Assembly: GCA_003667865.1 (NCBI GenBank)
Contig: CP033051.1
Span: 4,285,001 to 4,349,000 of the forward strand
Length of the DNA stretch: 64,000 nt
From: Rossellomorea marisflavi
Lineage (GTDB): Bacteria > Bacillota > Bacilli > Bacillales > Bacillaceae_B
Reading direction: 5' to 3'
The position numbers and the translations under genes were made by a program. The notes beneath the pieces were generated by a model, which saw only the letters and a list, made by a program, of their open reading frames with translations, was not told where the DNA came from and did not search any database. Shown in pieces: positions 1-64,000 of the stretch (positions within the stretch are counted from its first letter, which is position 1; every line of letters starts with the position of its first letter).

Positions 1-664
1 CTAGAGTTGAATATTCTTGTTGAAGGTTAACTCCCTCAACGAAATCTTTTTCTTCCATAATTGTTTCGAACATGAATTCATTTGTACCGTGGTTTTCGTT
101 AGGACCCATTGGCTTGATTTCTTCTGCTGGCCAATCTGGGTTAATATCAGACCATTTTGTTACTCCACCTTCAGCAAGGAAGATCTTAACAACGTCTTCT
201 TGAGTCATTTCAGTAGCCCACTCGTTTTCTTTATTGATAACGAAAGTTAATCCGTCAAGAGCAACTTGGAATTCTTTAACTTCAATACCTAATTCTTCAG
301 CTGTAGCAACTTCTTCTTCTTTAATTTGACGAGATGCATCATTGAAATCAGTTCCGTTTTCAGCAACTAGGAACTTTTTGAAACCTGCAGATGTACCCGC
401 ACGGCTTACTTCAACTGAAACTTCTTCGTTTTCAGTCATATAGTTTTCAGCCATTCTAGCCATGAAAGGATATACTGTACCAGAACCATCGATTACTACG
501 CTACCTTCTAGAGTAGTTTCTTCAGCAGCATCATCACTACCTGAAGTTTCTCCATCAGTAGTACCATCTGTGTTCGTTTCTTCATCTGTAGTTCCACATG
601 CAGCTGCGAATACTACAAGAGTTGCCATTACTAAAAGTAATAGTAGGCTTTTTAAGTTTTTCAT
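1..664 (-). CDS. pstS: Phosphate ABC transporter substrate-binding lipoprotein PstS (3' end outside the window)
   Basis: Membrane-anchored receptor that captures inorganic phosphate for the PstCAB transporter. The ATG at 664 follows an AGGGGGAA ribosome binding site. The first 23 residues form a lipoprotein signal peptide ending in a FAAAC lipobox, so Cys23 is the likely lipid anchor. A Thr/Asp/Glu-rich linker follows, then the phosphate-loop motif DGSGTVYPF. About 221 residues are present and the rest lies beyond the left edge. The upstream region carries a PhoP box, which fits a phosphate-starvation gene. pstC, pstA and pstB are expected just outside. Family assignment is secure; the C-terminal part is unseen. 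Confidence 0.93.
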   Translation of the reverse strand, partial: MKNLKSLLLLLVMATLVVFAAACGTTDEETNTDGTTDGETSGSDDAAEETTLEGSVVIDGSGTVYPFMARMAENYMTENEEVSVEVSRAGTSAGFKKFLVAENGTDFNDASRQIKEEEVATAEELGIEVKEFQVALDGLTFVINKENEWATEMTQEDVVKIFLAEGGVTKWSDINPDWPAEEIKPMGPNENHGTNEFMFETIMEEKDFVEGVNLQQEYSTL

Positions 665-713
665 TCCTAATTTCCCCCTAAAGAGTTTAGTTGTTTTGTC
701 CTACGCTTATTAG

Positions 714-765
714 AATATAGGTTCATTGTTAATACCGTTTTAATCAAATGTAAAGGTTTTGTAAA
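714..765 (-). promoter_or_regulatory. PhoP box and -10 of the pstS promoter
   Basis: Read on the minus strand, four TT(A/T)A(C/A)A hexamers occur at exact 11-bp steps: TTTACA (765-760), TTTACA (754-749), TTAAAA (743-738) and TTAACA (732-727). A -10-like TATATT lies at 719-714. This is the direct-repeat layout bound by PhoP~P dimers in B. subtilis, placed at about -20 to -60 of the inferred start. The sequence shows the repeats; PhoP control is inferred from the known family. Confidence 0.85.
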
Positions 766-869
766 TATGTGCGGAAATTTGTTTCTTTTTGTAATCGTAA
801 TACATAAATTATTATAATTATTATTTCTTGGAACCACTTTTTTCATGCGAATCTTGTTATTGTACACAC

Positions 870-901
870 AAAAAAAAAGACAGTGTTACTGTCTTTTTTT
901 T
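870..901 (-). terminator. Terminator of pbpA
   Basis: GACAG/CTGTC stem (879-883 with 889-893) and a TGTTA loop, flanked by an A-run on the left and a T-run on the right. It could work in both directions; on the minus strand it lies directly after the pbpA stop codon. Confidence 0.8.
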
Positions 902-908
902 GTTCATA

Positions 909-3068
909 CTATTCATTTGTTGTTTCTCTAGCCTCTGTTTGATGTTGAACCGCATCATCCAGGTTTTCTACTTCTTTGCTTACATCTTGCTTAATTAATC
1001 CTTCACTTTCTCTTTTTTTCTTAAGCTCGAAATATTTATCCATTACTCTTCTTGAGATAATTTTATTAATATAAGGATCTTTATCTTGATGTGATCTAGG
1101 AACTACTGTTGAAAATGCAATCTCTGGTTGCTCCACAGGTGCATAACCAATTAGTGTTGTATTGTACGTTAGAGTACCCTTATGGAAGGTTTCTGCAGTA
1201 CCAGATTTGCCTGCAGCCTCATATGGGGCATTTGCAAATTCTTGTGCTGTTCCTTGTGAACCGTGAAAAACTTGATAGAACCCTTTTTGAACATGCTCTA
1301 ACTGCTCTGGGGTCGCATCAATTCGATTGAGAATGTTCGTTTTCTTTTCATAAATAATGGGACCAAGTTGTGAATTATCGTTAATTGGTTCTCGAATTTC
1401 TTTCATAATGTGTGGCTGTATACGATATCCCCCATTTGCAATTGTACTGGCATATTGAACAAGTTGCATTGGTGTATAGGTATCAAATTGTCCGATCGAG
1501 TAATCGAGTAAAAAACTAGATAAACTCTCACCTTTGAACCCAGCATGCTCACTCGGCAAATCAATTCCTGTTGGAACACCCAAGCCAAACTGTGCAAAAT
1601 GGTATCTCATAGTAGAAAATGCTTCAGGGTTTGAGCTAATGGGTTGATTAGGTACATAATGATCTCCATTTATGCGTAGAGCAATTTTAAACATATATGA
1701 ATTTGATGATTTTTCTAAGGCAAAAAGGTCGTTAATATTCCAACGCCCATTTTGGTTATACCAAGAACTTTTCTTCGGAGTACCTTTTATATAGATAGGC
1801 TCATCTACTATATATTCACCTGGTCGTAGCACCCCAGTCATATACCCAGTAAGGACTGTTGCCCCCTTAACTGCAGACCCTGCTTCATAAGAAGAGGTAA
1901 ATGTCCCAAGTGCATAATCATTGATTTCTTTTTTACCAGTCTCTGGGTTTGTATCATATTTTTTCCCTACCATTGAGAGAATTTCACCTGTATTTGGATC
2001 CATCATAACAACAAATGCCCGATCCAAATAAGGAGAGCCTGGTTGATTGACCTGCTTTAATAGTTCTTCTTCTACAATCTTTTCAATCTCTTTTTGAAGC
2101 TCCATATCAATTGTTAATACAACATCTTTGCCTCTTTGCCCTTCTTGAATTAATTGCGATTCAAGAACACTACCACCCTTTGTTATGTTTTTAATTTTCT
2201 CTTTTTGCCCTTGTAGGATCTCTTCATATTGATATTCTATAAAGCTTGTCCCAACACGATCATTTCGGTTGTAATCTTTTGATAAATAATAATCTAACAT
2301 TTCTCTAGGTAATCCTTCTCTTGCTGAGGATACATTTCCTAGAATAGTACGTAATGTATCTTCGTATACATAAGCACGTTCCCAGTCTGTTGTCGTGTTA
2401 ACTCCTGGTAAAGCATCTAGTCTTTCACTAACGACGGCGAACTCCTCTGCTGTGACACCTTCGTTTTTAACAATCTGTGGTGTAAGGGCATAGCCTGAAT
2501 TAAACTCCCTAAAAATTGCTAATGCTTCTAAATCCTTAGCAGTCAAAGAATTAAGATCCTCTTCAGTAATTCGTTTTAATTGAAGATCATAAACCTTTGC
2601 ATTAATTTCCTCTTCAGATAAATCCTCATTTTCTTCTTTGAGTACTCGAATCTCTTCTTCACTTACTTTTTCACGAGCTAACTCTGGATTTTCGATCATC
2701 CAATAGTCCTTTTTATCTCGTTCTTGGACTTGCTTCGTATCCTTTTCAATGAGTGAAGCTAGCTTCTTAGCAACTTCTACCATGTCCTCAGTTTTCGTAG
2801 TTGGTGTTCTGGTGTACGTTATTGCATTTAATGGGACATTGTCTACAATAACATTGCCAAATCTATCGTAGATTTTTCCGCGAGGAACACTTGTATTAAT
2901 GACAATATCCTCGGTTCGCTCTACCTCTCTTTTATAGCCTTCTCCATTCACTATCTGCACCACTCCAAGTCGAAGGATAAGTACAGAAAACAATAAGAAA
3001 ACAGCAAAAAACAAGAGATTCATTCTTATAGGTACATGTGTTTTTTTCTTTTTCTTGTTCTTCTTCAA
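909..3068 (-). CDS. pbpA: Class B penicillin-binding protein, PbpA/PBP2 type transpeptidase
   Basis: Peptidoglycan transpeptidase of the elongation machinery, anchored in the membrane with its catalytic domain outside. The 719 residues comprise a Lys-rich cytoplasmic start, one membrane segment at about 17-38, a long dimerisation region, and the transpeptidase domain from about 330. All three catalytic motifs are visible: SAVK near residue 394, SSN near 452 and KSGTAE near 618. The start is TTG (3066-3068). The neighbours yqgE and pstS match the B. subtilis order. The C-terminal tail is charged and probably disordered. Confidence 0.95.
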   Translation of the reverse strand: MKKNKKKKKTHVPIRMNLLFFAVFLLFSVLILRLGVVQIVNGEGYKREVERTEDIVINTSVPRGKIYDRFGNVIVDNVPLNAITYTRTPTTKTEDMVEVAKKLASLIEKDTKQVQERDKKDYWMIENPELAREKVSEEEIRVLKEENEDLSEEEINAKVYDLQLKRITEEDLNSLTAKDLEALAIFREFNSGYALTPQIVKNEGVTAEEFAVVSERLDALPGVNTTTDWERAYVYEDTLRTILGNVSSAREGLPREMLDYYLSKDYNRNDRVGTSFIEYQYEEILQGQKEKIKNITKGGSVLESQLIQEGQRGKDVVLTIDMELQKEIEKIVEEELLKQVNQPGSPYLDRAFVVMMDPNTGEILSMVGKKYDTNPETGKKEINDYALGTFTSSYEAGSAVKGATVLTGYMTGVLRPGEYIVDEPIYIKGTPKKSSWYNQNGRWNINDLFALEKSSNSYMFKIALRINGDHYVPNQPISSNPEAFSTMRYHFAQFGLGVPTGIDLPSEHAGFKGESLSSFLLDYSIGQFDTYTPMQLVQYASTIANGGYRIQPHIMKEIREPINDNSQLGPIIYEKKTNILNRIDATPEQLEHVQKGFYQVFHGSQGTAQEFANAPYEAAGKSGTAETFHKGTLTYNTTLIGYAPVEQPEIAFSTVVPRSHQDKDPYINKIISRRVMDKYFELKKKRESEGLIKQDVSKEVENLDDAVQHQTEARETTNE

Positions 3069-3207
3069 CAGTTACAGCCCTTCCATATATAAAAAATGAA
3101 TTTTTATTTATTTCGTTATACTATTTATTCTAATGAACAAACAAGAAAATTTCTAGCATGACCTACAATTATATTATAAAATTTCATTGGTAGTGATAAA
3201 AGAAAAT

Positions 3208-3232
3208 CCCTCTCATAGTCACTATGAAAGGG
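3208..3232 (-). terminator. Terminator hairpin at the end of yqgE
   Basis: CCCTCTCATAG pairs with CTATGAAAGGG around a short loop with one mismatch. The hairpin overlaps the last codons of yqgE. On the minus strand it is followed by a T-rich stretch (GATTTTCTTTT). Confidence 0.65.
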
Positions 3233-4439
3233 AAATGTCGACTTTTCTAATAAAAAGGTAAATAATTGTATGTCCAGCTCCTAAAAATAATAAAAGAATG
3301 GGTATGCTTTTATCTTCGTTAAAAGCTGTAATGGAAATAATGAATAGGAGAATAGAAACAATTCTTCCGAAGTTTAAAAATAATTCTCTAACAACGATAT
3401 ACTCTACTCGCATATCTGCCGCTTTCCAACCTTGTCCAATGACATCATATGTAGTGGATACATATGGGACAAGCAAGATTGGATATGCAACAGCAATCGT
3501 AGCAGCATATATTAAGAGACGGGCATACGTTACGTCAAATACGATAATAAATATCGCTGCATACAATAGTAACCCACCAATTAAAATGGCTCTTTTTCTA
3601 TGCCTCTTCTTTATAAATCTAGAAGCAAAGTAGTAGGCAATAAAAGAAATTCCAGAGTGAACGAGCCCAAATGTCCCAATTGCAAATTCACTTCCTGTAC
3701 TGATGAAAACAAAAACTGTGATGATAAATACGAACGTACCTTCCCTTAATCCTTGGAAAAAGTGCGCATTCGTTACATACTTCCAATTTAAATTTTGTTT
3801 TCTTTCTTTAATAATCCTTATAAATCGATAGCTCCCAACAGCGGATCTTCTTTTTAAAAAGAAACTTAAAACAACACCGATAGAAAACAATGTGAGAGAT
3901 ATTGTAAAAACAATCGTATAGCCTTTGAACGACGCAAATCTTGAGATAATAAATCCCGCTAGCATAGGGCCGATCATTCCACCTGCTGATGAAAGTGTTC
4001 CTAAAAAACCGTTAAAAAAATCTCTTGTTTCTGGCTCTGTTATTTCAAAAGTTAAAACATTAAATGCAAGCCAATAGAAGCCATATCCAACCCCCAATAG
4101 TCCTCCTAATACGACTAAGTAATCTCCAGCTCGTTCTCCAAAAAATAACACAGATAAATAAAAAAGCGCTAATGCAATAACGCCCATCCGTAACACGATT
4201 ACTCGGTCTACCTTCTTTGCCCATCTCCCTGCAAGAATAAAGGTTAATGGCTGTAGAACGACTATAGACAAGTTGTATATCCCGAGATCAATAAACTCAC
4301 CTGACTGCTTCCACAAGTAGATATTAACGAATGTATTAGATAAAGCTGCACTTAAGGAATAAAGACCTCCAATTACAAGTAACAAAGTTAAATCCTTGGT
4401 TAAGTCAATATCGCCTAGAAATTTTTTATAGGTTTTCAT
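3222..4439 (-). CDS. yqgE: Major facilitator superfamily transporter YqgE
   Basis: Polytopic membrane protein of about 405 residues with 10-12 predicted membrane helices. It resembles MFS permeases through the short charged loop RWAKKVDRV after helix 2 and the central cytoplasmic loop KERKQNLNWK. The substrate is unknown, as for B. subtilis YqgE. I place the start at the ATG at 4439 because an AAAGGGGAG ribosome binding site sits 6-7 bases upstream; a frame seven codons longer from 4460 lacks one. The gene stands between sodA and pbpA, each unit with its own terminator. Confidence 0.85.
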   Translation of the reverse strand: MKTYKKFLGDIDLTKDLTLLLVIGGLYSLSAALSNTFVNIYLWKQSGEFIDLGIYNLSIVVLQPLTFILAGRWAKKVDRVIVLRMGVIALALFYLSVLFFGERAGDYLVVLGGLLGVGYGFYWLAFNVLTFEITEPETRDFFNGFLGTLSSAGGMIGPMLAGFIISRFASFKGYTIVFTISLTLFSIGVVLSFFLKRRSAVGSYRFIRIIKERKQNLNWKYVTNAHFFQGLREGTFVFIITVFVFISTGSEFAIGTFGLVHSGISFIAYYFASRFIKKRHRKRAILIGGLLLYAAIFIIVFDVTYARLLIYAATIAVAYPILLVPYVSTTYDVIGQGWKAADMRVEYIVVRELFLNFGRIVSILLFIISITAFNEDKSIPILLLFLGAGHTIIYLFIRKVDISLS

Positions 4440-4545
4440 TCTTAACTCCCCTTTTATCATAGACCTATTTTTTGATAGGACAAGGGAAGTTATTCAGGAA
4501 AGTGAAAGGTTCTTTCGGAAACCTTAATTTTTTCTATTTGCCCAC

Positions 4546-4576
4546 AATAAAAAAGACCCTTTCAAATGAAAGGATC
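4546..4576 (-). terminator. Terminator of sodA
   Basis: Nine-base-pair stem (4555-4563 with 4568-4576) with a four-base loop. On the minus strand it is followed by a T-tract read from 4554 to 4546. Confidence 0.85.
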
Positions 4577-4592
4577 CTTGTATGAGTAATTA

Positions 4593-5195
4593 TTACTTTG
4601 CAGCTGTGTAACGTTTCGAAACTTCATCCCAATTTACAACATTCCAGAAAGCAGAAATGTAGTCTGGGCGACGGTTTTGATAATTTAAGTAGTAAGCATG
4701 CTCCCAAACATCTAGTCCTAGGATAGGTGTTTTACCTTCCATTAGTGGGCTGTCTTGGTTTGGTGTGCTAGTTACTTCAAGTTCGCCATTATTTACAACT
4801 AACCATGCCCAACCAGAACCGAAACGTCCTGCTGCAGCAGCTGCAAATTCTTCTTTGAACGAGTCAACGCTACCGAATTTTGCGTTAATTGCATCCGCAA
4901 GTTCACCTGTAAGTTCTGCCCCGTTTGGAGTTAGAATAGACCAGAATAATGAATGGTTAGCATGGCCTCCACCATTATTACGTACAGCTGTACGGATGTT
5001 TTCTGGAACTGCATCAAGATTTGATACTAGCTCTTCAATTGATTTGTTCTCAAGGTCAGTACCAGCAATTGCATCATTAACTTTTGTAATATATGCATTG
5101 TGGTGTTTTGTGTGGTGAATGTTCATTGTTTCCTTGTCGATATGTGGTTCTAAAGCATCATAAGCGTAAGGTAATTCTGGTAATGTGTAAGCCAT
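4593..5195 (-). CDS. sodA: Manganese superoxide dismutase SodA
   Basis: Converts superoxide to hydrogen peroxide and oxygen in the cytoplasm. The 200-residue length is typical for Mn/Fe SODs. Visible signatures are the N-terminal HHTKHH block, [11 protein letters not shown], and the metal-binding DVWEHAYYL near residues 164-172, which together supply the three His and one Asp ligands. The ATG at 5195 follows a GGGAGGA site. A weak promoter-like TTGATG-17-TAATCT lies at 5255-5283. The gene is monocistronic between yqgC and yqgE, as in B. subtilis. Confidence 0.97.
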
Positions 5196-5570
5196 TAAAA
5201 ATTCCTCCCTATGTATTGGTTTTTGAATCTTTTATAGATTCGTTTTTCATTATTAGATTACCAAATCTAACTAATTCCATCAATTAATATGCACAGGGTG
5301 CAAATTATATGAACATAAATACAATGCCCTTAAACGATGTTATTCAAACTAATTTTTCAAAATGATTTTTGTTTTTTTAAAAATAGTATTATGTTTATGT
5401 CATGAGCCTTTGATTTTCAGCAGAGCGGGAGTGAGCCTCCCGTCGCTTCTCTCCTGCGGTGTCCAGTCGTTCTGTTAATAGTAAACTTCGTCTTACTATT
5501 CCAGCTAGCCCTATGAGGACATACATCTCCTAGAAGATCTGATATATAAAGAGTTATTCCTAAATCAGTC
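5196..5570. other. Intergenic region with a truncated dispersed repeat
   Basis: The right end of this 375-base gap by sodA is AT-rich and holds the likely sodA promoter. At 5424-5463 a GC-rich stretch with GCGGGAGTGAGCCTCC and CTCCTGCGG matches the centre of the dispersed palindromic element found elsewhere in the window. The conserved outer ends are missing, so this looks like a decayed copy. I see no gene here. Confidence 0.6.
5424..5463 (+). repeat. Dispersed palindromic element, decayed fragment
   Basis: Shares GCGGGnGTGAGCCTCC, CGTCGCTT and CTCCTGCGGnGTC, in the same order, with the copies at 63076 and 46379. It lacks the GTTGCT and AGCAAC ends. Confidence 0.6.
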
Positions 5571-6050
5571 CTACACAACCCATATAAAGTAAAGGACCAT
5601 AATGATTTGGATGATTCCTTTTGTGAACACACTAGAGATAAATCCTACTAACGATCCCCATCCTATTTTTAAGGCTGTTTTAATGTTAGATTTGTTTACA
5701 AGTAATTCTCCTAATACAGCTCCTAGGAACGGACCAATTAAAATTCCGAATATCGGAATAATAAAAGGACCAACTAATAGTCCAATCGTACTTCCCCAAA
5801 CACCAGCTTTTGTTCCTCCGAATTTTTTAACCCCTATTAGGTTAGCTGCGTAATCCGCTACAAACAATAGAATGACAAATAATGTCTGTATCGTCCAAAA
5901 AAGCCAACTAAAAGGCTCAAAACTAAAGAGAAAGCCATAAAGAATAAATGCTCCAATTAACACAAGAACACTAGGAATTATAGGATAAATTAGCCCAATA
6001 AATGATAGAGCTATGAGAATAATGATAATTGCCCAAAAAAGAATATCCAA
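5571..6050 (-). CDS. yqgC: DUF456 family membrane protein YqgC
   Basis: Small integral membrane protein of 159 residues with four to five hydrophobic segments. The middle contains glycine-rich GTKAGVWGSTIGLLVGPF and GPFLGAVLGELL, which are typical of the DUF456 family and resemble glycine-zipper helices. The function is unknown. The ATG at 6050 follows a GAGGTGAAAGG site. It lies between the Na/Pi cotransporter gene and sodA, as yqgC does in B. subtilis. Confidence 0.85.
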   Translation of the reverse strand: MDILFWAIIIILIALSFIGLIYPIIPSVLVLIGAFILYGFLFSFEPFSWLFWTIQTLFVILLFVADYAANLIGVKKFGGTKAGVWGSTIGLLVGPFIIPIFGILIGPFLGAVLGELLVNKSNIKTALKIGWGSLVGFISSVFTKGIIQIIMVLYFIWVV

Positions 6051-6097
6051 CCTTTCACCTCATCTCCTACCAACGTCTTTGTTAGTAACCTACCTTA

Positions 6098-7726
6098 CTA
6101 TTCAACACCTAAGACCACTTCTGCAATACTAACAGCATGATCCCCAATTCGTTCTAAATTGCTCACGATATCTACAAAGATAATACCACCCTGTGCTGAG
6201 CATTTTCCTTCGTTCAGCCTAATAATATGCTTCTTTCGTAACTGTCTTTCCATATTGTCAATGATTTCTTCTTTTTCCGCTACTATATTAGCTAGTTGAA
6301 GATCGTTAAAATCAAGTGCCTCGATTGCTTTTTGAACAGATTCAATTGTCATCTCAAACATTTCATCTAAATCTTGCAGTGCTTCATCCGTAATCGTTAC
6401 CTTATGTGTTAATCCATATTCAACAAGCTCTAGAATGTTCTCAAAGTGGTCACCAATACGTTCTATATCTCTAACAGTATTCACTAATATAGAGTGCCGC
6501 TCTGATTCATGTTGTGTTAATGAGGTTGCTGAGATTTTAACAAGGTAATTTGTAATTTTAGTATCAATATTATTGATTACTTCTTCAAGCTGATAAGCTG
6601 CGTCGGCGTGCTTTGAATGTTTTGTTTCTAAGAAACGTTTCGATTCTTGTAGACCCTTTACGGCAAATTGTCCCATACGAAGAACTTCTTCTTTTGCTTG
6701 TCCTAGTGCAATCGCTGTTGATTGCTCAATAAATAAAGGATCTAAATGCTTTGACTTAAATTCAAAAGCATGGTCTTCACCAGGGATTAGTTTTGTAACA
6801 ATAATAATTAACAAAAATATAAAAGGAAACTGAATGATCGTATTTGTAATATTAAAGGTTCCATGCGCAACCGCAATGGTCATTTTGGGATTCAAATAGT
6901 AGAGTGACTCAATATACATTACGAATTTTAAAAATAAGGGCAAGAACACTAAAAAAATTGCAGTTCCAATTAGATTAAATAAAACATGTATGGCAGCAGC
7001 CCTTCTTGCTGCTAATGATGATCCAATGGCAGCGAGTACCGCTGTAATGGTTGTTCCAATATTGTCCCCAAATAAAACAGATAGAGATGCATCTAAACTA
7101 ATTAACCCCTCAGCATATAATCCCTGTAAGATTCCTATCGTTACGGATGAGCTTTGAACAATTAGTGTAATTACTGTTCCTATTACAACACCTAATACTG
7201 GGTACTGACTCATATTAATCGTAAGTTCCCTAAACATCTCTAGATTCCCAAGTGGACTCATTCCAGCCGTCATTAAATCTAATCCGAAGAATAAGGCACC
7301 AAATCCGAAAACAATCTGACCAAAATATTGCACCTTTTTGTTTTTGATGAAGAAAATAAAAACAGCACCTATGAAGATAATAGGCAGGGCATATTCTGTA
7401 ATTTCGATACCAATAATAAAAGCAGTAATCGTTGTCCCGATATTAGCTCCCATTATGACACCGATAGCTTGTCTAAGATTCATAAAGCCTGCACTAACTA
7501 ATCCAATTGTTAATACAGTTGTTCCACTACTTGTTTGAAGGAGCATCGTTACAACAATACCTGCCAAAACCCCCATAAACGGGTTTGTTGTAAATCGATC
7601 TAAAATTTCACGTAAACGTTCCCCAGCAGATTTCTGAAGTCCGTCCCCCATATATTTAATACCAAATAAGAAGATCCCAAGACCTCCAAAGAACTGAAAG
7701 AGCATACTCTGCCATTGTAAATCCAT
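6098..7726 (-). CDS. Na/Pi cotransporter family protein with C-terminal PhoU-like domain
   Basis: Probable sodium-coupled phosphate transporter of 542 residues. The membrane half contains the two inverted family repeats, each with a GANIGTT or GDNIGTT motif and a Gln/Ser motif (QTSSGTT, QSSSVT). From about residue 340 a helical PhoU-like domain with paired ERIGDH motifs follows, at about 420 and 525. This layout matches the NptA/YjbB type, where the PhoU part is thought to sense or gate phosphate flux. It is an extra gene relative to B. subtilis, inserted between yqgB and yqgC. It could also serve phosphate efflux. Confidence 0.85.
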   Translation of the reverse strand: MDLQWQSMLFQFFGGLGIFLFGIKYMGDGLQKSAGERLREILDRFTTNPFMGVLAGIVVTMLLQTSSGTTVLTIGLVSAGFMNLRQAIGVIMGANIGTTITAFIIGIEITEYALPIIFIGAVFIFFIKNKKVQYFGQIVFGFGALFFGLDLMTAGMSPLGNLEMFRELTINMSQYPVLGVVIGTVITLIVQSSSVTIGILQGLYAEGLISLDASLSVLFGDNIGTTITAVLAAIGSSLAARRAAAIHVLFNLIGTAIFLVFLPLFLKFVMYIESLYYLNPKMTIAVAHGTFNITNTIIQFPFIFLLIIIVTKLIPGEDHAFEFKSKHLDPLFIEQSTAIALGQAKEEVLRMGQFAVKGLQESKRFLETKHSKHADAAYQLEEVINNIDTKITNYLVKISATSLTQHESERHSILVNTVRDIERIGDHFENILELVEYGLTHKVTITDEALQDLDEMFEMTIESVQKAIEALDFNDLQLANIVAEKEEIIDNMERQLRKKHIIRLNEGKCSAQGGIIFVDIVSNLERIGDHAVSIAEVVLGVE

Positions 7727-7959
7727 TCATTCATCCCCTACATTAATAATCGACATAGGAATATCGCTTCTAATTATTCATCTTTTTAAAGTTTTAGTAA
7801 ATAGTTTTTAAAGAATTTATTAAATTTCATGCTATGTTATAGAGGTTTTACTTGTAATGTTTTTTTAGGTAGGCTTAAACTAGTAATTTGTCAAATCACT
7901 TGAGTTCAAATAGATTCAGGAATAAAATAAAAGGGGTTAATTTGAGAGGGGTTTAAACA

Positions 7960-8733
7960 ATGAATGTATTTGTTCAGTTATTCAAAAGCTTATATTCACC
8001 AAGAGATATCTCACTAACACGTTTTCAAGGAATAGGCAAAACCATATTATATGTGTTTATTTTAGCTTTAGTTTCAATTATTCCTACTTCCATCTACTTT
8101 ACTTATTTTACAAATGAAGCTTTAACTAATATGAGAACGATTATTGCCGAGGAGCTACCTACTTTTTCAATTGAGGATGGGAAACTATCATCAGATATAA
8201 AAGAACCTCTTGAGATTGAAAAGGGAGACTTTCTTTTATACTTTGATAGCACAAATGAGATAACCGTTGAAGAACTATCAAGGAACCAGGATACGTTTGC
8301 CTTGCTTACAAATGAATTCGTTATTATAACACCTGGTAATGTTCAATCTACACCATACTCTATGCTTCAAGGTTATACATTTAATAATGAAGTGGCATTA
8401 GACTTGATTGATGCAGCAAATTCAATGAAGTATATTTTTATCCCTATCATTATTATATTGATTTATTTATTTGCTGCTGGTCTACTATTTATTAAAGTAT
8501 CAATTTTTGCTTATTTTGGTACTGTCATTGCTGGAAGCCTTCAACGAAAATTACAATATAAACAAAGCTGGAGAATTACCTCTTACAGTCTTACTTTATC
8601 TACTGTTTTCTTTGCCATTATGGAATTACTCCAAACCTCAATACCTGGGGCTGCTTTCCTTGATTGGATTGTTATATTAATTATGCTGTATCTATCTATT
8701 AAAGAGATGCCTCAAAAGAAAATTAAAAACTAA
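7960..8733 (+). CDS. yqgB: DUF1189 family membrane protein YqgB
   Basis: Membrane protein of 257 residues. Hydrophobic segments lie near residues 28-48, 150-172, 175-195 and 215-245, and a polar extracytoplasmic loop joins the first two. The opening MNVFVQLFKSLYSPRDIS is typical of DUF1189. The function is unknown. The ATG follows a GAGAGGGG site. The gene runs on the plus strand, opposite to the neighbouring phosphate transporter gene, and ends at a strong terminator. Confidence 0.8.
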   Translation: MNVFVQLFKSLYSPRDISLTRFQGIGKTILYVFILALVSIIPTSIYFTYFTNEALTNMRTIIAEELPTFSIEDGKLSSDIKEPLEIEKGDFLLYFDSTNEITVEELSRNQDTFALLTNEFVIITPGNVQSTPYSMLQGYTFNNEVALDLIDAANSMKYIFIPIIIILIYLFAAGLLFIKVSIFAYFGTVIAGSLQRKLQYKQSWRITSYSLTLSTVFFAIMELLQTSIPGAAFLDWIVILIMLYLSIKEMPQKKIKN

Positions 8734-8742
8734 TCCTCCTTC

Positions 8743-8783
8743 GTACTACTAGTATTATTCACATGCTAGTAGTACTTTTTTTT
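8743..8783 (+). terminator. Terminator of yqgB
   Basis: GTACTACTAG (8743-8752) pairs with CTAGTAGTAC (8766-8775). Eight T residues follow. Confidence 0.9.
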
Positions 8784-8918
8784 GACATTCTATTACATAT
8801 AAATGTAGAGCCAATCCCCCCCCCTCCTTTTCTATTTTTAATAGAGTTTTCTTTTTATTAGAAGGATACCTACATTAAATGAAGAATAGTAATCTATAAA
8901 AATAATCTATCATTTTTG

Positions 8919-8947
8919 ACATATTATCATTTGGACATTCATACGTT
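8919..8947 (+). promoter_or_regulatory. Candidate sigma-E promoter of yqfZ
   Basis: ACATATT (8919-8925), 14 bases, then CATACGTT (8940-8947). This fits the sigma-E pattern KMATATT-N14-CATACAnT except at one -35 base and one -10 base. The predicted start would fall near 8953, at the edge of the ribosome binding site, which is tight. B. subtilis yqfZ is, as I recall, mother-cell expressed, which supports the call. Confidence 0.45.
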
Positions 8948-8965
8948 GATAGTAGGAGGTTTCAA

Positions 8966-9355
8966 ATGAAAAGATTAGGCATATTACTCTTATCAATTAT
9001 TGTTATTTATAGTATTTATTATGATTTTAAAGAGGGAACATTACTACTGTTACCTGCAGTAGCAGATACAGCAAACACACAAAAAGAATTAGATGTCCAA
9101 TCTACTAATACAGTGCCATCAAATGAAGATACTGAGGAACTTGGAAAAGAGATAGATAAAACCTTTGTTGAAGTAACCATTCAGCCAGGAGATACTGTGC
9201 TCTCTTTAGTAGAAAAGGAACGAAATGCACCGATTCCTGTATCTATTGAACAAGTTGTCAAGGACTTTGAACAATTAAATGACGGCACCGCTCCTACAAA
9301 AGTGCAAATAGGGAAAGAATATAAAATACCTGTTTACCCTAATAAAACTGAGTAA
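8966..9355 (+). CDS. yqfZ: LysM-domain protein YqfZ, probable envelope or spore-coat associated
   Basis: Protein of 129 residues with an N-terminal hydrophobic anchor or signal at about 4-35, a Thr/Asn/Glu linker, and a C-terminal LysM-like fold. That fold runs from VTIQPGDTVLSLVE to KVQIGKEYKIPVY. LysM domains bind glycan chains containing N-acetylglucosamine. An AGGAGG site lies 6 bases before the ATG. It is directly upstream of ispG, as in B. subtilis. Confidence 0.75.
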   Translation: MKRLGILLLSIIVIYSIYYDFKEGTLLLLPAVADTANTQKELDVQSTNTVPSNEDTEELGKEIDKTFVEVTIQPGDTVLSLVEKERNAPIPVSIEQVVKDFEQLNDGTAPTKVQIGKEYKIPVYPNKTE

Positions 9356-9512
9356 AGCTATAAAACATTCTAATGTTTGGATTATTACTGAATTTGTATG
9401 ATTGGATTGGAAACAACCTATTTCTTGTCAACTTACGTTAAACCTTGTTACAATAAACTCGTAAAGACTTACAATTAGGGAATAACGATTCCTTTAAAGG
9501 AGCGAGTAACTC

Positions 9513-10628
9513 TTGAGTGAAATTATACATCGTACCAAAACGAGACCTGTAAAAGTTGGGAATCTGACGATTGGTGGAAATAATGAAGTCGTAATACAAA
9601 GTATGACCACAACAAAGACACATGATGTGGAGGCAACAGTTAAAGAAATTCATCGATTAGAAGAAGCAGGCTGCCAAGTTGTACGTGTGGCTTGTCCTGA
9701 TGAAAGAGCAGCAAATGCTATTGCTGATATTAAAAAGCAAATTAACATCCCACTTGTCGTAGATATCCATTTTGATTATAAATTAGCATTAAAAGCCATC
9801 GAAGGTGGAGCAGACAAAATTCGTATTAATCCTGGGAACATCGGTAGAAGAGAAAAGGTAGAAGCCGTTGTAAAAGCAGCTAAAGAAAAGGGAATTCCAA
9901 TTCGAATTGGAGTGAATGCGGGAAGTCTAGAAAGAAAGATCCTTGAGAAATATGGATATCCTACTGCTGATGGAATGGTGGAAAGTGCCCTTCATCATAT
10001 TAAAATCTTAGAAGATTTAGATTTTCATGACATCATTGTATCAATGAAAGCATCTGATGTAAATCTTGCCATTGAAGCTTACACAAAAGCTGCAAAAGCT
10101 TTTGATTATCCTCTACATTTAGGAATTACAGAATCAGGTACTCTTTTTGCTGGAACCGTTAAAAGTGCTGCTGGTCTTGGTGCTATTCTTAGTCTTGGGA
10201 TTGGAAATACCGTTCGTATCTCTTTAAGTGCGGATCCAGTAGAGGAAGTAAAGGTTGCACGCGAATTACTAAAATCATTTGGTCTAGCAGCAAATGCTGC
10301 AACATTAATTTCATGTCCAACATGTGGACGTATTGAAATAGATTTAATCAGTATTGCCAATGAGGTAGAGGAATATATCTCTAAAATTAAAGCGCCTATC
10401 AAAGTTGCTGTTCTTGGTTGTGCGGTTAATGGACCAGGTGAAGCACGCGAAGCCGATATTGGAATTGCTGGGGCACGTGGTGAAGGATTACTGTTCCGCA
10501 AAGGAAAGACCGTTCGAAAAGTACCAGAAGAAACAATGGTAGAAGAGCTAAAGAAAGAAATTGACAAACTTGCTGAAGAACATTTTCAAAAGCAAAAAGA
10601 AGAAGCAGCCAAAACAACAAAAGCTTAA
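9513..10628 (+). CDS. ispG: 4-hydroxy-3-methylbut-2-en-1-yl diphosphate synthase IspG (GcpE)
   Basis: Penultimate enzyme of the MEP isoprenoid pathway, converting MEcPP to HMBPP with a [4Fe-4S] cluster. The 371 residues form an N-terminal TIM-barrel part ([21 protein letters not shown]) and a C-terminal cluster domain. The Fe-S motifs SCPTCGR and GCAVNGPGE are present, with three cysteines and the expected Glu. The start is TTG at 9513, preceded by AAAGGAG. ispH, the next enzyme, is encoded about 9 kb away. Confidence 0.97.
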
Positions 10629-10641
10629 CCTTATAACAAAA

Positions 10642-10677
10642 GACTGCTTAGTCATAAAGGACTAAGCAGTCTTTTTT
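10642..10677 (+). terminator. Terminator of ispG
   Basis: Perfect 12-bp stem (10642-10653 with 10660-10671), ATAAAG loop, six T residues. It probably also stops minus-strand transcripts from yqfX, which ends 49 bases further on. Confidence 0.95.
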
Positions 10678-10725
10678 AAATCTCAAAATGCTCCCACGTT
10701 TTGAGAAATGAACGTCTTTTGACGG

Positions 10726-11106
10726 TTAAAAGAAAGGCAAGACAAACAGTCCGACTACAACAGAGACTGCCCCTATTCCAATTGCCCATGCTCCAAGCAT
10801 TCCAGATCCTCGTCTTCTAGCTACAAAGCCTAGGACAATCCCAGCTGCTCCCATAAGCACTGGAAGGATAAATAGAGAAAGGATAGAGAGTGCTAAAGCA
10901 GAATATCCTAATAAACGTCCTGCTGACTCTTTTTCCGTTCCTTCATCAGTCTCATACCCACGACTTAACGTCATAGGTGTTGTAAATTCTGTAGCCACTT
11001 CTTCATCATATTTCTCTCGAACCACATCTGCTTCTGGATTTGCATTTTGATATTGCTCTACTTCTTGAAGATAACGAACGCCTTCATCTCGTCTTTCTTC
11101 ACTCAT
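10726..11106 (-). CDS. yqfX: Small membrane protein YqfX
   Basis: About 126 residues: an acidic, soluble N-terminal half followed by two membrane helices at about 55-80 and 95-120. They are separated by the basic turn ARRRGSG. Similar two-helix DUF308/DUF4190-like proteins are common in Bacilli and have no known role. I choose the ATG at 11106 because GTGAGG serves as its ribosome binding site; a GTG five codons upstream is part of that site. It sits between ispG and yqfW, as in B. subtilis. Confidence 0.75.
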   Translation of the reverse strand: MSEERRDEGVRYLQEVEQYQNANPEADVVREKYDEEVATEFTTPMTLSRGYETDEGTEKESAGRLLGYSALALSILSLFILPVLMGAAGIVLGFVARRRGSGMLGAWAIGIGAVSVVVGLFVLPFF

Positions 11107-11276
11107 ATTGCAATCCCTCACTTTCTGTGTTCAGGAGCATTTATTATTGTGTACGAATTTGAGGAAAATAACGATGCTAATGTTTGCTAAGGTAAAAACC
11201 TTCAGCTTTGGTAAATTAAACAAGATACATACTTTGTGGTAAAATCAAAGGAGCTTAATTGAAGGAGTAGGATATT

Positions 11277-11846
11277 ATGAAGAGATTGGGAATTGATATT
11301 GATGGAACTGTGACATGTCCAAGTTCATTAATTCCATACATCAATAAACACTTTAGCTTAAACTTAACATTAAATGATATTACTCGGTATGAATTAACTG
11401 AGGTTTTAAACATTTCTTCAGAGGAGTTTGGCAAATGGTTCGGTGCTGTCGAAGCTGATATTTACAAAAACTCCCCTTTAGCTGAGGGAGCAAAATCTGT
11501 TCTCGATCAATGGAAAGAGGAATATGAATTATATTTTATTAGCGCTAGGCCGTCAAAACTTACAGAATTAACTAAGATCTGGTTTTCTCAACAAGATGTA
11601 ACGTATCACCATATTGAACTAATTGGCTCACATAATAAAATATCTACAGCTAAAAAATATAATGTTGATATATTTTTTGAAGACAAGCATGATAATGCAG
11701 TTGATATACATAATGAACTACAGATACCGGTTATTTTATTCAATACTCCTTATAACCAGGATCCCATTCCTGAAGGCGTTATTCGCGTGAATAATTGGTC
11801 AGAAGCGAAAGAAACCGTTGAAAAATTATTAGGTTCATCTAGATAA
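11277..11846 (+). CDS. yqfW: HAD-superfamily 5' nucleotidase-like protein YqfW
   Basis: Protein of 189 residues with a haloacid dehalogenase fold. Motif I is DIDGTVTCP at residues 6-14, motif II is the FISARPS segment, and a late acidic FFEDKHDNA supplies the Mg ligands. It is related to cytosolic and mitochondrial deoxyribonucleotidases, so dephosphorylation of a nucleotide is likely but the substrate is not known. An AAGGAG site precedes the ATG. It converges on zur and shares a long palindromic terminator with it. Confidence 0.8.
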   Translation: MKRLGIDIDGTVTCPSSLIPYINKHFSLNLTLNDITRYELTEVLNISSEEFGKWFGAVEADIYKNSPLAEGAKSVLDQWKEEYELYFISARPSKLTELTKIWFSQQDVTYHHIELIGSHNKISTAKKYNVDIFFEDKHDNAVDIHNELQIPVILFNTPYNQDPIPEGVIRVNNWSEAKETVEKLLGSSR

Positions 11847-11881
11847 TGCTTTCACTCTTCTAATGAACATATAAAGTAAAA

Positions 11882-11960
11882 GGTGTCTCAAAACGGCTAG
11901 CATGTTCCTCACTACCTATTTAGTAAGGAGACTAGACTTATTATTGAGACACCCTTTTTT
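11882..11960. terminator. Long bidirectional terminator between yqfW and zur
   Basis: GGTGTCTCAA (11882-11891) pairs with TTGAGACACC (11944-11953). Within the loop TCCTCACTA pairs with TAGTAAGGA apart from one mismatch, giving a nested hairpin. T-runs lie on both strands outside the stem. Confidence 0.8.
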
Positions 11961-11964
11961 ATTC

Positions 11965-12378
11965 TCAATGTAAACATTCTGGGCATTTACCATAAATCTC
12001 AAATTTATGACCCGAAATATCATATCCCGATAAATTTTCTGCGAGCTTTTCCATTGGACAGGTATGAATGGCTTTTGTTTTACCACAGTCTAAACAAATA
12101 AAGTGATGATGATGATGGTTGCTACTACAAGTAAAACGAAAATGTTTTTCTCCTGAAAGCTCTGTTTCCTCTAATACCCCTAAGTCTACAAAAAGAGAAA
12201 GATTCCTGTAGATTGTATCAAAGCTTAACCCAGGATAATCATCCTTCATATTTTCTAATACGTCTTTAGCTGTTAAATACTTATTTGATTTAGAGAAAAT
12301 TTCAAGTAATTGTTCTCGCTTACCTGTATATTTATATCCTTTGTTTTTCATTAATTCCATTGCTTCTGTTACATTCAT
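11965..12378 (-). CDS. zur: Zinc uptake repressor Zur, Fur family
   Basis: Fur-family metalloregulator of 137 residues. The N-terminal winged helix (about 1-80) carries the family signature [10 protein letters not shown]. The metal and dimer domain has a run of five His (NHHHHHF) and the structural zinc pairs CLDCGK and CPECLH. Because it is co-transcribed with znuC and znuB, Zur is far more likely than Fur or PerR. The ATG overlaps the znuB stop by four bases (ATGA). Confidence 0.9.
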
Positions 12379-13238
12379 ACTTTCACCTCTCGCTTTTTCC
12401 CAACAACCGCATTTTTTATTTTCTTATAGGTAATCGTTGCAAGTAATATGATGATTGCTGTTACAACAATTGTACCACCTGGAGCCAAATCTAAATAGAA
12501 CGCCGAAAATAATCCAATTAATACAGAGAGCTCTCCAAATAGGATTGAAAATAAAATGGTCTGCTTAAATCCATTAGCAATTCGAATGCTTGCCGCTACA
12601 GGAAGAGTCATAAGTGATGAGACAAGCAAAATACCCACAATACGCATGGAAGCAGCAATTACTAAAGCCACCATTACCATAAATATAAAATGAATAGCCT
12701 TAGCTGGAATCCCCGATGCAGCAGCGTGTTCCTCATCAAACGATAACAAAAACAGCTCTTTATACAGTAGTGTAATCATGACAAGTACTGCAATACTAAT
12801 TACTAAGATTAAGTATAGATCCGCACGACTCACAGCGCTAACACTTCCAAATAAATAATTAAATAAGTCCGTATTAAAGCCTTCTGCAAGTGAAATAAAG
12901 ATGACACCTATACCGATACCACCAGAAAGGATGATTGGGATCGCTAACTCTTGGAAATGCTTGTATAGGCTTCGTAACCGCTCTATAAATAAAGAGCCTG
13001 CAACTGAAAAAATCATTCCCATATAAATAGGACTTAAGCCCGCAAACATAGGTACAGATTTACTTAAATATAAACTAGCTGCGATCCCTGCTAGCGTTAC
13101 ATGGCTTAGAGCATCTGCAATTAATGATAATCTTCTAACTACAATAAATGCACCAAGAAGTGGAGCTAGGATTCCAATAAGGATGCCTGTCAAAAACGCA
13201 TTTTGTAAAAATTCATACTGAAGTAAAGCAGCTAGCAT
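12375..13238 (-). CDS. znuB: Zinc ABC transporter permease ZnuB
   Basis: Inner-membrane permease of the ABC-3 metal transporter family, 287 residues and about eight membrane helices. The conserved segment [19 protein letters not shown] is the usual ABC-3 signature that contacts the ATPase. It overlaps znuC by one base (TAATG) and zur by four, so the three genes form a tight operon. Zinc is inferred from Zur; manganese transporters look similar. Confidence 0.9.
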
Positions 13239-14020
13239 TACATTTTTCCCTCACTTCCGTGGTGATGATGATCATGACTTAGTACATGCACATCATGTCC
13301 ATAATACCCAGATAGTTCATTGTCCTTTAGTTTTTCAAATTCTTCAGTCTTTCCATGGAAGTGAAGATGCTTATTTAGACATGCAACATGGGAAACTTTA
13401 TTTGAAATAGCACCGACATCATGTGTAACGAGTAAAAGCGTGATACCCAATTCCTTGTTTAAATAATCTAGCATGTCATAAAAACTTTGAACATTTTCAG
13501 AATCAACCCCAACAGTTGGTTCATCAAGAATAAGGATATCTGGTTTACTAACTAAAGCTCTCGCAATAAACGCTCGTTGTTGTTGACCTCCTGATAGTTC
13601 ACCAATATTCCTTTTTAGAAAATCAGTTAAACCAACAGATTCGATAGCAGCTAAGATTTCTTTGTGATGATGTGTTTGAAGGCGACGGAAAAGACCAACC
13701 TTCTTTGTAATACCACTAGAAACAACCTCATATACCGTAGCAGGAAAACCTGAGTTAAATGAATTTGCTTTTTGTGATACATAACCTATTCGGTCCCATT
13801 CTTTAAACTTTTGAATTGGAACACCAAAAAGCGATATAGACCCACTTCTTAATTTTAACAATCCCAGAATCAATTTCAATAGGGTTGATTTCCCTGATCC
13901 GTTTGGTCCTACTATCGCTAAGAATGAACCTTGTGGGATGTTAAGATTTATATGATTTAATACTAATTCATGATCGTAACGATAATGAACATTTTCGATG
14001 TTAATTACCGGTTTTTCCAT
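13238..14020 (-). CDS. znuC: Zinc ABC transporter ATP-binding protein ZnuC
   Basis: Cytoplasmic ATPase of 260 residues. Walker A is GPNGSGKST, the signature is LSGGQQQR, Walker B is ILILDEPTVG, and the switch histidine lies in LLVTHD. The C-terminus ends in a His-rich tail (HVLSHDHHHHG) that could bind zinc, a feature of some ZnuC proteins. No substrate-binding znuA/adcA gene is adjacent, so the receptor must be encoded elsewhere. Confidence 0.92.
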   Translation of the reverse strand: MEKPVINIENVHYRYDHELVLNHINLNIPQGSFLAIVGPNGSGKSTLLKLILGLLKLRSGSISLFGVPIQKFKEWDRIGYVSQKANSFNSGFPATVYEVVSSGITKKVGLFRRLQTHHHKEILAAIESVGLTDFLKRNIGELSGGQQQRAFIARALVSKPDILILDEPTVGVDSENVQSFYDMLDYLNKELGITLLLVTHDVGAISNKVSHVACLNKHLHFHGKTEEFEKLKDNELSGYYGHDVHVLSHDHHHHGSEGKM

Positions 14021-14143
14021 ATATATTCTCCTTCTTTACATTAGGCTGTTTCCTTACATTATTTTAGCTTTTTTCCTACTTTCCTGCTAGTAAAATGGTA
14101 TTCAACAGTCATGAGCTACCTGATATTAGAACGAACGTATAAA

Positions 14144-14173
14144 CTTATAAGAATCATTCCGATTTACATTATA
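14144..14173 (-). promoter_or_regulatory. Candidate Zur box and -10 of znuC-znuB-zur
   Basis: On the minus strand TATAAT (14173-14168) is followed at once by TAAATCGGAATGATT (14166-14152). This matches the left half and centre of the Bacillus Zur box TAAATCGTAATnATTACGATTTA; the right half is poor. A repressor here would overlie the transcription start. No clear -35 is seen. Confidence 0.45.
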
Positions 14174-14377
14174 ACATAAAAATTACAAAGGCATTCATCT
14201 TTAAAATTGGATGATGAAATAAATTTTTTATGTTTATTGTATAGTACTACTAATGTATCCATGTCTTTACATGCATCTTATTCTTTTGACATCAATATTC
14301 TTCTAGTAGAAGATCTTGATTCGTTTTCCTCCGTTTATTCATGTTTAATCCTTATTCTTTTAACCTATCAAGAAGGC

Positions 14378-14423
14378 AAATAAAAAGAAAGCAAGGTAAT
14401 AACTAATTCATTGCCCTGCTTTC
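14378..14423 (-). terminator. Terminator of the YitT-family gene
   Basis: GAAAGCAAGGTAAT pairs with ATTGCCCTGCTTTC (14387-14400 with 14410-14423) with one mismatch and one wobble. On the minus strand a T-run follows. Confidence 0.9.
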
Positions 14424-14434
14424 CTATTATTTTA

Positions 14435-15316
14435 TTAATGAATTGCAGATTTAAAGCGAGCTCCCTTTGTTTCTTGAGTGCTCATTATTGTTATAAAGGC
14501 ATTCTCATCAATATCTGAAACAATGGCCTTTAGTTTTGTAACCTCTAAGCGCGTTACAACTACATAAATTACTTCTTTTTCATTATCAGTAAATCCTCCA
14601 CGGCCCTTTAGCATCGTCGTTCCTCTACCTAAACGTTGTAAAATTGCATCAGATACTTCAGAATATACGTCTGAAACAATAATGACCGCTTTCGTTTCAT
14701 CCATTCCCTGGATAACAGTGTCAATGGTTTTAAATGCTATATAATAGGTCATAACAGAGTACATTGCTTCTTGTATACCAAAAACAAATGCAGCCCACCC
14801 AAAAATAAAAATATTGATAAACATTACAAATTCCCCGACTGAAAAAGGAAGCTTCTTTGTAAGTAATATTCCTAGAATCTCTGTGCCATCTAACGAACCA
14901 CCATGGCGAATGACTAATCCAACTCCAACTCCAAGGGTAAGTCCACCAAATACTGTAGCTAAAATACTCTCTGTTACAAATGGCTCAACATGATGCAAAA
15001 AACTCTCAATGACCGCTAAGGCTACGATAGCAAAAGCTGACGAAATAAAAAATGTTTTACCAATCTGCTTATATCCTGAGTACATGAATGGAATATTTAA
15101 AAGCACTACAAGTGTCCCAAAATTAACAAATGGGATTTTATCAGATAATAAGAAATCTAAAATTAGAGATACTCCGATAATACCACCGTCAATAATATTA
15201 TTTGGTACAAGAAATAATTCAATTGAAATGGCGGCCAACGAAGCACCAAAGGTAATAAAAACAAATCGATATATTAAATGGAAAACACTTTCTCTTTTAT
15301 GTATTCTACTTCCCAT
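14435..15316 (-). CDS. yqfU: YitT family membrane protein with C-terminal DUF2179 (YqfU)
   Basis: Protein of 293 residues. Five to six membrane helices occupy about 12-175, including the family motif [13 protein letters not shown] soluble C-terminal DUF2179 domain follows (about 205-285, with [13 protein letters not shown] and VVTRLE), which in relatives binds small ligands. The transport role is unproven. The ATG at 15316 follows an AAGGAG site. It corresponds to B. subtilis yqfU by position and domain order. Confidence 0.82.
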
Positions 15317-15417
15317 GTTAACTCCTTCCTCCTACCCCTATTAAAACCTTTTTTATTTCTTGTCTACTGTCACATTTTATTGATTCCTTACATATGTATC
15401 TCAAGAGGAGTGATAAA

Positions 15418-15672
15418 ATGAAGTTATTACAAAACGTTGTCAATCAAAAAGTGAATTCTATTACAACTGCAGAGCTACTAAAGTATGCAAAAGAATACGG
15501 AATGCCTCTGACTCCAAAACAGGCAGAAGCAATCGTATTAAAGGTTCGAGGGAAAAAAATTAACATTTTTGACGATCAACAACGAGCACAATTAGTTAAA
15601 AGCCTCTCAAAAATCGTCGGACCAAAAACAGCAAAAGACCTGAATCAACTTTTTTTACAATTTGTAAAATAA
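15418..15672 (+). CDS. yqfT: DUF2624 family protein YqfT
   Basis: Small soluble protein of 84 residues, helical and basic, containing TTAELLKYAKEYGMPLT and KINIFDDQQR, which are typical of DUF2624 in Bacilli. The function is unknown. I use the ATG at 15418 because the AGGAG site lies 7-8 bases upstream of it; an in-frame ATG eight codons earlier reads through that site. It stands between the divergent yqfU and nfo. Confidence 0.78.
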   Translation: MKLLQNVVNQKVNSITTAELLKYAKEYGMPLTPKQAEAIVLKVRGKKINIFDDQQRAQLVKSLSKIVGPKTAKDLNQLFLQFVK

Positions 15673-15793
15673 AATTTATCATGTCTCATTGGCTAACGTA
15701 TTGTTACGTACTTACTAATGTAGGGCTGCCCTCGTTCGTTTATAAAAATACCTTCAAATAGCATAGTGAGAATCTATAGAAAAGTACATTTAT

Positions 15794-15814
15794 GGGACTG
15801 AGAAACTCAGTCCC
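15794..15814 (-). terminator. Hairpin after nfo
   Basis: Perfect 9-bp stem GGGACTGAG/CTCAGTCCC with an AAA loop, just past the nfo stop. The T-tract on the minus strand is weak (ATAAATG). Confidence 0.6.
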
Positions 15815-15823
15815 TATCTCTTC

Positions 15824-16717
15824 TTAACCTTCTACAATCTTCTTTAATAAATCTTCATCGAATTCTCCATTTTTAAGCATGTTAATTTCAAATTTATATG
15901 GAGGCATCTTACTATTTTTATCTTCCCCAACAAATGGTGTTTCTAGGATTTTAGGCACTTTTTGAAGCTGTTCATGGTGGACAATTTTATGCAGTGCTTT
16001 ATAACCAATGTGACCAAATCCAATATTTTCATGGCGGTCCTTTTGTGCACCTCTTTCATTCTTACTATCATTAATATGAAGAACCTTAATCCGGTCAATT
16101 CCAATGATTTTGTCAAATTGATTTAATACTCCATCAAAATCATCAACAATATTATAGCCTGCATCATGCGTATGACACGTATCAAAGCAAACAGATATCT
16201 TATCGTTATGAGTTACCCCATCAATAATCTGCGCAAGCTCCTCGAACGAACGACCACATTCTGATCCCTTACCTGCCATTGTTTCAAGAGCTATTTGGAC
16301 TTCTTGGTCTTGTGTTAGAACTTCGTTTAATCCTTCTATGATCTTTTTAATTCCAACATCAGCTCCAGCACCAACATGTGCACCGGGATGGAGGACAATT
16401 TGCTTTGCCCCCAGCGCTGCAGTTCTTTCGATCTCTGACTGTAGAAAATTCACACCCAATTCAAAGGTAGCTGGGTTCGTCGTGTTTGCAATATTAATAA
16501 TATATGGAGCATGTACAACAATTTCGTCAATACCATGCTCTTTCATATGTTTCATACCTGCTTCAATATTTAAATCTTCTATCTTTTTTCTTCTCGTGTT
16601 CTGAGGAGCACCTGTATAAATCATAAATGTATTTGCTCCGTAAGAAATGGCTTCTTCACTTGATGCAAGAAGCATTTTTTTCCCACTCATTGATACATGT
16701 GATCCGATTTTTAACAT
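15824..16717 (-). CDS. nfo: Endonuclease IV (AP endonuclease) Nfo
   Basis: Cleaves DNA 5' of abasic sites during base excision repair, using three zinc ions in a TIM barrel. The 297-residue length is typical. Metal-site motifs are visible: [44 protein letters not shown] and DRHENIG. The ATG at 16717 follows a GGGAGTGG site. The adjacent helicase gene cshB gives the same pair as in B. subtilis. Confidence 0.96.
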
Positions 16718-16767
16718 TGTATTCCACTCCCTATGAAAAAATCCCTTTTATAAGACAAACAACTCTT

Positions 16768-18096
16768 TTATTTTGAGTCGCGGCTTTTAATCCTTCTCTC
16801 ACGCTTCTTCACTTGTTCCATCTTATATTTCATTTTCTTTTTGTAGCCTGGCTTCACTTTCTTTGGCTTTCGAACCATTGTTTTAGCTTTAACATCAATT
16901 TCATTCTCAGTTCTTTGTCTATTTTTTCTTTTATTTCTCTCAGGTAATGTGATCCATTCCCCTTGCTTAATGTCTTGATGAGAAAACTCTAATCCCATTT
17001 TTTCTAGCTTGTTTAGTGAATCTTCATCAGCCGTTTCGTAAATAACATATGAAATACCTGAATTACCTGCTCTCGCCGTTCTTCCTGATCGATGAACATA
17101 AAAATCTAAGTCTTGTGGTAGCTCATAATTGATTACATGACTAATTCCTTGGATATCAATACCACGAGCAGCTAAATCTGTTGCAACAATATATTGAAAT
17201 TCTAACGAACGAATTTGTGTCATCATTTTTTTTCGGTCACGTGGAGATAAACCACCATGAATTCGTCCAACCTTTAATCCTTTTTCAATTAAAGCATCTG
17301 CCACCTCATCTGCTTTTACCTTTGTATTCGTAAATACAATCGCTAAGTATGGATTGATGGAGGTTAAAATATTGTACACAACATTTGTTTTATCACGGCT
17401 TCTTACTGGCACAAGTACATGTTCAATATTTCTAGCTGAAATCTCCTCTGGTTGAACATGAGCATACTGTGGATTCTCCATATACTTCTTTAGAAACGGT
17501 TTTAATTTTTCAGGGATGGTTGCCGAAAACACAAGCATTTGTAAGTTTTCAGGCATCCTACTAGCAATCTGATCAACATCTTCAATAAAGCCCATATCTA
17601 ACATCATGTCAGCTTCGTCAATGACAAGAATATTCGCAGTATGAACAAATAACGCTTGTTCTTTAATGAGATCATGAATTCTCCCAGGAGTACCGACTAC
17701 GATTTGTGGTTGCGTTTTAAGTTTTTCAATCGTACGAAGCTTGTCCGTTCCTCCAACATAGCATCGTGACATAATTTTTTCATCAACCTCAGCTACCTCC
17801 ATAATTTTCAACACTTCATGGTAGATTTGCTGGGCTAATTCACGTGTTGGTGCTGTAATAACCGCTTGAACAGACTGATCATCTGAATTAATCTTATTTA
17901 TGATAGGTAATAAATACGAATGTGTTTTTCCTGTCCCGGTTTGGGATTGGCCGATCGCACTTTCTCCTCTCATAACCATTGGAATCATTTTTCTTTGGAT
18001 TTCAGTGGGTTTATGAAATCCTAATTCGTCTATTGCTTTGTTTATAAATGGCTGAAAACCAAATATCTCAAACTGATGTGCTTTCAAATCAGTCAC
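16768..18096 (-). CDS. cshB: DEAD-box RNA helicase CshB
   Basis: ATP-dependent RNA helicase of 442 residues. The helicase motifs are complete: a Q motif (PTEIQ), SQTGTGKT, PTRELA, DEAD in VIDEADMM, SAT, and the C-terminal ATDLAARGIDI and HRSGRTAR. A Lys/Arg-rich tail from about 375 probably binds RNA. In Bacillus, CshB acts in mRNA turnover, ribosome assembly and cold adaptation. Position and length support CshB rather than CshA. Confidence 0.92.
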   Translation of the reverse strand: MTDLKAHQFEIFGFQPFINKAIDELGFHKPTEIQRKMIPMVMRGESAIGQSQTGTGKTHSYLLPIINKINSDDQSVQAVITAPTRELAQQIYHEVLKIMEVAEVDEKIMSRCYVGGTDKLRTIEKLKTQPQIVVGTPGRIHDLIKEQALFVHTANILVIDEADMMLDMGFIEDVDQIASRMPENLQMLVFSATIPEKLKPFLKKYMENPQYAHVQPEEISARNIEHVLVPVRSRDKTNVVYNILTSINPYLAIVFTNTKVKADEVADALIEKGLKVGRIHGGLSPRDRKKMMTQIRSLEFQYIVATDLAARGIDIQGISHVINYELPQDLDFYVHRSGRTARAGNSGISYVIYETADEDSLNKLEKMGLEFSHQDIKQGEWITLPERNKRKNRQRTENEIDVKAKTMVRKPKKVKPGYKKKMKYKMEQVKKRERRIKSRDSK

Positions 18097-18311
18097 TCCT
18101 TAGTTGTTACACGTTTTAAGCGTATCCATTATTTATGTTAATTTTTTTGAACATCTTCTTATTATAATAAACTTTAGTCAATACTTCTAGTTTCCTACTT
18201 TTTATATCGTTTGATGTAACCCTTCCTTTTTACTTTTCCCCTAAACCCTTTCGCTTTAACCTGCATACAGTAATAAGAGAGAATGTGTTTATGAGAAAGG
18301 AGGCAAAGTAT

Positions 18312-19040
18312 ATGCCACCAGGAAATAATCCATTCCAAGGAAGAGGAATGGGATCACCTATGATGCCACAAAACCGTTCAGGCTCACCTTTTCAAATCCA
18401 GCCAATGAATGGATTTCAAGGCGGAAGAGGCATTTCGCAACCTGGAAAACGAGGCGGTGGGCTTTTATCAAAAATACTTGGAGGCAGTAATCAAGCTCAA
18501 GGGCAAGGTGCTTTACAGCAAATGGGAGCTTTTCAACAAGGAAGTAATCCGAGAGGCGGAGGAGGAATCCTATCAAACCTACTCGGAGGCGGTAATACTG
18601 CTGGGGGAAACATTGGTGCTAATGGAGCTGTAAATGGAATACAAGGTTTTGAAAGAGCTGCTGGGCAAGGCGGTGGGTCAATATTGAAAAATATGTTAAA
18701 CCCAAATTCAATTAATTCGTTCTTAAATAATACTCAAGGAATGCTCAAGACAGCCCAGCAGGTAGGTCCAATGATTCAACAATTCCAACAATACGGACCT
18801 CTTGTTAAAAATCTTCCAGCAATGTGGAAGTTATATAGAGGGTTAAATGCATCAGATGATACCACAGAGGATAAAGAAGAACAACTGCAGCCAGAGGAAC
18901 AAAAATCCGAATCTGTTCAAAAAAAGATATCAAAGAAAAAAAAGAAGAAAATAGACAGTAATTCAAGTTTTGAAGATCCTTCTGATAACGAAATTGAAGA
19001 AATAGAAGCAGGAACTTCTAGACCAAAGCTATATGTATAA
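18312..19040 (+). CDS. yqfQ: YqfQ/VrrA-like Gly/Gln/Pro-rich protein
   Basis: Protein of about 242 residues. The first half is low-complexity, with many Gly, Gln, Asn and Met residues and repeats of GGG(L/I)LSKILGG type at about 50, 90 and 125. It then has a short helical segment (GPMIQQFQQYGPLVKNLPAMWKLY) and a highly charged Lys/Glu tail. The family is YqfQ/VrrA of Bacilli, whose function is unknown. The ATG at 18312 is preferred because AAAGGAGG precedes it; an earlier in-frame ATG at 18285 overlaps that site. Confidence 0.75.
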   Translation: MPPGNNPFQGRGMGSPMMPQNRSGSPFQIQPMNGFQGGRGISQPGKRGGGLLSKILGGSNQAQGQGALQQMGAFQQGSNPRGGGGILSNLLGGGNTAGGNIGANGAVNGIQGFERAAGQGGGSILKNMLNPNSINSFLNNTQGMLKTAQQVGPMIQQFQQYGPLVKNLPAMWKLYRGLNASDDTTEDKEEQLQPEEQKSESVQKKISKKKKKKIDSNSSFEDPSDNEIEEIEAGTSRPKLYV

Positions 19041-19049
19041 TAAAAGATT

Positions 19050-19093
19050 AGCTCAAAAAGTTTGATCTTCATCAAACTCTTTGAGCTTTTATA
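19050..19093 (+). terminator. Terminator of yqfQ
   Basis: A 17-bp nearly perfect stem (19050-19066 with 19071-19087), CTTC loop, T-rich tail. Confidence 0.92.
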
Positions 19094-19191
19094 ATTTCTA
19101 TTTTTGTCAACTTCTCTTTTCTCCCTTATAATAAATAGTGTAGGTTTTTTTACTCCGGATACAATAAGATTTTTAGGAGGCATTATTTTTT

Positions 19192-20145
19192 ATGGATGTT
19201 TTAAAAATAACTCCAAGAGGTTATTGCTATGGTGTTGTTGATGCCATGGTTATTGCTAGAAACGCAGCGTTAGACAAATCACTACCGCGTCCAATATATA
19301 TTCTTGGGATGATTGTTCATAACAAGCATGTTACAGATGCTTTTGAAGAAGAAGGAATCATCACTCTTGATGGCCCGAATAGAAAACAAATCTTAGAGCA
19401 GGTAGATTCAGGTACGGTCATTTTTACTGCTCATGGAGTTTCACCAGAGGTTCGTAAATTAGCTGAGGAGAAAGGGTTAGTAACGATTGATGCTACTTGC
19501 CCAGATGTAACAGTAACTCATGAGCTAATCCGTGAGAAAAAAGCTCAAGGCTATGAAGTTATTTATATTGGTAAAAAAGGCCACCCCGAACCAGAGGGAG
19601 CTGTCGGAGTAGCACCTGATATTGTACATCTTGTTGAAAATATTAAAGATGTAGAAGTACTTAACATTAAAAGTGAGAAAATCATTGTGACAAACCAAAC
19701 TACCATGAGTCAGTGGGATGTCGCAGAAACAATGAAGAGAATACAGGAAAGATACCCGCATGCTGAGCTTCATAAAGAAATTTGCTTAGCCACACAAGTT
19801 CGTCAAGAAGCTGTAGCAGAACAAGCAGGAGAAGCTGATGTATTAATTGTTGTTGGGGATCCAAAAAGTAATAATTCCAACCGTCTAGCACAAGTTTCTG
19901 CTGAAATTGCAGGAACTCCTGCCTATCGTATCTCAGATATAAGCGAGCTTGAAATTGATTGGATTAAGGATGCAAAGCTCGTCGGTGTGACGGCTGGTGC
20001 ATCAACGCCTACACCTATCGTAAAAGAAGTTATGAAGTATATTGATCAATTTGATCCAAACGATGAGTCTACCTGGAAGATAGAAAAGACTGTTCCATTA
20101 AACAAGATATTACCTAAAGTAAAAAAACCAAAGGCTATACAATAA
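19192..20145 (+). CDS. ispH: 4-hydroxy-3-methylbut-2-enyl diphosphate reductase IspH (LytB)
   Basis: Last MEP-pathway enzyme, reducing HMBPP to IPP and DMAPP with a [4Fe-4S] cluster. The 317 residues include the three cluster cysteines in [16 protein letters not shown] and KEICLAT. Substrate-binding histidines lie in IVHNKHV and TAHGVSP, and the late GASTPTP motif is present. An AGGAGG site precedes the ATG. With ispG it gives the window the two Fe-S steps of isoprenoid synthesis, both on the plus strand. Confidence 0.96.
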
Positions 20146-20156
20146 TCCCATAATAA

Positions 20157-20206
20157 AACAGGCTGTCCCTAAATCCTTACGGATAATGGGACAGCCTGTT
20201 TTTCTT
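20157..20206 (+). terminator. Terminator of ispH
   Basis: AACAGGCTGTCCC (20157-20169) pairs perfectly with GGGACAGCCTGTT (20188-20200), followed by a T-tract. Confidence 0.95.
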
Positions 20207-20380
20207 TACTATTGTTTTATGACTTCACTTAGTGATTAATAGCCTATTACGATTACCCTTTTACATCCAAATACTGAATTGAACCGCTCGTTTTCAGTTC
20301 ACGGGAACTTGTCTAACACGTGTCTTTTCATAGATTTTAACACAATATAAGATTATTAATACTGACTACTAAAGAACTCC

Positions 20381-21499
20381 CTACAAAAATGTAAATGGGT
20401 CGGTCTTTGCTCTAGAAGAAAATATATTCACAATATACCCTTTCTCCGCACAACGTTTGGCTAAATGCTCGACAACACCCTTTTTCATTATTTGTTCGAT
20501 GTGATGTCCTGCATCAATAACATTTAATCCTAACATCATTGCATCATGTGCTGTGTGATAATATAAATCTCCAGTTACAAGAACATCAGCACCTTTACGG
20601 GCAGCGGAATAGATAAATTTGTTACCATCTCCACCTAGTACAGCAACCTTCCGAATTGGAGTATCTAAATCTCCTACAACTCGAATCCCATTGAGCTGAA
20701 GCTTATCCTTAACAAATTCCGAAAACTCTTTTAAAGTAAAAGGACGCTCAACCTTCCCTATACGCCCTAAACCTAGCATTTCTCCTTGAATTGAAAGTGG
20801 AAATAAATCATAGGCTACTTCTTCATATGGATGTGCTTGTTTCATTGCACGTAGCACTGCCTTTTCCTTTGAAAGGGGGTAAATGGTTTCAATTTTTATT
20901 TCCTTTACTTGTTCTACCTTTCCTTTTTCACCAATATGAGGGTTCGTATTTTCACCAGGTAAGAAGCTTCCAACTCCATCTGTTGAGAAGGAACAGTGGC
21001 TATAATTGCCGATATGCCCAGCACCTGCATCTCCTATAGCTGTGCGAACAGCTTCAGCCTGTTCTTCTGGCACGTAGACAATAAGCTTTCTAAGCTTATC
21101 TTCAAAGGTAGGGACAAGTACTTCAGTGTTTTGTAGTTGGAGGGCATCTGCAAGCAAATCATTTACACCGCCTTTAGCCACATCTAGGTTCGTGTGAGCA
21201 GCATAAACAGCAATATCATGCTTTATTAGTTTTTCAATCATTTTCCCCTGATAAGTATCTGTTTGAATAGATTTTAAAGACCGAAAAAGTGGTGGATGAT
21301 GAGCAATAATTAACTGTACATTATTCTTTATTGCTTCATCAACTACATGATCTAATACGTCTAGAGTCACCATGACATTGTCCACTTTCTGACTCAAGCT
21401 TCCTATCTGAAGACCTATTTTATCACCTTCCTCAGCAAATTTCTTTGGTGAAAACTCTTCAAATAATTGAATGATTTCATGACCATTAATTGTTTTCAA
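20381..21499 (-). CDS. yqfO: Nif3-like dinuclear metal center protein YqfO
   Basis: Protein of 372 residues of the NIF3/DUF34 family. Metal-binding motifs are IIAHHPPLF near residue 65, AAHTNLD near 105, and the C-terminal TGDLYYHTAHDAM with GHHIEQ. The central insert (about 130-240) is the PII/CutA-like domain found in the longer Gram-positive versions. The biochemical role is unsettled. It overlaps trmK by 14 bases, so the two are co-translated. Confidence 0.9.
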   Translation of the reverse strand: MKTINGHEIIQLFEEFSPKKFAEEGDKIGLQIGSLSQKVDNVMVTLDVLDHVVDEAIKNNVQLIIAHHPPLFRSLKSIQTDTYQGKMIEKLIKHDIAVYAAHTNLDVAKGGVNDLLADALQLQNTEVLVPTFEDKLRKLIVYVPEEQAEAVRTAIGDAGAGHIGNYSHCSFSTDGVGSFLPGENTNPHIGEKGKVEQVKEIKIETIYPLSKEKAVLRAMKQAHPYEEVAYDLFPLSIQGEMLGLGRIGKVERPFTLKEFSEFVKDKLQLNGIRVVGDLDTPIRKVAVLGGDGNKFIYSAARKGADVLVTGDLYYHTAHDAMMLGLNVIDAGHHIEQIMKKGVVEHLAKRCAEKGYIVNIFSSRAKTDPFTFL

Positions 21500-22208
21500 C
21501 GTCTAGCTCCTCCTTTACTAGTCGGATCTTCGTTAGAATATCTTTACGTCGCTCTATTAATTCTTTACTTTCTTCTGCTTTTTCCATATTTCGTAATATC
21601 TTGTTCCACTGCTCTAATTCTTGCTTCCACTTTTTAATAAAAGCTTCATTTTTTTCTAATAATAAGAAAGGACCCATGAGGATTTGTTTGTCTTTATGAT
21701 CCTTAGAGTATGGTCGTTCGCTATTTCCTTTTTCAGCAACTAAAATTTCATATATTTTGCTTTCTTCTTCGATGATTTCTTCAGACTGAAGCTCCCATCC
21801 ATTCTCAAAAAGCCACACTCTGATCGCTCGTGCTCCGATATTCGGTTGTAATATAAGGCGTGTTACACCATCTAGTTTAACTTTTCCCTTTTCTAGTATT
21901 GATGCAATAAGAGCTCCACCCATGCCTGCAATTGTAATACAATCGACTTCTCCTGGAGCAATCACTTGAAGTCCATCCCCCATACGTACATCAATTGCAT
22001 GCGTTAGATCGCTTTCTTCCACTTGTTTTTCAGCTGATAGATAGGGTCCTTTTACAACCTCTCCAGCAATTGCGTATGAAGCAACACCTTTTGATATTGC
22101 ATAACAAGGCAAATAAGCATGATCAGAACCAATGTCTGCTATTCTTGACCCTGTTGGTATGTAAGATACAACTTTTTCTAATCGATTTGATAGCTTCTCA
22201 ATGTTCAT
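21486..22208 (-). CDS. trmK: tRNA (adenine(22)-N(1))-methyltransferase TrmK
   Basis: SAM-dependent enzyme that makes m1A22 in tRNA. The 240 residues have an N-terminal Rossmann domain (SRIADIGSDHAYLPCYAI, IAGEV, VRMGDGL, ITIAGMGG) and a C-terminal coiled-coil rich in Glu and Lys (about 175-235). This layout is typical of B. subtilis TrmK (YqfN). It is the first gene of the trmK-yqfO pair. Confidence 0.92.
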   Translation of the reverse strand: MNIEKLSNRLEKVVSYIPTGSRIADIGSDHAYLPCYAISKGVASYAIAGEVVKGPYLSAEKQVEESDLTHAIDVRMGDGLQVIAPGEVDCITIAGMGGALIASILEKGKVKLDGVTRLILQPNIGARAIRVWLFENGWELQSEEIIEEESKIYEILVAEKGNSERPYSKDHKDKQILMGPFLLLEKNEAFIKKWKQELEQWNKILRNMEKAEESKELIERRKDILTKIRLVKEELDVENN

Positions 22209-22293
22209 ATGTTCACCCTAAAATATTTTTTATGTTCATTATACTTTCAGCGTAACCGTTTATCCGTTTTCCATTCTAAACAAATTTTCCACA

Positions 22294-22325
22294 TAAAAAA
22301 AGTCCTTTGCATTGTGCAAAGAACT
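22294..22325 (-). terminator. Terminator of cccA
   Basis: AGTCCTTTGCA (22301-22311) pairs with TGCAAAGAACT (22315-22325) around TTG. On the minus strand a run of seven T follows. Confidence 0.93.
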
Positions 22326-22342
22326 TTCCTCAAAATAATTAA

Positions 22343-22708
22343 TTATTCTAATGTTAATAGCCATTCTGCCATAGCTTCTTCATTACCTGCAACTAGACCA
22401 CCTGGCATTCCGCCACCTTTACCGTTTGCAAGGATATCGACGATTTCTTCTTTAGAATAATCAAGACCAACTAATGAAGGTCCTACAGCACCTTGGTAAT
22501 CACCACCGTGACACCCAATACAAGATGATTGATATGCAGCTTCTGGATCAAATTCTCCACCTTCAGCTACCTCTTCTCCATGGCCTTCGCCATGTTCACC
22601 TTCAGCCATTTCATCAGCATTGTTTAAACCTTCCATAGATAAGAAGAAAACAAGTCCAAGTCCAAATACCATAATTAAAATGAACGGAATAATCGGATTA
22701 CGATTCAT
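22343..22708 (-). CDS. cccA: Membrane-anchored cytochrome c550 CccA
   Basis: Protein of 121 residues with one N-terminal membrane anchor (about 8-27), an acidic His/Gly/Glu linker, and a small class I cytochrome c domain. The heme motif is CIGCH near residue 62. The distal Met is probably the one in GGGMPGG near 100. It faces outside and shuttles electrons to terminal oxidases. It shows that the organism respires aerobically. The gene lies between trmK and sigA, as in B. subtilis. Confidence 0.92.
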   Translation of the reverse strand: MNRNPIIPFILIMVFGLGLVFFLSMEGLNNADEMAEGEHGEGHGEEVAEGGEFDPEAAYQSSCIGCHGGDYQGAVGPSLVGLDYSKEEIVDILANGKGGGMPGGLVAGNEEAMAEWLLTLE

Positions 22709-22994
22709 GTATTTAACCTCCCTTATGTAAAAAACATAGTTTTCGTTAATTCTGCAATTAATATTTTACTTTAAAAATGATTAAAGTGAAAGTACTAACA
22801 TTCAACTTTTCCAAAGATGTCGCAAAATAGACACAATCAAATATTGGTAACTCATTTTCCTCTTTACTTTTCCGATAGTCTTATCATACAAAAGTTATCT
22901 TAATAAATCAAAGAGTCTCATTCTAGTATTATCGCATGGGCTTATTTGTAATCACGAGAAAGTGAAACATAATAAAATCATCACCTTATGAAAT
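22709..22994. other. AT-rich intergenic region between acdA and cccA
   Basis: No gene or strong structure is visible. It should contain the cccA promoter on the minus strand next to 22730-22800, but I cannot point to a clear -35/-10 pair. Confidence 0.5.
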
Positions 22995-23067
22995 AAAAAA
23001 GCCTCCAATAAAGAGGTCCGTCCCTAACATCCTTTCTCATTAGCAACTCCTCAATATAGAAGGCTTT
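22995..23067 (-). terminator. Imperfect terminator of the acyl-CoA dehydrogenase gene
   Basis: AAAGCCTCCAATAAAGAGG (22998-23016) and CCTCAATATAGAAGGCTTT (23049-23067) pair at about 14 of 19 positions, with a T-run on the minus strand. The loop is unusually long, 32 bases. Confidence 0.65.
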
Positions 23068-23072
23068 AAAAA

Positions 23073-24212
23073 TTAGCAACCTATTAATCTAGAAATGACC
23101 ATTCTTTGAACTTCTGATGTACCTTCTCCAATTTCAAGCAACTTTGCATCACGTAAATAGCGTTCAACATGGTACTCCTTCATGTAGCCATAGCCCCCAT
23201 GTATTTGAATCGCTTGATCAGCAACTTCCATACACATTTCTGAAGCATATAGCTTACACATCGATGCCTCTTTTGAAAATGGACGTCCCTGATCCTTTAA
23301 CCACGCTGCTTTATAAACCATATTTCTTGCTAATTCAATTTTCATTGCCATATCAGCTAGTTTAAATTGTGTAACTTGAAACTGAGATAACGTTTTTCCA
23401 AATTGTTTCCGTTCTTTTGAATACTGAAGTGCCTTCTCAAAAGCTCCTTGTGCAATTCCTACCGCCATGGCTCCAATACCAATTCTTCCACCATCAAGCG
23501 TTTTTAAGAACTGTTGAAACCCTTTTCCACGTTCACCTAAAATGTTTTCTTGTGGTACACGGACATTCTCAAGTACTAACTCTGTAGTGTTTGATGAGTG
23601 CAGTCCCATTTTTTCATAATTATCAATAACGGTGAACCCTTCAGCATCGGTCGGGACGATGATTGCTGTAATTTCTTTTTTCCCTTGAACTTTTCCAGTC
23701 ACTGCTGTTAAAGCCAAGTGCTTCGCATAACTAGCATTCGTGATATAGCATTTATTCCCATTAATTACATAGTCATCACCATCTGCTTCTGCAACAGTCT
23801 GGGTACCTCCTGCATCAGAACCAGCATTTGGCTCTGTTAATCCAAATGCACCAAACGACTCTCCTAGGCAGATTGGACGTAAGTACATTTCTTTTTGCTC
23901 TTCTGTACCAAATAGGTGTAATGGTGCGCCTCCTAATGATATATGAGCTGAATATGTAATTCCTGTTGATGCACAAACTCTGCTTAACTCTTCTGTTACA
24001 ATCGCAAAACTAATCGTATCCGCTCCAGCACCACCATACTCTTCTGGAAATGGAAGTCCCATCATACCAAGTTCAGCCAAGTTAGAAAAAATCTCCTTTG
24101 GAAACTGCTTTGTTCGATCTCGGTCTAAGGCTCCAGGAGCTACCTCTTCCTCTGCAAACTCACGAATGGTCTTACGTATCATTTCCTGTTCTTGCGTTAA
24201 GTCAAAATTCAT
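23073..24212 (-). CDS. Acyl-CoA dehydrogenase, short/medium-chain type
   Basis: FAD enzyme of 379 residues that introduces the alpha-beta double bond in acyl-CoA. Signatures are FGLTEPNAGSDA near 128 for FAD and substrate binding, RIGIGAMAVGIAQGAFE, and QIHGGYGYMKEYHVERYLRDA. The catalytic glutamate is in IGEGTSEVQ near residue 366. The closest types are butyryl-CoA dehydrogenase or AcdA/MmgC; chain length cannot be read from the sequence. The gene is absent at this place in B. subtilis and has its own terminator. Confidence 0.92.
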   Translation of the reverse strand: MNFDLTQEQEMIRKTIREFAEEEVAPGALDRDRTKQFPKEIFSNLAELGMMGLPFPEEYGGAGADTISFAIVTEELSRVCASTGITYSAHISLGGAPLHLFGTEEQKEMYLRPICLGESFGAFGLTEPNAGSDAGGTQTVAEADGDDYVINGNKCYITNASYAKHLALTAVTGKVQGKKEITAIIVPTDAEGFTVIDNYEKMGLHSSNTTELVLENVRVPQENILGERGKGFQQFLKTLDGGRIGIGAMAVGIAQGAFEKALQYSKERKQFGKTLSQFQVTQFKLADMAMKIELARNMVYKAAWLKDQGRPFSKEASMCKLYASEMCMEVADQAIQIHGGYGYMKEYHVERYLRDAKLLEIGEGTSEVQRMVISRLIGC

Positions 24213-24357
24213 ATTTCATCCCCCTTGTTTACTACCATCATATGCATCTTTGCGTGCTACTTATGATGGATCAACACTTTGAATCCGCTTTCATTACTCA
24301 TTATAAAAGGAAAAGATGAATTTTCTCAACATTTAAAAATTTTACAAGATTTCGTTA

Positions 24358-24891
24358 TTATCTTACAATAAAGTATAATATGATAATAATGCCAATAGAA
24401 CCAGATAGTGTAAAATAAAGTAGTTTTTGTTTAATTCCTAAAAAAATCCAAAGTAAACAGTTAATAATCAACGCTACAAACAGAAACATTGCATTATTTG
24501 GAAAAAACACATCGATGATATGAATAGGCAAAAGAAGGAGTAGCAATGCTGAAATAATATAAAAAAACGTTACCGAAATTCCTTTTTTAGAATAATAAAA
24601 ACCCAAAGAAAAGATGAAAACGACAAAACCTGTCAAAATCGCTGTTTGCAAAACGATAGACAATTCAGTAAAATAAATGACAAATAATGAAATTGGAATT
24701 ACCAATAACGTTAGCAACCACCATCTTCTAAAAGTAGGTTTTTGATGTAGTACACTTTTAGTTGCCTGACCTTGTGAGGCATCTTCCGCATATAAAGCAA
24801 GAAGGAAGTCACAATAATGATCTGGAAGCATTTTATTTTGTTTCCAAAAATTAATTTCACTAACTATAATTTCTTTACGTTTATCGCTCAT
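24358..24891 (-). CDS. Uncharacterised multi-pass membrane protein
   Basis: Protein of about 177 residues. A soluble head contains EINFWKQNKMLPDHYCDFLLALY, which looks like a conserved N-terminal signature in Bacillaceae membrane proteins of unknown role. Four to five hydrophobic helices follow, with almost no charged residues between them. I prefer the ATG at 24891 (AGGATG upstream); a TTG at 24939 with AGGATT is also possible and adds 16 residues. It lies downstream of sigA, after an unusual structured segment. No function is assigned. Confidence 0.65.
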   Translation of the reverse strand: MSDKRKEIIVSEINFWKQNKMLPDHYCDFLLALYAEDASQGQATKSVLHQKPTFRRWWLLTLLVIPISLFVIYFTELSIVLQTAILTGFVVFIFSLGFYYSKKGISVTFFYIISALLLLLLPIHIIDVFFPNNAMFLFVALIINCLLWIFLGIKQKLLYFTLSGSIGIIIILYFIVR

Positions 24892-24963
24892 AGTAGTCAC
24901 ATCCTGTAGACTTTCAGTTATTGAATTAACATTCGCCAAGATTACTTATAATCCTGCTTTTTC

Positions 24964-25061
24964 AAAAAAATTAGATTGTATTTTATCTAGCTATGTGTAG
25001 TTACTGTGACCCGAACCTCCAATAGCAAGTAGGTTGCTACCCTTATCTAACACATAAGCTA
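24964..25061 (-). ncRNA. Candidate structured leader RNA downstream of sigA
   Basis: On the minus strand a 13-bp closing helix with two bulged T (25061-25047 with 25000-24988) encloses a perfect hairpin TAGCAA-CCTAC-TTGCTA and the purine-rich segment GGAGGTTCGGGTCAC. Directly after it a short TAGAT/ATCTA hairpin (24989-24972) leads into seven T residues, before the membrane protein gene. This layout resembles a riboswitch or attenuator. I do not recognise the class. Confidence 0.45.
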
Positions 25062-25085
25062 TAGAAAATCCTATAATGTGTAAAT

Positions 25086-25121
25086 AAAAAAGTTTACCTC
25101 CTCTACTTAGGAAGTAAACTT
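25086..25121 (-). terminator. Terminator of the yqxD-dnaG-sigA operon
   Basis: AAGTTTACCTCC (25090-25101) pairs with GGAAGTAAACTT (25110-25121) with one wobble, followed by T-rich sequence on the minus strand. Confidence 0.9.
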
Positions 25122-25142
25122 AATTATCCAATACAATTACCT

Positions 25143-26273
25143 TTATTCTAAGAAATCCTTTAACCGTTTGCTTCTGCTAGGGTGACGAAGCTTTCTAAGA
25201 GCTTTAGCTTCAATCTGACGAATTCTTTCACGAGTAACTCCGAATACTTTTCCTACTTCTTCTAACGTTCGGGTACGGCCGTCATCTAAACCAAATCGTA
25301 AGCGAAGAACATTTTCTTCACGATCCGTTAATGTGTCTAGTACATCCTCAAGCTGCTCTTTTAATAATTCATATGCAGCATGTTCAGAAGGTGATTGAGC
25401 TTCAGCATCCTCAATAAAGTCTCCCAAGTGAGAGTCATCTTCCTCACCAATAGGTGTTTCAAGTGAAACTGGCTCTTGAGCTATTTTAAGTATTTCTCGT
25501 ACTTTTTCAGGAGTTAAGTCCATCTCTTCTGCGATTTCTTCAGGTGATGGCTCACGTCCAAGATCTTGTAAAAGTTGTCTTTGTACACGAATTAGTTTAT
25601 TAATGGTTTCAACCATATGAACTGGGATACGAATTGTTCTAGCCTGGTCAGCAATAGCACGTGTAATTGCTTGACGAATCCACCAAGTCGCATACGTACT
25701 AAACTTAAACCCTTTACGGTAATCAAACTTCTCAACCGCTTTGATTAATCCCATATTTCCTTCTTGAATTAAGTCTAGGAATAACATCCCTCGACCAACA
25801 TAACGTTTGGCAATACTTACTACTAGTCGTAAGTTTGCTTCAGCTAAACGTCGCTTTGCTTCTTCGTCTCCTGCTTCGATACGATTCGCCAAGCTAATCT
25901 CTTCTTCAGCAGTTAAAAGGTCTACTCGACCAATCTCCTTCAAATACATACGAACAGGATCATTAATCTTCACACCTGGAGGAACTGATAAATCATTTAA
26001 GTCAAACTCTTCGTTTTCTTCTTTATCTAATTCATGAATTCCAGGATCTTCATCATCATCATCACTCTCGTTCACAATTTCAACACCTTGTTCACCTAAG
26101 TGCTCATAGAATTCATCCATTTGGTCAGGATCTAATTCAAAACTTGCTAATTTTTCTGCTATATCCTCATAGGTCAAAACTCTTCTTTTCTTACCGAGCT
26201 CCACTAACTGCTCTTTTACATGATCGACGGTTACGACAATCTCATCTTTGGAACGTGCTGACTTTTCAGCCAT
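25143..26273 (-). CDS. sigA: RNA polymerase primary sigma factor SigA (RpoD)
   Basis: Housekeeping sigma-70 of 376 residues. It has an acidic N-terminal region 1.1 and an [12 protein letters not shown] region 1.2. Region 2 runs [20 protein letters not shown] to [13 protein letters not shown] for -10 melting. Region 4 has the helix-turn-helix [26 protein letters not shown] for -35 contact. The ATG at 26273 has an AAGGAGGGG site; an in-frame codon ten residues earlier does not. It is the last gene of the macromolecular synthesis operon. Confidence 0.97.
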
Positions 26274-26309
26274 TTGTTCCCCTCCTTCCAACTTCCTTAC
26301 CACAAACTA

Positions 26310-28118
26310 TTATAGAGACTTACGAAGCTGTAAGATTTCCATAGCGATTAAAGCAGCTTTCTTATAATCCTTTTGGCGGTCTGCTTCTTTTTCTTCTGCC
26401 TCTTTTTCTTTTATTGTCAACATCTTTTGATGTTTTAACACTTGATTAATGTAATCCAATAATTCCTGCTCCGTATATTCGGTCGCAATTTCCATCATTT
26501 CTATCTCAGTAATGACTCGCTGCAACTTTGTATCAGTCATATATTGAAAAAATTCATTAAGGCTCGGATTTGAACCCTTTTCATAAAAACCGAGAATATA
26601 CGTAAAGATTGCTTGATGTTCATCTATATTAAAAGACCTTCCAGATAACCACTCTTGTACTTTATAGGCTACGTTTTCATCCTTTAACATATACGCTATA
26701 AGTCTTCTTTCGGCGGTTTCGTAGGCCGGCCTTAATGTTGTTTTCACAGTCGGTGCTCTCATTACAGGCTTAACAGGTGATTCCTTAGCTGTTGTTTTCT
26801 TCTGACTTTCCTTTTCTAACTCATGTAGCTGTTGCTGCAGTGCCTCGAGGGACAAAGAAAAATCGTCTGCTAGCTGGCGCAGATAGAGATCTTTTTCCAG
26901 CACCTTATCAAGCTTTGCAATTTCGCTAATTATTTCTTCGATATACTTTAATCGATCTCCTTCATCTTGAAGGTTTTTATCTTGTTTGTAATAAATTAAT
27001 TTAAAGGCCATTAACGTAAGGCTTGATCCCAAGACTTCAGTTTTGAAACGTTCATTTCCGTACTTTTTAATATAATCATCAGGATCTAGCTTTTCAGGCA
27101 CAACAGCAATTCGTACTTCCAGTCCTGCTTTAGTAAGCATATTCCCTGCTTGAAAAGCTGCATTGATCCCAGCAGAGTCCCCATCATAACAAACAATAAT
27201 AGAATCTGTGAGTCGTCTAATCATTTGGATATGTTGATCTGTTAAGGAGGTCCCCATTGTAGCCAAACCATTATCTACATCCGCATTAGAAGCAGAAATT
27301 ACATCAGCAAATCCCTCAAATAACACTGCTTGTTGCTTTCTTCTAATTGAAGAGCGTGCTTGATGGTAATTGTAAAGTAATGAACTTTTGTTAAATATCC
27401 TTGTTTCAGGACTATTAAGATATTTTGGTCCATCACCCTGAAGTTTTCTTCCAGAAAAGGCAACTGTTTCTCCTTTTGAATTCAATAAAGGAAACATCAC
27501 CCTGCCTCTAAACCGATCTAAGAAACTTTGGTCTTGCTCTTTTCTAACTAATAAGCCTGCTTGCTCCATAAGCTCAAGGGAATATCCACGTTTTTGTAGG
27601 AACTTAACCGTGTAATCCCAATTCGGCAATGACCATCCAATTTGAAACTCTTTAATGGTCTCGGTTGTAAATCCCCTATTGAGAAGATATTCTAAAGCCT
27701 CTTGACCTTCCTTTGTGTTTAGGAGTAAATGATGGTAAAATTTCTGTAAGAGTTCATGAGCTTCGATCATTTTTTGTTCGTCTGGATTTTTTTCATTTTG
27801 TGCTTTAGTTATAGACGAATCAAGCTCAACTTCTATACCGACCTTCTGCCCAAGTATTTGAACAGATTCCAAAAAGGAAACACCTTCAATATCCATAATA
27901 AAGTTAAACGAATTGCCTCCTGCCTTACATCCAAAGCAGTGAAAAATTTGTTTATCTGGCGAAACAGAAAAAGAAGGCGTGTTTTCACCGTGAAACGGGC
28001 AAAGACCAAAATAATTTCGCCCTTGCTTCTTCAGTTGTACATATTCACTAATAACATCAACTATGTCAACCTTTTGTGTTATTTGTGAGATCGTTTCTTC
28101 AGGTATCTTTACTGCCAC
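26310..28118 (-). CDS. dnaG: DNA primase DnaG
   Basis: Makes RNA primers at the replication fork. The 602 residues contain a CHC2 zinc domain (CPFHGENTPSF to HCFGCKAGG, about 40-65), a TOPRIM core with VLFEGFADVI and CYDGDSAG, and a C-terminal helicase-interaction domain. I choose the GTG at 28118 (MAVKIPEE) because AGGTGAT precedes it and its distance to the zinc domain matches relatives; an upstream ATG at 28160 would add 14 residues. It is 36 bases before sigA. Confidence 0.95.
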   Translation of the reverse strand: MAVKIPEETISQITQKVDIVDVISEYVQLKKQGRNYFGLCPFHGENTPSFSVSPDKQIFHCFGCKAGGNSFNFIMDIEGVSFLESVQILGQKVGIEVELDSSITKAQNEKNPDEQKMIEAHELLQKFYHHLLLNTKEGQEALEYLLNRGFTTETIKEFQIGWSLPNWDYTVKFLQKRGYSLELMEQAGLLVRKEQDQSFLDRFRGRVMFPLLNSKGETVAFSGRKLQGDGPKYLNSPETRIFNKSSLLYNYHQARSSIRRKQQAVLFEGFADVISASNADVDNGLATMGTSLTDQHIQMIRRLTDSIIVCYDGDSAGINAAFQAGNMLTKAGLEVRIAVVPEKLDPDDYIKKYGNERFKTEVLGSSLTLMAFKLIYYKQDKNLQDEGDRLKYIEEIISEIAKLDKVLEKDLYLRQLADDFSLSLEALQQQLHELEKESQKKTTAKESPVKPVMRAPTVKTTLRPAYETAERRLIAYMLKDENVAYKVQEWLSGRSFNIDEHQAIFTYILGFYEKGSNPSLNEFFQYMTDTKLQRVITEIEMMEIATEYTEQELLDYINQVLKHQKMLTIKEKEAEEKEADRQKDYKKAALIAMEILQLRKSL

Positions 28119-28163
28119 TCTTACATCACCTATATTTACTCTAAAATAAGGATTCGTCAAAAA

Positions 28164-28637
28164 TTAATAAATTCCTGCAACTTTCGACAAAATTTCTTTG
28201 TAATTCATTTCAAATGTGTCTCGGTCTTTTGTAGTAAAAGGTTTTGGCCCTTTTCCATACTTACCCTTTCGGCGCTCTTTAGCAGCCAAGTAACGGAAGT
28301 CCAATGAAGTCATAATGCTGTCTTCACTATATATTGTCCCCCTAGGTGAAAGTGCATAAACATGTTTAGGTAAGACTAAGCTTGCTAAACCAATATCCTG
28401 GGTTACAACAATATCGTACTTTTGTACATGATTCATAATATAAAGATCTGCTGACTCTTTTGAAGCATCAACATAGACCCATATTCCATCCTCTGGATTA
28501 GACTTACGATGTGCCTGTGATGCTACGAACACAACCTGTAAATTAAATGGTTTTGTTATTTCTACAATTTCTTTTTTAACCGGGCAAGCATCAGCATCTA
28601 CATATACAGATCCTTTTAGGTCATTTATACTAACTAT
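28164..28637 (-). CDS. yqxD: YaiI/YqxD family (DUF188, UPF0178) protein with apparent AUA start
   Basis: Protein of about 157 residues with a PIN-like fold family signature. The conserved segment VYVDADACPVKKEIVEI lies upstream of every ATG, GTG or TTG usable in this frame; the first canonical codon (GTG, 28532) would remove it. The frame opens after a TGA at 28646-28644. An ATA at 28637 stands 9 bases after GGAG and is the best-placed start; a second ATA is at 28628. The family function is unknown. It is the first gene of yqxD-dnaG-sigA. Confidence 0.75.
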   Translation of the reverse strand: MVSINDLKGSVYVDADACPVKKEIVEITKPFNLQVVFVASQAHRKSNPEDGIWVYVDASKESADLYIMNHVQKYDIVVTQDIGLASLVLPKHVYALSPRGTIYSEDSIMTSLDFRYLAAKERRKGKYGKGPKPFTTKDRDTFEMNYKEILSKVAGIY

Positions 28638-28946
28638 TCTACATCACTCCGTATTATCCTTCCTTCCCTAATAAAAATACTTAGGTTGAAATTTGTCGAC
28701 TTATTTTAACCGAAAGACTTGACATATCACAATAATTAGTTTATTCGATACCTTAATAGTCTAAACCTATTATTTTTTATTTTTTTATCACAATTTTTTA
28801 TTATAGTATATTTGAAAAGCGTTGACTACTGAAAAAATTAAAATCATTATAAAATAATATAAAATAAAATAGGCGTTAAAGTATTTGATTTCCCCCGTCT
28901 TGTTACTCACCGTAAAGGTAACTTCATGCTACAGACTTTTAACATT
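28638..28946. other. Upstream region of yqxD-dnaG-sigA
   Basis: Very AT-rich. A minus-strand TATAAT at 28805-28800 with a poor -35 could be the operon promoter. GTTAC/GTAAC form a small inverted repeat near 28901-28921. I see no gene. Confidence 0.5.
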
Positions 28947-28976
28947 AAAAAAAGATGATGCATGCATCATCTTTTT
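28947..28976 (-). terminator. Terminator overlapping the ppsR stop codon
   Basis: GATGATGCATGCATCATC (28954-28971) is a perfect palindrome flanked by A5 and T5. The ppsR TGA is inside the hairpin. Confidence 0.88.
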
Positions 28977-29770
28977 CGGATAGCATTAATAATTAAGTTC
29001 GCTGTTTCTTCAACTGCTTTGTTAGAAACATCTATTACATGACAATCCATTTTTTCAATTACTTTATCAAAATATGCTAACTCTTCATTGATTCGTTCTA
29101 CATTTGCGTAGCTTGCATGATCATCTAGACCTAAGGATTTCAGACGCTCTTTTCGAATGCTATTTAACTTTTCAGAACTAATCTTTAAACCAAAACATTT
29201 TTCAGGAGATACCATATAAAGTTCTTCTGGAGGATCTACCTCAGGCACAATGGGTACATTTGCTACCTTAATTCTTTTATGTGCTAAGTATTGTGATAAG
29301 GGAGTCTTCGAGGTTCTAGACACTCCTACTAAAACAATGTCAGCTTTCAAAATACCTCTAGGATCTCTACCATCATCGTACTTTACTGCAAATTCAATTG
29401 CTTCAATTTTTTTAAAATAATCTTCATCAAGCTTATGAACGATACCCGGTTCACATAGAGGAGCCCTATCGTACAATGACTGGAATTGATCCATAATTGG
29501 ACCGATTACATCCATCGCATACAATCCATGCTTACTGGCTTGTTCTAACATGTATTTTCTCATATCTGGTTTTACTAATGTAAAAACAATTAACCCTTGA
29601 TTGAGTTTTGCTAAAGAGATTACTTCATCAAGATTAGATGTGTCCTCTACATAAGGAAATCGCTTAAGCTCAGTTTTGGAACCATTAAATTGGCTAATCG
29701 CTGCTTTCGTTACCAATTCTGCTGTTTCACCAACGGAATCAGACACAACATAGATAATGGGTTCAGTCAC
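28967..29770 (-). CDS. ppsR: Pyruvate phosphate dikinase / PEP synthase regulatory protein (YqfL, PSRP)
   Basis: Bifunctional ADP-dependent kinase and Pi-dependent phosphorylase family (DUF299), 267 residues. Motifs are [12 protein letters not shown] at the start, [11 protein letters not shown], and the P-loop-like [15 protein letters not shown] near 150-164. In B. subtilis YqfL modulates the repressor CcpN, whose gene lies 37 bases upstream here as well. No PpdK or PpsA gene is in the window, so the regulatory partner may be CcpN itself. Confidence 0.9.
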
Positions 29771-29807
29771 ATTAGCCCACCTGCCTTTCTTTCACTATTC
29801 CACAATT

Positions 29808-30440
29808 CTAGTCTTCAACGAGCGCTACAAATGCTTTAGTAATATTCGTTTTGGTAATTCTGCCTGTTACTTCGAGATCTCCGTTACTAGTTTTGCGAAC
29901 AACCGGTACAGAGTCAATCTGTTTGTCAATTAAGTTTTTCGCTACATCAATAAGAAGATCATCCTTCTCACAAGTAGTAATATTTGGCATTCTCGTCATG
30001 ATGATATTAACGGGTAATGAAGTTAATTCTTGTTTCCCAATACTAGCACGAAGTAAATCTTTCCTTGATAGGACACCTACAAGATGGGAGTTACCATCTG
30101 TTACAAATAATGTACCTACATCTTCAAGAAACATCGTAACAATTGCATCATAGACTGAAACGCTCTCGTTAACAACAACAGGAATGGATTGATATTCCTT
30201 CACATAGATTTTTTTTAGGTTTTCGGTTAGTAATTGTGTGCCTGTTTTTCCTGTATAAAAATAACCTACCCTAGGTCTTGCATCTAGGTAGCCTGCCATT
30301 GTTAATATTGCCAAATCCGGACGGAGAGTTGCTCTTGTTAAATTAAGCTGCTCTGCAATCTGCTCTCCTGTAATTGGTCCGTTTTCCTTCACAATTTGTA
30401 ATATTTGATCTTGCCGTTTATTTAGTTCGATTGTCCTCAC
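29808..30440 (-). CDS. ccpN: Gluconeogenesis repressor CcpN (YqzB)
   Basis: DNA-binding regulator of 210 residues. The N-terminal helix-turn-helix (about 5-60, ITGEQIAEQLNLTRATLRPDL) is followed by two CBS domains (about 80-140 and 145-205) that probably sense adenine nucleotides. In B. subtilis it represses gapB and pckA under glycolytic conditions. I take the GTG at 30440 because it aligns with the family start. The ribosome binding site is poor: AGG is only two bases away and GGTTAGG overlaps. Confidence 0.9.
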   Translation of the reverse strand: MRTIELNKRQDQILQIVKENGPITGEQIAEQLNLTRATLRPDLAILTMAGYLDARPRVGYFYTGKTGTQLLTENLKKIYVKEYQSIPVVVNESVSVYDAIVTMFLEDVGTLFVTDGNSHLVGVLSRKDLLRASIGKQELTSLPVNIIMTRMPNITTCEKDDLLIDVAKNLIDKQIDSVPVVRKTSNGDLEVTGRITKTNITKAFVALVED

Positions 30441-30443
30441 CAC

Positions 30444-30887
30444 CTAACCAACCGTGTAAAAATGTTATACTTTATATTAATTATTATATACTATTAGACA
30501 AAAAAGAAAAGACTTTCTGATTGGGTATTCATTTTCTTACATTTAAAACCATGAATTTAGTACTATTTTATTGTGACATTACTAGTTAAATCATCTAAAA
30601 AACTTATCCTAATTTCGCTACCTTAGTTATATTCAAGAATATTTTTAGGTTTTCTTACTCACTATATGGGTGTTGCTGCTATGTGTACTACAGAGTTGCT
30701 TGGAGCGGAAGGTGCTTGACTCCTGCGGGACATAGCGGGCAAAGTGAGACCCCACAGCGTAGCGAGGAGGCTCACTCCCGCCCCGCGGAAAGCAAGCACA
30801 TGGAGCGGAGAGCAGCGGCCCCTTTAAGAACCACACTGTTATGGCTTTAATTAAACTATAAATAATTAATAAGTTGTTATTTTTTTA
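30444..30887. other. Divergent intergenic region between ccpN and glyS
   Basis: The left part is AT-rich and should hold the ccpN promoter on the minus strand. A GC-rich dispersed repeat occupies 30691-30820, followed by an AT-rich tract up to the glyS promoter. Short open frames inside the repeat are not genes. Confidence 0.6.
30691..30820 (-). repeat. Dispersed palindromic element, copy 1 (inverted orientation)
   Basis: In family orientation it is read on the minus strand. It carries TTGCTTTCCGCGGGG, GTGAGCCTCCTCG, GGGGTCTCAC, CCCGCAGGAGTCAAGCACC and CTTCCGCTCCAAGCAAC. The arms GCGGGAGTGAG and CTCACTTTGCCCGC pair. It is the only copy on this strand. Confidence 0.85.
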
Positions 30888-30916
30888 TTGACATGATAAA
30901 ATACTTACATTCTAAA
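30888..30916 (+). promoter_or_regulatory. SigA promoter of the glyS T-box transcript
   Basis: TTGACA (30888-30893), 17 bases, TCTAAA (30911-30916). It is placed just upstream of the T-box leader. Confidence 0.7.
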
Positions 30917-30926
30917 TCTTAATAGT

Positions 30927-31111
30927 TGAGCGATGACGGATTTATAAGTACTTGTACCATTAGCGACTAGGGATAGTGGAAGCCTAGACACAAGGAAAAC
31001 GGCAATCTTGAGCAATCATTTATGAAAGTGGATGTTTTTAACATCAACTAGGGTGGAACCGCGAGTATACTAGCTCGTCCCTAGGCTTATGCCTAGAGAC
31101 GAGCTTTTTTT
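30927..31111 (+). ncRNA. Glycine T-box riboswitch leader of glyS
   Basis: It contains the T-box AGGGTGGAACCGCG at 31050-31063, and stem I landmarks (AGCGAC, GATAGTGGAAGCC). In the specifier loop the triplet GGC at 31001-31003 is followed by A. GGC is a glycine codon matching tRNA-Gly(GCC). The leader ends in a terminator: AGCTCGTC and CTAGGC pair with GCCTAG and GACGAGCT, then T7 at 31105-31111. Uncharged tRNA-Gly should stabilise the antiterminator and switch on glyS. Confidence 0.95.
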
Positions 31112-31207
31112 ATTTTCAAGGCGAAGTTTGTTTATTATCAATAAAAAGCAAATACTCGCCATAACAAATGATCAAAAAAATAGATAAATTTATAAGGAGT
31201 GACGGAA

Positions 31208-32581
31208 ATGTCGATGGAATCAGTTGTAAACCTAGCAAAGCATAGAGGATTTGTATTTCCAGGATCCGAAATCTATGGTGGTCTTGCAAACACTTGGGAT
31301 TATGGTCCGTTAGGTGTTGAATTGAAAAATAATATTAAAAAAGCATGGTGGAAGAAATTCATTCAAGAATCTCCTTACAATGTAGGACTAGATGCAAGTA
31401 TCTTAATGAATCCGAAAACGTGGGTTGCCTCTGGACATGTTGGAAACTTTAACGACCCAATGATTGATTGTAAAAGCTGTAAATCACGTCATCGTGCTGA
31501 CAAGATCATTGAAGATGCTCTCGAAGCAAAAGGAATAGAGCAGATTGTTGACGGATTACCTTTTGAAAAAATGGAAGAAATTATTAAAGAACATGATATC
31601 GCTTGTCCTGATTGTGGAAGTAAGGATTTTACTGAGATTAGGCAATTTGACTTAATGTTTAAAACCTTTCAAGGTGTAACAGAATCGTCAACAAATGAGA
31701 TCTTCTTACGTCCTGAAACAGCTCAGGGTATTTTCGTAAACTATAAGAATGTCCAACGCTCTATGCGTAAAAAAATGCCTTTTGGTATTGGACAAATTGG
31801 GAAAAGTTTCAGAAATGAAATTACTCCTGGAAATTTCACTTTCCGAACTCGCGAATTCGAACAGATGGAGCTTGAATTCTTCTGTAAACCAGGGGAAGAC
31901 CTTCAATGGTTTGAATATTGGCGTGAATTCTGTAAGGACTGGTTATTAAACCTCGGAATGAAAGATGAGAATGTTCGACTTCGTGATCATGATAAAGAAG
32001 AACTATCTCACTATAGTAATGCAACAACAGACATTGAGTATAAGTTCCCATTCGGATGGGGAGAGCTCTGGGGTATTGCAGATCGTACAGATTTTGACTT
32101 AAAACGTCATATGGAACATTCAAACGAAGATTTCCATTATATGGACCCTCAAACGAATGAAAAATATGTTCCTTACTGCATTGAGCCATCATTAGGTGCT
32201 GATCGTGTAACCCTAGCATTTTTGTGTGATGCGTATGAGGAAGAAGAATTAGAGAATGAATCTCGTACTGTTCTACGCTTCCATCCAGCAATTGCACCAT
32301 ATAAGGCAGCAGTTCTGCCACTTTCTAAGAAGCTATCTGATGATGCCTTTAAAGTATTTGAAGAGCTTTCTAAAGATTTCACACTAGATTTTGATGAAAC
32401 AGCATCTATCGGAAAACGTTACCGCAGACAAGATGAGATTGGAACCCCTTTCTGTATCACTTTTGACTTTGATTCTTTAGAAGATGGTCAAGTGACTGTA
32501 CGTGACCGTGATTCAATGGATCAAGTACGTATGCCAATCCAAGATGTTAAAGCATTTTTAACTGAAAAAATAGCATATTAA
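31208..32581 (+). CDS. glyS: Glycyl-tRNA synthetase, single-chain alpha2 type
   Basis: Class II synthetase of 457 residues that charges tRNA-Gly. It is the eukaryote/archaea-like single-chain form: [13 protein letters not shown] near the start, a CPDCGSKDF zinc-like knuckle, [10 protein letters not shown] as motif 2, [10 protein letters not shown] as motif 3, and a C-terminal anticodon-binding domain from about 350. The ATG at 31208 follows AAGGAG by 8 bases. B. subtilis has the unrelated two-subunit glyQ-glyS at this locus on the other strand. Confidence 0.96.
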
Positions 32582-32598
32582 ATTACGTTCTGATGCCA

Positions 32599-32634
32599 AA
32601 AAAGGGCTGCTCCATTTGAGCAGCCCTTTCTTTA
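32599..32634. terminator. Bidirectional terminator between glyS and recO
   Basis: AAAGGGCTGCTC (32601-32612) pairs perfectly with GAGCAGCCCTTT (32618-32629) around CATTT. T-rich sequence lies on both strands. Confidence 0.95.
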
Positions 32635-33387
32635 TTAAAATATATCTTTCATTTTTTCAACTTGATCTAAAAACCTTCGTGATTTGAGTGTTAACCCAGA
32701 GTATTCGTCATAGTATGTACGAATGACTTTTTGAATTTCTTTTTTCGTTTCTTCTTTTACAGATATGTTACCTAATCGATTTAAATCAAAGTGATAAAAA
32801 AGTCGTAGCAGTTTTACAGTACCTTGAGAAATTGGAATATGATATGGATCTTTTTCAAGACAACGATGACATAGAAAACCATTCTCACGGATCGAAAAAA
32901 CAAAGTGACCGTCTGTTTCTCCACACACCGTACATTGATGTAATGTTGGATGCATCCCCATCACAGGAATCATCTTCATCTCAAAAATGTTCATAATGAT
33001 TTCTGGATCATAACCTTCATTTAAATAGTTTATCGTATTATATAGAAATTCAAATAAATACGGGTTGGGTTTTCGATCCTCTACAACCTTATCTAATAAG
33101 TCCACAATATAGGTTGAATAGGCGGTTAGAAATAAATCTTCACGGATGGACCGAAACGTTGATATGGTATCAGCTTGTTGAAGCGTGCCTAAACCACTAC
33201 TCTTATGAAAAAGAAAATGTCCATATGTAAACAATTGGGAAACCGAACTAAGTCGGCTATTCGGTTTTTTAGCACCTCTAGCCATTAGCCCAAGCTTCCC
33301 AAATTCTCTAGTATATACTGTTACGATTTTATTTGATTCACCATAATCATTTGTTCGAATAACAATACCTTCACACTTTTGTAGCAT
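32635..33387 (-). CDS. recO: DNA repair protein RecO
   Basis: RecFOR-pathway mediator that anneals DNA and loads RecA onto SSB-coated strands. The 250 residues contain an N-terminal OB fold ([28 protein letters not shown]), a helical domain, and a four-cysteine zinc knuckle CTVCGET with CHRC at about 150-180. The ATG at 33387 is 7 bases after GGAGG. yqzL and era lie upstream in the same direction. Confidence 0.94.
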
Positions 33388-33434
33388 CACGCCACCTCCG
33401 TAATGGAGTCGTAGACGAGTGATGATAGGCAGTT

Positions 33435-33578
33435 TTACGTAATCGGGAAATCAGCTTCTGCTAGCTCTTCTTCAGCATTTAACGAGTGCTCGTGGTCACC
33501 TTGTTCAATTTCCTTAAACAATAAATAAGTTTCAATGCTTCCAGTTTCCGAGAATACTTTCCAGGTAAAGTTTAACAT
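33435..33578 (-). CDS. yqzL: YqzL family small protein
   Basis: A 47-residue protein starting [20 protein letters not shown], with an acidic tail ending DFPIT. The sequence and the place between era and recO match the YqzL family, whose function is unknown. GGTGGGGG precedes the ATG by about five bases. The Glu/Asp-rich C-terminal half is probably disordered. It is easily missed by gene finders because of its length. Confidence 0.88.
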
Positions 33579-33700
33579 TTAAACCCCCACCTTTCATGAT
33601 TTCAACTAGCAACATTCCCAAAGCTAACTTGTATTTAGATTTTACAAAATACCTTAAAAACATGTGAGATAAAATTTGTAAATAATTTGTTCACATTATT

Positions 33701-35455
<1,755 letters not shown>

Positions 35456-35503
35456 AAAAAACTCAACAAACAAGATTGTAGCAGCACAATCATGTTCGTT
35501 GAG
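35456..35503 (-). terminator. Terminator of dgkA
   Basis: CTCAACAAACAAGATTGT (35462-35479) pairs with ACAATCATGTTCGTTGAG (35486-35503) with two mismatches. T-run on the minus strand. Confidence 0.88.
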
Positions 35504-35513
35504 CTTTTTCATT

Positions 35514-35894
35514 TTAGTGTATTATGTCCATTATTTTCGGTAGGAATATAATGGTTCCGATTATGATGGAGGCGATGGCGAATAATAGTACGGCACCGGC
35601 TGCAAAGTCTTTTGCCAGCTTTGCTAATGGGTGATATTCACCTGTAACAAGATCGACCGTTTTTTCAATAGCTGTGTTCATAATTTCAAAAGAAAGCATA
35701 CCAAAAATTAATAGTAAGATGATACACCACTCAATTCTTGAAATAGATAAGGCAAATGATAAGGCTATGATAAGAATCATCGCAAATGTATGGAAGCGAA
35801 AATTTTGCTCACTTTTCCATACTGCTCGAATTCCATTAACAGCATATCCAAAGGATTTTAGAAACCGCTTAATGTTATAGCCTTTGAAGTCCAT
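35514..35894 (-). CDS. dgkA: Undecaprenol/diacylglycerol kinase family protein DgkA
   Basis: Small integral membrane kinase of 126 residues with three membrane helices. The catalytic Glu-rich motif [15 protein letters not shown] is near residues 67-81, and the AxDxAAG-like segment [13 protein letters not shown] follows. In Gram-positives this family phosphorylates undecaprenol, recycling the lipid carrier for the cell wall. It overlaps ybeY by 20 bases, which indicates co-translation. Confidence 0.92.
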
Positions 35895-36348
35895 ACTCTT
35901 CTAGAATTTCCTTTTGACGTGTCATCATTTCTTTTTCTTCCTCTGGTTCCATATGATCATATCCAAGAAGATGTAAAAAGCCATGCAATGCTAGAAATCC
36001 TAACTCACGTTCAAATGAGTGACCATACTCCTCCGCTTGAACACGTGTACGATCAATAGAAATGATGATATCACCTAAAACTGTAGGCATTTCTTCTCCA
36101 ATAATTTGCACTTCTCCCTCGCCCATTTCTTCTAGAGCGAATGAAATGACATCCGTAGGCTGATCTTTATCACGATATTCACGATTTATTTCTTGAATTC
36201 TCTCATTATCTACAAAAGTAACCGATACCTCTGTATTCTTAGCAACTTGCTCTTTCTCAGCAGCAAACTGTAAGAGCTTTTCAACTAGTTCATAATCTTG
36301 TTGTGATACAATTTCTGTTTCATCATTAAAATCAATTTCTAGGGTCAT
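35875..36348 (-). CDS. ybeY: Endoribonuclease YbeY, rRNA maturation factor
   Basis: Zinc metalloenzyme of 157 residues involved in 16S rRNA 3'-end processing and ribosome quality control. The signature [20 protein letters not shown] (near 119-138) supplies the three zinc histidines. [10 protein letters not shown] is the second conserved block. It overlaps pgpH upstream by four bases (ATGA) and dgkA downstream. Confidence 0.95.
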
Positions 36349-38525
36349 GTGGACACTCCTTTCGATTGTGTTTCTGGATACTCAATCCTTGAATGAAATA
36401 TTCCATTGACTGTCTCACAAAAGGTTTTCTTAATGGTTTGTAGCTCTTTAAGTGTGAGATCGCATTCATTAAATTGTCCATCTTGGAGTCGATCTTGTAC
36501 AATATTTTCAACTAGCTTTCGTATTTCCTCAGGTGTAGGTGCTGTCATTGATCGAACAGCCGCTTCTACACTATCCGCAATACTGACAATAGCAGCCTCC
36601 TTTGATTGAGGCTTTGGTCCAGGATATCGGTAATCCTCTTCCACTACATCTGGATTTTCCTGTTTTGCTTTATAATAGAAGAATTTCAATAAGGATGTTC
36701 CATGATGTTGTTCTGCAATATCCACTAACTCTTTCGGTAATTTGTATTTTCGTAACATCTTGGCTCCGTCGGTTGTATGACCAATGATGATTTTTTTACT
36801 TGTTTCTGGTGAAAGTCGGTCATGTGGGTTTTCCATATTCATTTGGTTTTCAATAAAGAAATGTGGTCGTCTCGTCTTCCCAAGATCATGGTAATAACAA
36901 CCCACTCTTGCTAATAATCCATTTGCTCCTATTGATTCACAGGCTGCTTCCGCCAAATTGGCAACCATCACACTATGATGATATGTTCCTGGTGCTTCTG
37001 TTAACAGCTTTTTAAGGAGTGGATGATTAGGGTTTGAAAGTTCAATAAGCTTCATTGCTGATATAATGCCAAAGCCTGCTTCAAAGAATGGCAAAAATCC
37101 TATTGTTAAGACAGCAGAACCTACACCAGAAACTAAAGCATAAATTGCATGAAAGATATATTCCATTCTGGAGTAATCTGTATCCTTTAAAAGCAGTAAA
37201 AATAAGATAATAAACAAATTTACAATTGAGACATATAATCCTGCTTGTAAGATATTTGTACGTTGTTTTCGATTCGCAAGAAAAAGGATTCCAGAAATAC
37301 CACTAAACAGTGTGTACATGGCAATTTCTATATCAAACGCACCGGTAGTTTGATTATGAAATACAATGCTTGCACAGCCAGAAAGAATAAAGATCATGAC
37401 CATTGCAATTCTCTCGTTTAGGAGAATTCTGAGAATCATTCCTGCGAATGCAGCAGGAAATAGAAACCCAATTTCGCTCACTTCTAATTTCTCCATTAGT
37501 CCAACAATCTTCATAATTAAGAGGGAGATAATAAATATAACACTCGTTAGAATAATATAGTTTTGTTTCTTCTCCTCTTTAATTTCCCAATTATAGAAGT
37601 AGTAATACAATGTACTAATGATGACGAGAACAAAGATAACAAGACCCCAGTACGGCTTGCTTGAACCTTCTGAAGAGACAAGATCTAGAAGCTCTAGCTG
37701 GCGATAGATTTCATGATCAATCATTTGTCCGGATTGAACAATAACCTGCCCCTCTATAATTTCTTCATTTTTTACATCAAGAAGTGCTTCATTCCTTTTT
37801 TCCTCTGTTTTTATTTCATCATATATATCTGTTGGCACAATAGCCAACTGTGTAAGTGAAATCGCTAAGTTTAATGGTGCAGTCGAGAGATTAAACGACC
37901 GTAAACGATTTTCAACAAGGTTTTCTGCTTCTATTTCTTGTCCTTCAAGGACCTTTTCACTCATAACAGAGTCTACTTGTGAGATGACTATTGACTGTAC
38001 ACGTTTTCTATCCGTTTCACTCATTGTCAGTAATGTTAGAAGTACTTCATCGGATAGGGTTTCCGTAACGTCTAGCTTTGCATTCTCCGTTAGCCCCTTT
38101 TTCAGCGAATCTAGCTGTTGGGAAAGTGTTAAGGTTTTCTTTTCATCAGTTTCAGGATCTTCTGCAGACTGCGATTCAATCTTCTGTTTGTTATTTTGGT
38201 AGATAATACTTTCCACACTTGAGAAGATTGAATTTATCAAATCCATTCTGTTCTCGAGCGTTTCTTCTTTATGTATATAAACTTTTTCTACTTCAGCTGC
38301 AGCCTTTTCTCTTTTTTCCTTTGTCTTCTCTTCATCAATGATTGTTTTTGGAGCTCGAATTGTAACATCTGCTGTTTCAAATAACTCAACATTATATACA
38401 GGTGGACGAATATTACCAATGAGTACACCAAATACCAGCAATGCCAATAACACAAAAATACTACTAGTAAAAACACGGTAGCTAAGAATTGTTCTTATTT
38501 TCTTTAATAATGGATGTGTTTGCAT
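36345..38525 (-). CDS. pgpH: 7TM-HD cyclic-di-AMP phosphodiesterase PgpH (YqfF)
   Basis: Large membrane protein of about 726 residues. It has an N-terminal helix (about 13-35), a long extracytoplasmic domain (about 45-275), seven membrane helices (about 285-470), and a cytoplasmic HD domain with [14 protein letters not shown] and EQHHGTS motifs. PgpH hydrolyses c-di-AMP, a potassium and cell-wall signal. The ATG at 38525 is preferred to a GTG five codons earlier, which coincides with the ribosome binding site. phoH lies just upstream. Confidence 0.93.
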
Positions 38526-38697
38526 TCGTGACCCTACCACCTTTTCGATAGGTTTATAAAATCAATTGTTGGTTTTAATTCAGAATTTTATTCTTAGTTA
38601 GAAGAGTTGCCAGACTACTATGTAAAATCATAACAGTTTTTGTACAAATATTCTATGTTTTGTATAAATCATTCTGGTAGTATGGGGGCTCTCAACT

Positions 38698-38745
38698 AAA
38701 AAAGGCCTTCGTTTCATTGCCAAGCAATAAAATGAAAGCCTTTTT
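38698..38745 (-). terminator. Terminator of yqfC-yqfD-phoH
   Basis: AAAGGCCTTCGTTTCATTG (38701-38719) pairs with CAATAAAATGAAAGCCTTT, with two mismatches or bulges. T-run on the minus strand. Confidence 0.88.
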
Positions 38746-38754
38746 CTGTATACT

Positions 38755-39714
38755 TTATTTTTCTACCTTCTCATAGGCATCAATAATTCTTGCCACAAGT
38801 GGGTGACGAACAACGTCTGATTGCTCGAGGTGAATAAAAGATACACCTTTAATATTGTTTAATATCTGTTCGGCTGAGACAAGTCCTGATTTTGCTCCTT
38901 TTGGGAGGTCTACTTGTGAGCGATCCCCAGTAATAATCATTTTAGAATCGAAACCTAAGCGCGTTAAGAACATTTTCATTTGTGCTGCTGTAGTATTTTG
39001 TGCCTCGTCCAATATTACAAATGCATCATCTAATGTTCTACCTCTCATGTAGGCAAGAGGTGCAATTTCAATCGTTCCACGTTCAATTAATCTTGTGGTA
39101 TGCTCTGCCCCAAGAACATCGTGTAGAGCATCATATAAAGGTCGTAAATATGGATCTACCTTCTCCTTTAAGTCACCAGGTAAAAACCCGAGGCTTTCAC
39201 CCGCTTCGACAGCAGGTCTTGTTAAAATAATTTTCTTCACAAAGCCATTCTTAAGCGCATGTACCGCCATGACTACCGCTAAGTAAGTTTTACCAGTACC
39301 GGCTGGACCGATTCCAAAGACCAAATCATGCTTTTTAATCGCTTGAATATATTGTCTTTGGCCAAGTGTTTTCACTCGAATTGATTTCCCTTTAGCATTC
39401 TTCGTGATTTCTTCATTATACAAATCCAAGAAATATTCTAATGTTCCTTGATTTGCCATTTCAATAGCATATGTGACATCACGTTTACTGATGTTTATTC
39501 CTTTACGGATAACCTGCAGAAGCTTTGAAACGATATCAGTAGCTTGTTCAATCGATTCATCTACCCCTACAATAATGATTTCTTCTCCACGTGTTGTCAT
39601 GGAAACCTCTAAAGCTTCCTCAATTAACTTTAAATGTGAGTCTGATATTCCGAATAAAGCAACTGCCTCATTTGGATTTTCTAGTTGAAATCGAATTACT
39701 TTCTCTTCTGACAT
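38755..39714 (-). CDS. phoH: PhoH-family ATPase
   Basis: Cytoplasmic P-loop ATPase of 319 residues. Walker A is GPAGTGKTYLAV near 139 and Walker B is FVILDEAQNTT near 232, with the GDRSQVDLP sensor after it. An N-terminal KH-like segment precedes the ATPase, as in YbeZ. YbeZ works with YbeY in rRNA processing, and ybeY is two genes downstream. The stop of yqfD is three bases before the ATG. Confidence 0.94.
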   Translation of the reverse strand: MSEEKVIRFQLENPNEAVALFGISDSHLKLIEEALEVSMTTRGEEIIIVGVDESIEQATDIVSKLLQVIRKGINISKRDVTYAIEMANQGTLEYFLDLYNEEITKNAKGKSIRVKTLGQRQYIQAIKKHDLVFGIGPAGTGKTYLAVVMAVHALKNGFVKKIILTRPAVEAGESLGFLPGDLKEKVDPYLRPLYDALHDVLGAEHTTRLIERGTIEIAPLAYMRGRTLDDAFVILDEAQNTTAAQMKMFLTRLGFDSKMIITGDRSQVDLPKGAKSGLVSAEQILNNIKGVSFIHLEQSDVVRHPLVARIIDAYEKVEK

Positions 39715-39717
39715 TCC

Positions 39718-40905
39718 TTAGTCTCCTTGAATAATTGGTTGTCCTATTGCAATGTCTTCCAGAACCTTGAAGTGAATGGTTAAGTTCACTTTACCATTTT
39801 CAACTTTCTGTTGCAAAATTTTTTGTTTTAATACTTCGGCTTCTTCAGGTAACTGGGCTTCTAGGTTTGATTGTGCTAATTCTTTTGCAACCTGGATCGC
39901 TTCTTCTTTCGAATATTGTCTTGTAACATTTTCTTTTTCTTTTATCGATTTTTCTACATACGTAATAGGTAACGTCCATTTCATAAATTTTACAGGGTGC
40001 TCATTTGTTTCTTCAACTGAGTTTTTATACTCTGGACTACCAAATCCCCAAATTGGAACTGAGAAGTTGCCAAGCATGATCATGTGCTTATTCGTTTCAT
40101 TTCCACTAAATACTTCAAAATCTGTTTTTAAAGGAAGTGTAACATCGGTTTTATACCAAGTTTCACCCATTATTCTTGCCTTTGATGGAACTTTCTCGTA
40201 CTCCTCCTCTTTTCCAATAAGACCTGATACGAGAAGTTGTCCTTTTTTGACAAACTGATTCAACTCTACCATTGGTTGACCTTCTTCAACAAACAGTTCT
40301 ACTATAACAGCCTCTTTTTTTGCTACTAAATTCCGAGGACCAATTTTCTCTGTTTCCTCTGGAACATTCTTCTCTACTACTTGAAAATGATAGGTTGTCC
40401 CCTTTAATTCCACACCAACCCAAGTAATGTTATCCATTCGATACGATAGATCTTGTTGGATGGCTTCAACATTTGGTAATGAAAATTGAAGCTTTCCAGG
40501 CTTTAACCCCATATTGGTTAACTCTTTACGAATTTGGTGTTCAGTTTGTGGACTAGCCCCTTCTATTTGTATCCCCCAAACCATGTTAGATAATAGCATA
40601 ATTATGATGAAAAATAAGAAAGTACCAATTGCAAACCCAGCATTCTTTATTGACCGTTTGATTAAAAATGGTGTACCTTGTCCTCTTATAAAAGAGGCTT
40701 TACAAGGAAAAGGGCGTATCGCCCTTCTGAAATTATGTAGATCACGAAGAGAAAGGTAAAAGGTAACAGCTTCCGTCCCAACTCTTTTCACATTCCATAA
40801 AGAAATACCTTGCCGAATGAGTTCGTTTAAAACACGTTCGGTCCCCTTCCCCTCTAACTTAACGTAAACCTTTCCAACAAAAAATCGTAGCCACTCGTTT
40901 TTCAC
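39718..40905 (-). CDS. yqfD: Sporulation protein YqfD
   Basis: Membrane protein of 395 residues needed for efficient sporulation in B. subtilis. A soluble N-terminal part (about 1-85) is followed by one strong helix (about 88-112, GFAIGTFLFFIIIMLLSNMV), then a large extracytoplasmic region with a POTRA-like start (RKELTNMGLKPGKL). The start is GTG at 40905 after GGAGGG. It follows yqfC directly and both are expected in the mother cell under sigma-E. Confidence 0.9.
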   Translation of the reverse strand: MKNEWLRFFVGKVYVKLEGKGTERVLNELIRQGISLWNVKRVGTEAVTFYLSLRDLHNFRRAIRPFPCKASFIRGQGTPFLIKRSIKNAGFAIGTFLFFIIIMLLSNMVWGIQIEGASPQTEHQIRKELTNMGLKPGKLQFSLPNVEAIQQDLSYRMDNITWVGVELKGTTYHFQVVEKNVPEETEKIGPRNLVAKKEAVIVELFVEEGQPMVELNQFVKKGQLLVSGLIGKEEEYEKVPSKARIMGETWYKTDVTLPLKTDFEVFSGNETNKHMIMLGNFSVPIWGFGSPEYKNSVEETNEHPVKFMKWTLPITYVEKSIKEKENVTRQYSKEEAIQVAKELAQSNLEAQLPEEAEVLKQKILQQKVENGKVNLTIHFKVLEDIAIGQPIIQGD

Positions 40906-40919
40906 TTATAACCCTCCAC

Positions 40920-41204
40920 TCACTGATCTAGAAATGTCACTTCGTCTATTTTTCCTTCGAGTAGGATTTCTTCTGGAAGTATCGTTTTAATAACAAAGGA
41001 ATTCCCTTTTACTAAAAGCTGGCCTTGCTTTAACAACAACCGAATTTCTTTTTCTGTAAAAGTCAGCAATCCCCTATGGTTTTCTATATAGATATGGATC
41101 TGCCCAATCATTGTTATTCTAGGAAGGTCCATCATGACATCTTCCGGTAGGTCCATCTTTTGGGTCATCCATTGGCGCATCTGTTGAACCCAGTTTTTTG
41201 CCAT
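40920..41204 (-). CDS. yqfC: Sporulation protein YqfC
   Basis: Small protein of 94 residues of the YabP/YqfC family; it contains DLPRITMIGQIHIYIENHRGLL, typical of these spore-related beta-rich proteins. The ATG at 41204 comes at the very end of the floA operon terminator, and its GGGGG ribosome binding site is inside that hairpin. The gene is co-linear with yqfD, with a 14-base gap. Confidence 0.88.
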   Translation of the reverse strand: MAKNWVQQMRQWMTQKMDLPEDVMMDLPRITMIGQIHIYIENHRGLLTFTEKEIRLLLKQGQLLVKGNSFVIKTILPEEILLEGKIDEVTFLDQ

Positions 41205-41252
41205 AAAAAAGAACCCCCTTTCATCTCATGTTTATGAAATGAAAAGGGGTTT
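41205..41252 (-). terminator. Terminator of the nfeD-floA-yqfB operon, overlapping the yqfC ribosome binding site
   Basis: AACCCCCTTTCATCTCAT (41212-41229) pairs with ATGAAATGAAAAGGGGTT (41234-41251), followed on the minus strand by T6. The yqfC ATG immediately follows the T-run. Confidence 0.9.
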
Positions 41253-41257
41253 CATGA
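41229..41257 (-). promoter_or_regulatory. Candidate sigma-E promoter of yqfC-yqfD
   Basis: On the minus strand TCATGAA (41257-41251), 14 bases, CATAAACA (41236-41229). The spacing is right but the -35 is poor (TCAT only) and the -10 matches five positions. The predicted start, near 41222, would drop the left arm of the terminator hairpin. Confidence 0.3.
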
Positions 41258-41266
41258 TTGTTATTT

Positions 41267-41671
41267 TTAACTACGGTGAGTTCTCTTTTTAGATCTTGGA
41301 GGACCAAACACTTCAGAGAAAATAATTCCCTTCACAATATCCTGCTTATTTCTAAATTGCGCATGATAAGTACGTGTTATATCCTGATTTTTTATTGGAT
41401 TCGCTCTATCATTTTTAGGTTTAAATGATCTTACCGGTGTATAGCGTTTTTCTTCAGCTATAATAGGCTGTCTTTCTTTATTATCATTATACCGGTCAAT
41501 GCTCGCTTCTACTTTCGTTTCGGCCTCTTCTGGAAATGTTTCAAATAAAGTAGAAGATTGTGTTTCCTCTGACCTCCGAGGTATTTTTTGTTCTTTCTGG
41601 TTTTGTTCTTTTCTTCGATTCACAAGCATGCCTATAAAACTAATTATAGCAGCTAAAATTAATCCTTCCAT
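41267..41671 (-). CDS. yqfB: YqfB-like membrane-anchored protein
   Basis: Protein of 134 residues with one N-terminal membrane helix (about 2-18) and a long charged, probably disordered cytoplasmic tail. The tail ends in a more ordered block (DIVKGIIFSEVFGPPRS). The place after floA matches B. subtilis yqfB, the last gene of the sigma-W controlled yqeZ-yqfA-yqfB operon. The function is unknown. Confidence 0.75.
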   Translation of the reverse strand: MEGLILAAIISFIGMLVNRRKEQNQKEQKIPRRSEETQSSTLFETFPEEAETKVEASIDRYNDNKERQPIIAEEKRYTPVRSFKPKNDRANPIKNQDITRTYHAQFRNKQDIVKGIIFSEVFGPPRSKKRTHRS

Positions 41672-41752
41672 GTTGAGGTTCTCCTTTCTTCTGGTCTAAC
41701 ACAAGCTAAGATTAAATTAGCTTAGACCGATGAGACACCCTCATCTAAGATT

Positions 41753-42753
41753 TTATTCATCTCGATTTGAATCTTGATTATCTCCTGTTACTTTTCCAAT
41801 AGAATTTCTCATATCGGTATCAGCATCAATATTCTTGAAATTCATGTAATCCATGACACCAATATTTCCTGAACGAAGTGCTTCAGCCATTGCTAATGGT
41901 ACTTCTGCCTCTGCCTCAACAACTTTCGCTCTCATTTCTTGTACGCGTGCAATCATTTCTTGTTCATTCGCTACGGCCATTGCACGACGCTCTTCTGCTT
42001 TAGCTTGTGCAATATTTTTATCCGCTTCAGCTTGCTCGATTTGTAGATGTGCTCCAATGTTCTTACCGATATCAACATCCGCAATATCAATGGAGAGGAT
42101 TTCAAATGCTGTACCTGCATCTAATCCTTTAGTTAAAACTGTTTGTGAGATCAAATCAGGGTTCTCAAGTACTTTTTTGTGATTATCTGAAGAACCAATC
42201 GTGGAAACAATTCCTTCCCCAACACGGGCAACGATTGTTTCTTCACCAGCTCCCCTACTAGTCGTTCAATATTCGCTCTTACCGTAATACGAGCCTTTGC
42301 TTTAACCTCAATACCGTCCATAGCAACACCGGCAATGAAAGGTGTTTCAATTACTTTAGGGTTTACACTCATTTGTACTGCTTCTAATACATCTCGTCCA
42401 GCTAAATCAATCGCTGCACAACGTTCAAATGATAACTCAATGTTTGCACGCTGAGCGGCAATTAAAGCATTTACTACGCGGTCAACATTACCACCAGCTA
42501 AGTAGTGACTTTCAAGTTGATTTGTCGATAAATCTAAACCAGCTTTATGTGCTTTAATTAGTGGATTGATTACTCGACTTGGAATAACACGACGTAATCT
42601 CATTCCGATTAATGTCAAGATACTAACTTTAACACCTGCTGCAATTGCAGAAATCCACAGCATAATTGGAACAAATGTAAATAATACAGCTAATAAAATA
42701 ACACCTACGATAATAGCACCTAATAAAAGTATTGTGCCTGCATCTAAAACCAT
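41753..42753 (-). pseudogene. floA: Flotillin-like protein FloA (YqfA), interrupted by a one-base frameshift
   Basis: FloA organises ordered lipid domains in the membrane. The first 163 or so codons (from 42753) run through the membrane hairpin and SPFH region to NIERLVG. Reading then shifts and meets a stop at 42151. The second frame supplies [16 protein letters not shown] onward and continues through the AEAE coiled-coil repeats to 41753. Adding one G to the run of four at 42255-42252 restores a single frame of normal length (about 333 residues). It is either a true mutation or a homopolymer sequencing error. Confidence 0.85.
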
Positions 42754-42788
42754 AATAGTACCTCCAATGTATTAAACTTTATAATAGT

Positions 42789-42835
42789 ATTTCACAGTTG
42801 ATACGTTTATTGCATCCTATTATCAACTGTGAAAT
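42789..42835 (-). other. Intercistronic stem-loop between nfeD and floA
   Basis: ATTTCACAGTTGATA (42789-42803) pairs perfectly over 15 bp with TATCAACTGTGAAAT (42821-42835), leaving a 17-base loop. No T-run follows on the minus strand, so this is more likely a processing or stability element than a terminator. Confidence 0.7.
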
Positions 42836-42856
42836 GTAGTACTGGTTTGAATGAAA

Positions 42857-44170
42857 CTATGAGTTGATTTCACGAACAACAATTCGTGACCCTTCAACTT
42901 TTACAACACGTACTTCTTTATTCGCTTGAATAAAGCCACCTTCTGACACGGCATCAATTCTCTCTTCTTCAATGACTATAGTACCTGCTGGTCTAAAAGG
43001 GGTTTTTGTAATGCCGACTTTTCCGATTAATTCTAGCCTGTTTACATTTGAAACATAGCCACTTTCTGTATTGGTTGAGTCTCTTAAAATAATCTTATTA
43101 AACAATTTCATTTTTTTCCCCAGCACCTTTGTAAGGATAATCATAACAATAACCGCAAGCACAATGGCAATAATTAATGAAATAGCCATTTGCATAATAT
43201 TGCCCCCAGCTAGAAGAATACTTCCTATAATTGCGAGACTCCCCAAGATTCCCGCAATCCCCCCAGGTAAAAAGAACTCTGCAATGACAAGTCCTAATCC
43301 AAGAAGAAATAGAATAAGCGTCTCATAACCAGCGAGTCCTGCAACCATATGTCCATAAAAGAATAATAATAGGGATGCTAGCCCGATTGAGCCTGCAACA
43401 CCAAACCCTGGCGAATATAGTTCAACAACCAATCCTAGACTAGCGAGTGATAACAAGATTGGAACAACAATCGGATTTGTAATAAATCTCGCTAAGCTTT
43501 CTGCAAATGTTTCCTCAAGCTGTTTAACAGTCGCATCTCCCATTCCTAGCTGGGAATACAGTTCATCTAGTGAAGCAACTGTCCCTTCTGAGTAATTGAC
43601 TTCCCTAGCTGTTTCGGAGTCTAGTGTGAGTAGCTCTCCTTTTTCCAAGCCTATTTCGGGAATTTCAATTGAGTCATCTGCCATTGCCATCGCATAGATC
43701 GGATCACGATCATGTGATTGTGCAGCACTTTTCATCGCAGACAACCAGTAGCTTTGAGCTTTTTTATCAGCAGCAGTTCCTTGTTGGTTAATAACAGCAG
43801 CAGATCCCATCGTAGAATTTGGTACCATGTAAATCTCATCTGCATGTAATGCGATAAATGCACCTGCTGAGAGAGCACGATTATTAATAAAGGCAACATT
43901 CTTTGTTTCGATACTATCTAAGAGCTTACCTATATCACCTGCTGCATCTACTAGTCCACCTGGCGTATCAATATCGAATACAATTAGATCGGCATTCTGT
44001 TTTTGTGCATCCGAAATCGCTCGTTCCAAGAATGCATACAACCCTTTTTCAACTTCTTTGTGAATGGGTATGACAAAAACGATTTGGTCATTATCCGCTT
44101 TACTAGCTAATGGTTGAAATAAACTTAGAGTTAAACTGACAAAAAGAAGAGCATAAATCAGCTTTCTCAA
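42857..44170 (-). CDS. yqeZ: NfeD-family membrane serine protease homologue (YqeZ)
   Basis: NfeD1b protein of about 437 residues. A signal peptide (to about ASKA, residue 25) is followed by a ClpP-like protease domain with DIDTPGG, ALSAGAFIAL and STMGSAAVI. Then come four to five membrane helices (about 225-345) and a C-terminal soluble OB-fold NfeD domain. NfeD partners flotillins, and floA is next in the operon. The TTG at 44170 has AAAGGAGGAG upstream and opens directly into the signal peptide; the longer frame from 44203 does not. Confidence 0.9.
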   Translation of the reverse strand: MRKLIYALLFVSLTLSLFQPLASKADNDQIVFVIPIHKEVEKGLYAFLERAISDAQKQNADLIVFDIDTPGGLVDAAGDIGKLLDSIETKNVAFINNRALSAGAFIALHADEIYMVPNSTMGSAAVINQQGTAADKKAQSYWLSAMKSAAQSHDRDPIYAMAMADDSIEIPEIGLEKGELLTLDSETAREVNYSEGTVASLDELYSQLGMGDATVKQLEETFAESLARFITNPIVVPILLSLASLGLVVELYSPGFGVAGSIGLASLLLFFYGHMVAGLAGYETLILFLLGLGLVIAEFFLPGGIAGILGSLAIIGSILLAGGNIMQMAISLIIAIVLAVIVMIILTKVLGKKMKLFNKIILRDSTNTESGYVSNVNRLELIGKVGITKTPFRPAGTIVIEEERIDAVSEGGFIQANKEVRVVKVEGSRIVVREINS

Positions 44171-44283
44171 GTAGAAACTCCTCCTTTCCTTCCGCTGTAT
44201 CATATATGGATATCTAGATATAAAGAAAAAGTGATAACATGCTTAAGTAAGTGTATAAACACACTATTAGCATTTATATTATG

Positions 44284-44309
44284 TACGTTTTAAATGTAAA
44301 TAGGTTTCA
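44284..44309 (-). promoter_or_regulatory. Sigma-W promoter of the yqeZ-floA-yqfB operon
   Basis: On the minus strand TGAAAC (44309-44304), exactly 16 bases, CGTA (44287-44284). This equals the sigma-W consensus. The orthologous yqeZ-yqfA-yqfB operon in B. subtilis belongs to the sigma-W regulon and protects against sublancin. Confidence 0.88.
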
Positions 44310-44415
44310 CAATTTTTTATTATTTTTAATTTATGTTTAGGGCAGTACATTTAAAATAACCGATACATATTTAACATCATCATTATTATGTGTATATTTA
44401 TTATGAATACAACAC

Positions 44416-44453
44416 AAAAAGCCGAGAAACGTTAAAACGCTTCTCGGCTTTTT
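44416..44453 (-). terminator. Terminator of rpsU-yqeY
   Basis: GCCGAGAA (44421-44428) pairs with TTCTCGGC (44441-44448), extended by A5 and T5 on the outside. Confidence 0.93.
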
Positions 44454-44457
44454 ATCT

Positions 44458-44904
44458 TTAAGAAAGGTGTTGATTCACAAGTTTGTTGACGAGAGCTCCA
44501 TCGGCTTTCCCTTTTACTTTAGGCATGATTGCCCCCATCACTTTGCCCATATCAGCCTTAGAAGTAGCACCAACATCAGAGATTACTTCTTGAATAATGG
44601 TAGAAACTTCTTCTTCTGATAGTTGTTTAGGCATATATATTTCGACGTAAGTCAGTTCAGTTTGAATTTTTTCAACAAGATCTGTACGACCTGCTTTTTC
44701 AAACTCTAGGAGGGAGTCTTTTCGTTGCTTCACTTCACGAGAAAGTACTGTCAACTCTTCGTCTTCCGATAGCTCTTGTTTTCCAAATTTAATGGCTTCA
44801 TTTTGAATGGCAGCCTTTAGCATCCGGATTACAGTGAGTCTATCTTTTTCTTTGCTCTTCATTGCTTGCTTCATATCTTCGTTTAAACGATTGAGAAGAC
44901 TCAT
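44458..44904 (-). CDS. yqeY: GatB/YqeY domain-containing protein YqeY
   Basis: Protein of 148 residues, all helical, resembling the C-terminal tRNA-binding tail of the amidotransferase subunit GatB. A typical opening ([20 protein letters not shown]) and end ([17 protein letters not shown]) are present. The role is not established; tRNA-linked metabolism is suspected. It follows rpsU by 14 bases. Confidence 0.93.
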
Positions 44905-44918
44905 AAAAGCACCCTCTC

Positions 44919-45092
44919 TTAGAACTTACGTTTTCTAGCCGCTTCCGACTTCTTTTTACGCTTTACGCTTGGCTTATCATAAAATTCGCGCTTTCTAACC
45001 TCTTGCATAGTTCCACTTTTAGAAACAGTACGTTTGAAGCGACGAAGAGCATCTTCAAGCGATTCGTTTTTACGAACAACTGTTTTTGACAT
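44919..45092 (-). CDS. rpsU: 30S ribosomal protein S21
   Basis: Small basic ribosomal protein of 57 residues, with the usual start [20 protein letters not shown] and a Lys/Arg-rich end. The ATG at 45092 is preceded by GGAGGGAGGGA; an in-frame codon eight residues earlier lies inside that site. The transcript has a leader of about 207 bases with several hairpins. Confidence 0.97.
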
Positions 45093-45299
45093 CTCTCTTT
45101 CCCTCCCTCCGAACACACTACACTTACATGATCAAGTTAAATCACAGAACTCTAGATTACTCTAGAAATTCTAGATGTATGTTGTACATACATTCACTAA
45201 TATAACCACCAAGAGATGGTCTATTCCTTGTATTCTCCTATACAAGGTGACAGAAAGTGCATGTCTTTCTAGAATGGATTTATTTCTAAATCCAATTAC
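45093..45299 (-). ncRNA. Multi-hairpin 5' leader of rpsU
   Basis: In transcript order (minus strand) the leader holds GGATTTA-GAAA-TAAATCC (45293-45276), AGAAAG/CTTTCT (45270-45252), CCTTGTAT-AGGAGA-ATACAAGG (45247-45226), ATGTATGT-ACA-ACATACAT (45193-45175), and a TCTAGA/TCTAGA pair (45175-45161). Three of these are perfect 7-8 bp stems. No T-run and no leader peptide is evident. I do not recognise a named family. Autoregulation by S21 is a guess. Confidence 0.55.
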
Positions 45300-45305
45300 T
45301 TAGCA

Positions 45306-45334
45306 ATTATAATATAAGCCTTTCGATTGGTCAA
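45306..45334 (-). promoter_or_regulatory. SigA promoter of rpsU-yqeY
   Basis: On the minus strand TTGACC (45334-45329), 17 bases, TATAAT (45311-45306). Only one base departs from consensus. It predicts a start near 45299. Confidence 0.85.
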
Positions 45335-45414
45335 CATTTTCTCTATAATTGTGTATTTTAATCAGCATGTCCTAATATGTTCCCCCATATGATTACATAT
45401 AAGGAGGGAAAACC

Positions 45415-46329
45415 ATGATCAATACTATATTATTTATTCTTTTAATCGGTGTTTTTTTATTCGGAATGTCACTCTTACGAGCAGGGTTGTATAATATTTC
45501 CAATGAAAAAATGGAGAATATTTTATATAAATTAACAAGTACTCCAGTAAAAGGAATGCTTACTGGGATGGTTCTCACTGCTCTAATACATAGTAGCTCA
45601 GCTGTAATGGTCATTACGGTCGGCCTAGTGGCTTCTCGTTTAATTCCTTTCAAACAAACAATCGGTATTATGCTAGGAGCAAATATAGGGACAACTTTTA
45701 CTCTTGAGCTCTTCACTCTAAATATGAATTTTATGATTCTTCCCGCTATAGGAGTTGGAGCTATATTCTATCTTGTAAAAAAGCAAACATATAAATCTAT
45801 TGGACAATCGTTAATAGGATTTGGACTTATTTTTTTAGCAATTGACTGCATTCAAAAGGTGGCTTCCCCATTAGCAAATAGCCCTTCCATTCACGCTCTT
45901 CTCACGAACATTAATGATTCCATATTTCTTTCCCTTATGGCTGGAACTTTCATGACAGCTGTTATTCAGTCAAGTACTGTTGTGACAGGTGTTGCAATGG
46001 GGCTTTTAGCGAGCTCGGTTTTATCTCTTCCTACAGGAATTGCCATTATGTTAGGGGCAAATGTCGGGACATGTATTACAGCGTTTATTGCGAGTATTGG
46101 TGGTGGACTTGAGGCAAAAAGAACGGCTTATGCTCATATATGGTTGAATATTCTGGGTGTACTTGTCTTTGTCCCATTTATTCCATATCTCGGTACGTTT
46201 GTTTCGTTTGTAGCAGATGAACCTAATGTACAGTTGGCTCATGCTAGTGTGTTGTTTAATGTTATTTGTTCTTTGTTGATTCTTCCGTTTGCTTATCGGT
46301 TTTCACGGTTTATTGAGCGGATTAGTTGA
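45415..46329 (+). CDS. yqeW: Na/Pi cotransporter family protein YqeW
   Basis: Membrane protein of 304 residues with two inverted PNaS repeats: HSSSAVMVITVG with GANIGTTFTLE, and QSSTVVTGVAMG with GANVGTCITA. Unlike the 542-residue paralogue at 6098, it has no PhoU domain. Sodium-coupled phosphate movement is likely but unproven. An AAGGAGGG site precedes the ATG. It is divergent from rpsU, as in B. subtilis. Confidence 0.88.
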   Translation: MINTILFILLIGVFLFGMSLLRAGLYNISNEKMENILYKLTSTPVKGMLTGMVLTALIHSSSAVMVITVGLVASRLIPFKQTIGIMLGANIGTTFTLELFTLNMNFMILPAIGVGAIFYLVKKQTYKSIGQSLIGFGLIFLAIDCIQKVASPLANSPSIHALLTNINDSIFLSLMAGTFMTAVIQSSTVVTGVAMGLLASSVLSLPTGIAIMLGANVGTCITAFIASIGGGLEAKRTAYAHIWLNILGVLVFVPFIPYLGTFVSFVADEPNVQLAHASVLFNVICSLLILPFAYRFSRFIERIS

Positions 46330-46378
46330 TGCTTACTATTTAGCTTGTTTAAGAGTAGTTCCCCAATTAATACTTGGT

Positions 46379-46488
46379 CCGTTGCTTTCCGCGGGGCGAC
46401 GGTGAGCCTCCTCTGCGCTTGCGCCTGCGGGGTCTCACCAGTGCCGCTATGTCCCGCAGGAGTCAAGCACCTTCCGCTCCAAGCAACT
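46379..46488 (+). repeat. Dispersed palindromic element, copy 3 (internally deleted)
   Basis: It starts GTTGCTTTCCGCGGGG and ends CTTCCGCTCCAAGCAAC. Compared with copies 5 and 6, about 21 bases are missing at the left. The missing part is flanked in those copies by two GCTTTCCGC repeats (one imperfect in copy 5), which suggests loss by recombination or slippage. The pair GGTGAG/CTCACC is kept. Confidence 0.88.
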
Positions 46489-46542
46489 TTGTAGTTTGAG
46501 AAATCTTTAGGTTTTGAACTTTTTTATTGCACCCATAAAAAC

Positions 46543-46582
46543 AAAAAAGAAGTGCAACATGGTTACATGTAACACTTCTTTT
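46543..46582 (-). terminator. Terminator of deoC
   Basis: AAAAGAAGTG pairs with CACTTCTTTT (46545-46554 with 46573-46582), with an inner ACATG/CATGT stem. T-run on the minus strand. Confidence 0.88.
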
Positions 46583-46590
46583 ACTTTATT

Positions 46591-47262
46591 TTAATAATCT
46601 GAATCGCTTTGTAGGCCTTGTACGATTTTTACTCCTGAGCTTGCTCCTATGCGAGTGGCACCTGCTTTAATCATGGTTTCTGTGTCTTCTAAGCTTCTTA
46701 CTCCCCCAGATGCTTTAACTCCTAGGTCTGGTCCGACTGTCTTTCTCATTAGTTCGATGTCTTCTTTTGTTGCACCGCCTGTTGAGAATCCTGTTGATGT
46801 TTTAACAAAGTCTGCTCCAGCTTCTTTACTTAATTGACAAGCACGAACTTTTTCGTCTTCTGTTAATAAGCTTGCCTCGATAATGACCTTTGTTAGTGCT
46901 TTACCTTTTGCTGCTTGAACGACAGCTTCAATATCTTTCTTAACAAGGTCGTCATTACCATCTTTTAATGCGCCAATATTGATAACCATGTCTACTTCAG
47001 TTGCGCCATTTTCAATTGCGTTTGTTGTTTCAAAAGCTTTTACCTCAGAAGTTGTCGCACCAAGAGGGAAGCCAATTACTGTACATACCTTAACCTCAGT
47101 ACCATTTAATAACTCACTACAGTATTTCACCCAAGTTGGGTTAACACAAACGGAAGCAAATGTGTACTCCTTTGCTTCAGCACAAATCTCCTCTATTTGT
47201 TGTTTGGTCGCTTCAGGTTTTAGTAGTGTGTGATCAATCATCTTTGCAATATTTGTTGTCAT
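46591..47262 (-). CDS. deoC: Deoxyribose-phosphate aldolase DeoC
   Basis: Class I aldolase of 223 residues splitting 2-deoxyribose 5-phosphate into glyceraldehyde 3-phosphate and acetaldehyde. The Schiff-base lysine lies in FVKTSTGFS near residue 152, with a second active-site Lys in GVKASGGVR. The N-terminal [10 protein letters not shown] is typical. AAAGGAGAG precedes the ATG. It stands alone here, whereas B. subtilis keeps deoC in a nucleoside operon elsewhere. Confidence 0.95.
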
Positions 47263-47557
47263 ATGATTCTCTCCTTTTAACAGTTGTCCGTACCTTTTTA
47301 CATCATATCAAATGAAATAATAAAAGACGACTCTTTTATTATTTTGCCCTTATTTTTTCATTAGTAGAAGAGAATTTTTACCTAACGCTTTTCCTATACG
47401 TTGTTACTTTTTAACTCGTTTCTGCTAGTAATATGTTCATTATTAGTTCTAGACACTTGTTTTCCAAAGGGAGGAAGTAGATTCACTAGGGTAGACATTT
47501 CCCGCTCCAATCCACTTTAGAGTATTCCTAAACAAAAATCTTTCCGAAAACAGCCTA
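47263..47557. other. Intergenic region with a repeat fragment
   Basis: The side next to deoC should hold its promoter. A fragment around 47495-47512 (CATTTCCCGCTCCAATCCA) resembles the right end of the dispersed element but lacks the rest. No gene is seen. Confidence 0.5.
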
Positions 47558-47618
47558 ATAAAAAGAGGTTGTTACAATAGTGGACCCACTAAATCAGGAT
47601 CTGTTTATTGTAACAACC
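47558..47618 (-). terminator. Terminator of the alpha-glucosidase gene
   Basis: GGTTGTTACAATA (47567-47579) pairs perfectly with TATTGTAACAACC (47606-47618). A T-rich tract follows on the minus strand. Confidence 0.9.
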
Positions 47619-47628
47619 AACATTACGA

Positions 47629-49293
47629 TTATTTTAACTTATATACTCTAGCTTCATAAGGTTTTAACTCAATACCTTCTGCCTCTGTTTGTGATGCAAC
47701 TTCATAGTTATTTAATACTAATTGTGATGAAGACAGATTCATTCCCTTAACTTTGAATACAGCTGGTTTTGTCGACAAATTTGATATAACAAGCATTTGA
47801 CTGTTGTCATCTGTTCTAGTATATGCATAAATTTGTGGATCTTTTTCTAAAAGCAAATCATAAATACCGAACGTAAACACTTTGTTCTCTTTCTTCAAGG
47901 CAATCATTTTTTTGTAGAATGAAAGAATAGATGTTTCATCTTGCTCCTGAGCTTTTACGTTAATTTCTTTAAAATTTGGATTTACTTTCATCCATGGATT
48001 TCCTGAAGAGAATCCTGCATTTTCTTCAGTTGACCATTGCATAGGAGTACGACTGTTGTCACGAGCAGATGCCCAAATAATTTCCATGATGTCATCGTGA
48101 GAGACTCCCTCTTCACGTTTTAAGCGGTAGAGATTTTTCACTGCAACATCATCATAGTCTTCAATTGAAGGGAATTGGACATTCGTCATTCCTATCTCTT
48201 GCCCCTGATAAATAAACGGAGTCCCTTGCATTAAGAAGTACATCGTCGCCATTGCGGTAGCACTTTCTCTCCAGTATTCCGTGTCATTTCCCCAGGTTGA
48301 TACAACACGTGGCTTATCATGATTTTCAATAAATAGGGCGTTCCAGCCGTCTCCCTCTAGACCTTTTTGCCAACGTGTTAACACTTTCTTTAGTTCAACA
48401 ATATCTAATTCTGGATTTGTTTCTGCATCCCAAAGACCTAGATGCTCAAATTGGAAAATCATGTCCATCTTCCCGTTTTCCTTACCAACCCATAATTCTG
48501 CTTCATCAGCTGTTACTCCGTTAGCTTCACCAACAGTCATCACATCATAATTTGCATACGTACGATCCTTAAACTCTTGTAAGAATGTGTGAATACCTTT
48601 TTGGTTCATATGCATATCAAAAGAAGACACATATTTTTTGTTCTTTGGATTCGGCATATCAGGCATACCTGGGCGTTTCTTTATGTGACTAATGGCATCA
48701 ATTCTAAACCCATCAATTCCTTTATCCAACCACCAATTGACAGTATCATATAGTGCATCTCTAACTTCTTCATTTTCCCAGTTTAAATCTGGTTGTTTAG
48801 TAGAGAACACATGTAGATAGTATTGTTCTGTCTCTTCGTCATATTCCCATGCTGAACCACCAAAGATACTTTCCCAGTTATTCGGTTCTTTTCCTTCTTT
48901 ACTATCCTTCCAGATATACCATTCTCGCTTAGGGTTATCCTTAGATGAACGCGATTCAATAAACCACGGATGCTCATCGCTTGTATGGTTTAGCACAAGA
49001 TCAATAATAAGCTTCATCCCTCTAGAGTGGACTTCATCTAATAGTTGGTCAAAATCTTCCATAGTACCAAAGTCTTCCATGATATCTTGATAATCTGAGA
49101 TATCATACCCGTTATCATCATTAGGTGACTTGTACATAGGGCAAATCCAGATCACGTCAATTCCTAAGTCTTTTATATAATCTAAACGTTGAATGATTCC
49201 TTGGAGGTCTCCAATTCCATCTCCGTTTGAGTCTTGAAAGCTACGAGGATAGATTTGATATCCTACTGCTTCTTTACGCCATACTTTATTCAT
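47629..49293 (-). CDS. GH13 alpha-glucosidase, oligo-1,6-glucosidase type
   Basis: Cytoplasmic glycoside hydrolase of 554 residues, with no signal peptide. The GH13 regions are visible: DLVLNH, GFRIDAI with the nucleophile Asp near 199, GEANGV with the acid Glu near 254, and FIENHDKPR with the third Asp. The exo-acting alpha-1,6/alpha-1,4 type (MalL) fits better than trehalose-6-phosphate hydrolase, because of PMYKSPNDDNGYDISDY and overall length. It probably degrades isomaltose- and panose-like sugars. A LacI-family operator is 27 bases upstream. Confidence 0.9.
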   Translation of the reverse strand: MNKVWRKEAVGYQIYPRSFQDSNGDGIGDLQGIIQRLDYIKDLGIDVIWICPMYKSPNDDNGYDISDYQDIMEDFGTMEDFDQLLDEVHSRGMKLIIDLVLNHTSDEHPWFIESRSSKDNPKREWYIWKDSKEGKEPNNWESIFGGSAWEYDEETEQYYLHVFSTKQPDLNWENEEVRDALYDTVNWWLDKGIDGFRIDAISHIKKRPGMPDMPNPKNKKYVSSFDMHMNQKGIHTFLQEFKDRTYANYDVMTVGEANGVTADEAELWVGKENGKMDMIFQFEHLGLWDAETNPELDIVELKKVLTRWQKGLEGDGWNALFIENHDKPRVVSTWGNDTEYWRESATAMATMYFLMQGTPFIYQGQEIGMTNVQFPSIEDYDDVAVKNLYRLKREEGVSHDDIMEIIWASARDNSRTPMQWSTEENAGFSSGNPWMKVNPNFKEINVKAQEQDETSILSFYKKMIALKKENKVFTFGIYDLLLEKDPQIYAYTRTDDNSQMLVISNLSTKPAVFKVKGMNLSSSQLVLNNYEVASQTEAEGIELKPYEARVYKLK

Positions 49294-49319
49294 GTTAACA
49301 CCTCATACTTTTGTTTTAG

Positions 49320-49333
49320 TGCAATCGGTTGCA
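49320..49333. promoter_or_regulatory. LacI/GalR-family operator upstream of the alpha-glucosidase gene
   Basis: TGCAATCGGTTGCA is a 14-bp palindrome with a central CG and TGCAA/TTGCA arms; only the pair next to the centre is imperfect. Its form fits a maltose-type LacI repressor or CcpA-like site. The regulator gene is not in the window. Confidence 0.7.
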
Positions 49334-49456
49334 TAAATGAGCTAAAAAAAAGAAGTTCCTTATAAAGCCACTATGACTAGTTTACATCGGATTGTTATTC
49401 ATATCAATCCTATTTTATAAAAAAATGAAACCGTTAACAAATTTTCTGGCAGAAAC

Positions 49457-49622
49457 CATTGTTTTCCGTTCCAGGAGCTTGCTTTCTGCGGGGTGGGGGG
49501 CAAGCCTGCGGGGCTCCGTTCCAAGTTGTACCGAAACTTGGTCTCAAACCGGGGGTGAGTGCTCTAGCATTCAACCCTTCCCGTTATATTACGCAGGAGT
49601 CAAGCTCCTTACGCTCTGAGTA
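49457..49622 (+). repeat. Dispersed palindromic element, copy 4 (expanded centre)
   Basis: It keeps CATTGTTTTCCGTTCCAGGAGCTTGCTTTCTGCGGGG at the left in diverged form, and ACGCAGGAGTCAAGCTCCTTACGCTC at the right. The centre is longer than in other copies and carries its own stem CCAAGTT/AACTTGG. Confidence 0.75.
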
Positions 49623-49717
49623 CCTCTGAAGTGTTAACTTGTTTGATGATAAACTTAAATTCTAAAGACATTAAGAAAATGTGCAACTCGTTTTCTAGCC
49701 CTCTTTTATTTATTTAA

Positions 49718-49769
49718 GAAAAAAGTTTGTCATCTCAGCTGTACTAAGACAGTTGAAACAACAAACCTT
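49718..49769 (-). terminator. Terminator of the dnaJ-side operon after mtaB
   Basis: AAGTTTGT (49723-49730) pairs with ACAAACCTT, with an inner stem CAGCTGT/ACAGTTG. T-run on the minus strand. Confidence 0.8.
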
Positions 49770-49789
49770 AAGTCATATATTTATGCTAA

Positions 49790-51151
49790 TTAAACAGCTG
49801 CGGATTCATTTTCATCTTTAAGTTCGTGCTGTTCTAATACTCGGACAAATTGTCCTTCATTATATGGATAGCCTGCTTTTGTAATTTTAACTTTAACGAG
49901 CTTTCCGACCATGTCTTCAGTTGCTGGAAATACAACTTTAAGATAATTGTCTGTGTATCCCACATATAATCCACTGTTCGGCTCTTCTTTGTATTCCTCT
50001 TCTGGAATAACCTCTAGCACTTCTTCTTCAAAGTTAGAAGCATATTCTTTGGCTAGTTGGTTAGATAACTCAATTAAACGATGGACGCGTTCATTTTTAA
50101 CATCCTCATCAATTTGGTCCTCCATACGAGCTGCTGGAGTTCCAGTTCTTTTTGAATATGGAAATACATGTAACTCAGAAAACTTATGCTCTTTAATAAA
50201 GTTATACGTTTCCATAAACTCTTCTTCGGTTTCTCCAGGGAATCCAACGATTACATCAGACGTAACAGCTAAACCTGGTAGAGCCTTTTTCAGCCTTTCA
50301 AGTCTTTCTGCGAAAAATTCCATTGTATACTTTCTTCTCATACGTTTCAGAACTGTGTTAGAGCCAGATTGTAATGGGATATGCAGGTGACGAACGACCA
50401 TATTTGATTGATCAATGACTTCAATCACTTCATCTGTTAATTGACTTGCTTCAATAGAGGAAATTCGGATTCTTTTTAATCCTTTTACTTCTCTTTCTAA
50501 ATCTTGAAGCAGCATCGCAAGGTTATAATCTTTCATATCCTCACCATATCCACCTGTGTGAATACCTGTTAAGACAATTTCTTTATACCCTGCATCAACT
50601 AACTGTTGTGCTTGCTGAAGAACTTCTTTTGGATCACGAGAACGCATAAGACCTCGTGCCCACGGAATGATACAGAATGTACAGAAGTTGTTACAGCCCT
50701 CTTGGATTTTTAGTGATGCACGTGTACGATCTGTGAAGGCAGGAACATCAAGTTCTTCATACACTCTGTTCTTCATAATATTTGTAACGCCATTAATTGG
50801 TTGACGTTCTTGCTTATATTGTTCAATGTACGTTAACATTTTTCTTCTGTCTTGTGTTCCGACAACAATGTCAACGCCAGGAATGGCCATAATTTCAGCA
50901 GGAGAGGTTTGCGCATAGCAACCTGTTACACAAATTACTGCGTCAGGATTTTTTCGAATTGCTCTTCGAATGACTTGTCTACTTTTCTTATCTCCTGTGT
51001 TTGTTACCGTACATGTATTGATGACATAAACATCAGAGATTGAATCATAGTCTGCTCGCTCATAACCTTCATCTTTAAACAATTGCCATATAGCCTCTGT
51101 CTCGTAGTGATTCACTTTACAACCTAATGTATGAAAAGCTACTGTTGGCAT
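49790..51151 (-). CDS. mtaB: tRNA t6A37 methylthiotransferase MtaB (YqeV)
   Basis: Radical SAM enzyme of 453 residues that makes ms2t6A at position 37 of tRNAs reading ANN codons. The N-terminal UPF0004 domain has cluster cysteines in HTLGCKVN, NTCTVTN and VTGCYAQ. The radical SAM motif is CNNFCTFC near 151. A C-terminal TRAM domain (about 375-440) binds tRNA. It follows rsmE by four bases. Confidence 0.95.
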   Translation of the reverse strand: MPTVAFHTLGCKVNHYETEAIWQLFKDEGYERADYDSISDVYVINTCTVTNTGDKKSRQVIRRAIRKNPDAVICVTGCYAQTSPAEIMAIPGVDIVVGTQDRRKMLTYIEQYKQERQPINGVTNIMKNRVYEELDVPAFTDRTRASLKIQEGCNNFCTFCIIPWARGLMRSRDPKEVLQQAQQLVDAGYKEIVLTGIHTGGYGEDMKDYNLAMLLQDLEREVKGLKRIRISSIEASQLTDEVIEVIDQSNMVVRHLHIPLQSGSNTVLKRMRRKYTMEFFAERLERLKKALPGLAVTSDVIVGFPGETEEEFMETYNFIKEHKFSELHVFPYSKRTGTPAARMEDQIDEDVKNERVHRLIELSNQLAKEYASNFEEEVLEVIPEEEYKEEPNSGLYVGYTDNYLKVVFPATEDMVGKLVKVKITKAGYPYNEGQFVRVLEQHELKDENESAAV

Positions 51152-51155
51152 AATA

Positions 51156-51908
51156 TCACCTCATTAAATCAAATTGATAGCTGATAGCTGATAGTGCATA
51201 TAAAGGTGCTGTTTCTGTTCTTAATATTCTAGGACCTAATCCACAAGGAACGATCCCATTTGTCAGACATTCTTGTACTTCAGAATCAGAAAGACCACCT
51301 TCTGGTCCAAATATTATTAATAAGCTCTGTTGGGCTTGAATTGACTGCAATGTTTTGACTAGGTTTTGTACTTCGCCTAATCTTGATTCTTCTTCATATG
51401 CTAGTAGTACATAATCAAAAGATTTTGATAGGATCATAAGCTGTTTAAACGAAATAGGGATGTCAACTTCAGGAAGGTATTGACGATGCGATTGCTCTGC
51501 TGCTTCCTTCGCAATCTTTTTCCATCTCTCTACTTTTTTACCAGCTTTTTTTTCATCCCACTTCACAATGGAGCGATCTGCATTAAAAGGGATAAAACGA
51601 TGAGCACCAAGCTCTGTCCCTTTTTGAATGATCAACTCTAATTTATCCCCTTTAGGCAGTCCGCTCGCAATTGAGACGTTTATGGGAAGTTCTTTTTCTA
51701 CCGTCTCCCATTGTACAATTGTTACTTCTACTGCGTCACTGGTAATCGTTTCAATCTTTGCTTTGGCTGATTTTTTATCGGCAAAAACTACATATACGAA
51801 ATCCTTAACATCCATCCTCATAACACGTGTGATGTGATGGAAGTCATCACCTTTGATCTGAATTGGGTTTTCTTCTTTATATGGTTCATTTAAAAAATAG
51901 CGCTGCAT
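51156..51908 (-). CDS. rsmE: 16S rRNA (uracil(1498)-N(3))-methyltransferase RsmE
   Basis: SPOUT-family methyltransferase of 250 residues acting on 16S rRNA. The N-terminal PUA-like domain includes GDDFHHITRVMRM. The C-terminal trefoil knot binds SAM through IIFGPEGGLSDSEV near 192-205 and LGPRILRTETAPL near 223-235. It lies between prmA and mtaB, as in B. subtilis. Confidence 0.95.
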   Translation of the reverse strand: MQRYFLNEPYKEENPIQIKGDDFHHITRVMRMDVKDFVYVVFADKKSAKAKIETITSDAVEVTIVQWETVEKELPINVSIASGLPKGDKLELIIQKGTELGAHRFIPFNADRSIVKWDEKKAGKKVERWKKIAKEAAEQSHRQYLPEVDIPISFKQLMILSKSFDYVLLAYEEESRLGEVQNLVKTLQSIQAQQSLLIIFGPEGGLSDSEVQECLTNGIVPCGLGPRILRTETAPLYALSAISYQFDLMR

Positions 51909-51926
51909 CTCTTCAACTCCATATAG

Positions 51927-52868
51927 TTAGACTATCGGTTTCTTTGCAATAATTGCAACCCAATCCTCCATAACCATTACTTCCTCTATGGTGAATCCTA
52001 CCTCTTCAAGAGCGTCTCGGACCTCTTGTTTCTTTAATCCTATAATTCCTGATGTAATAAAGTGGCCTCCTGGTTTAACTAAGTCGAATGCCTCTTTTGT
52101 AAATTTCAAAATAATCTCTGCTAAAATGTTCGCTACAATGATATCTGCTGGCTGCTCTAAGCCATCTAATAAATTGTTTTGTGCTACATTTACTTTCTCG
52201 TTCACTTTATTCAGTTTACAATTAATTGTTGCCACTCTAACTGCTACTTCATCGAGGTCATAAGCGTCTATTCTTTCTGCTTCTAAAAGTGCAGCTGCAA
52301 TACTAAGTACACCTGAACCTGTACCAACATCTATTACATAATCCTTTTGTTTCACCGTTCGTTCTAGTGCCTGGATACACATTACCGTTGTTGGGTGTGT
52401 TCCTGTACCAAAGGCCATACCAGGATCTAGTTCAATAATTAACTCATCTTCATGGGGAGTATACTCTTCCCATGTAGGGACAATTGTAAAGCGATCTGAT
52501 ATTTTAACTGGATGGTAGTATTTTTTCCAAGCTGTTGCCCATTCTTCTTCGTTCACTTCTGATATTTGAACTTTATTTTGACCAATATCAATATCATAGT
52601 GAACTAGGTTTGTAATAGACTGCTTGATTTCTTCTACTGTTTCCCCTAAGAAGCTATTAACGGGGAGATAGGCTTTTACAATGACACCCTCATCAGGATA
52701 TTCTTCAGGATTGAGTTGATAGATCTCTCCAAATTGATCTTCACGTTCTACAACTAAATCATGTGGATCTTCAATCACCACACCGCTTGCTCCTGCCTCG
52801 TGAAGAATATTTGAAATTGGTTCTATCGCTTCATTGGTTGTATGAATGCTGATTTCTGACCATTTCAT
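51927..52868 (-). CDS. prmA: Ribosomal protein L11 methyltransferase PrmA
   Basis: SAM-dependent enzyme of 313 residues that trimethylates L11. The N-terminal ferredoxin-like domain recognises L11. The Rossmann domain has [29 protein letters not shown] and the catalytic NILAEII. The start is the ATG at 52868 ([10 protein letters not shown]) with GGAG upstream; a longer frame would overlap dnaJ by 83 bases. It lies 22 bases after dnaJ. Confidence 0.95.
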
Positions 52869-52890
52869 AAATCTATCAACTCCATTCCTG

Positions 52891-54015
52891 TTATTCGCCT
52901 TTAATAGCTTTTTTGACTTTATCGAAGAAGCTTTCTGTTTGTTCGTCTGGTAATTGTCCGCTGATATCAGCAAACTCTCTGAGTAACTGTTTTTGCTTCT
53001 CTGTTAAATTTGTTGGCGTTACCACTTTGACGCGGATATGTTGATCTCCAACTCCATATCCTCTTACGTTTGGCACACCTTTGCCTTTTAAACGGAACTT
53101 TGTACCCGTTTGAGTACCAGCCGGAACCTTTAGCTTTACTTTACCATGTAATGTAGGAACCTCAATTTCGTCCCCTAATGCAGATTGTGCGAATGTTATA
53201 GGCATTTCGCAGAATATATCGTCTCCATCACGTTCGAAGAAATCGTGACCTCTTACATTGAATACAATATATAAATCCCCAGAAGGTCCACCATTAATAC
53301 CTGGTTCACCTTGCCCAGTCACTCTTAGCTGTTGACCATCATCAATACCTGCAGGGATTTTAACATGTATACTGCGACGTTTTTTCACTTTCCCTTTACC
53401 ACTACATGTTGTACATTTGTCTTTAATAAATTTACCTGTTCCATTACAGTGATTACACACTCTGCGATTGACAATACGGCCAAATGGCGTATTTTGTTCG
53501 ACATTTAACTGACCCGTTCCATGACAATGTGAGCAGGTCTCAGGTTTTGTCCCTGGTTTTGCTCCAGAACCATCACATGTATCACATTCTTCTTCTCTAG
53601 GAATTTCAATATCTGTTTCTTTTCCAAATACAGCATCTTCGAATTTAAGAGTCATAGTGTATTGTAAATCTGCACCTTGTCTTGGGGCGTTAGGATCTCT
53701 TCGTCTTCCTCCTCCACCACCAAAGAATGTATTGAAGATATCTTCAAAACCACCAAAGCCACCGAAATCGGCTCCTCCGCCACCAAATCCTTGGTTCGGG
53801 TCGACATGACCGAATTGGTCATATTGTGCTCTCTTTTGGTCATCACTTAATATTTCATATGCTTCTTTAACTTCTTTAAACTTATCCGCAGCATCTGCCT
53901 CTTTATTAATATCAGGATGATATTTTTTTGAGAGCTTGCGGTATGCTTTTTTGATTTCTTCTTTTGATGCTTGTTTGCCTACACCGAGCACCTCATAATA
54001 ATCCCGTTTACTCAT
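52891..54015 (-). CDS. dnaJ: Chaperone protein DnaJ (Hsp40)
   Basis: Co-chaperone of 374 residues that delivers substrates to DnaK. Order: J domain with the HPD triad (KYHPDINKE), a Gly/Phe-rich stretch (about 75-105), the zinc region with four repeats ([32 protein letters not shown]), and the substrate-binding C-terminal beta domains. The ATG at 54015 follows GGGAGTG. A terminator lies between dnaK and dnaJ, so dnaJ may rely on its own promoter or read-through. Confidence 0.97.
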
Positions 54016-54170
54016 CAAAACAACACTCCCGAATCCTTTGCATAAAGGTTATTTTAACATTGAATCGTTTAGATAATCAATAATCAATATCATTTAAAAA
54101 ATATTTCAGTATAATAGCTAAAATCACTTCACTAGATTTGTTGGACATCTGCAATTGTAAATAACATATA

Positions 54171-54210
54171 AAAAGTCAAAGCCAAGTGTTAATCCCTGAC
54201 TTTGACTTTT
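54171..54210 (-). terminator. Terminator between dnaK and dnaJ
   Basis: AAAAGTCAAAGCCA (54171-54184) pairs with TGACTTTGACTTTT (54197-54210) except at one position. A T-rich tract follows on the minus strand. Confidence 0.82.
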
Positions 54211-54232
54211 CATCACTTACGGAAATAGAGCA

Positions 54233-56086
<1,854 letters not shown>

Positions 56087-56095
56087 TTATGTAAT

Positions 56096-56659
56096 CTATT
56101 GATTTACTTTTACCATTGAAGGTCGTATTACTCGATCCTTCAATTTATATCCTTTTTGGAACTCTTCAACAACGATATTTGAATCATAGCCTTCTTCTTC
56201 AACTTGCATAACTGCTTGATGAAGATGAGGATCGAATTCTTGACCAACCGCTTCTATCGGTTCAACACCTTCTTTTTTCAGTGCCTCTTCGATGCTTCGG
56301 TACACCATTTGCATACCTTGAAGTAAGGTTTTTGTTTCATCATTTGTTGCTTCAACCTTTAAGGCACGTTCAAAGTTATCTAGTGCTGGTAGCAGGTCTG
56401 ATACAAGACTTTGTGATCTATATTTCTCACTTGCTTCGCGATCTAAATTTACTCTTCTTCGGAAGTTATCAAAGTCAGCGCGAAGGCGAAGGTAACTGTT
56501 CTCAGATTCGTCAAGCTTTGCTTTCAATTCAGCTACTTCATCTTGTTGTTCTGAATTCGTGTTCTCAACAGCTTCTGCTTGTTCTTCAAACACTTCTTCT
56601 ACTTGTTCTTGTTGCTGATTCTCTTGTTCATTCTGCATTTCTTTCGTTTCTTCTGACAT
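56096..56659 (-). CDS. grpE: Nucleotide exchange factor GrpE
   Basis: Dimeric exchange factor for DnaK, 187 residues. It has a Glu/Gln-rich disordered start (about 1-45), a long coiled coil (about 45-110, with [11 protein letters not shown]), and a C-terminal beta domain ending RPSMVKV. The ATG at 56659 follows AAGGAGG; a GTG three codons earlier overlaps that site. Confidence 0.96.
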
Positions 56660-56780
56660 GACTTTCACCTCCTTAAAATTCCCTTATATAGTCTATATTG
56701 ATAGCCTGAAAAATGCCAGAAATCAGCTTATGATGCTGACTTCCAGCCTCTAATACCCTTATTCAATATAGCCACTAAAG

Positions 56781-57809
56781 TTAGCTTTGATACAGCTTTG
56801 TCAGCATCTTAGACATATCGTGCCTAAAAAAGTTAAGCAAACTGATGACTCTAGAATACTCCATTCGAGTTGGTCCTAATATTGCAATAGATCCTAGATG
56901 CTTTTCACCAATTGAGTAGGTTGCTGTAATCAGGCTACAATTTTCCATCGCGTCATGATCGTTTTCTTTCCCGATTTTTATATTTAACCCATTGCCTATA
57001 GGTCGAACCAAATCATACATACGCTCTTCCTGTTCAATCATATTGAGAAGTGCTCGGACTTTGTCAATGTCGTGGAACTCAGGTTGATTGAGCATGTTTG
57101 TTTTTCCACCAAAGAATAACTTATCAGATGTTGGTTCATGTAATGAATGAGAAAGCGAAATCAGGATCTGCTCATAGTTTTCAATATGCTGTTTTAAGAC
57201 GGTTGCAACTTCTTTATAGATTTTGTCATGCAGATCAACTAGTTGAACTCCATACAAGCGGTCATTTAAAATGCGCACTAATTTTTCTAGCTCAGATACT
57301 TCCATTCCTGGTGGTATCGAGAAATTTCTGTGCTCTACATGACCATTATCAGTAACAATAATCGCAATTGCCGTTTCTTTATTCAATGGAATTAGCTGTA
57401 TGCTCTTTAACTTATTGTCTTTTACTCCTGGACCAAGAACAATTGAAGTGTAATTTGTAAGTTCAGATAATATCTTCGCAGACTTCTGAACTACTTTTTC
57501 CATTTCGTAAATCTTTTCAGCAAAAACAGAGCGTAATTTCAAAATATCTTGATTATTTAGTTGCTGTGGAGATAACAAATGGTCTACATAATAGCGATAT
57601 CCCTTCTCAGAAGGAACACGTCCAGAAGATGTATGTGTTTTTTCAATAAAACCTAATTCCTCTAAGTCTGACATTTCATTACGAATTGTCGCAGAGCTAA
57701 AGCTAATTTCATCTTTCTTTGAAAGACTCCTAGACCCAACTGGTTGTGCAGATCGAATGAAATCATCAATGATAACTTGCAAAATGAGTAATTGACGATC
57801 TGTTAACAA
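56781..57809 (-). CDS. hrcA: Heat-inducible transcription repressor HrcA
   Basis: Represses class I heat-shock genes by binding CIRCE. The 342 residues comprise an N-terminal winged helix ([18 protein letters not shown]), a central GAF-like domain with VDLHDKIY, and an inserted dimerisation domain. The start is TTG at 57809, with GAGGTGA upstream. The CIRCE operator lies 16 bases before it, so the operon autoregulates. Confidence 0.96.
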
Positions 57810-57824
57810 CGTTCATCACCTCTG

Positions 57825-57851
57825 TTAGCACTCTCTCTAAATGAGTGCTAA
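57825..57851. promoter_or_regulatory. CIRCE operator of the hrcA-grpE-dnaK operon
   Basis: Perfect TTAGCACTC-N9-GAGTGCTAA inverted repeat (57825-57833 and 57843-57851), identical to the universal CIRCE consensus. Confidence 0.98.
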
Positions 57852-57861
57852 ATCTAATAAT

Positions 57862-57890
57862 AAATTATCAAATTCATTCCTTAATGTCAA
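57862..57890 (-). promoter_or_regulatory. SigA promoter of the hrcA operon
   Basis: On the minus strand TTGACA (57890-57885), 17 bases, TAATTT (57867-57862), just upstream of CIRCE. The -35 lies over the hemW stop codon. Confidence 0.82.
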
Positions 57891-59029
57891 TCATTTATAA
57901 CACCAATAAATGCTTGAAATACCTCATTCCCAAGAAATCTTCCTATTTTTGTTAAGTGAATGGTATTCTCCGAAACTTCAAGTAGCTTTTTATTTGTCAT
58001 TTCTACTATAGGCTTTTCAAACACCGTTAATGGATCTCGCTCAAATTTTTCTTTGAAGCGATCAATCGATACTCCTGCAGTTTTTCGGAGCCCTAGAAAC
58101 ATTTCTTCCTCCATCGCTTCCACTAGTGAAACAGGATTCTCTGAAAGAATTGGCAGATTGCCCTCTTCTAAAGGAGCCATATATTTTTTTAGTGGTCCAT
58201 GATTGGAATAACGTACATTATTAAGATACCCATGGGCACCTGCTCCAAATCCATAATATTCCTCATTATCCCAGTAAACTGTATTATGAAGACTCTCATA
58301 CCCTTTTTTACTAAAGTTACTAATCTCGTATTGATGCATCCCCGCTTTTTCCATTTCTTCAATTAGCAAGTCATACATTTCCGCTTCTGTCTCTTCCGTT
58401 GGGAGCCTTAGCTTCCCTTTTCTCATATGATTATAAAAAACGGTTTTTGGCTCAATGATAAGTGAGTAAGCAGAATAGTGAGGTAGCTCCAGTTCTAGTG
58501 CCTTTTCTAATGTGTCTTTAAAGTCTTCTAACGTTTGTCCTGGTAGACTGTAGATTAAATCAATACTGATATTGGTAAACCCTGCTTTTCTAGCTTTATC
58601 AATCGACTCATACACCTCAGAGCTTTTATGTGTTCTTCCAATCCTCTCTAGTAGCTCGTCATTAAAGGATTGGACACCAAAGCTTAGTCGATTGACTCCG
58701 TAATGCTTTAGTATTTTAAGTTTCTCTTCAGATAAATCTCCGGGGTTTGCCTCAAATGAGAATTCCGTATGATCCATTGGTAGTTCTTTCACGATTGATT
58801 GACAAAAGCTTTCAAGTTGCCTCTCTGAAAGTGATGTCGGAGTCCCACCACCAACAAATATTGTTTTAAACGGTTGATTACCACGTGAGGATGCTCTCAT
58901 GTTCATTTCCTTGTGCAAGCTTTGTAGGTATTCATCAACAGGTTGTCCTTTTAAGAACACCTTATTAAAATCACAGTAGTGACAAATATGCTCGCAAAAT
59001 GGAATATGAATATAGGCTGAATTTGCCAT
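57887..59029 (-). CDS. hemW: Radical SAM heme chaperone HemW
   Basis: HemN-like protein of 380 residues. The radical SAM cluster motif CEHICHYCDF is near residue 14, followed by GGGTPT and FEANPGD. HemW binds and transfers heme and lacks true coproporphyrinogen oxidase activity; the cysteine pattern CxxxCxxC without the extra HemN cysteine fits HemW. The ATG at 59029 has AAGGTG upstream. It lies between lepA and hrcA. Confidence 0.93.
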   Translation of the reverse strand: MANSAYIHIPFCEHICHYCDFNKVFLKGQPVDEYLQSLHKEMNMRASSRGNQPFKTIFVGGGTPTSLSERQLESFCQSIVKELPMDHTEFSFEANPGDLSEEKLKILKHYGVNRLSFGVQSFNDELLERIGRTHKSSEVYESIDKARKAGFTNISIDLIYSLPGQTLEDFKDTLEKALELELPHYSAYSLIIEPKTVFYNHMRKGKLRLPTEETEAEMYDLLIEEMEKAGMHQYEISNFSKKGYESLHNTVYWDNEEYYGFGAGAHGYLNNVRYSNHGPLKKYMAPLEEGNLPILSENPVSLVEAMEEEMFLGLRKTAGVSIDRFKEKFERDPLTVFEKPIVEMTNKKLLEVSENTIHLTKIGRFLGNEVFQAFIGVIND

Positions 59030-59083
59030 TTTTTTCACACCTTAATGTACTCATTTTTAATGATTCTTTACTACGGATATTGA

Positions 59084-59122
59084 AAAGGGAGAGAATGCTC
59101 GTATAAGCTCTTCTCCCCCTTT
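59084..59122 (-). terminator. Hairpin after lepA
   Basis: AAAGGGAGAGAA (59084-59095) pairs with TTCTCCCCCTTT (59111-59122) except at one position. The T-tract on the minus strand is short. Confidence 0.65.
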
Positions 59123-59138
59123 GTTATTCTTTTTCAGA

Positions 59139-60965
59139 TCACTTCGAATCATCCATTTTTAGAACAGCCATAAATGCCTCTTGTGGCACTTCGACTGATC
59201 CAACTTGCTTCATTCGTTTCTTACCTTCTTTTTGCTTTTCAAGAAGCTTACGTTTACGTGAAATATCTCCACCATAACATTTAGCAAGAACGTTTTTACG
59301 AATCGCTTTAATCGTTGAACGGGCAACAATTTTTTGACCGATGGCTGCTTGTATCGGTACCTCGAATTGTTGTCTTGGGATAAGCTCTTTTAGCTTATCA
59401 ACAATCACTTTCCCACGTTCATAGGCAAAGTCACGATGAACAATAAAACTTAATGCGTCAACTTGCTCCGCATTTAAAAGAATATCCATTTTCACTAGCT
59501 TCGAAGGCTGATACCCAATAAGCTCATAATCAAACGATGCATAGCCTTTTGTATTTGATTTTAAAATATCAAAGAAATCATAAACGATTTCTGCTAGTGG
59601 GATTTCATAAATAATACTTACACGTGTTTCATCTAAGTAATCCATGTTCACAAAGTTCCCGCGTTTTGCTTGGCAAAGCTCCATAACGGCACCAACGTAA
59701 TCATTTGGCACCATAACTGTTGCTTTTACATAAGGCTCTTCAACGCGATCAACCTTCTGTGGATCTGGCATCATCGAAGGATTATCTACTTTTAGTTCCG
59801 TTCCATCTGTTAAATGAACTTGGTAAATAACGCTTGGTGCTGTTGTAATAAGATCAATTTTAAATTCACGTTCTATACGCTCCTGAATGATTTCCATATG
59901 AAGTAGACCTAAGAATCCACAACGGAACCCAAACCCAAGCGCTTGAGATGTTTCTGGCTCAAATTGTAGAGCGGAATCATTTAACTCTAGCTTTTCTAAT
60001 GCTTCACGAAGGTCATTATATTTAGCAGAATCAATCGGATAAAGTCCACAGTATACCATTGGATTCAATCGGCGATATCCTGGCAATGCCTCTGAGGCTG
60101 GTCTTTTGGCATGAGTAATCGTATCACCCACACGAGTATCTCCAACGTTCTTGATGGCAGCCGTTAAGAAGCCTACATCACCTACAGTTAATTCTTGAAC
60201 AGGCGTTGCTTTTGGTGTAAATACACCAACCTCTGTTACTTCAAACTCTTTGCCTGTAGCCATCATCTTAACTTTGTCTCCAACCTTTACAGAACCTTCC
60301 ATAACACGGATATAGGCTACAACACCTCGATAGGCATCATATAAAGAGTCAAAAATAAGAGCTTTTAAAGGTCCCTCTGGGTCCCCCTGTGGCGCTGGAA
60401 CTTTTTCAACAATCTGCTCTAGAATTTCTTCAATCCCAATACCTGCTTTTGCTGAAGCAAGCACCGCTTCTGAAGCATCAAGGCCAATTACATCCTCTAT
60501 TTCTTGGCGAACACGCTCAGGGTCTGCTGCAGGTAAATCAATTTTATTAATAATAGGGAGGATTTCTAAATCATTATCCAATGCAAGGTATACGTTTGCT
60601 AGTGTTTGCGCTTCAATTCCTTGAGCGGCATCGACTACTAGAATTGCTCCTTCGCAAGCAGCTAAACTTCTAGACACTTCATACGTGAAGTCGACGTGTC
60701 CTGGTGTATCAATAAGGTGAAAGATGTACGTCTCTCCATCCTTTGCTTCATACTTTAGCTGTACAGAGTTTAGCTTGATTGTGATTCCACGTTCTCTTTC
60801 AAGGTCCATGGAATCTAGTAGCTGCTCTTTCATTTCACGAGCCGTTAGCGCTTTTGTTTTCTCTAGTATTCTGTCTGCTAATGTTGATTTTCCATGATCT
60901 ATATGAGCAATAATAGAGAAATTTCTTATTTTACTTTGTCTGTTTAATTTTTCTTCTCGGTTCAT
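59139..60965 (-). CDS. lepA: Elongation factor 4 (LepA)
   Basis: Ribosome-associated GTPase of 608 residues. G motifs are [23 protein letters not shown] and [11 protein letters not shown]-like domains III and V and the LepA-specific C-terminal domain ([18 protein letters not shown]) follow. It acts in translation under stress or in initiation and ribosome assembly. The ATG follows an AGGAG site. Confidence 0.97.
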
Positions 60966-61340
60966 TAACGTTCAACTCCTGTAATCCACACATGTGCACT
61001 ATTTTGAATTATAGCAGTACATACATCAATATTCAATGTAAACAATATTGGTGTTGGTTTTAATAAAAGGCCCGTTGCTTTCCGCTCCAGGGTGCTTGCT
61101 TGCCGTGGGGCGGGAGGTGAGCCTCCTTTAGGAAGGTTCCTTCCGGTGGGTACGGAACCCGGGTCTCACCTTTCCCGCAATTTCCACTGGAGTCAACCAC
61201 CCTTCGGCTCCAAGCAACTCTGTAGTTATAATGTTGAATAGTTCCTTAAAACATACGGGAGGTTTCTCATGCTTCTATCATTTGTTCTAAGGAAGCGCAA
61301 GAACCGCCCCCACGCTTCCACGCACGCTTCCCTATAAAGA
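60966..61340. other. Intergenic region between lepA and yqxA
   Basis: It contains dispersed repeat copy 5 and, at 61291-61331, a hairpin GGAAGCG/CGCTTCC with a second CGCTTCC next to it. No gene is visible. The lepA promoter should lie close to 60980-61060 on the minus strand. Confidence 0.6.
61071..61218 (+). repeat. Dispersed palindromic element, copy 5
   Basis: Complete ends: CGTTGCTTTCCGCTCCAGG and CTCCAAGCAAC. The arms CGGGAGGTGAG and CTCACCTTTCCCG pair. The loop is different from other copies and contains GGAAGGTTCC and GGAACC. Confidence 0.88.
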
Positions 61341-61363
61341 AAAAACTGGCTTAGTTAGCCAGT
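61341..61363 (-). terminator. Terminator of spoIIP-yqxA
   Basis: ACTGGCT (61345-61351) pairs with AGCCAGT (61357-61363), followed by T-rich sequence on the minus strand. Confidence 0.85.
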
Positions 61364-61364
61364 G

Positions 61365-61700
61365 TTAGATTAGCGTTGAGATCCATTCTACTAGTGATTT
61401 TGTAGAGGTTGATACAAAGTTTGCAAGGTTTTTGCCTATTGATGAGAAGAAGTTAAAGGCTTTCATTTCTTCTAGTTTTTCTTTTTTTTCAGCAATGGTT
61501 TCTTTTTTTATTTCGTTACCTAGAATGGATGCTTCGATGTTACCTGATTCATTTTGCTGTATTTGGACAGGGGTTTGGAAGCTTGATTCTTTTAAGCCTT
61601 TCATCTCTAATATCCCATTGCTCGCATATTGCATACCTAATAATACTCCGATAAATAGAATTGATACTAGTGTGAGACTTTTTAACATAAATAGTTTCAA
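61365..61700 (-). CDS. yqxA: YqxA-like small membrane protein
   Basis: Protein of 111 residues with an N-terminal membrane anchor (about 5-25), a charged central stretch (EIKKETIAEKKEKLEEM) and an amphipathic C-terminal end. Its position after spoIIP matches B. subtilis yqxA (DUF3679); the function is unknown. The start is a TTG at 61700 five bases after AGGAGGGG; an in-frame ATG at 61688 is too far from that site. Confidence 0.75.
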   Translation of the reverse strand: MKLFMLKSLTLVSILFIGVLLGMQYASNGILEMKGLKESSFQTPVQIQQNESGNIEASILGNEIKKETIAEKKEKLEEMKAFNFFSSIGKNLANFVSTSTKSLVEWISTLI

Positions 61701-61735
61701 GCTAACCCCTCCTATCTAAATACATTCAGGTACCA

Positions 61736-62938
61736 TTATTGACTTGAAGCTGGAACTGTAATCTGATGATCTACTTTTTCAGCCTGCCAATAATATTCTG
61801 CAAAGATATCTGCAAAGGCTTCAGCAGATCGATCAAGCTCTTCAAATGTATTGTCTACTCCACCAAATTCAAGTAGTAGTGCATTGTTTGAAAGGTCTTG
61901 ATTGAACTTTCCGTTTGTCCCGCTTCCTTTCTTTAAGAAAACCCCACGAGATAGACCTTTGTACTTTTTCTGTAGCATATTGTGAAGTTCTGTTGCTATC
62001 TTTAAGTTCTTTTCATAATTTTGGTGCTCTCCACCTACAACAAATGCCAATTTTGCATATGATTTTCCATTTATATCAATTGTCGTGATATCTTTTCGAT
62101 GTGAGTCACGATGGATATCGATAAGGTAGATTAAATCTTTATTTGTTGTAACAGCTGCTTGAGCAATTTGCCTTGATTCTTCGTAAGCTGACCAATATTC
62201 AAGTCCCTTCTTACTTAAATTGCCGATTACATCCGTTTTATCGATAGAGGTTCCAATTCCCAGCTGTTCTAATTCACCTTTTAATTTGTCTCCAACTTTT
62301 GTCACATTGATCTTCGAGTGGTGAGCATCATCTGGATTTTTAACCCCTTTTAGATAGGGCAGATAGGACTCACGATTATGTGTAAAATACAAATGAACTG
62401 TTTTCTTTTCACCAGTTGTTAAAGGTGATTTTACTTCATCTTGGTTACTGCTATTAATTGTGTCTGTATTTTGTAAGTCTGCTTCATTTTCAACAGCAAT
62501 GGATTCCTTCGGAGGAACTGACTCATGAGGCATATTCGTAAAGTCTGTCCCTTCTCCTGCTACTAATATTTCACTATCAAATATCGAAAAGCCAGGTAGT
62601 TCTCTCCCAAGGAAACTTCTTGGGTCCTCGAACCGAACATTTGCAGCAATTTGAAAGAATATACTACTTAAGCTTGGCCATTCCTCACTTTCTAGAGAAA
62701 TACTTGAAAAGGCTCTGTTTTCTAGTTCGAATAGTGTGTACAGTGATTCTCCTGAAACATGCTCTGCTGCCTCATTTAGTGCTGTTGACATGATTCGATA
62801 TTCTGGTTTCAGTGATGTAAGGATTCCCGAAATTGAAAAGATCGAGAGTAAGCTTACTAGGAAAATGAGAAGCCCTTTTAGAATTGTTGACATATTGATT
62901 GCTAGGACGTAATTGGAATGTTGTTTTAACGACTTCAC
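61736..62938 (-). CDS. spoIIP: Stage II sporulation protein SpoIIP, peptidoglycan hydrolase
   Basis: Amidase/endopeptidase of the DMP engulfment complex, about 400 residues. It has one membrane anchor near 20-42, an outside linker, and a C-terminal amidase domain. Zinc-site motifs are YFTHNRESYLP, IDIHRDSHRKD and the catalytic LLLEFGGVD. It removes septal peptidoglycan as the mother cell engulfs the forespore. The GTG at 62938 has AAAGGGTGG upstream; an alternative GTG three codons earlier overlaps that site. Confidence 0.93.
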   Translation of the reverse strand: MKSLKQHSNYVLAINMSTILKGLLIFLVSLLSIFSISGILTSLKPEYRIMSTALNEAAEHVSGESLYTLFELENRAFSSISLESEEWPSLSSIFFQIAANVRFEDPRSFLGRELPGFSIFDSEILVAGEGTDFTNMPHESVPPKESIAVENEADLQNTDTINSSNQDEVKSPLTTGEKKTVHLYFTHNRESYLPYLKGVKNPDDAHHSKINVTKVGDKLKGELEQLGIGTSIDKTDVIGNLSKKGLEYWSAYEESRQIAQAAVTTNKDLIYLIDIHRDSHRKDITTIDINGKSYAKLAFVVGGEHQNYEKNLKIATELHNMLQKKYKGLSRGVFLKKGSGTNGKFNQDLSNNALLLEFGGVDNTFEELDRSAEAFADIFAEYYWQAEKVDHQITVPASSQ

Positions 62939-62947
62939 TAGTTCCAC

Positions 62948-63308
62948 CCTTTCTACTCTACTCTTTTACAGTCTATGAATTTGATAGAGAGAGTAGAACT
63001 AGTAATGTGATCTTTGATTGATTTGGTATAGTACATAATGTGACACCTTGTGACTTTCTGTTTTTCTATTAATAGCCCGTTGCTTTCCGCTCCAGGTTGC
63101 TTGCTTTCCGCGGGGTGAGCGGTGAGCCTCCTCGTCGCTTTGCTCCTGCGGGGTCTCACCCTGCTCACTATTCCCGCAGGAGTCAATCAACCTTCCGCTC
63201 CAAGCAACTCAGTAGTGTTACTAAGTTACTTTTAAAATTTTGCGTAATCTTCTTAAGGAATCGATGAAAACATTCTCAATCTTTATATAATTCATTAATA
63301 CATTAACG
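62948..63308. other. Intergenic region between gpr and spoIIP
   Basis: It holds dispersed repeat copy 6 and, next to spoIIP, about 120 AT-rich bases that should carry its sporulation promoter. I could not identify a convincing sigma-E match. Short frames within the repeat are not genes. Confidence 0.6.
63076..63208 (+). repeat. Dispersed palindromic element, copy 6 (best preserved)
   Basis: Full ends CGTTGCTTTCCGCTCC and CTTCCGCTCCAAGCAAC. Core: GCGGGGTGAGCGGTGAG, CCTCCTCGTCGCTTTGCTCC, then GGGGTCTCACCCTGCTCAC and CCCGCAGGAGTCAA. The arms GTGAGC-GGTGAG and CTCACC-CTGCTCAC pair. Confidence 0.9.
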
Positions 63309-63343
63309 AACAAGACTTCTCTTAGGTTTTGAGTAGTCTTGTT
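63309..63343 (-). terminator. Weak terminator-like hairpin after gpr
   Basis: AACAAGACT (63309-63317) pairs perfectly with AGTCTTGTT (63335-63343). There is no clear T-run. Confidence 0.5.
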
Positions 63344-63378
63344 GTCAGATCTTATAGTAGAGGACGAGTCTTTTGGTT

Positions 63379-64000
63379 TTATCTTGTTTGGTAGCCTGTG
63401 TTTTCTTGTGTGACGCTTTCGTGTAGGGCTGCGTTTATGCCGTTGGCGATTAGGTTGGCCATGTCTTCTATGAAGACGTCTACTTCTTTTGGTGTGACCA
63501 TTAGGTTGTGGCCGATTGGTGATAGGACTTCTTGTATGAGTCTTCTTTTTTCTTCATCCTCTAGTGTTCCAATCATTCCTAAGAATGTTTTACGATGCTG
63601 TTCTTCTGGTAAATCTTCTTCGGTGAATTTTTTACGTTCTCCAAAGCTAAGGCCTGCAGGAGCGAGTGAGCGCGATGGACGATTTCCTTCTTTTAATTCA
63701 CGCCCGAAGTGCTTTAATAAGAAATCAATTGTGTCACTTGTAATCGTTACAGCATCAACTACTGTTGGGACTCCGATAGCAAAAACGGGAACGCCAAGGG
63801 TATCTTTATCAAGACCTTTTCGTTTATTTCCTACACCGGACCCAGGATGAATCCCTGTATCTGATACCTGAATGGTAGAATTAACTCTCTCAATCGAACG
63901 GGATGCTAGAGCATCGATTGCTATAACAAAGTCCGGCTTTGATTTTTCAACAACACCAAAAATAATGTCACTCGTTTCAATTCCAGTTAAGCCCATAACC
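63379..64000 (-). CDS. gpr: Germination protease Gpr, C-terminal part (5' end outside the window)
   Basis: Aspartate-type protease that degrades small acid-soluble spore proteins at germination. About 207 residues of the roughly 370 are present. Visible family motifs are [41 protein letters not shown] and [11 protein letters not shown]. In B. subtilis Gpr is made as an inactive zymogen in the forespore. The neighbour spoIIP matches the B. subtilis order. Confidence 0.94.

Follow-up and report, generated by a model that had tools for sequence, protein, structure and literature searches.

Hairpin copies in the analysed window

The window (the whole 64-kb stretch analysed, G000:C1:4285001-4349000 of a single-contig host genome of 4,591,517 bases) contains a GC-rich palindrome that recurs between genes, and the question it raises is whether such a repeat is kept as a folded RNA, as a DNA palindrome or as a small mobile element. 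A first-pass annotation had proposed six copies and two fragments in a low-GC background and had read their covarying arms as the trace of selection on a folded RNA or a cruciform, or as a small non-autonomous mobile element. All six copies and both fragments were found in the window sequence (36.7% GC) close to the positions proposed, and a repeat search joined the six copies through families D1, D4 and I1. The features are as follows.

5415..5440, plus strand: fragment, hairpin centre; inverted repeat I14 shared with copy 1
30687..30819, minus strand: hairpin copy 1, 133-nt form; covariance-model match G000:C1:4315687-4315819:-
35235..35376, plus strand: hairpin copy 2, diverged; covariance-model match G000:C1:4320235-4320376:+
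46379..46495, plus strand: hairpin copy 3, left arm partly lost; covariance-model match G000:C1:4331355-4331495:+, start read by eye
47450..47555, plus strand: remnant of the end-bearing form; terminal repeat at 47533-47555, hairpin remnant by eye
49457..49632, plus strand: hairpin copy 4, degenerate; repeat families D1 and D4, outside the 143 model matches
61071..61226, plus strand: hairpin copy 5, 156 nt, with an apical hairpin module; covariance-model match G000:C1:4346071-4346226:+
63076..63216, plus strand: hairpin copy 6, 141 nt; covariance-model match G000:C1:4348076-4348216:+, fold (MFE) z-score -4.86

The covarying sets of central arms were correct as annotated, and the copies lay near their proposed places, but the right end had been set 7-8 bases short of the true end (...CTCTGTAGT), for example in the copies now delimited at 61071-61226 and 63076-63216. 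The copy annotated at 30691 is present but lies on the minus strand, that at 46379 is present but lacks part of its left arm (judged by eye), and that at 49457 is present but degenerate, with apparent extra hairpin modules, again judged by eye, and is the sole one of the six not among the 143 host matches to the covariance model. The first-pass observation was confirmed and its interpretation was partly supported. Elsewhere in the window, an inverted repeat at 20137-20220 has arms that are 73% complementary, includes CAGGCTGTCCC and GGGACAGCCTG, and resembles a transposon end or a terminator.

Copy number and forms in the host genome

A covariance model was built from 34 copies (alignment A1) and searched in the host and its relatives, as the first-pass annotation had advised. 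At least 143 matches were obtained in the host genome at E 0.01, a lower bound because the best 150 of 636 candidates were scored. Copy length was mostly 133 to 162 nt among the matches listed, with shorter and longer forms too. An extra hairpin module was present in 33 of the 143 host copies, a second module in 3 and a long structured insert (M3) in 11. M3 had been considered as a possible RNA; Rfam gave no match, and the insert turned out to be a separate repeat family with 17 host matches. This second structured family (CGAAAAGCGGAGG...GCCGGAGCTAGACA) occurs at host positions 1496411-1496557 and 16 other places, as well as in genomes G008, G009 and G011, and was not found in plasmids. At host positions 409894-410379, three hairpins form a tandem array in which the period is about 175 bases.

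The copies had been described as lying only between genes, and this held for 119 of the 143 host copies, which had no overlap of more than 30 bases with a kept open frame of at least 80 aa as called by a crude frame caller; the other 24 overlapped such frames, mostly of less than 430 nt, with one of 759 nt. No dedicated neighbour gene was found beside 256 hairpins in 195 loci, the largest clusters of neighbours covering 5 of the 195 loci and looking generic.

Spread across Bacilli

The first-pass annotation had mentioned similar sequences in other Bacillaceae, and their wide occurrence was confirmed. The hairpin model matched 35 of the 41 genomes tried and 11 of 17 genera, host included, and in a class-wide survey, in which eight candidates were scored per genome, it matched 95 of 398 genomes and 35 of 146 genera, again with the host included. 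A pattern scan of named genomes gave, among the matches listed (80 of at least 120 stretches), Peribacillus, Priestia, Sutcliffiella, Gottfriedia, Cytobacillus, Metabacillus, Neobacillus, Oceanobacillus, Sporosarcina, Lysinibacillus, Planococcus and Halobacillus, together with two entries labelled as metagenome bins from other phyla and one labelled Pseudomonas. Two records labelled 'Arthrobacter citreus' (CP053689.1, L458) and 'Pseudomonas sp.' (JAGGRA010000002.1, L357) carry Bacillaceae-type elements, and their labels may be wrong.

Copy number was 14, 28, 32, 39 and 95 in five sister species, which are 92.5-97.0% identical over the best local alignments at one locus. The phage collection gave no hairpin match; among viral contigs one stretch matched the hairpin, and the IS1595-type end pattern was absent there. 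The hairpin family is spread through many Bacilli, and in the accessible text of the literature on its core words, on repeats and MITEs, on EFAR and on IS1182 hairpins we found neither a name for it nor a description.

Covariation and the level at which the palindrome is kept

The first-pass annotation had made its claim depend on genome-wide covariation, and this was strong. In alignment A1, 18 of 38 pairs and 49 cells changed on both sides, compared to shuffled means of 4.6 and 9.2; none of 500 shuffles reached the observed values and six controls in which the structure was slid gave at most 5 pairs, although the shuffle statistics ignore kinship among copies and the alignments behind the counts were fitted to the model. 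Comparison of nearest copies gave 64 two-sided Watson-Crick changes where about 12 were expected, 20 of the 64 being transversion pairs, alongside 224 one-sided changes.

A structured RNA is expected to keep G-U over A-C on the transcribed strand, and no such excess was found. With two columns of T.G majority omitted per set, 95 host copies had 58 G.T cells and 80 A.C cells, and 65 copies from other genomes (75 hits minus 10 overlapping reverse-strand hits) had 30 and 26, respectively. As the two kinds of cell are near parity, neither strand displays a clear wobble preference. Of two T.G pairs, one was retained in 90 of 95 host copies and the other in 81 of 87, and the minus strand was lower in energy in about 101 of 134 host copies. 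Rfam gave nothing at threshold on the window, nor on the element in 8 loci or in a run of 11 loci, in which weak sub-threshold matches were taken as chance; membership of a known Rfam family, which would have counted against the annotation, was not found. The pattern does not look like that of an RNA under selection, and fits a constraint on DNA or a copying process.

We consider it unlikely that the element is transcribed and its fold selected in RNA, as part of an mRNA 3' or 5' region or as a processing or attenuation signal. Such a role could draw on the covariation itself, on the conservation of the core sequence across genera, on the position of the hairpin before a transposase gene, on the same strand, in one IS1182 subclade (see below), and on orientation, since the plus orientation of the hairpin opposed the genes in 68 of 80 tandem gene pairs in the host. 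Other genomes show less of this bias (18 opposite, 9 same), and in the host, where GC skew over the fetched pieces suggests a replication origin near 1.0 Mb, hairpin orientation is confounded with replication direction, so the bias was rejected as proof of RNA function. A terminator-like hairpin, moreover, separates the gene end from the element in 43 of 116 cases, compared to 14 of 116 on the opposite strand. Together with the wobble parity and the lack of an Rfam match on the element, this counts against the folded-RNA half of the first-pass interpretation.

Covariation could also arise without selection. Intrastrand template switching, in which one arm is copied onto the other, would keep any long palindrome paired, and we regard this as plausible, if somewhat short of probable. 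The excess of two-sided changes with its transversion pairs, the symmetry of the wobble cells and the presence of one-base deletions in both arms at locus L014 are in its favour, as is a comparison between species: at one site genomes G013 and G017 have their flanks in common and differ in their arms by compensation en bloc. At the same site, G022 has arms of the G017 type with a left flank that does not align, the hairpin of G010 has been deleted and another copy stands there in G046; at another site one arm was lost in G010. Gene conversion from another copy could, however, account for the G013/G017 site, and fixed mismatches and core sequence persist across genera; the two retained T.G pairs in particular count against template-switch repair, which would tend to erase them.

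Upkeep as a DNA palindrome is compatible with these data. The palindrome would then be maintained at the DNA level and not as RNA, through arm-to-arm template-switch copying, through selection for a cruciform or a single-strand hairpin, or through both. Covariation this strong, unaccompanied by the wobble signature of an RNA, is a warning for covariation-based RNA discovery, and the many paired arms per genome provide material for testing template switching as the keeper of paired palindromes.

IS1595-type units carrying the hairpin

Twelve hairpin copies from G014, chosen for similar scores, had about 50 bases to the left and several hundred to the right in common, followed by a sharp stop with unrelated DNA beyond, and the ends of these shared stretches are inverted repeats. 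Their right parts contain another palindrome of this kind in the reverse orientation (12 of 12 when judged by its first half, 9 of 12 by profile). A search for end pairs in all fetched loci gave 39 units with 23-bp terminal inverted repeats (GGCTSTTTTCGNAAAGWTTGTTG), a list that retains a few overlapping or chance pairs, and 34 of these units contain the hairpin. Perfect target duplications flank 19 of the 34 (18 of 8 bp and one of 7 bp; the other 15 have neither), all 19 duplications found in the list fall among these hairpin units, and the duplications are AT-rich. When left flanks were paired with the right flanks of other units as a control, only 7 of 1,482 mismatched pairings had a duplication. 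Units with one hairpin measure 207-282 bp and the longer ones 383-707 bp, 10 of the latter showing another hairpin of reversed sense. The host genome holds one unit with both ends (1887240-1887469), with the duplication ATACTTTA. In the units of relatives and in this host unit the terminal inverted repeats are of the IS1595 type, and the 8-bp duplication accompanies them in the 18 hairpin units counted above.

A candidate source of transposase was found through the end of the host unit. A plasmid of Niallia sp. Man26 (L542) carries a 1,765-bp element with matching ends, which total 3 mismatches across the two, flanked by an 8-bp duplication (TTTTTAAA). It encodes an annotated IS1595-family transposase with a PF12762 match of 1.3e-14 and a zinc-ribbon match below the cut-off, and a DinB-family gene also lies inside the element (L542 4123-4647). 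Between such ends, L541 has a broken transposase homologue and an 8-bp duplication (TAAAATAA), and L539 has pieces of a transposase homologue. At three of the six plasmid places examined (of at least 13 hits listed) the end was present with no IS1595 homologue. Duplications of 8 bp suggested ISL3 as a source of transposase; PF01610 was found in 1 of 12 genomes and was absent from G014, and the candidate was rejected.

The units resemble IS1595-family MITEs in their shortness, their many copies, their 8-bp target duplications and the ends that they share with an IS1595 element. They differ in that their hairpin body is a conserved, covarying palindrome that is found outside such units too, and the main host hairpin copies are without such ends. 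We think it fairly probable that the repeats represent one palindromic DNA element, present in many Bacilli, which in relatives at least is dispersed as the body of small non-autonomous transposons, and the IS1595 transposase may move these hairpin MITEs in trans. An abundant intergenic repeat of Bacilli thereby gains ends, target duplications and a candidate transposase, and with these known such stretches need not be read as regulatory RNAs.

Copies without IS1595-type ends and comparisons between species

Among 129 alignable host copies, which cover five of the six window copies (the one at 49457 being left out), the IS1595-type left end was found in 0 and the right end in 1 (threshold 16 of 22), and no offset stood out as a target duplication. 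A scan of the whole window gave a single IS1595-type end, in the fragment at 47450-47555. Because the ends are missing apart from this fragment, the window copies are members of the hairpin family and, by this test, not IS1595 MITEs. The mobile-element half of the first-pass interpretation is consequently supported for the family, with its end-delimited units, target duplications, near-identical copies at unrelated sites and IS1595 element with matching ends, but not for the window copies, which are without those ends. In one host subfamily, 3 of 5 copies keep recognisable IS1595-type ends. The main host copies have conserved flanks, with CTTTTTnAnnGGN preceding the stem and CTCTGTAGTTTTAC following it, which suggest ends without an inverted repeat. 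The end-less copies, which dominate in the host and the window, may belong to the same family and have spread by another route. Insertion into stem-loops was rejected as such a route, as the pairing between flanks equalled shuffled pairing across the 129 copies.

The first-pass annotation had also proposed looking for target duplications at empty sites in related strains. In the sister-species comparison no clean empty site was found for units with IS1595 ends, the differences other than the one that follows being deletions or uncertain alignments. The clean case belongs to a 330-bp hairpin-carrying unit of another type, whose left end presumably resembles that of an IS1182 element; G013 and G014 have the unit, and the site is empty in G010, G046, G017 and G022. 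Near-identical plasmids that could have served as empty sites were sought and none was found. A further site was filled in G023, G022 and G015 and empty in four others, and these empty sites most simply arose by deletion, because further species also have the hairpin there.

Comparison with other repeat systems

High copy number, palindromic structure, some inverted pairs and the lack of target duplication in the main host copies would all agree with a REP or REPIN moved by a RAYT (Y1) transposase, and dispersed intergenic palindromes, at times in inverted pairs, are likewise typical of REP, BIME and REPIN sequences. The hairpin is far longer than these, and no cognate RAYT was found in the host, where both RAYT-like genes among six Y1 hits are surrounded by other short repeats and were rejected as partners. 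As there is also no recurrent gene adjoining the hairpins, we judge this origin very unlikely. The two RAYT-like genes (L117 1090-1914 and L118 1297-1863, within host positions 696034-699369 and 787628-790963) have short repeats of their own, of the GGGGACGCTTC type and the AGAGGGACGGACCTT type.

EFAR of Enterococcus faecalis (Venditti et al. 2007) reportedly consists of modular intergenic palindromes with variably assembled blocks, and is said to insert into stem-loops and to leave stem remnants at its ends. Compared by this description, the hairpin family is similar in its intergenic siting and its palindromic modules, which were observed here, and differs in having no flank complementarity. 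Two Bacillus repeats were compared by description only, from PMC2267715. Bhal-1 of Bacillus halodurans (36 copies) is likewise a stem-loop repeat in a Bacillus genome and differs in its length of 74 nt, and bcr1 also has mobile-element features but is, according to a title cited there, specific to the Bacillus cereus group.

IS1182 elements and the hairpin

In Peribacillus, G027 and G142, a subclade of IS1182 elements has the hairpin after its left terminator and about 70-80 bases upstream of the transposase start codon, on the strand of that gene. Two other IS1182 elements, from two genera (G034 and G046) and 62% identical, are inserted in the apical loop of the hairpin at an identical point, and IS1272 and TnSha1 of the same family are reported to target hairpins (PMC4923244). 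IS1182 elements with a preference for stem-loops might accordingly disperse the hairpin as a passenger or maintain it as a target, but we find this improbable as a general account. Seven of the 10 plasmid homologues examined (of 329 records) are without the hairpin, it was found in 0 of 8 host IS1182 loci, 140 of the 143 hairpins in the host lack an AGGCTGRGACA-type end at a distance of up to 400 bases, and no PF05598 match was found in G022, G010 and G017 despite their 95, 99 and 56 hairpin copies.

Spread as the body of small non-autonomous transposons remains the reading that we prefer. Tentatively, and with more doubt than confidence, we suggest that a single conserved DNA hairpin serves as a transferable cassette and has been taken up by transposons of unrelated types across Bacilli (IS1595 MITEs, the IS1182 subclade, MITEs with other ends and end-less copies), with its arms kept paired by DNA-level copying, and that it is itself a landing site for other IS1182 elements. 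Six IS1182-family transposase frames in the host, each of 515 aa (L447, L449, L450, L452, L454 and L455), score equally, and at the left ends that were read (L447 and L450) the element abuts sequence resembling the RAYT-associated repeat.
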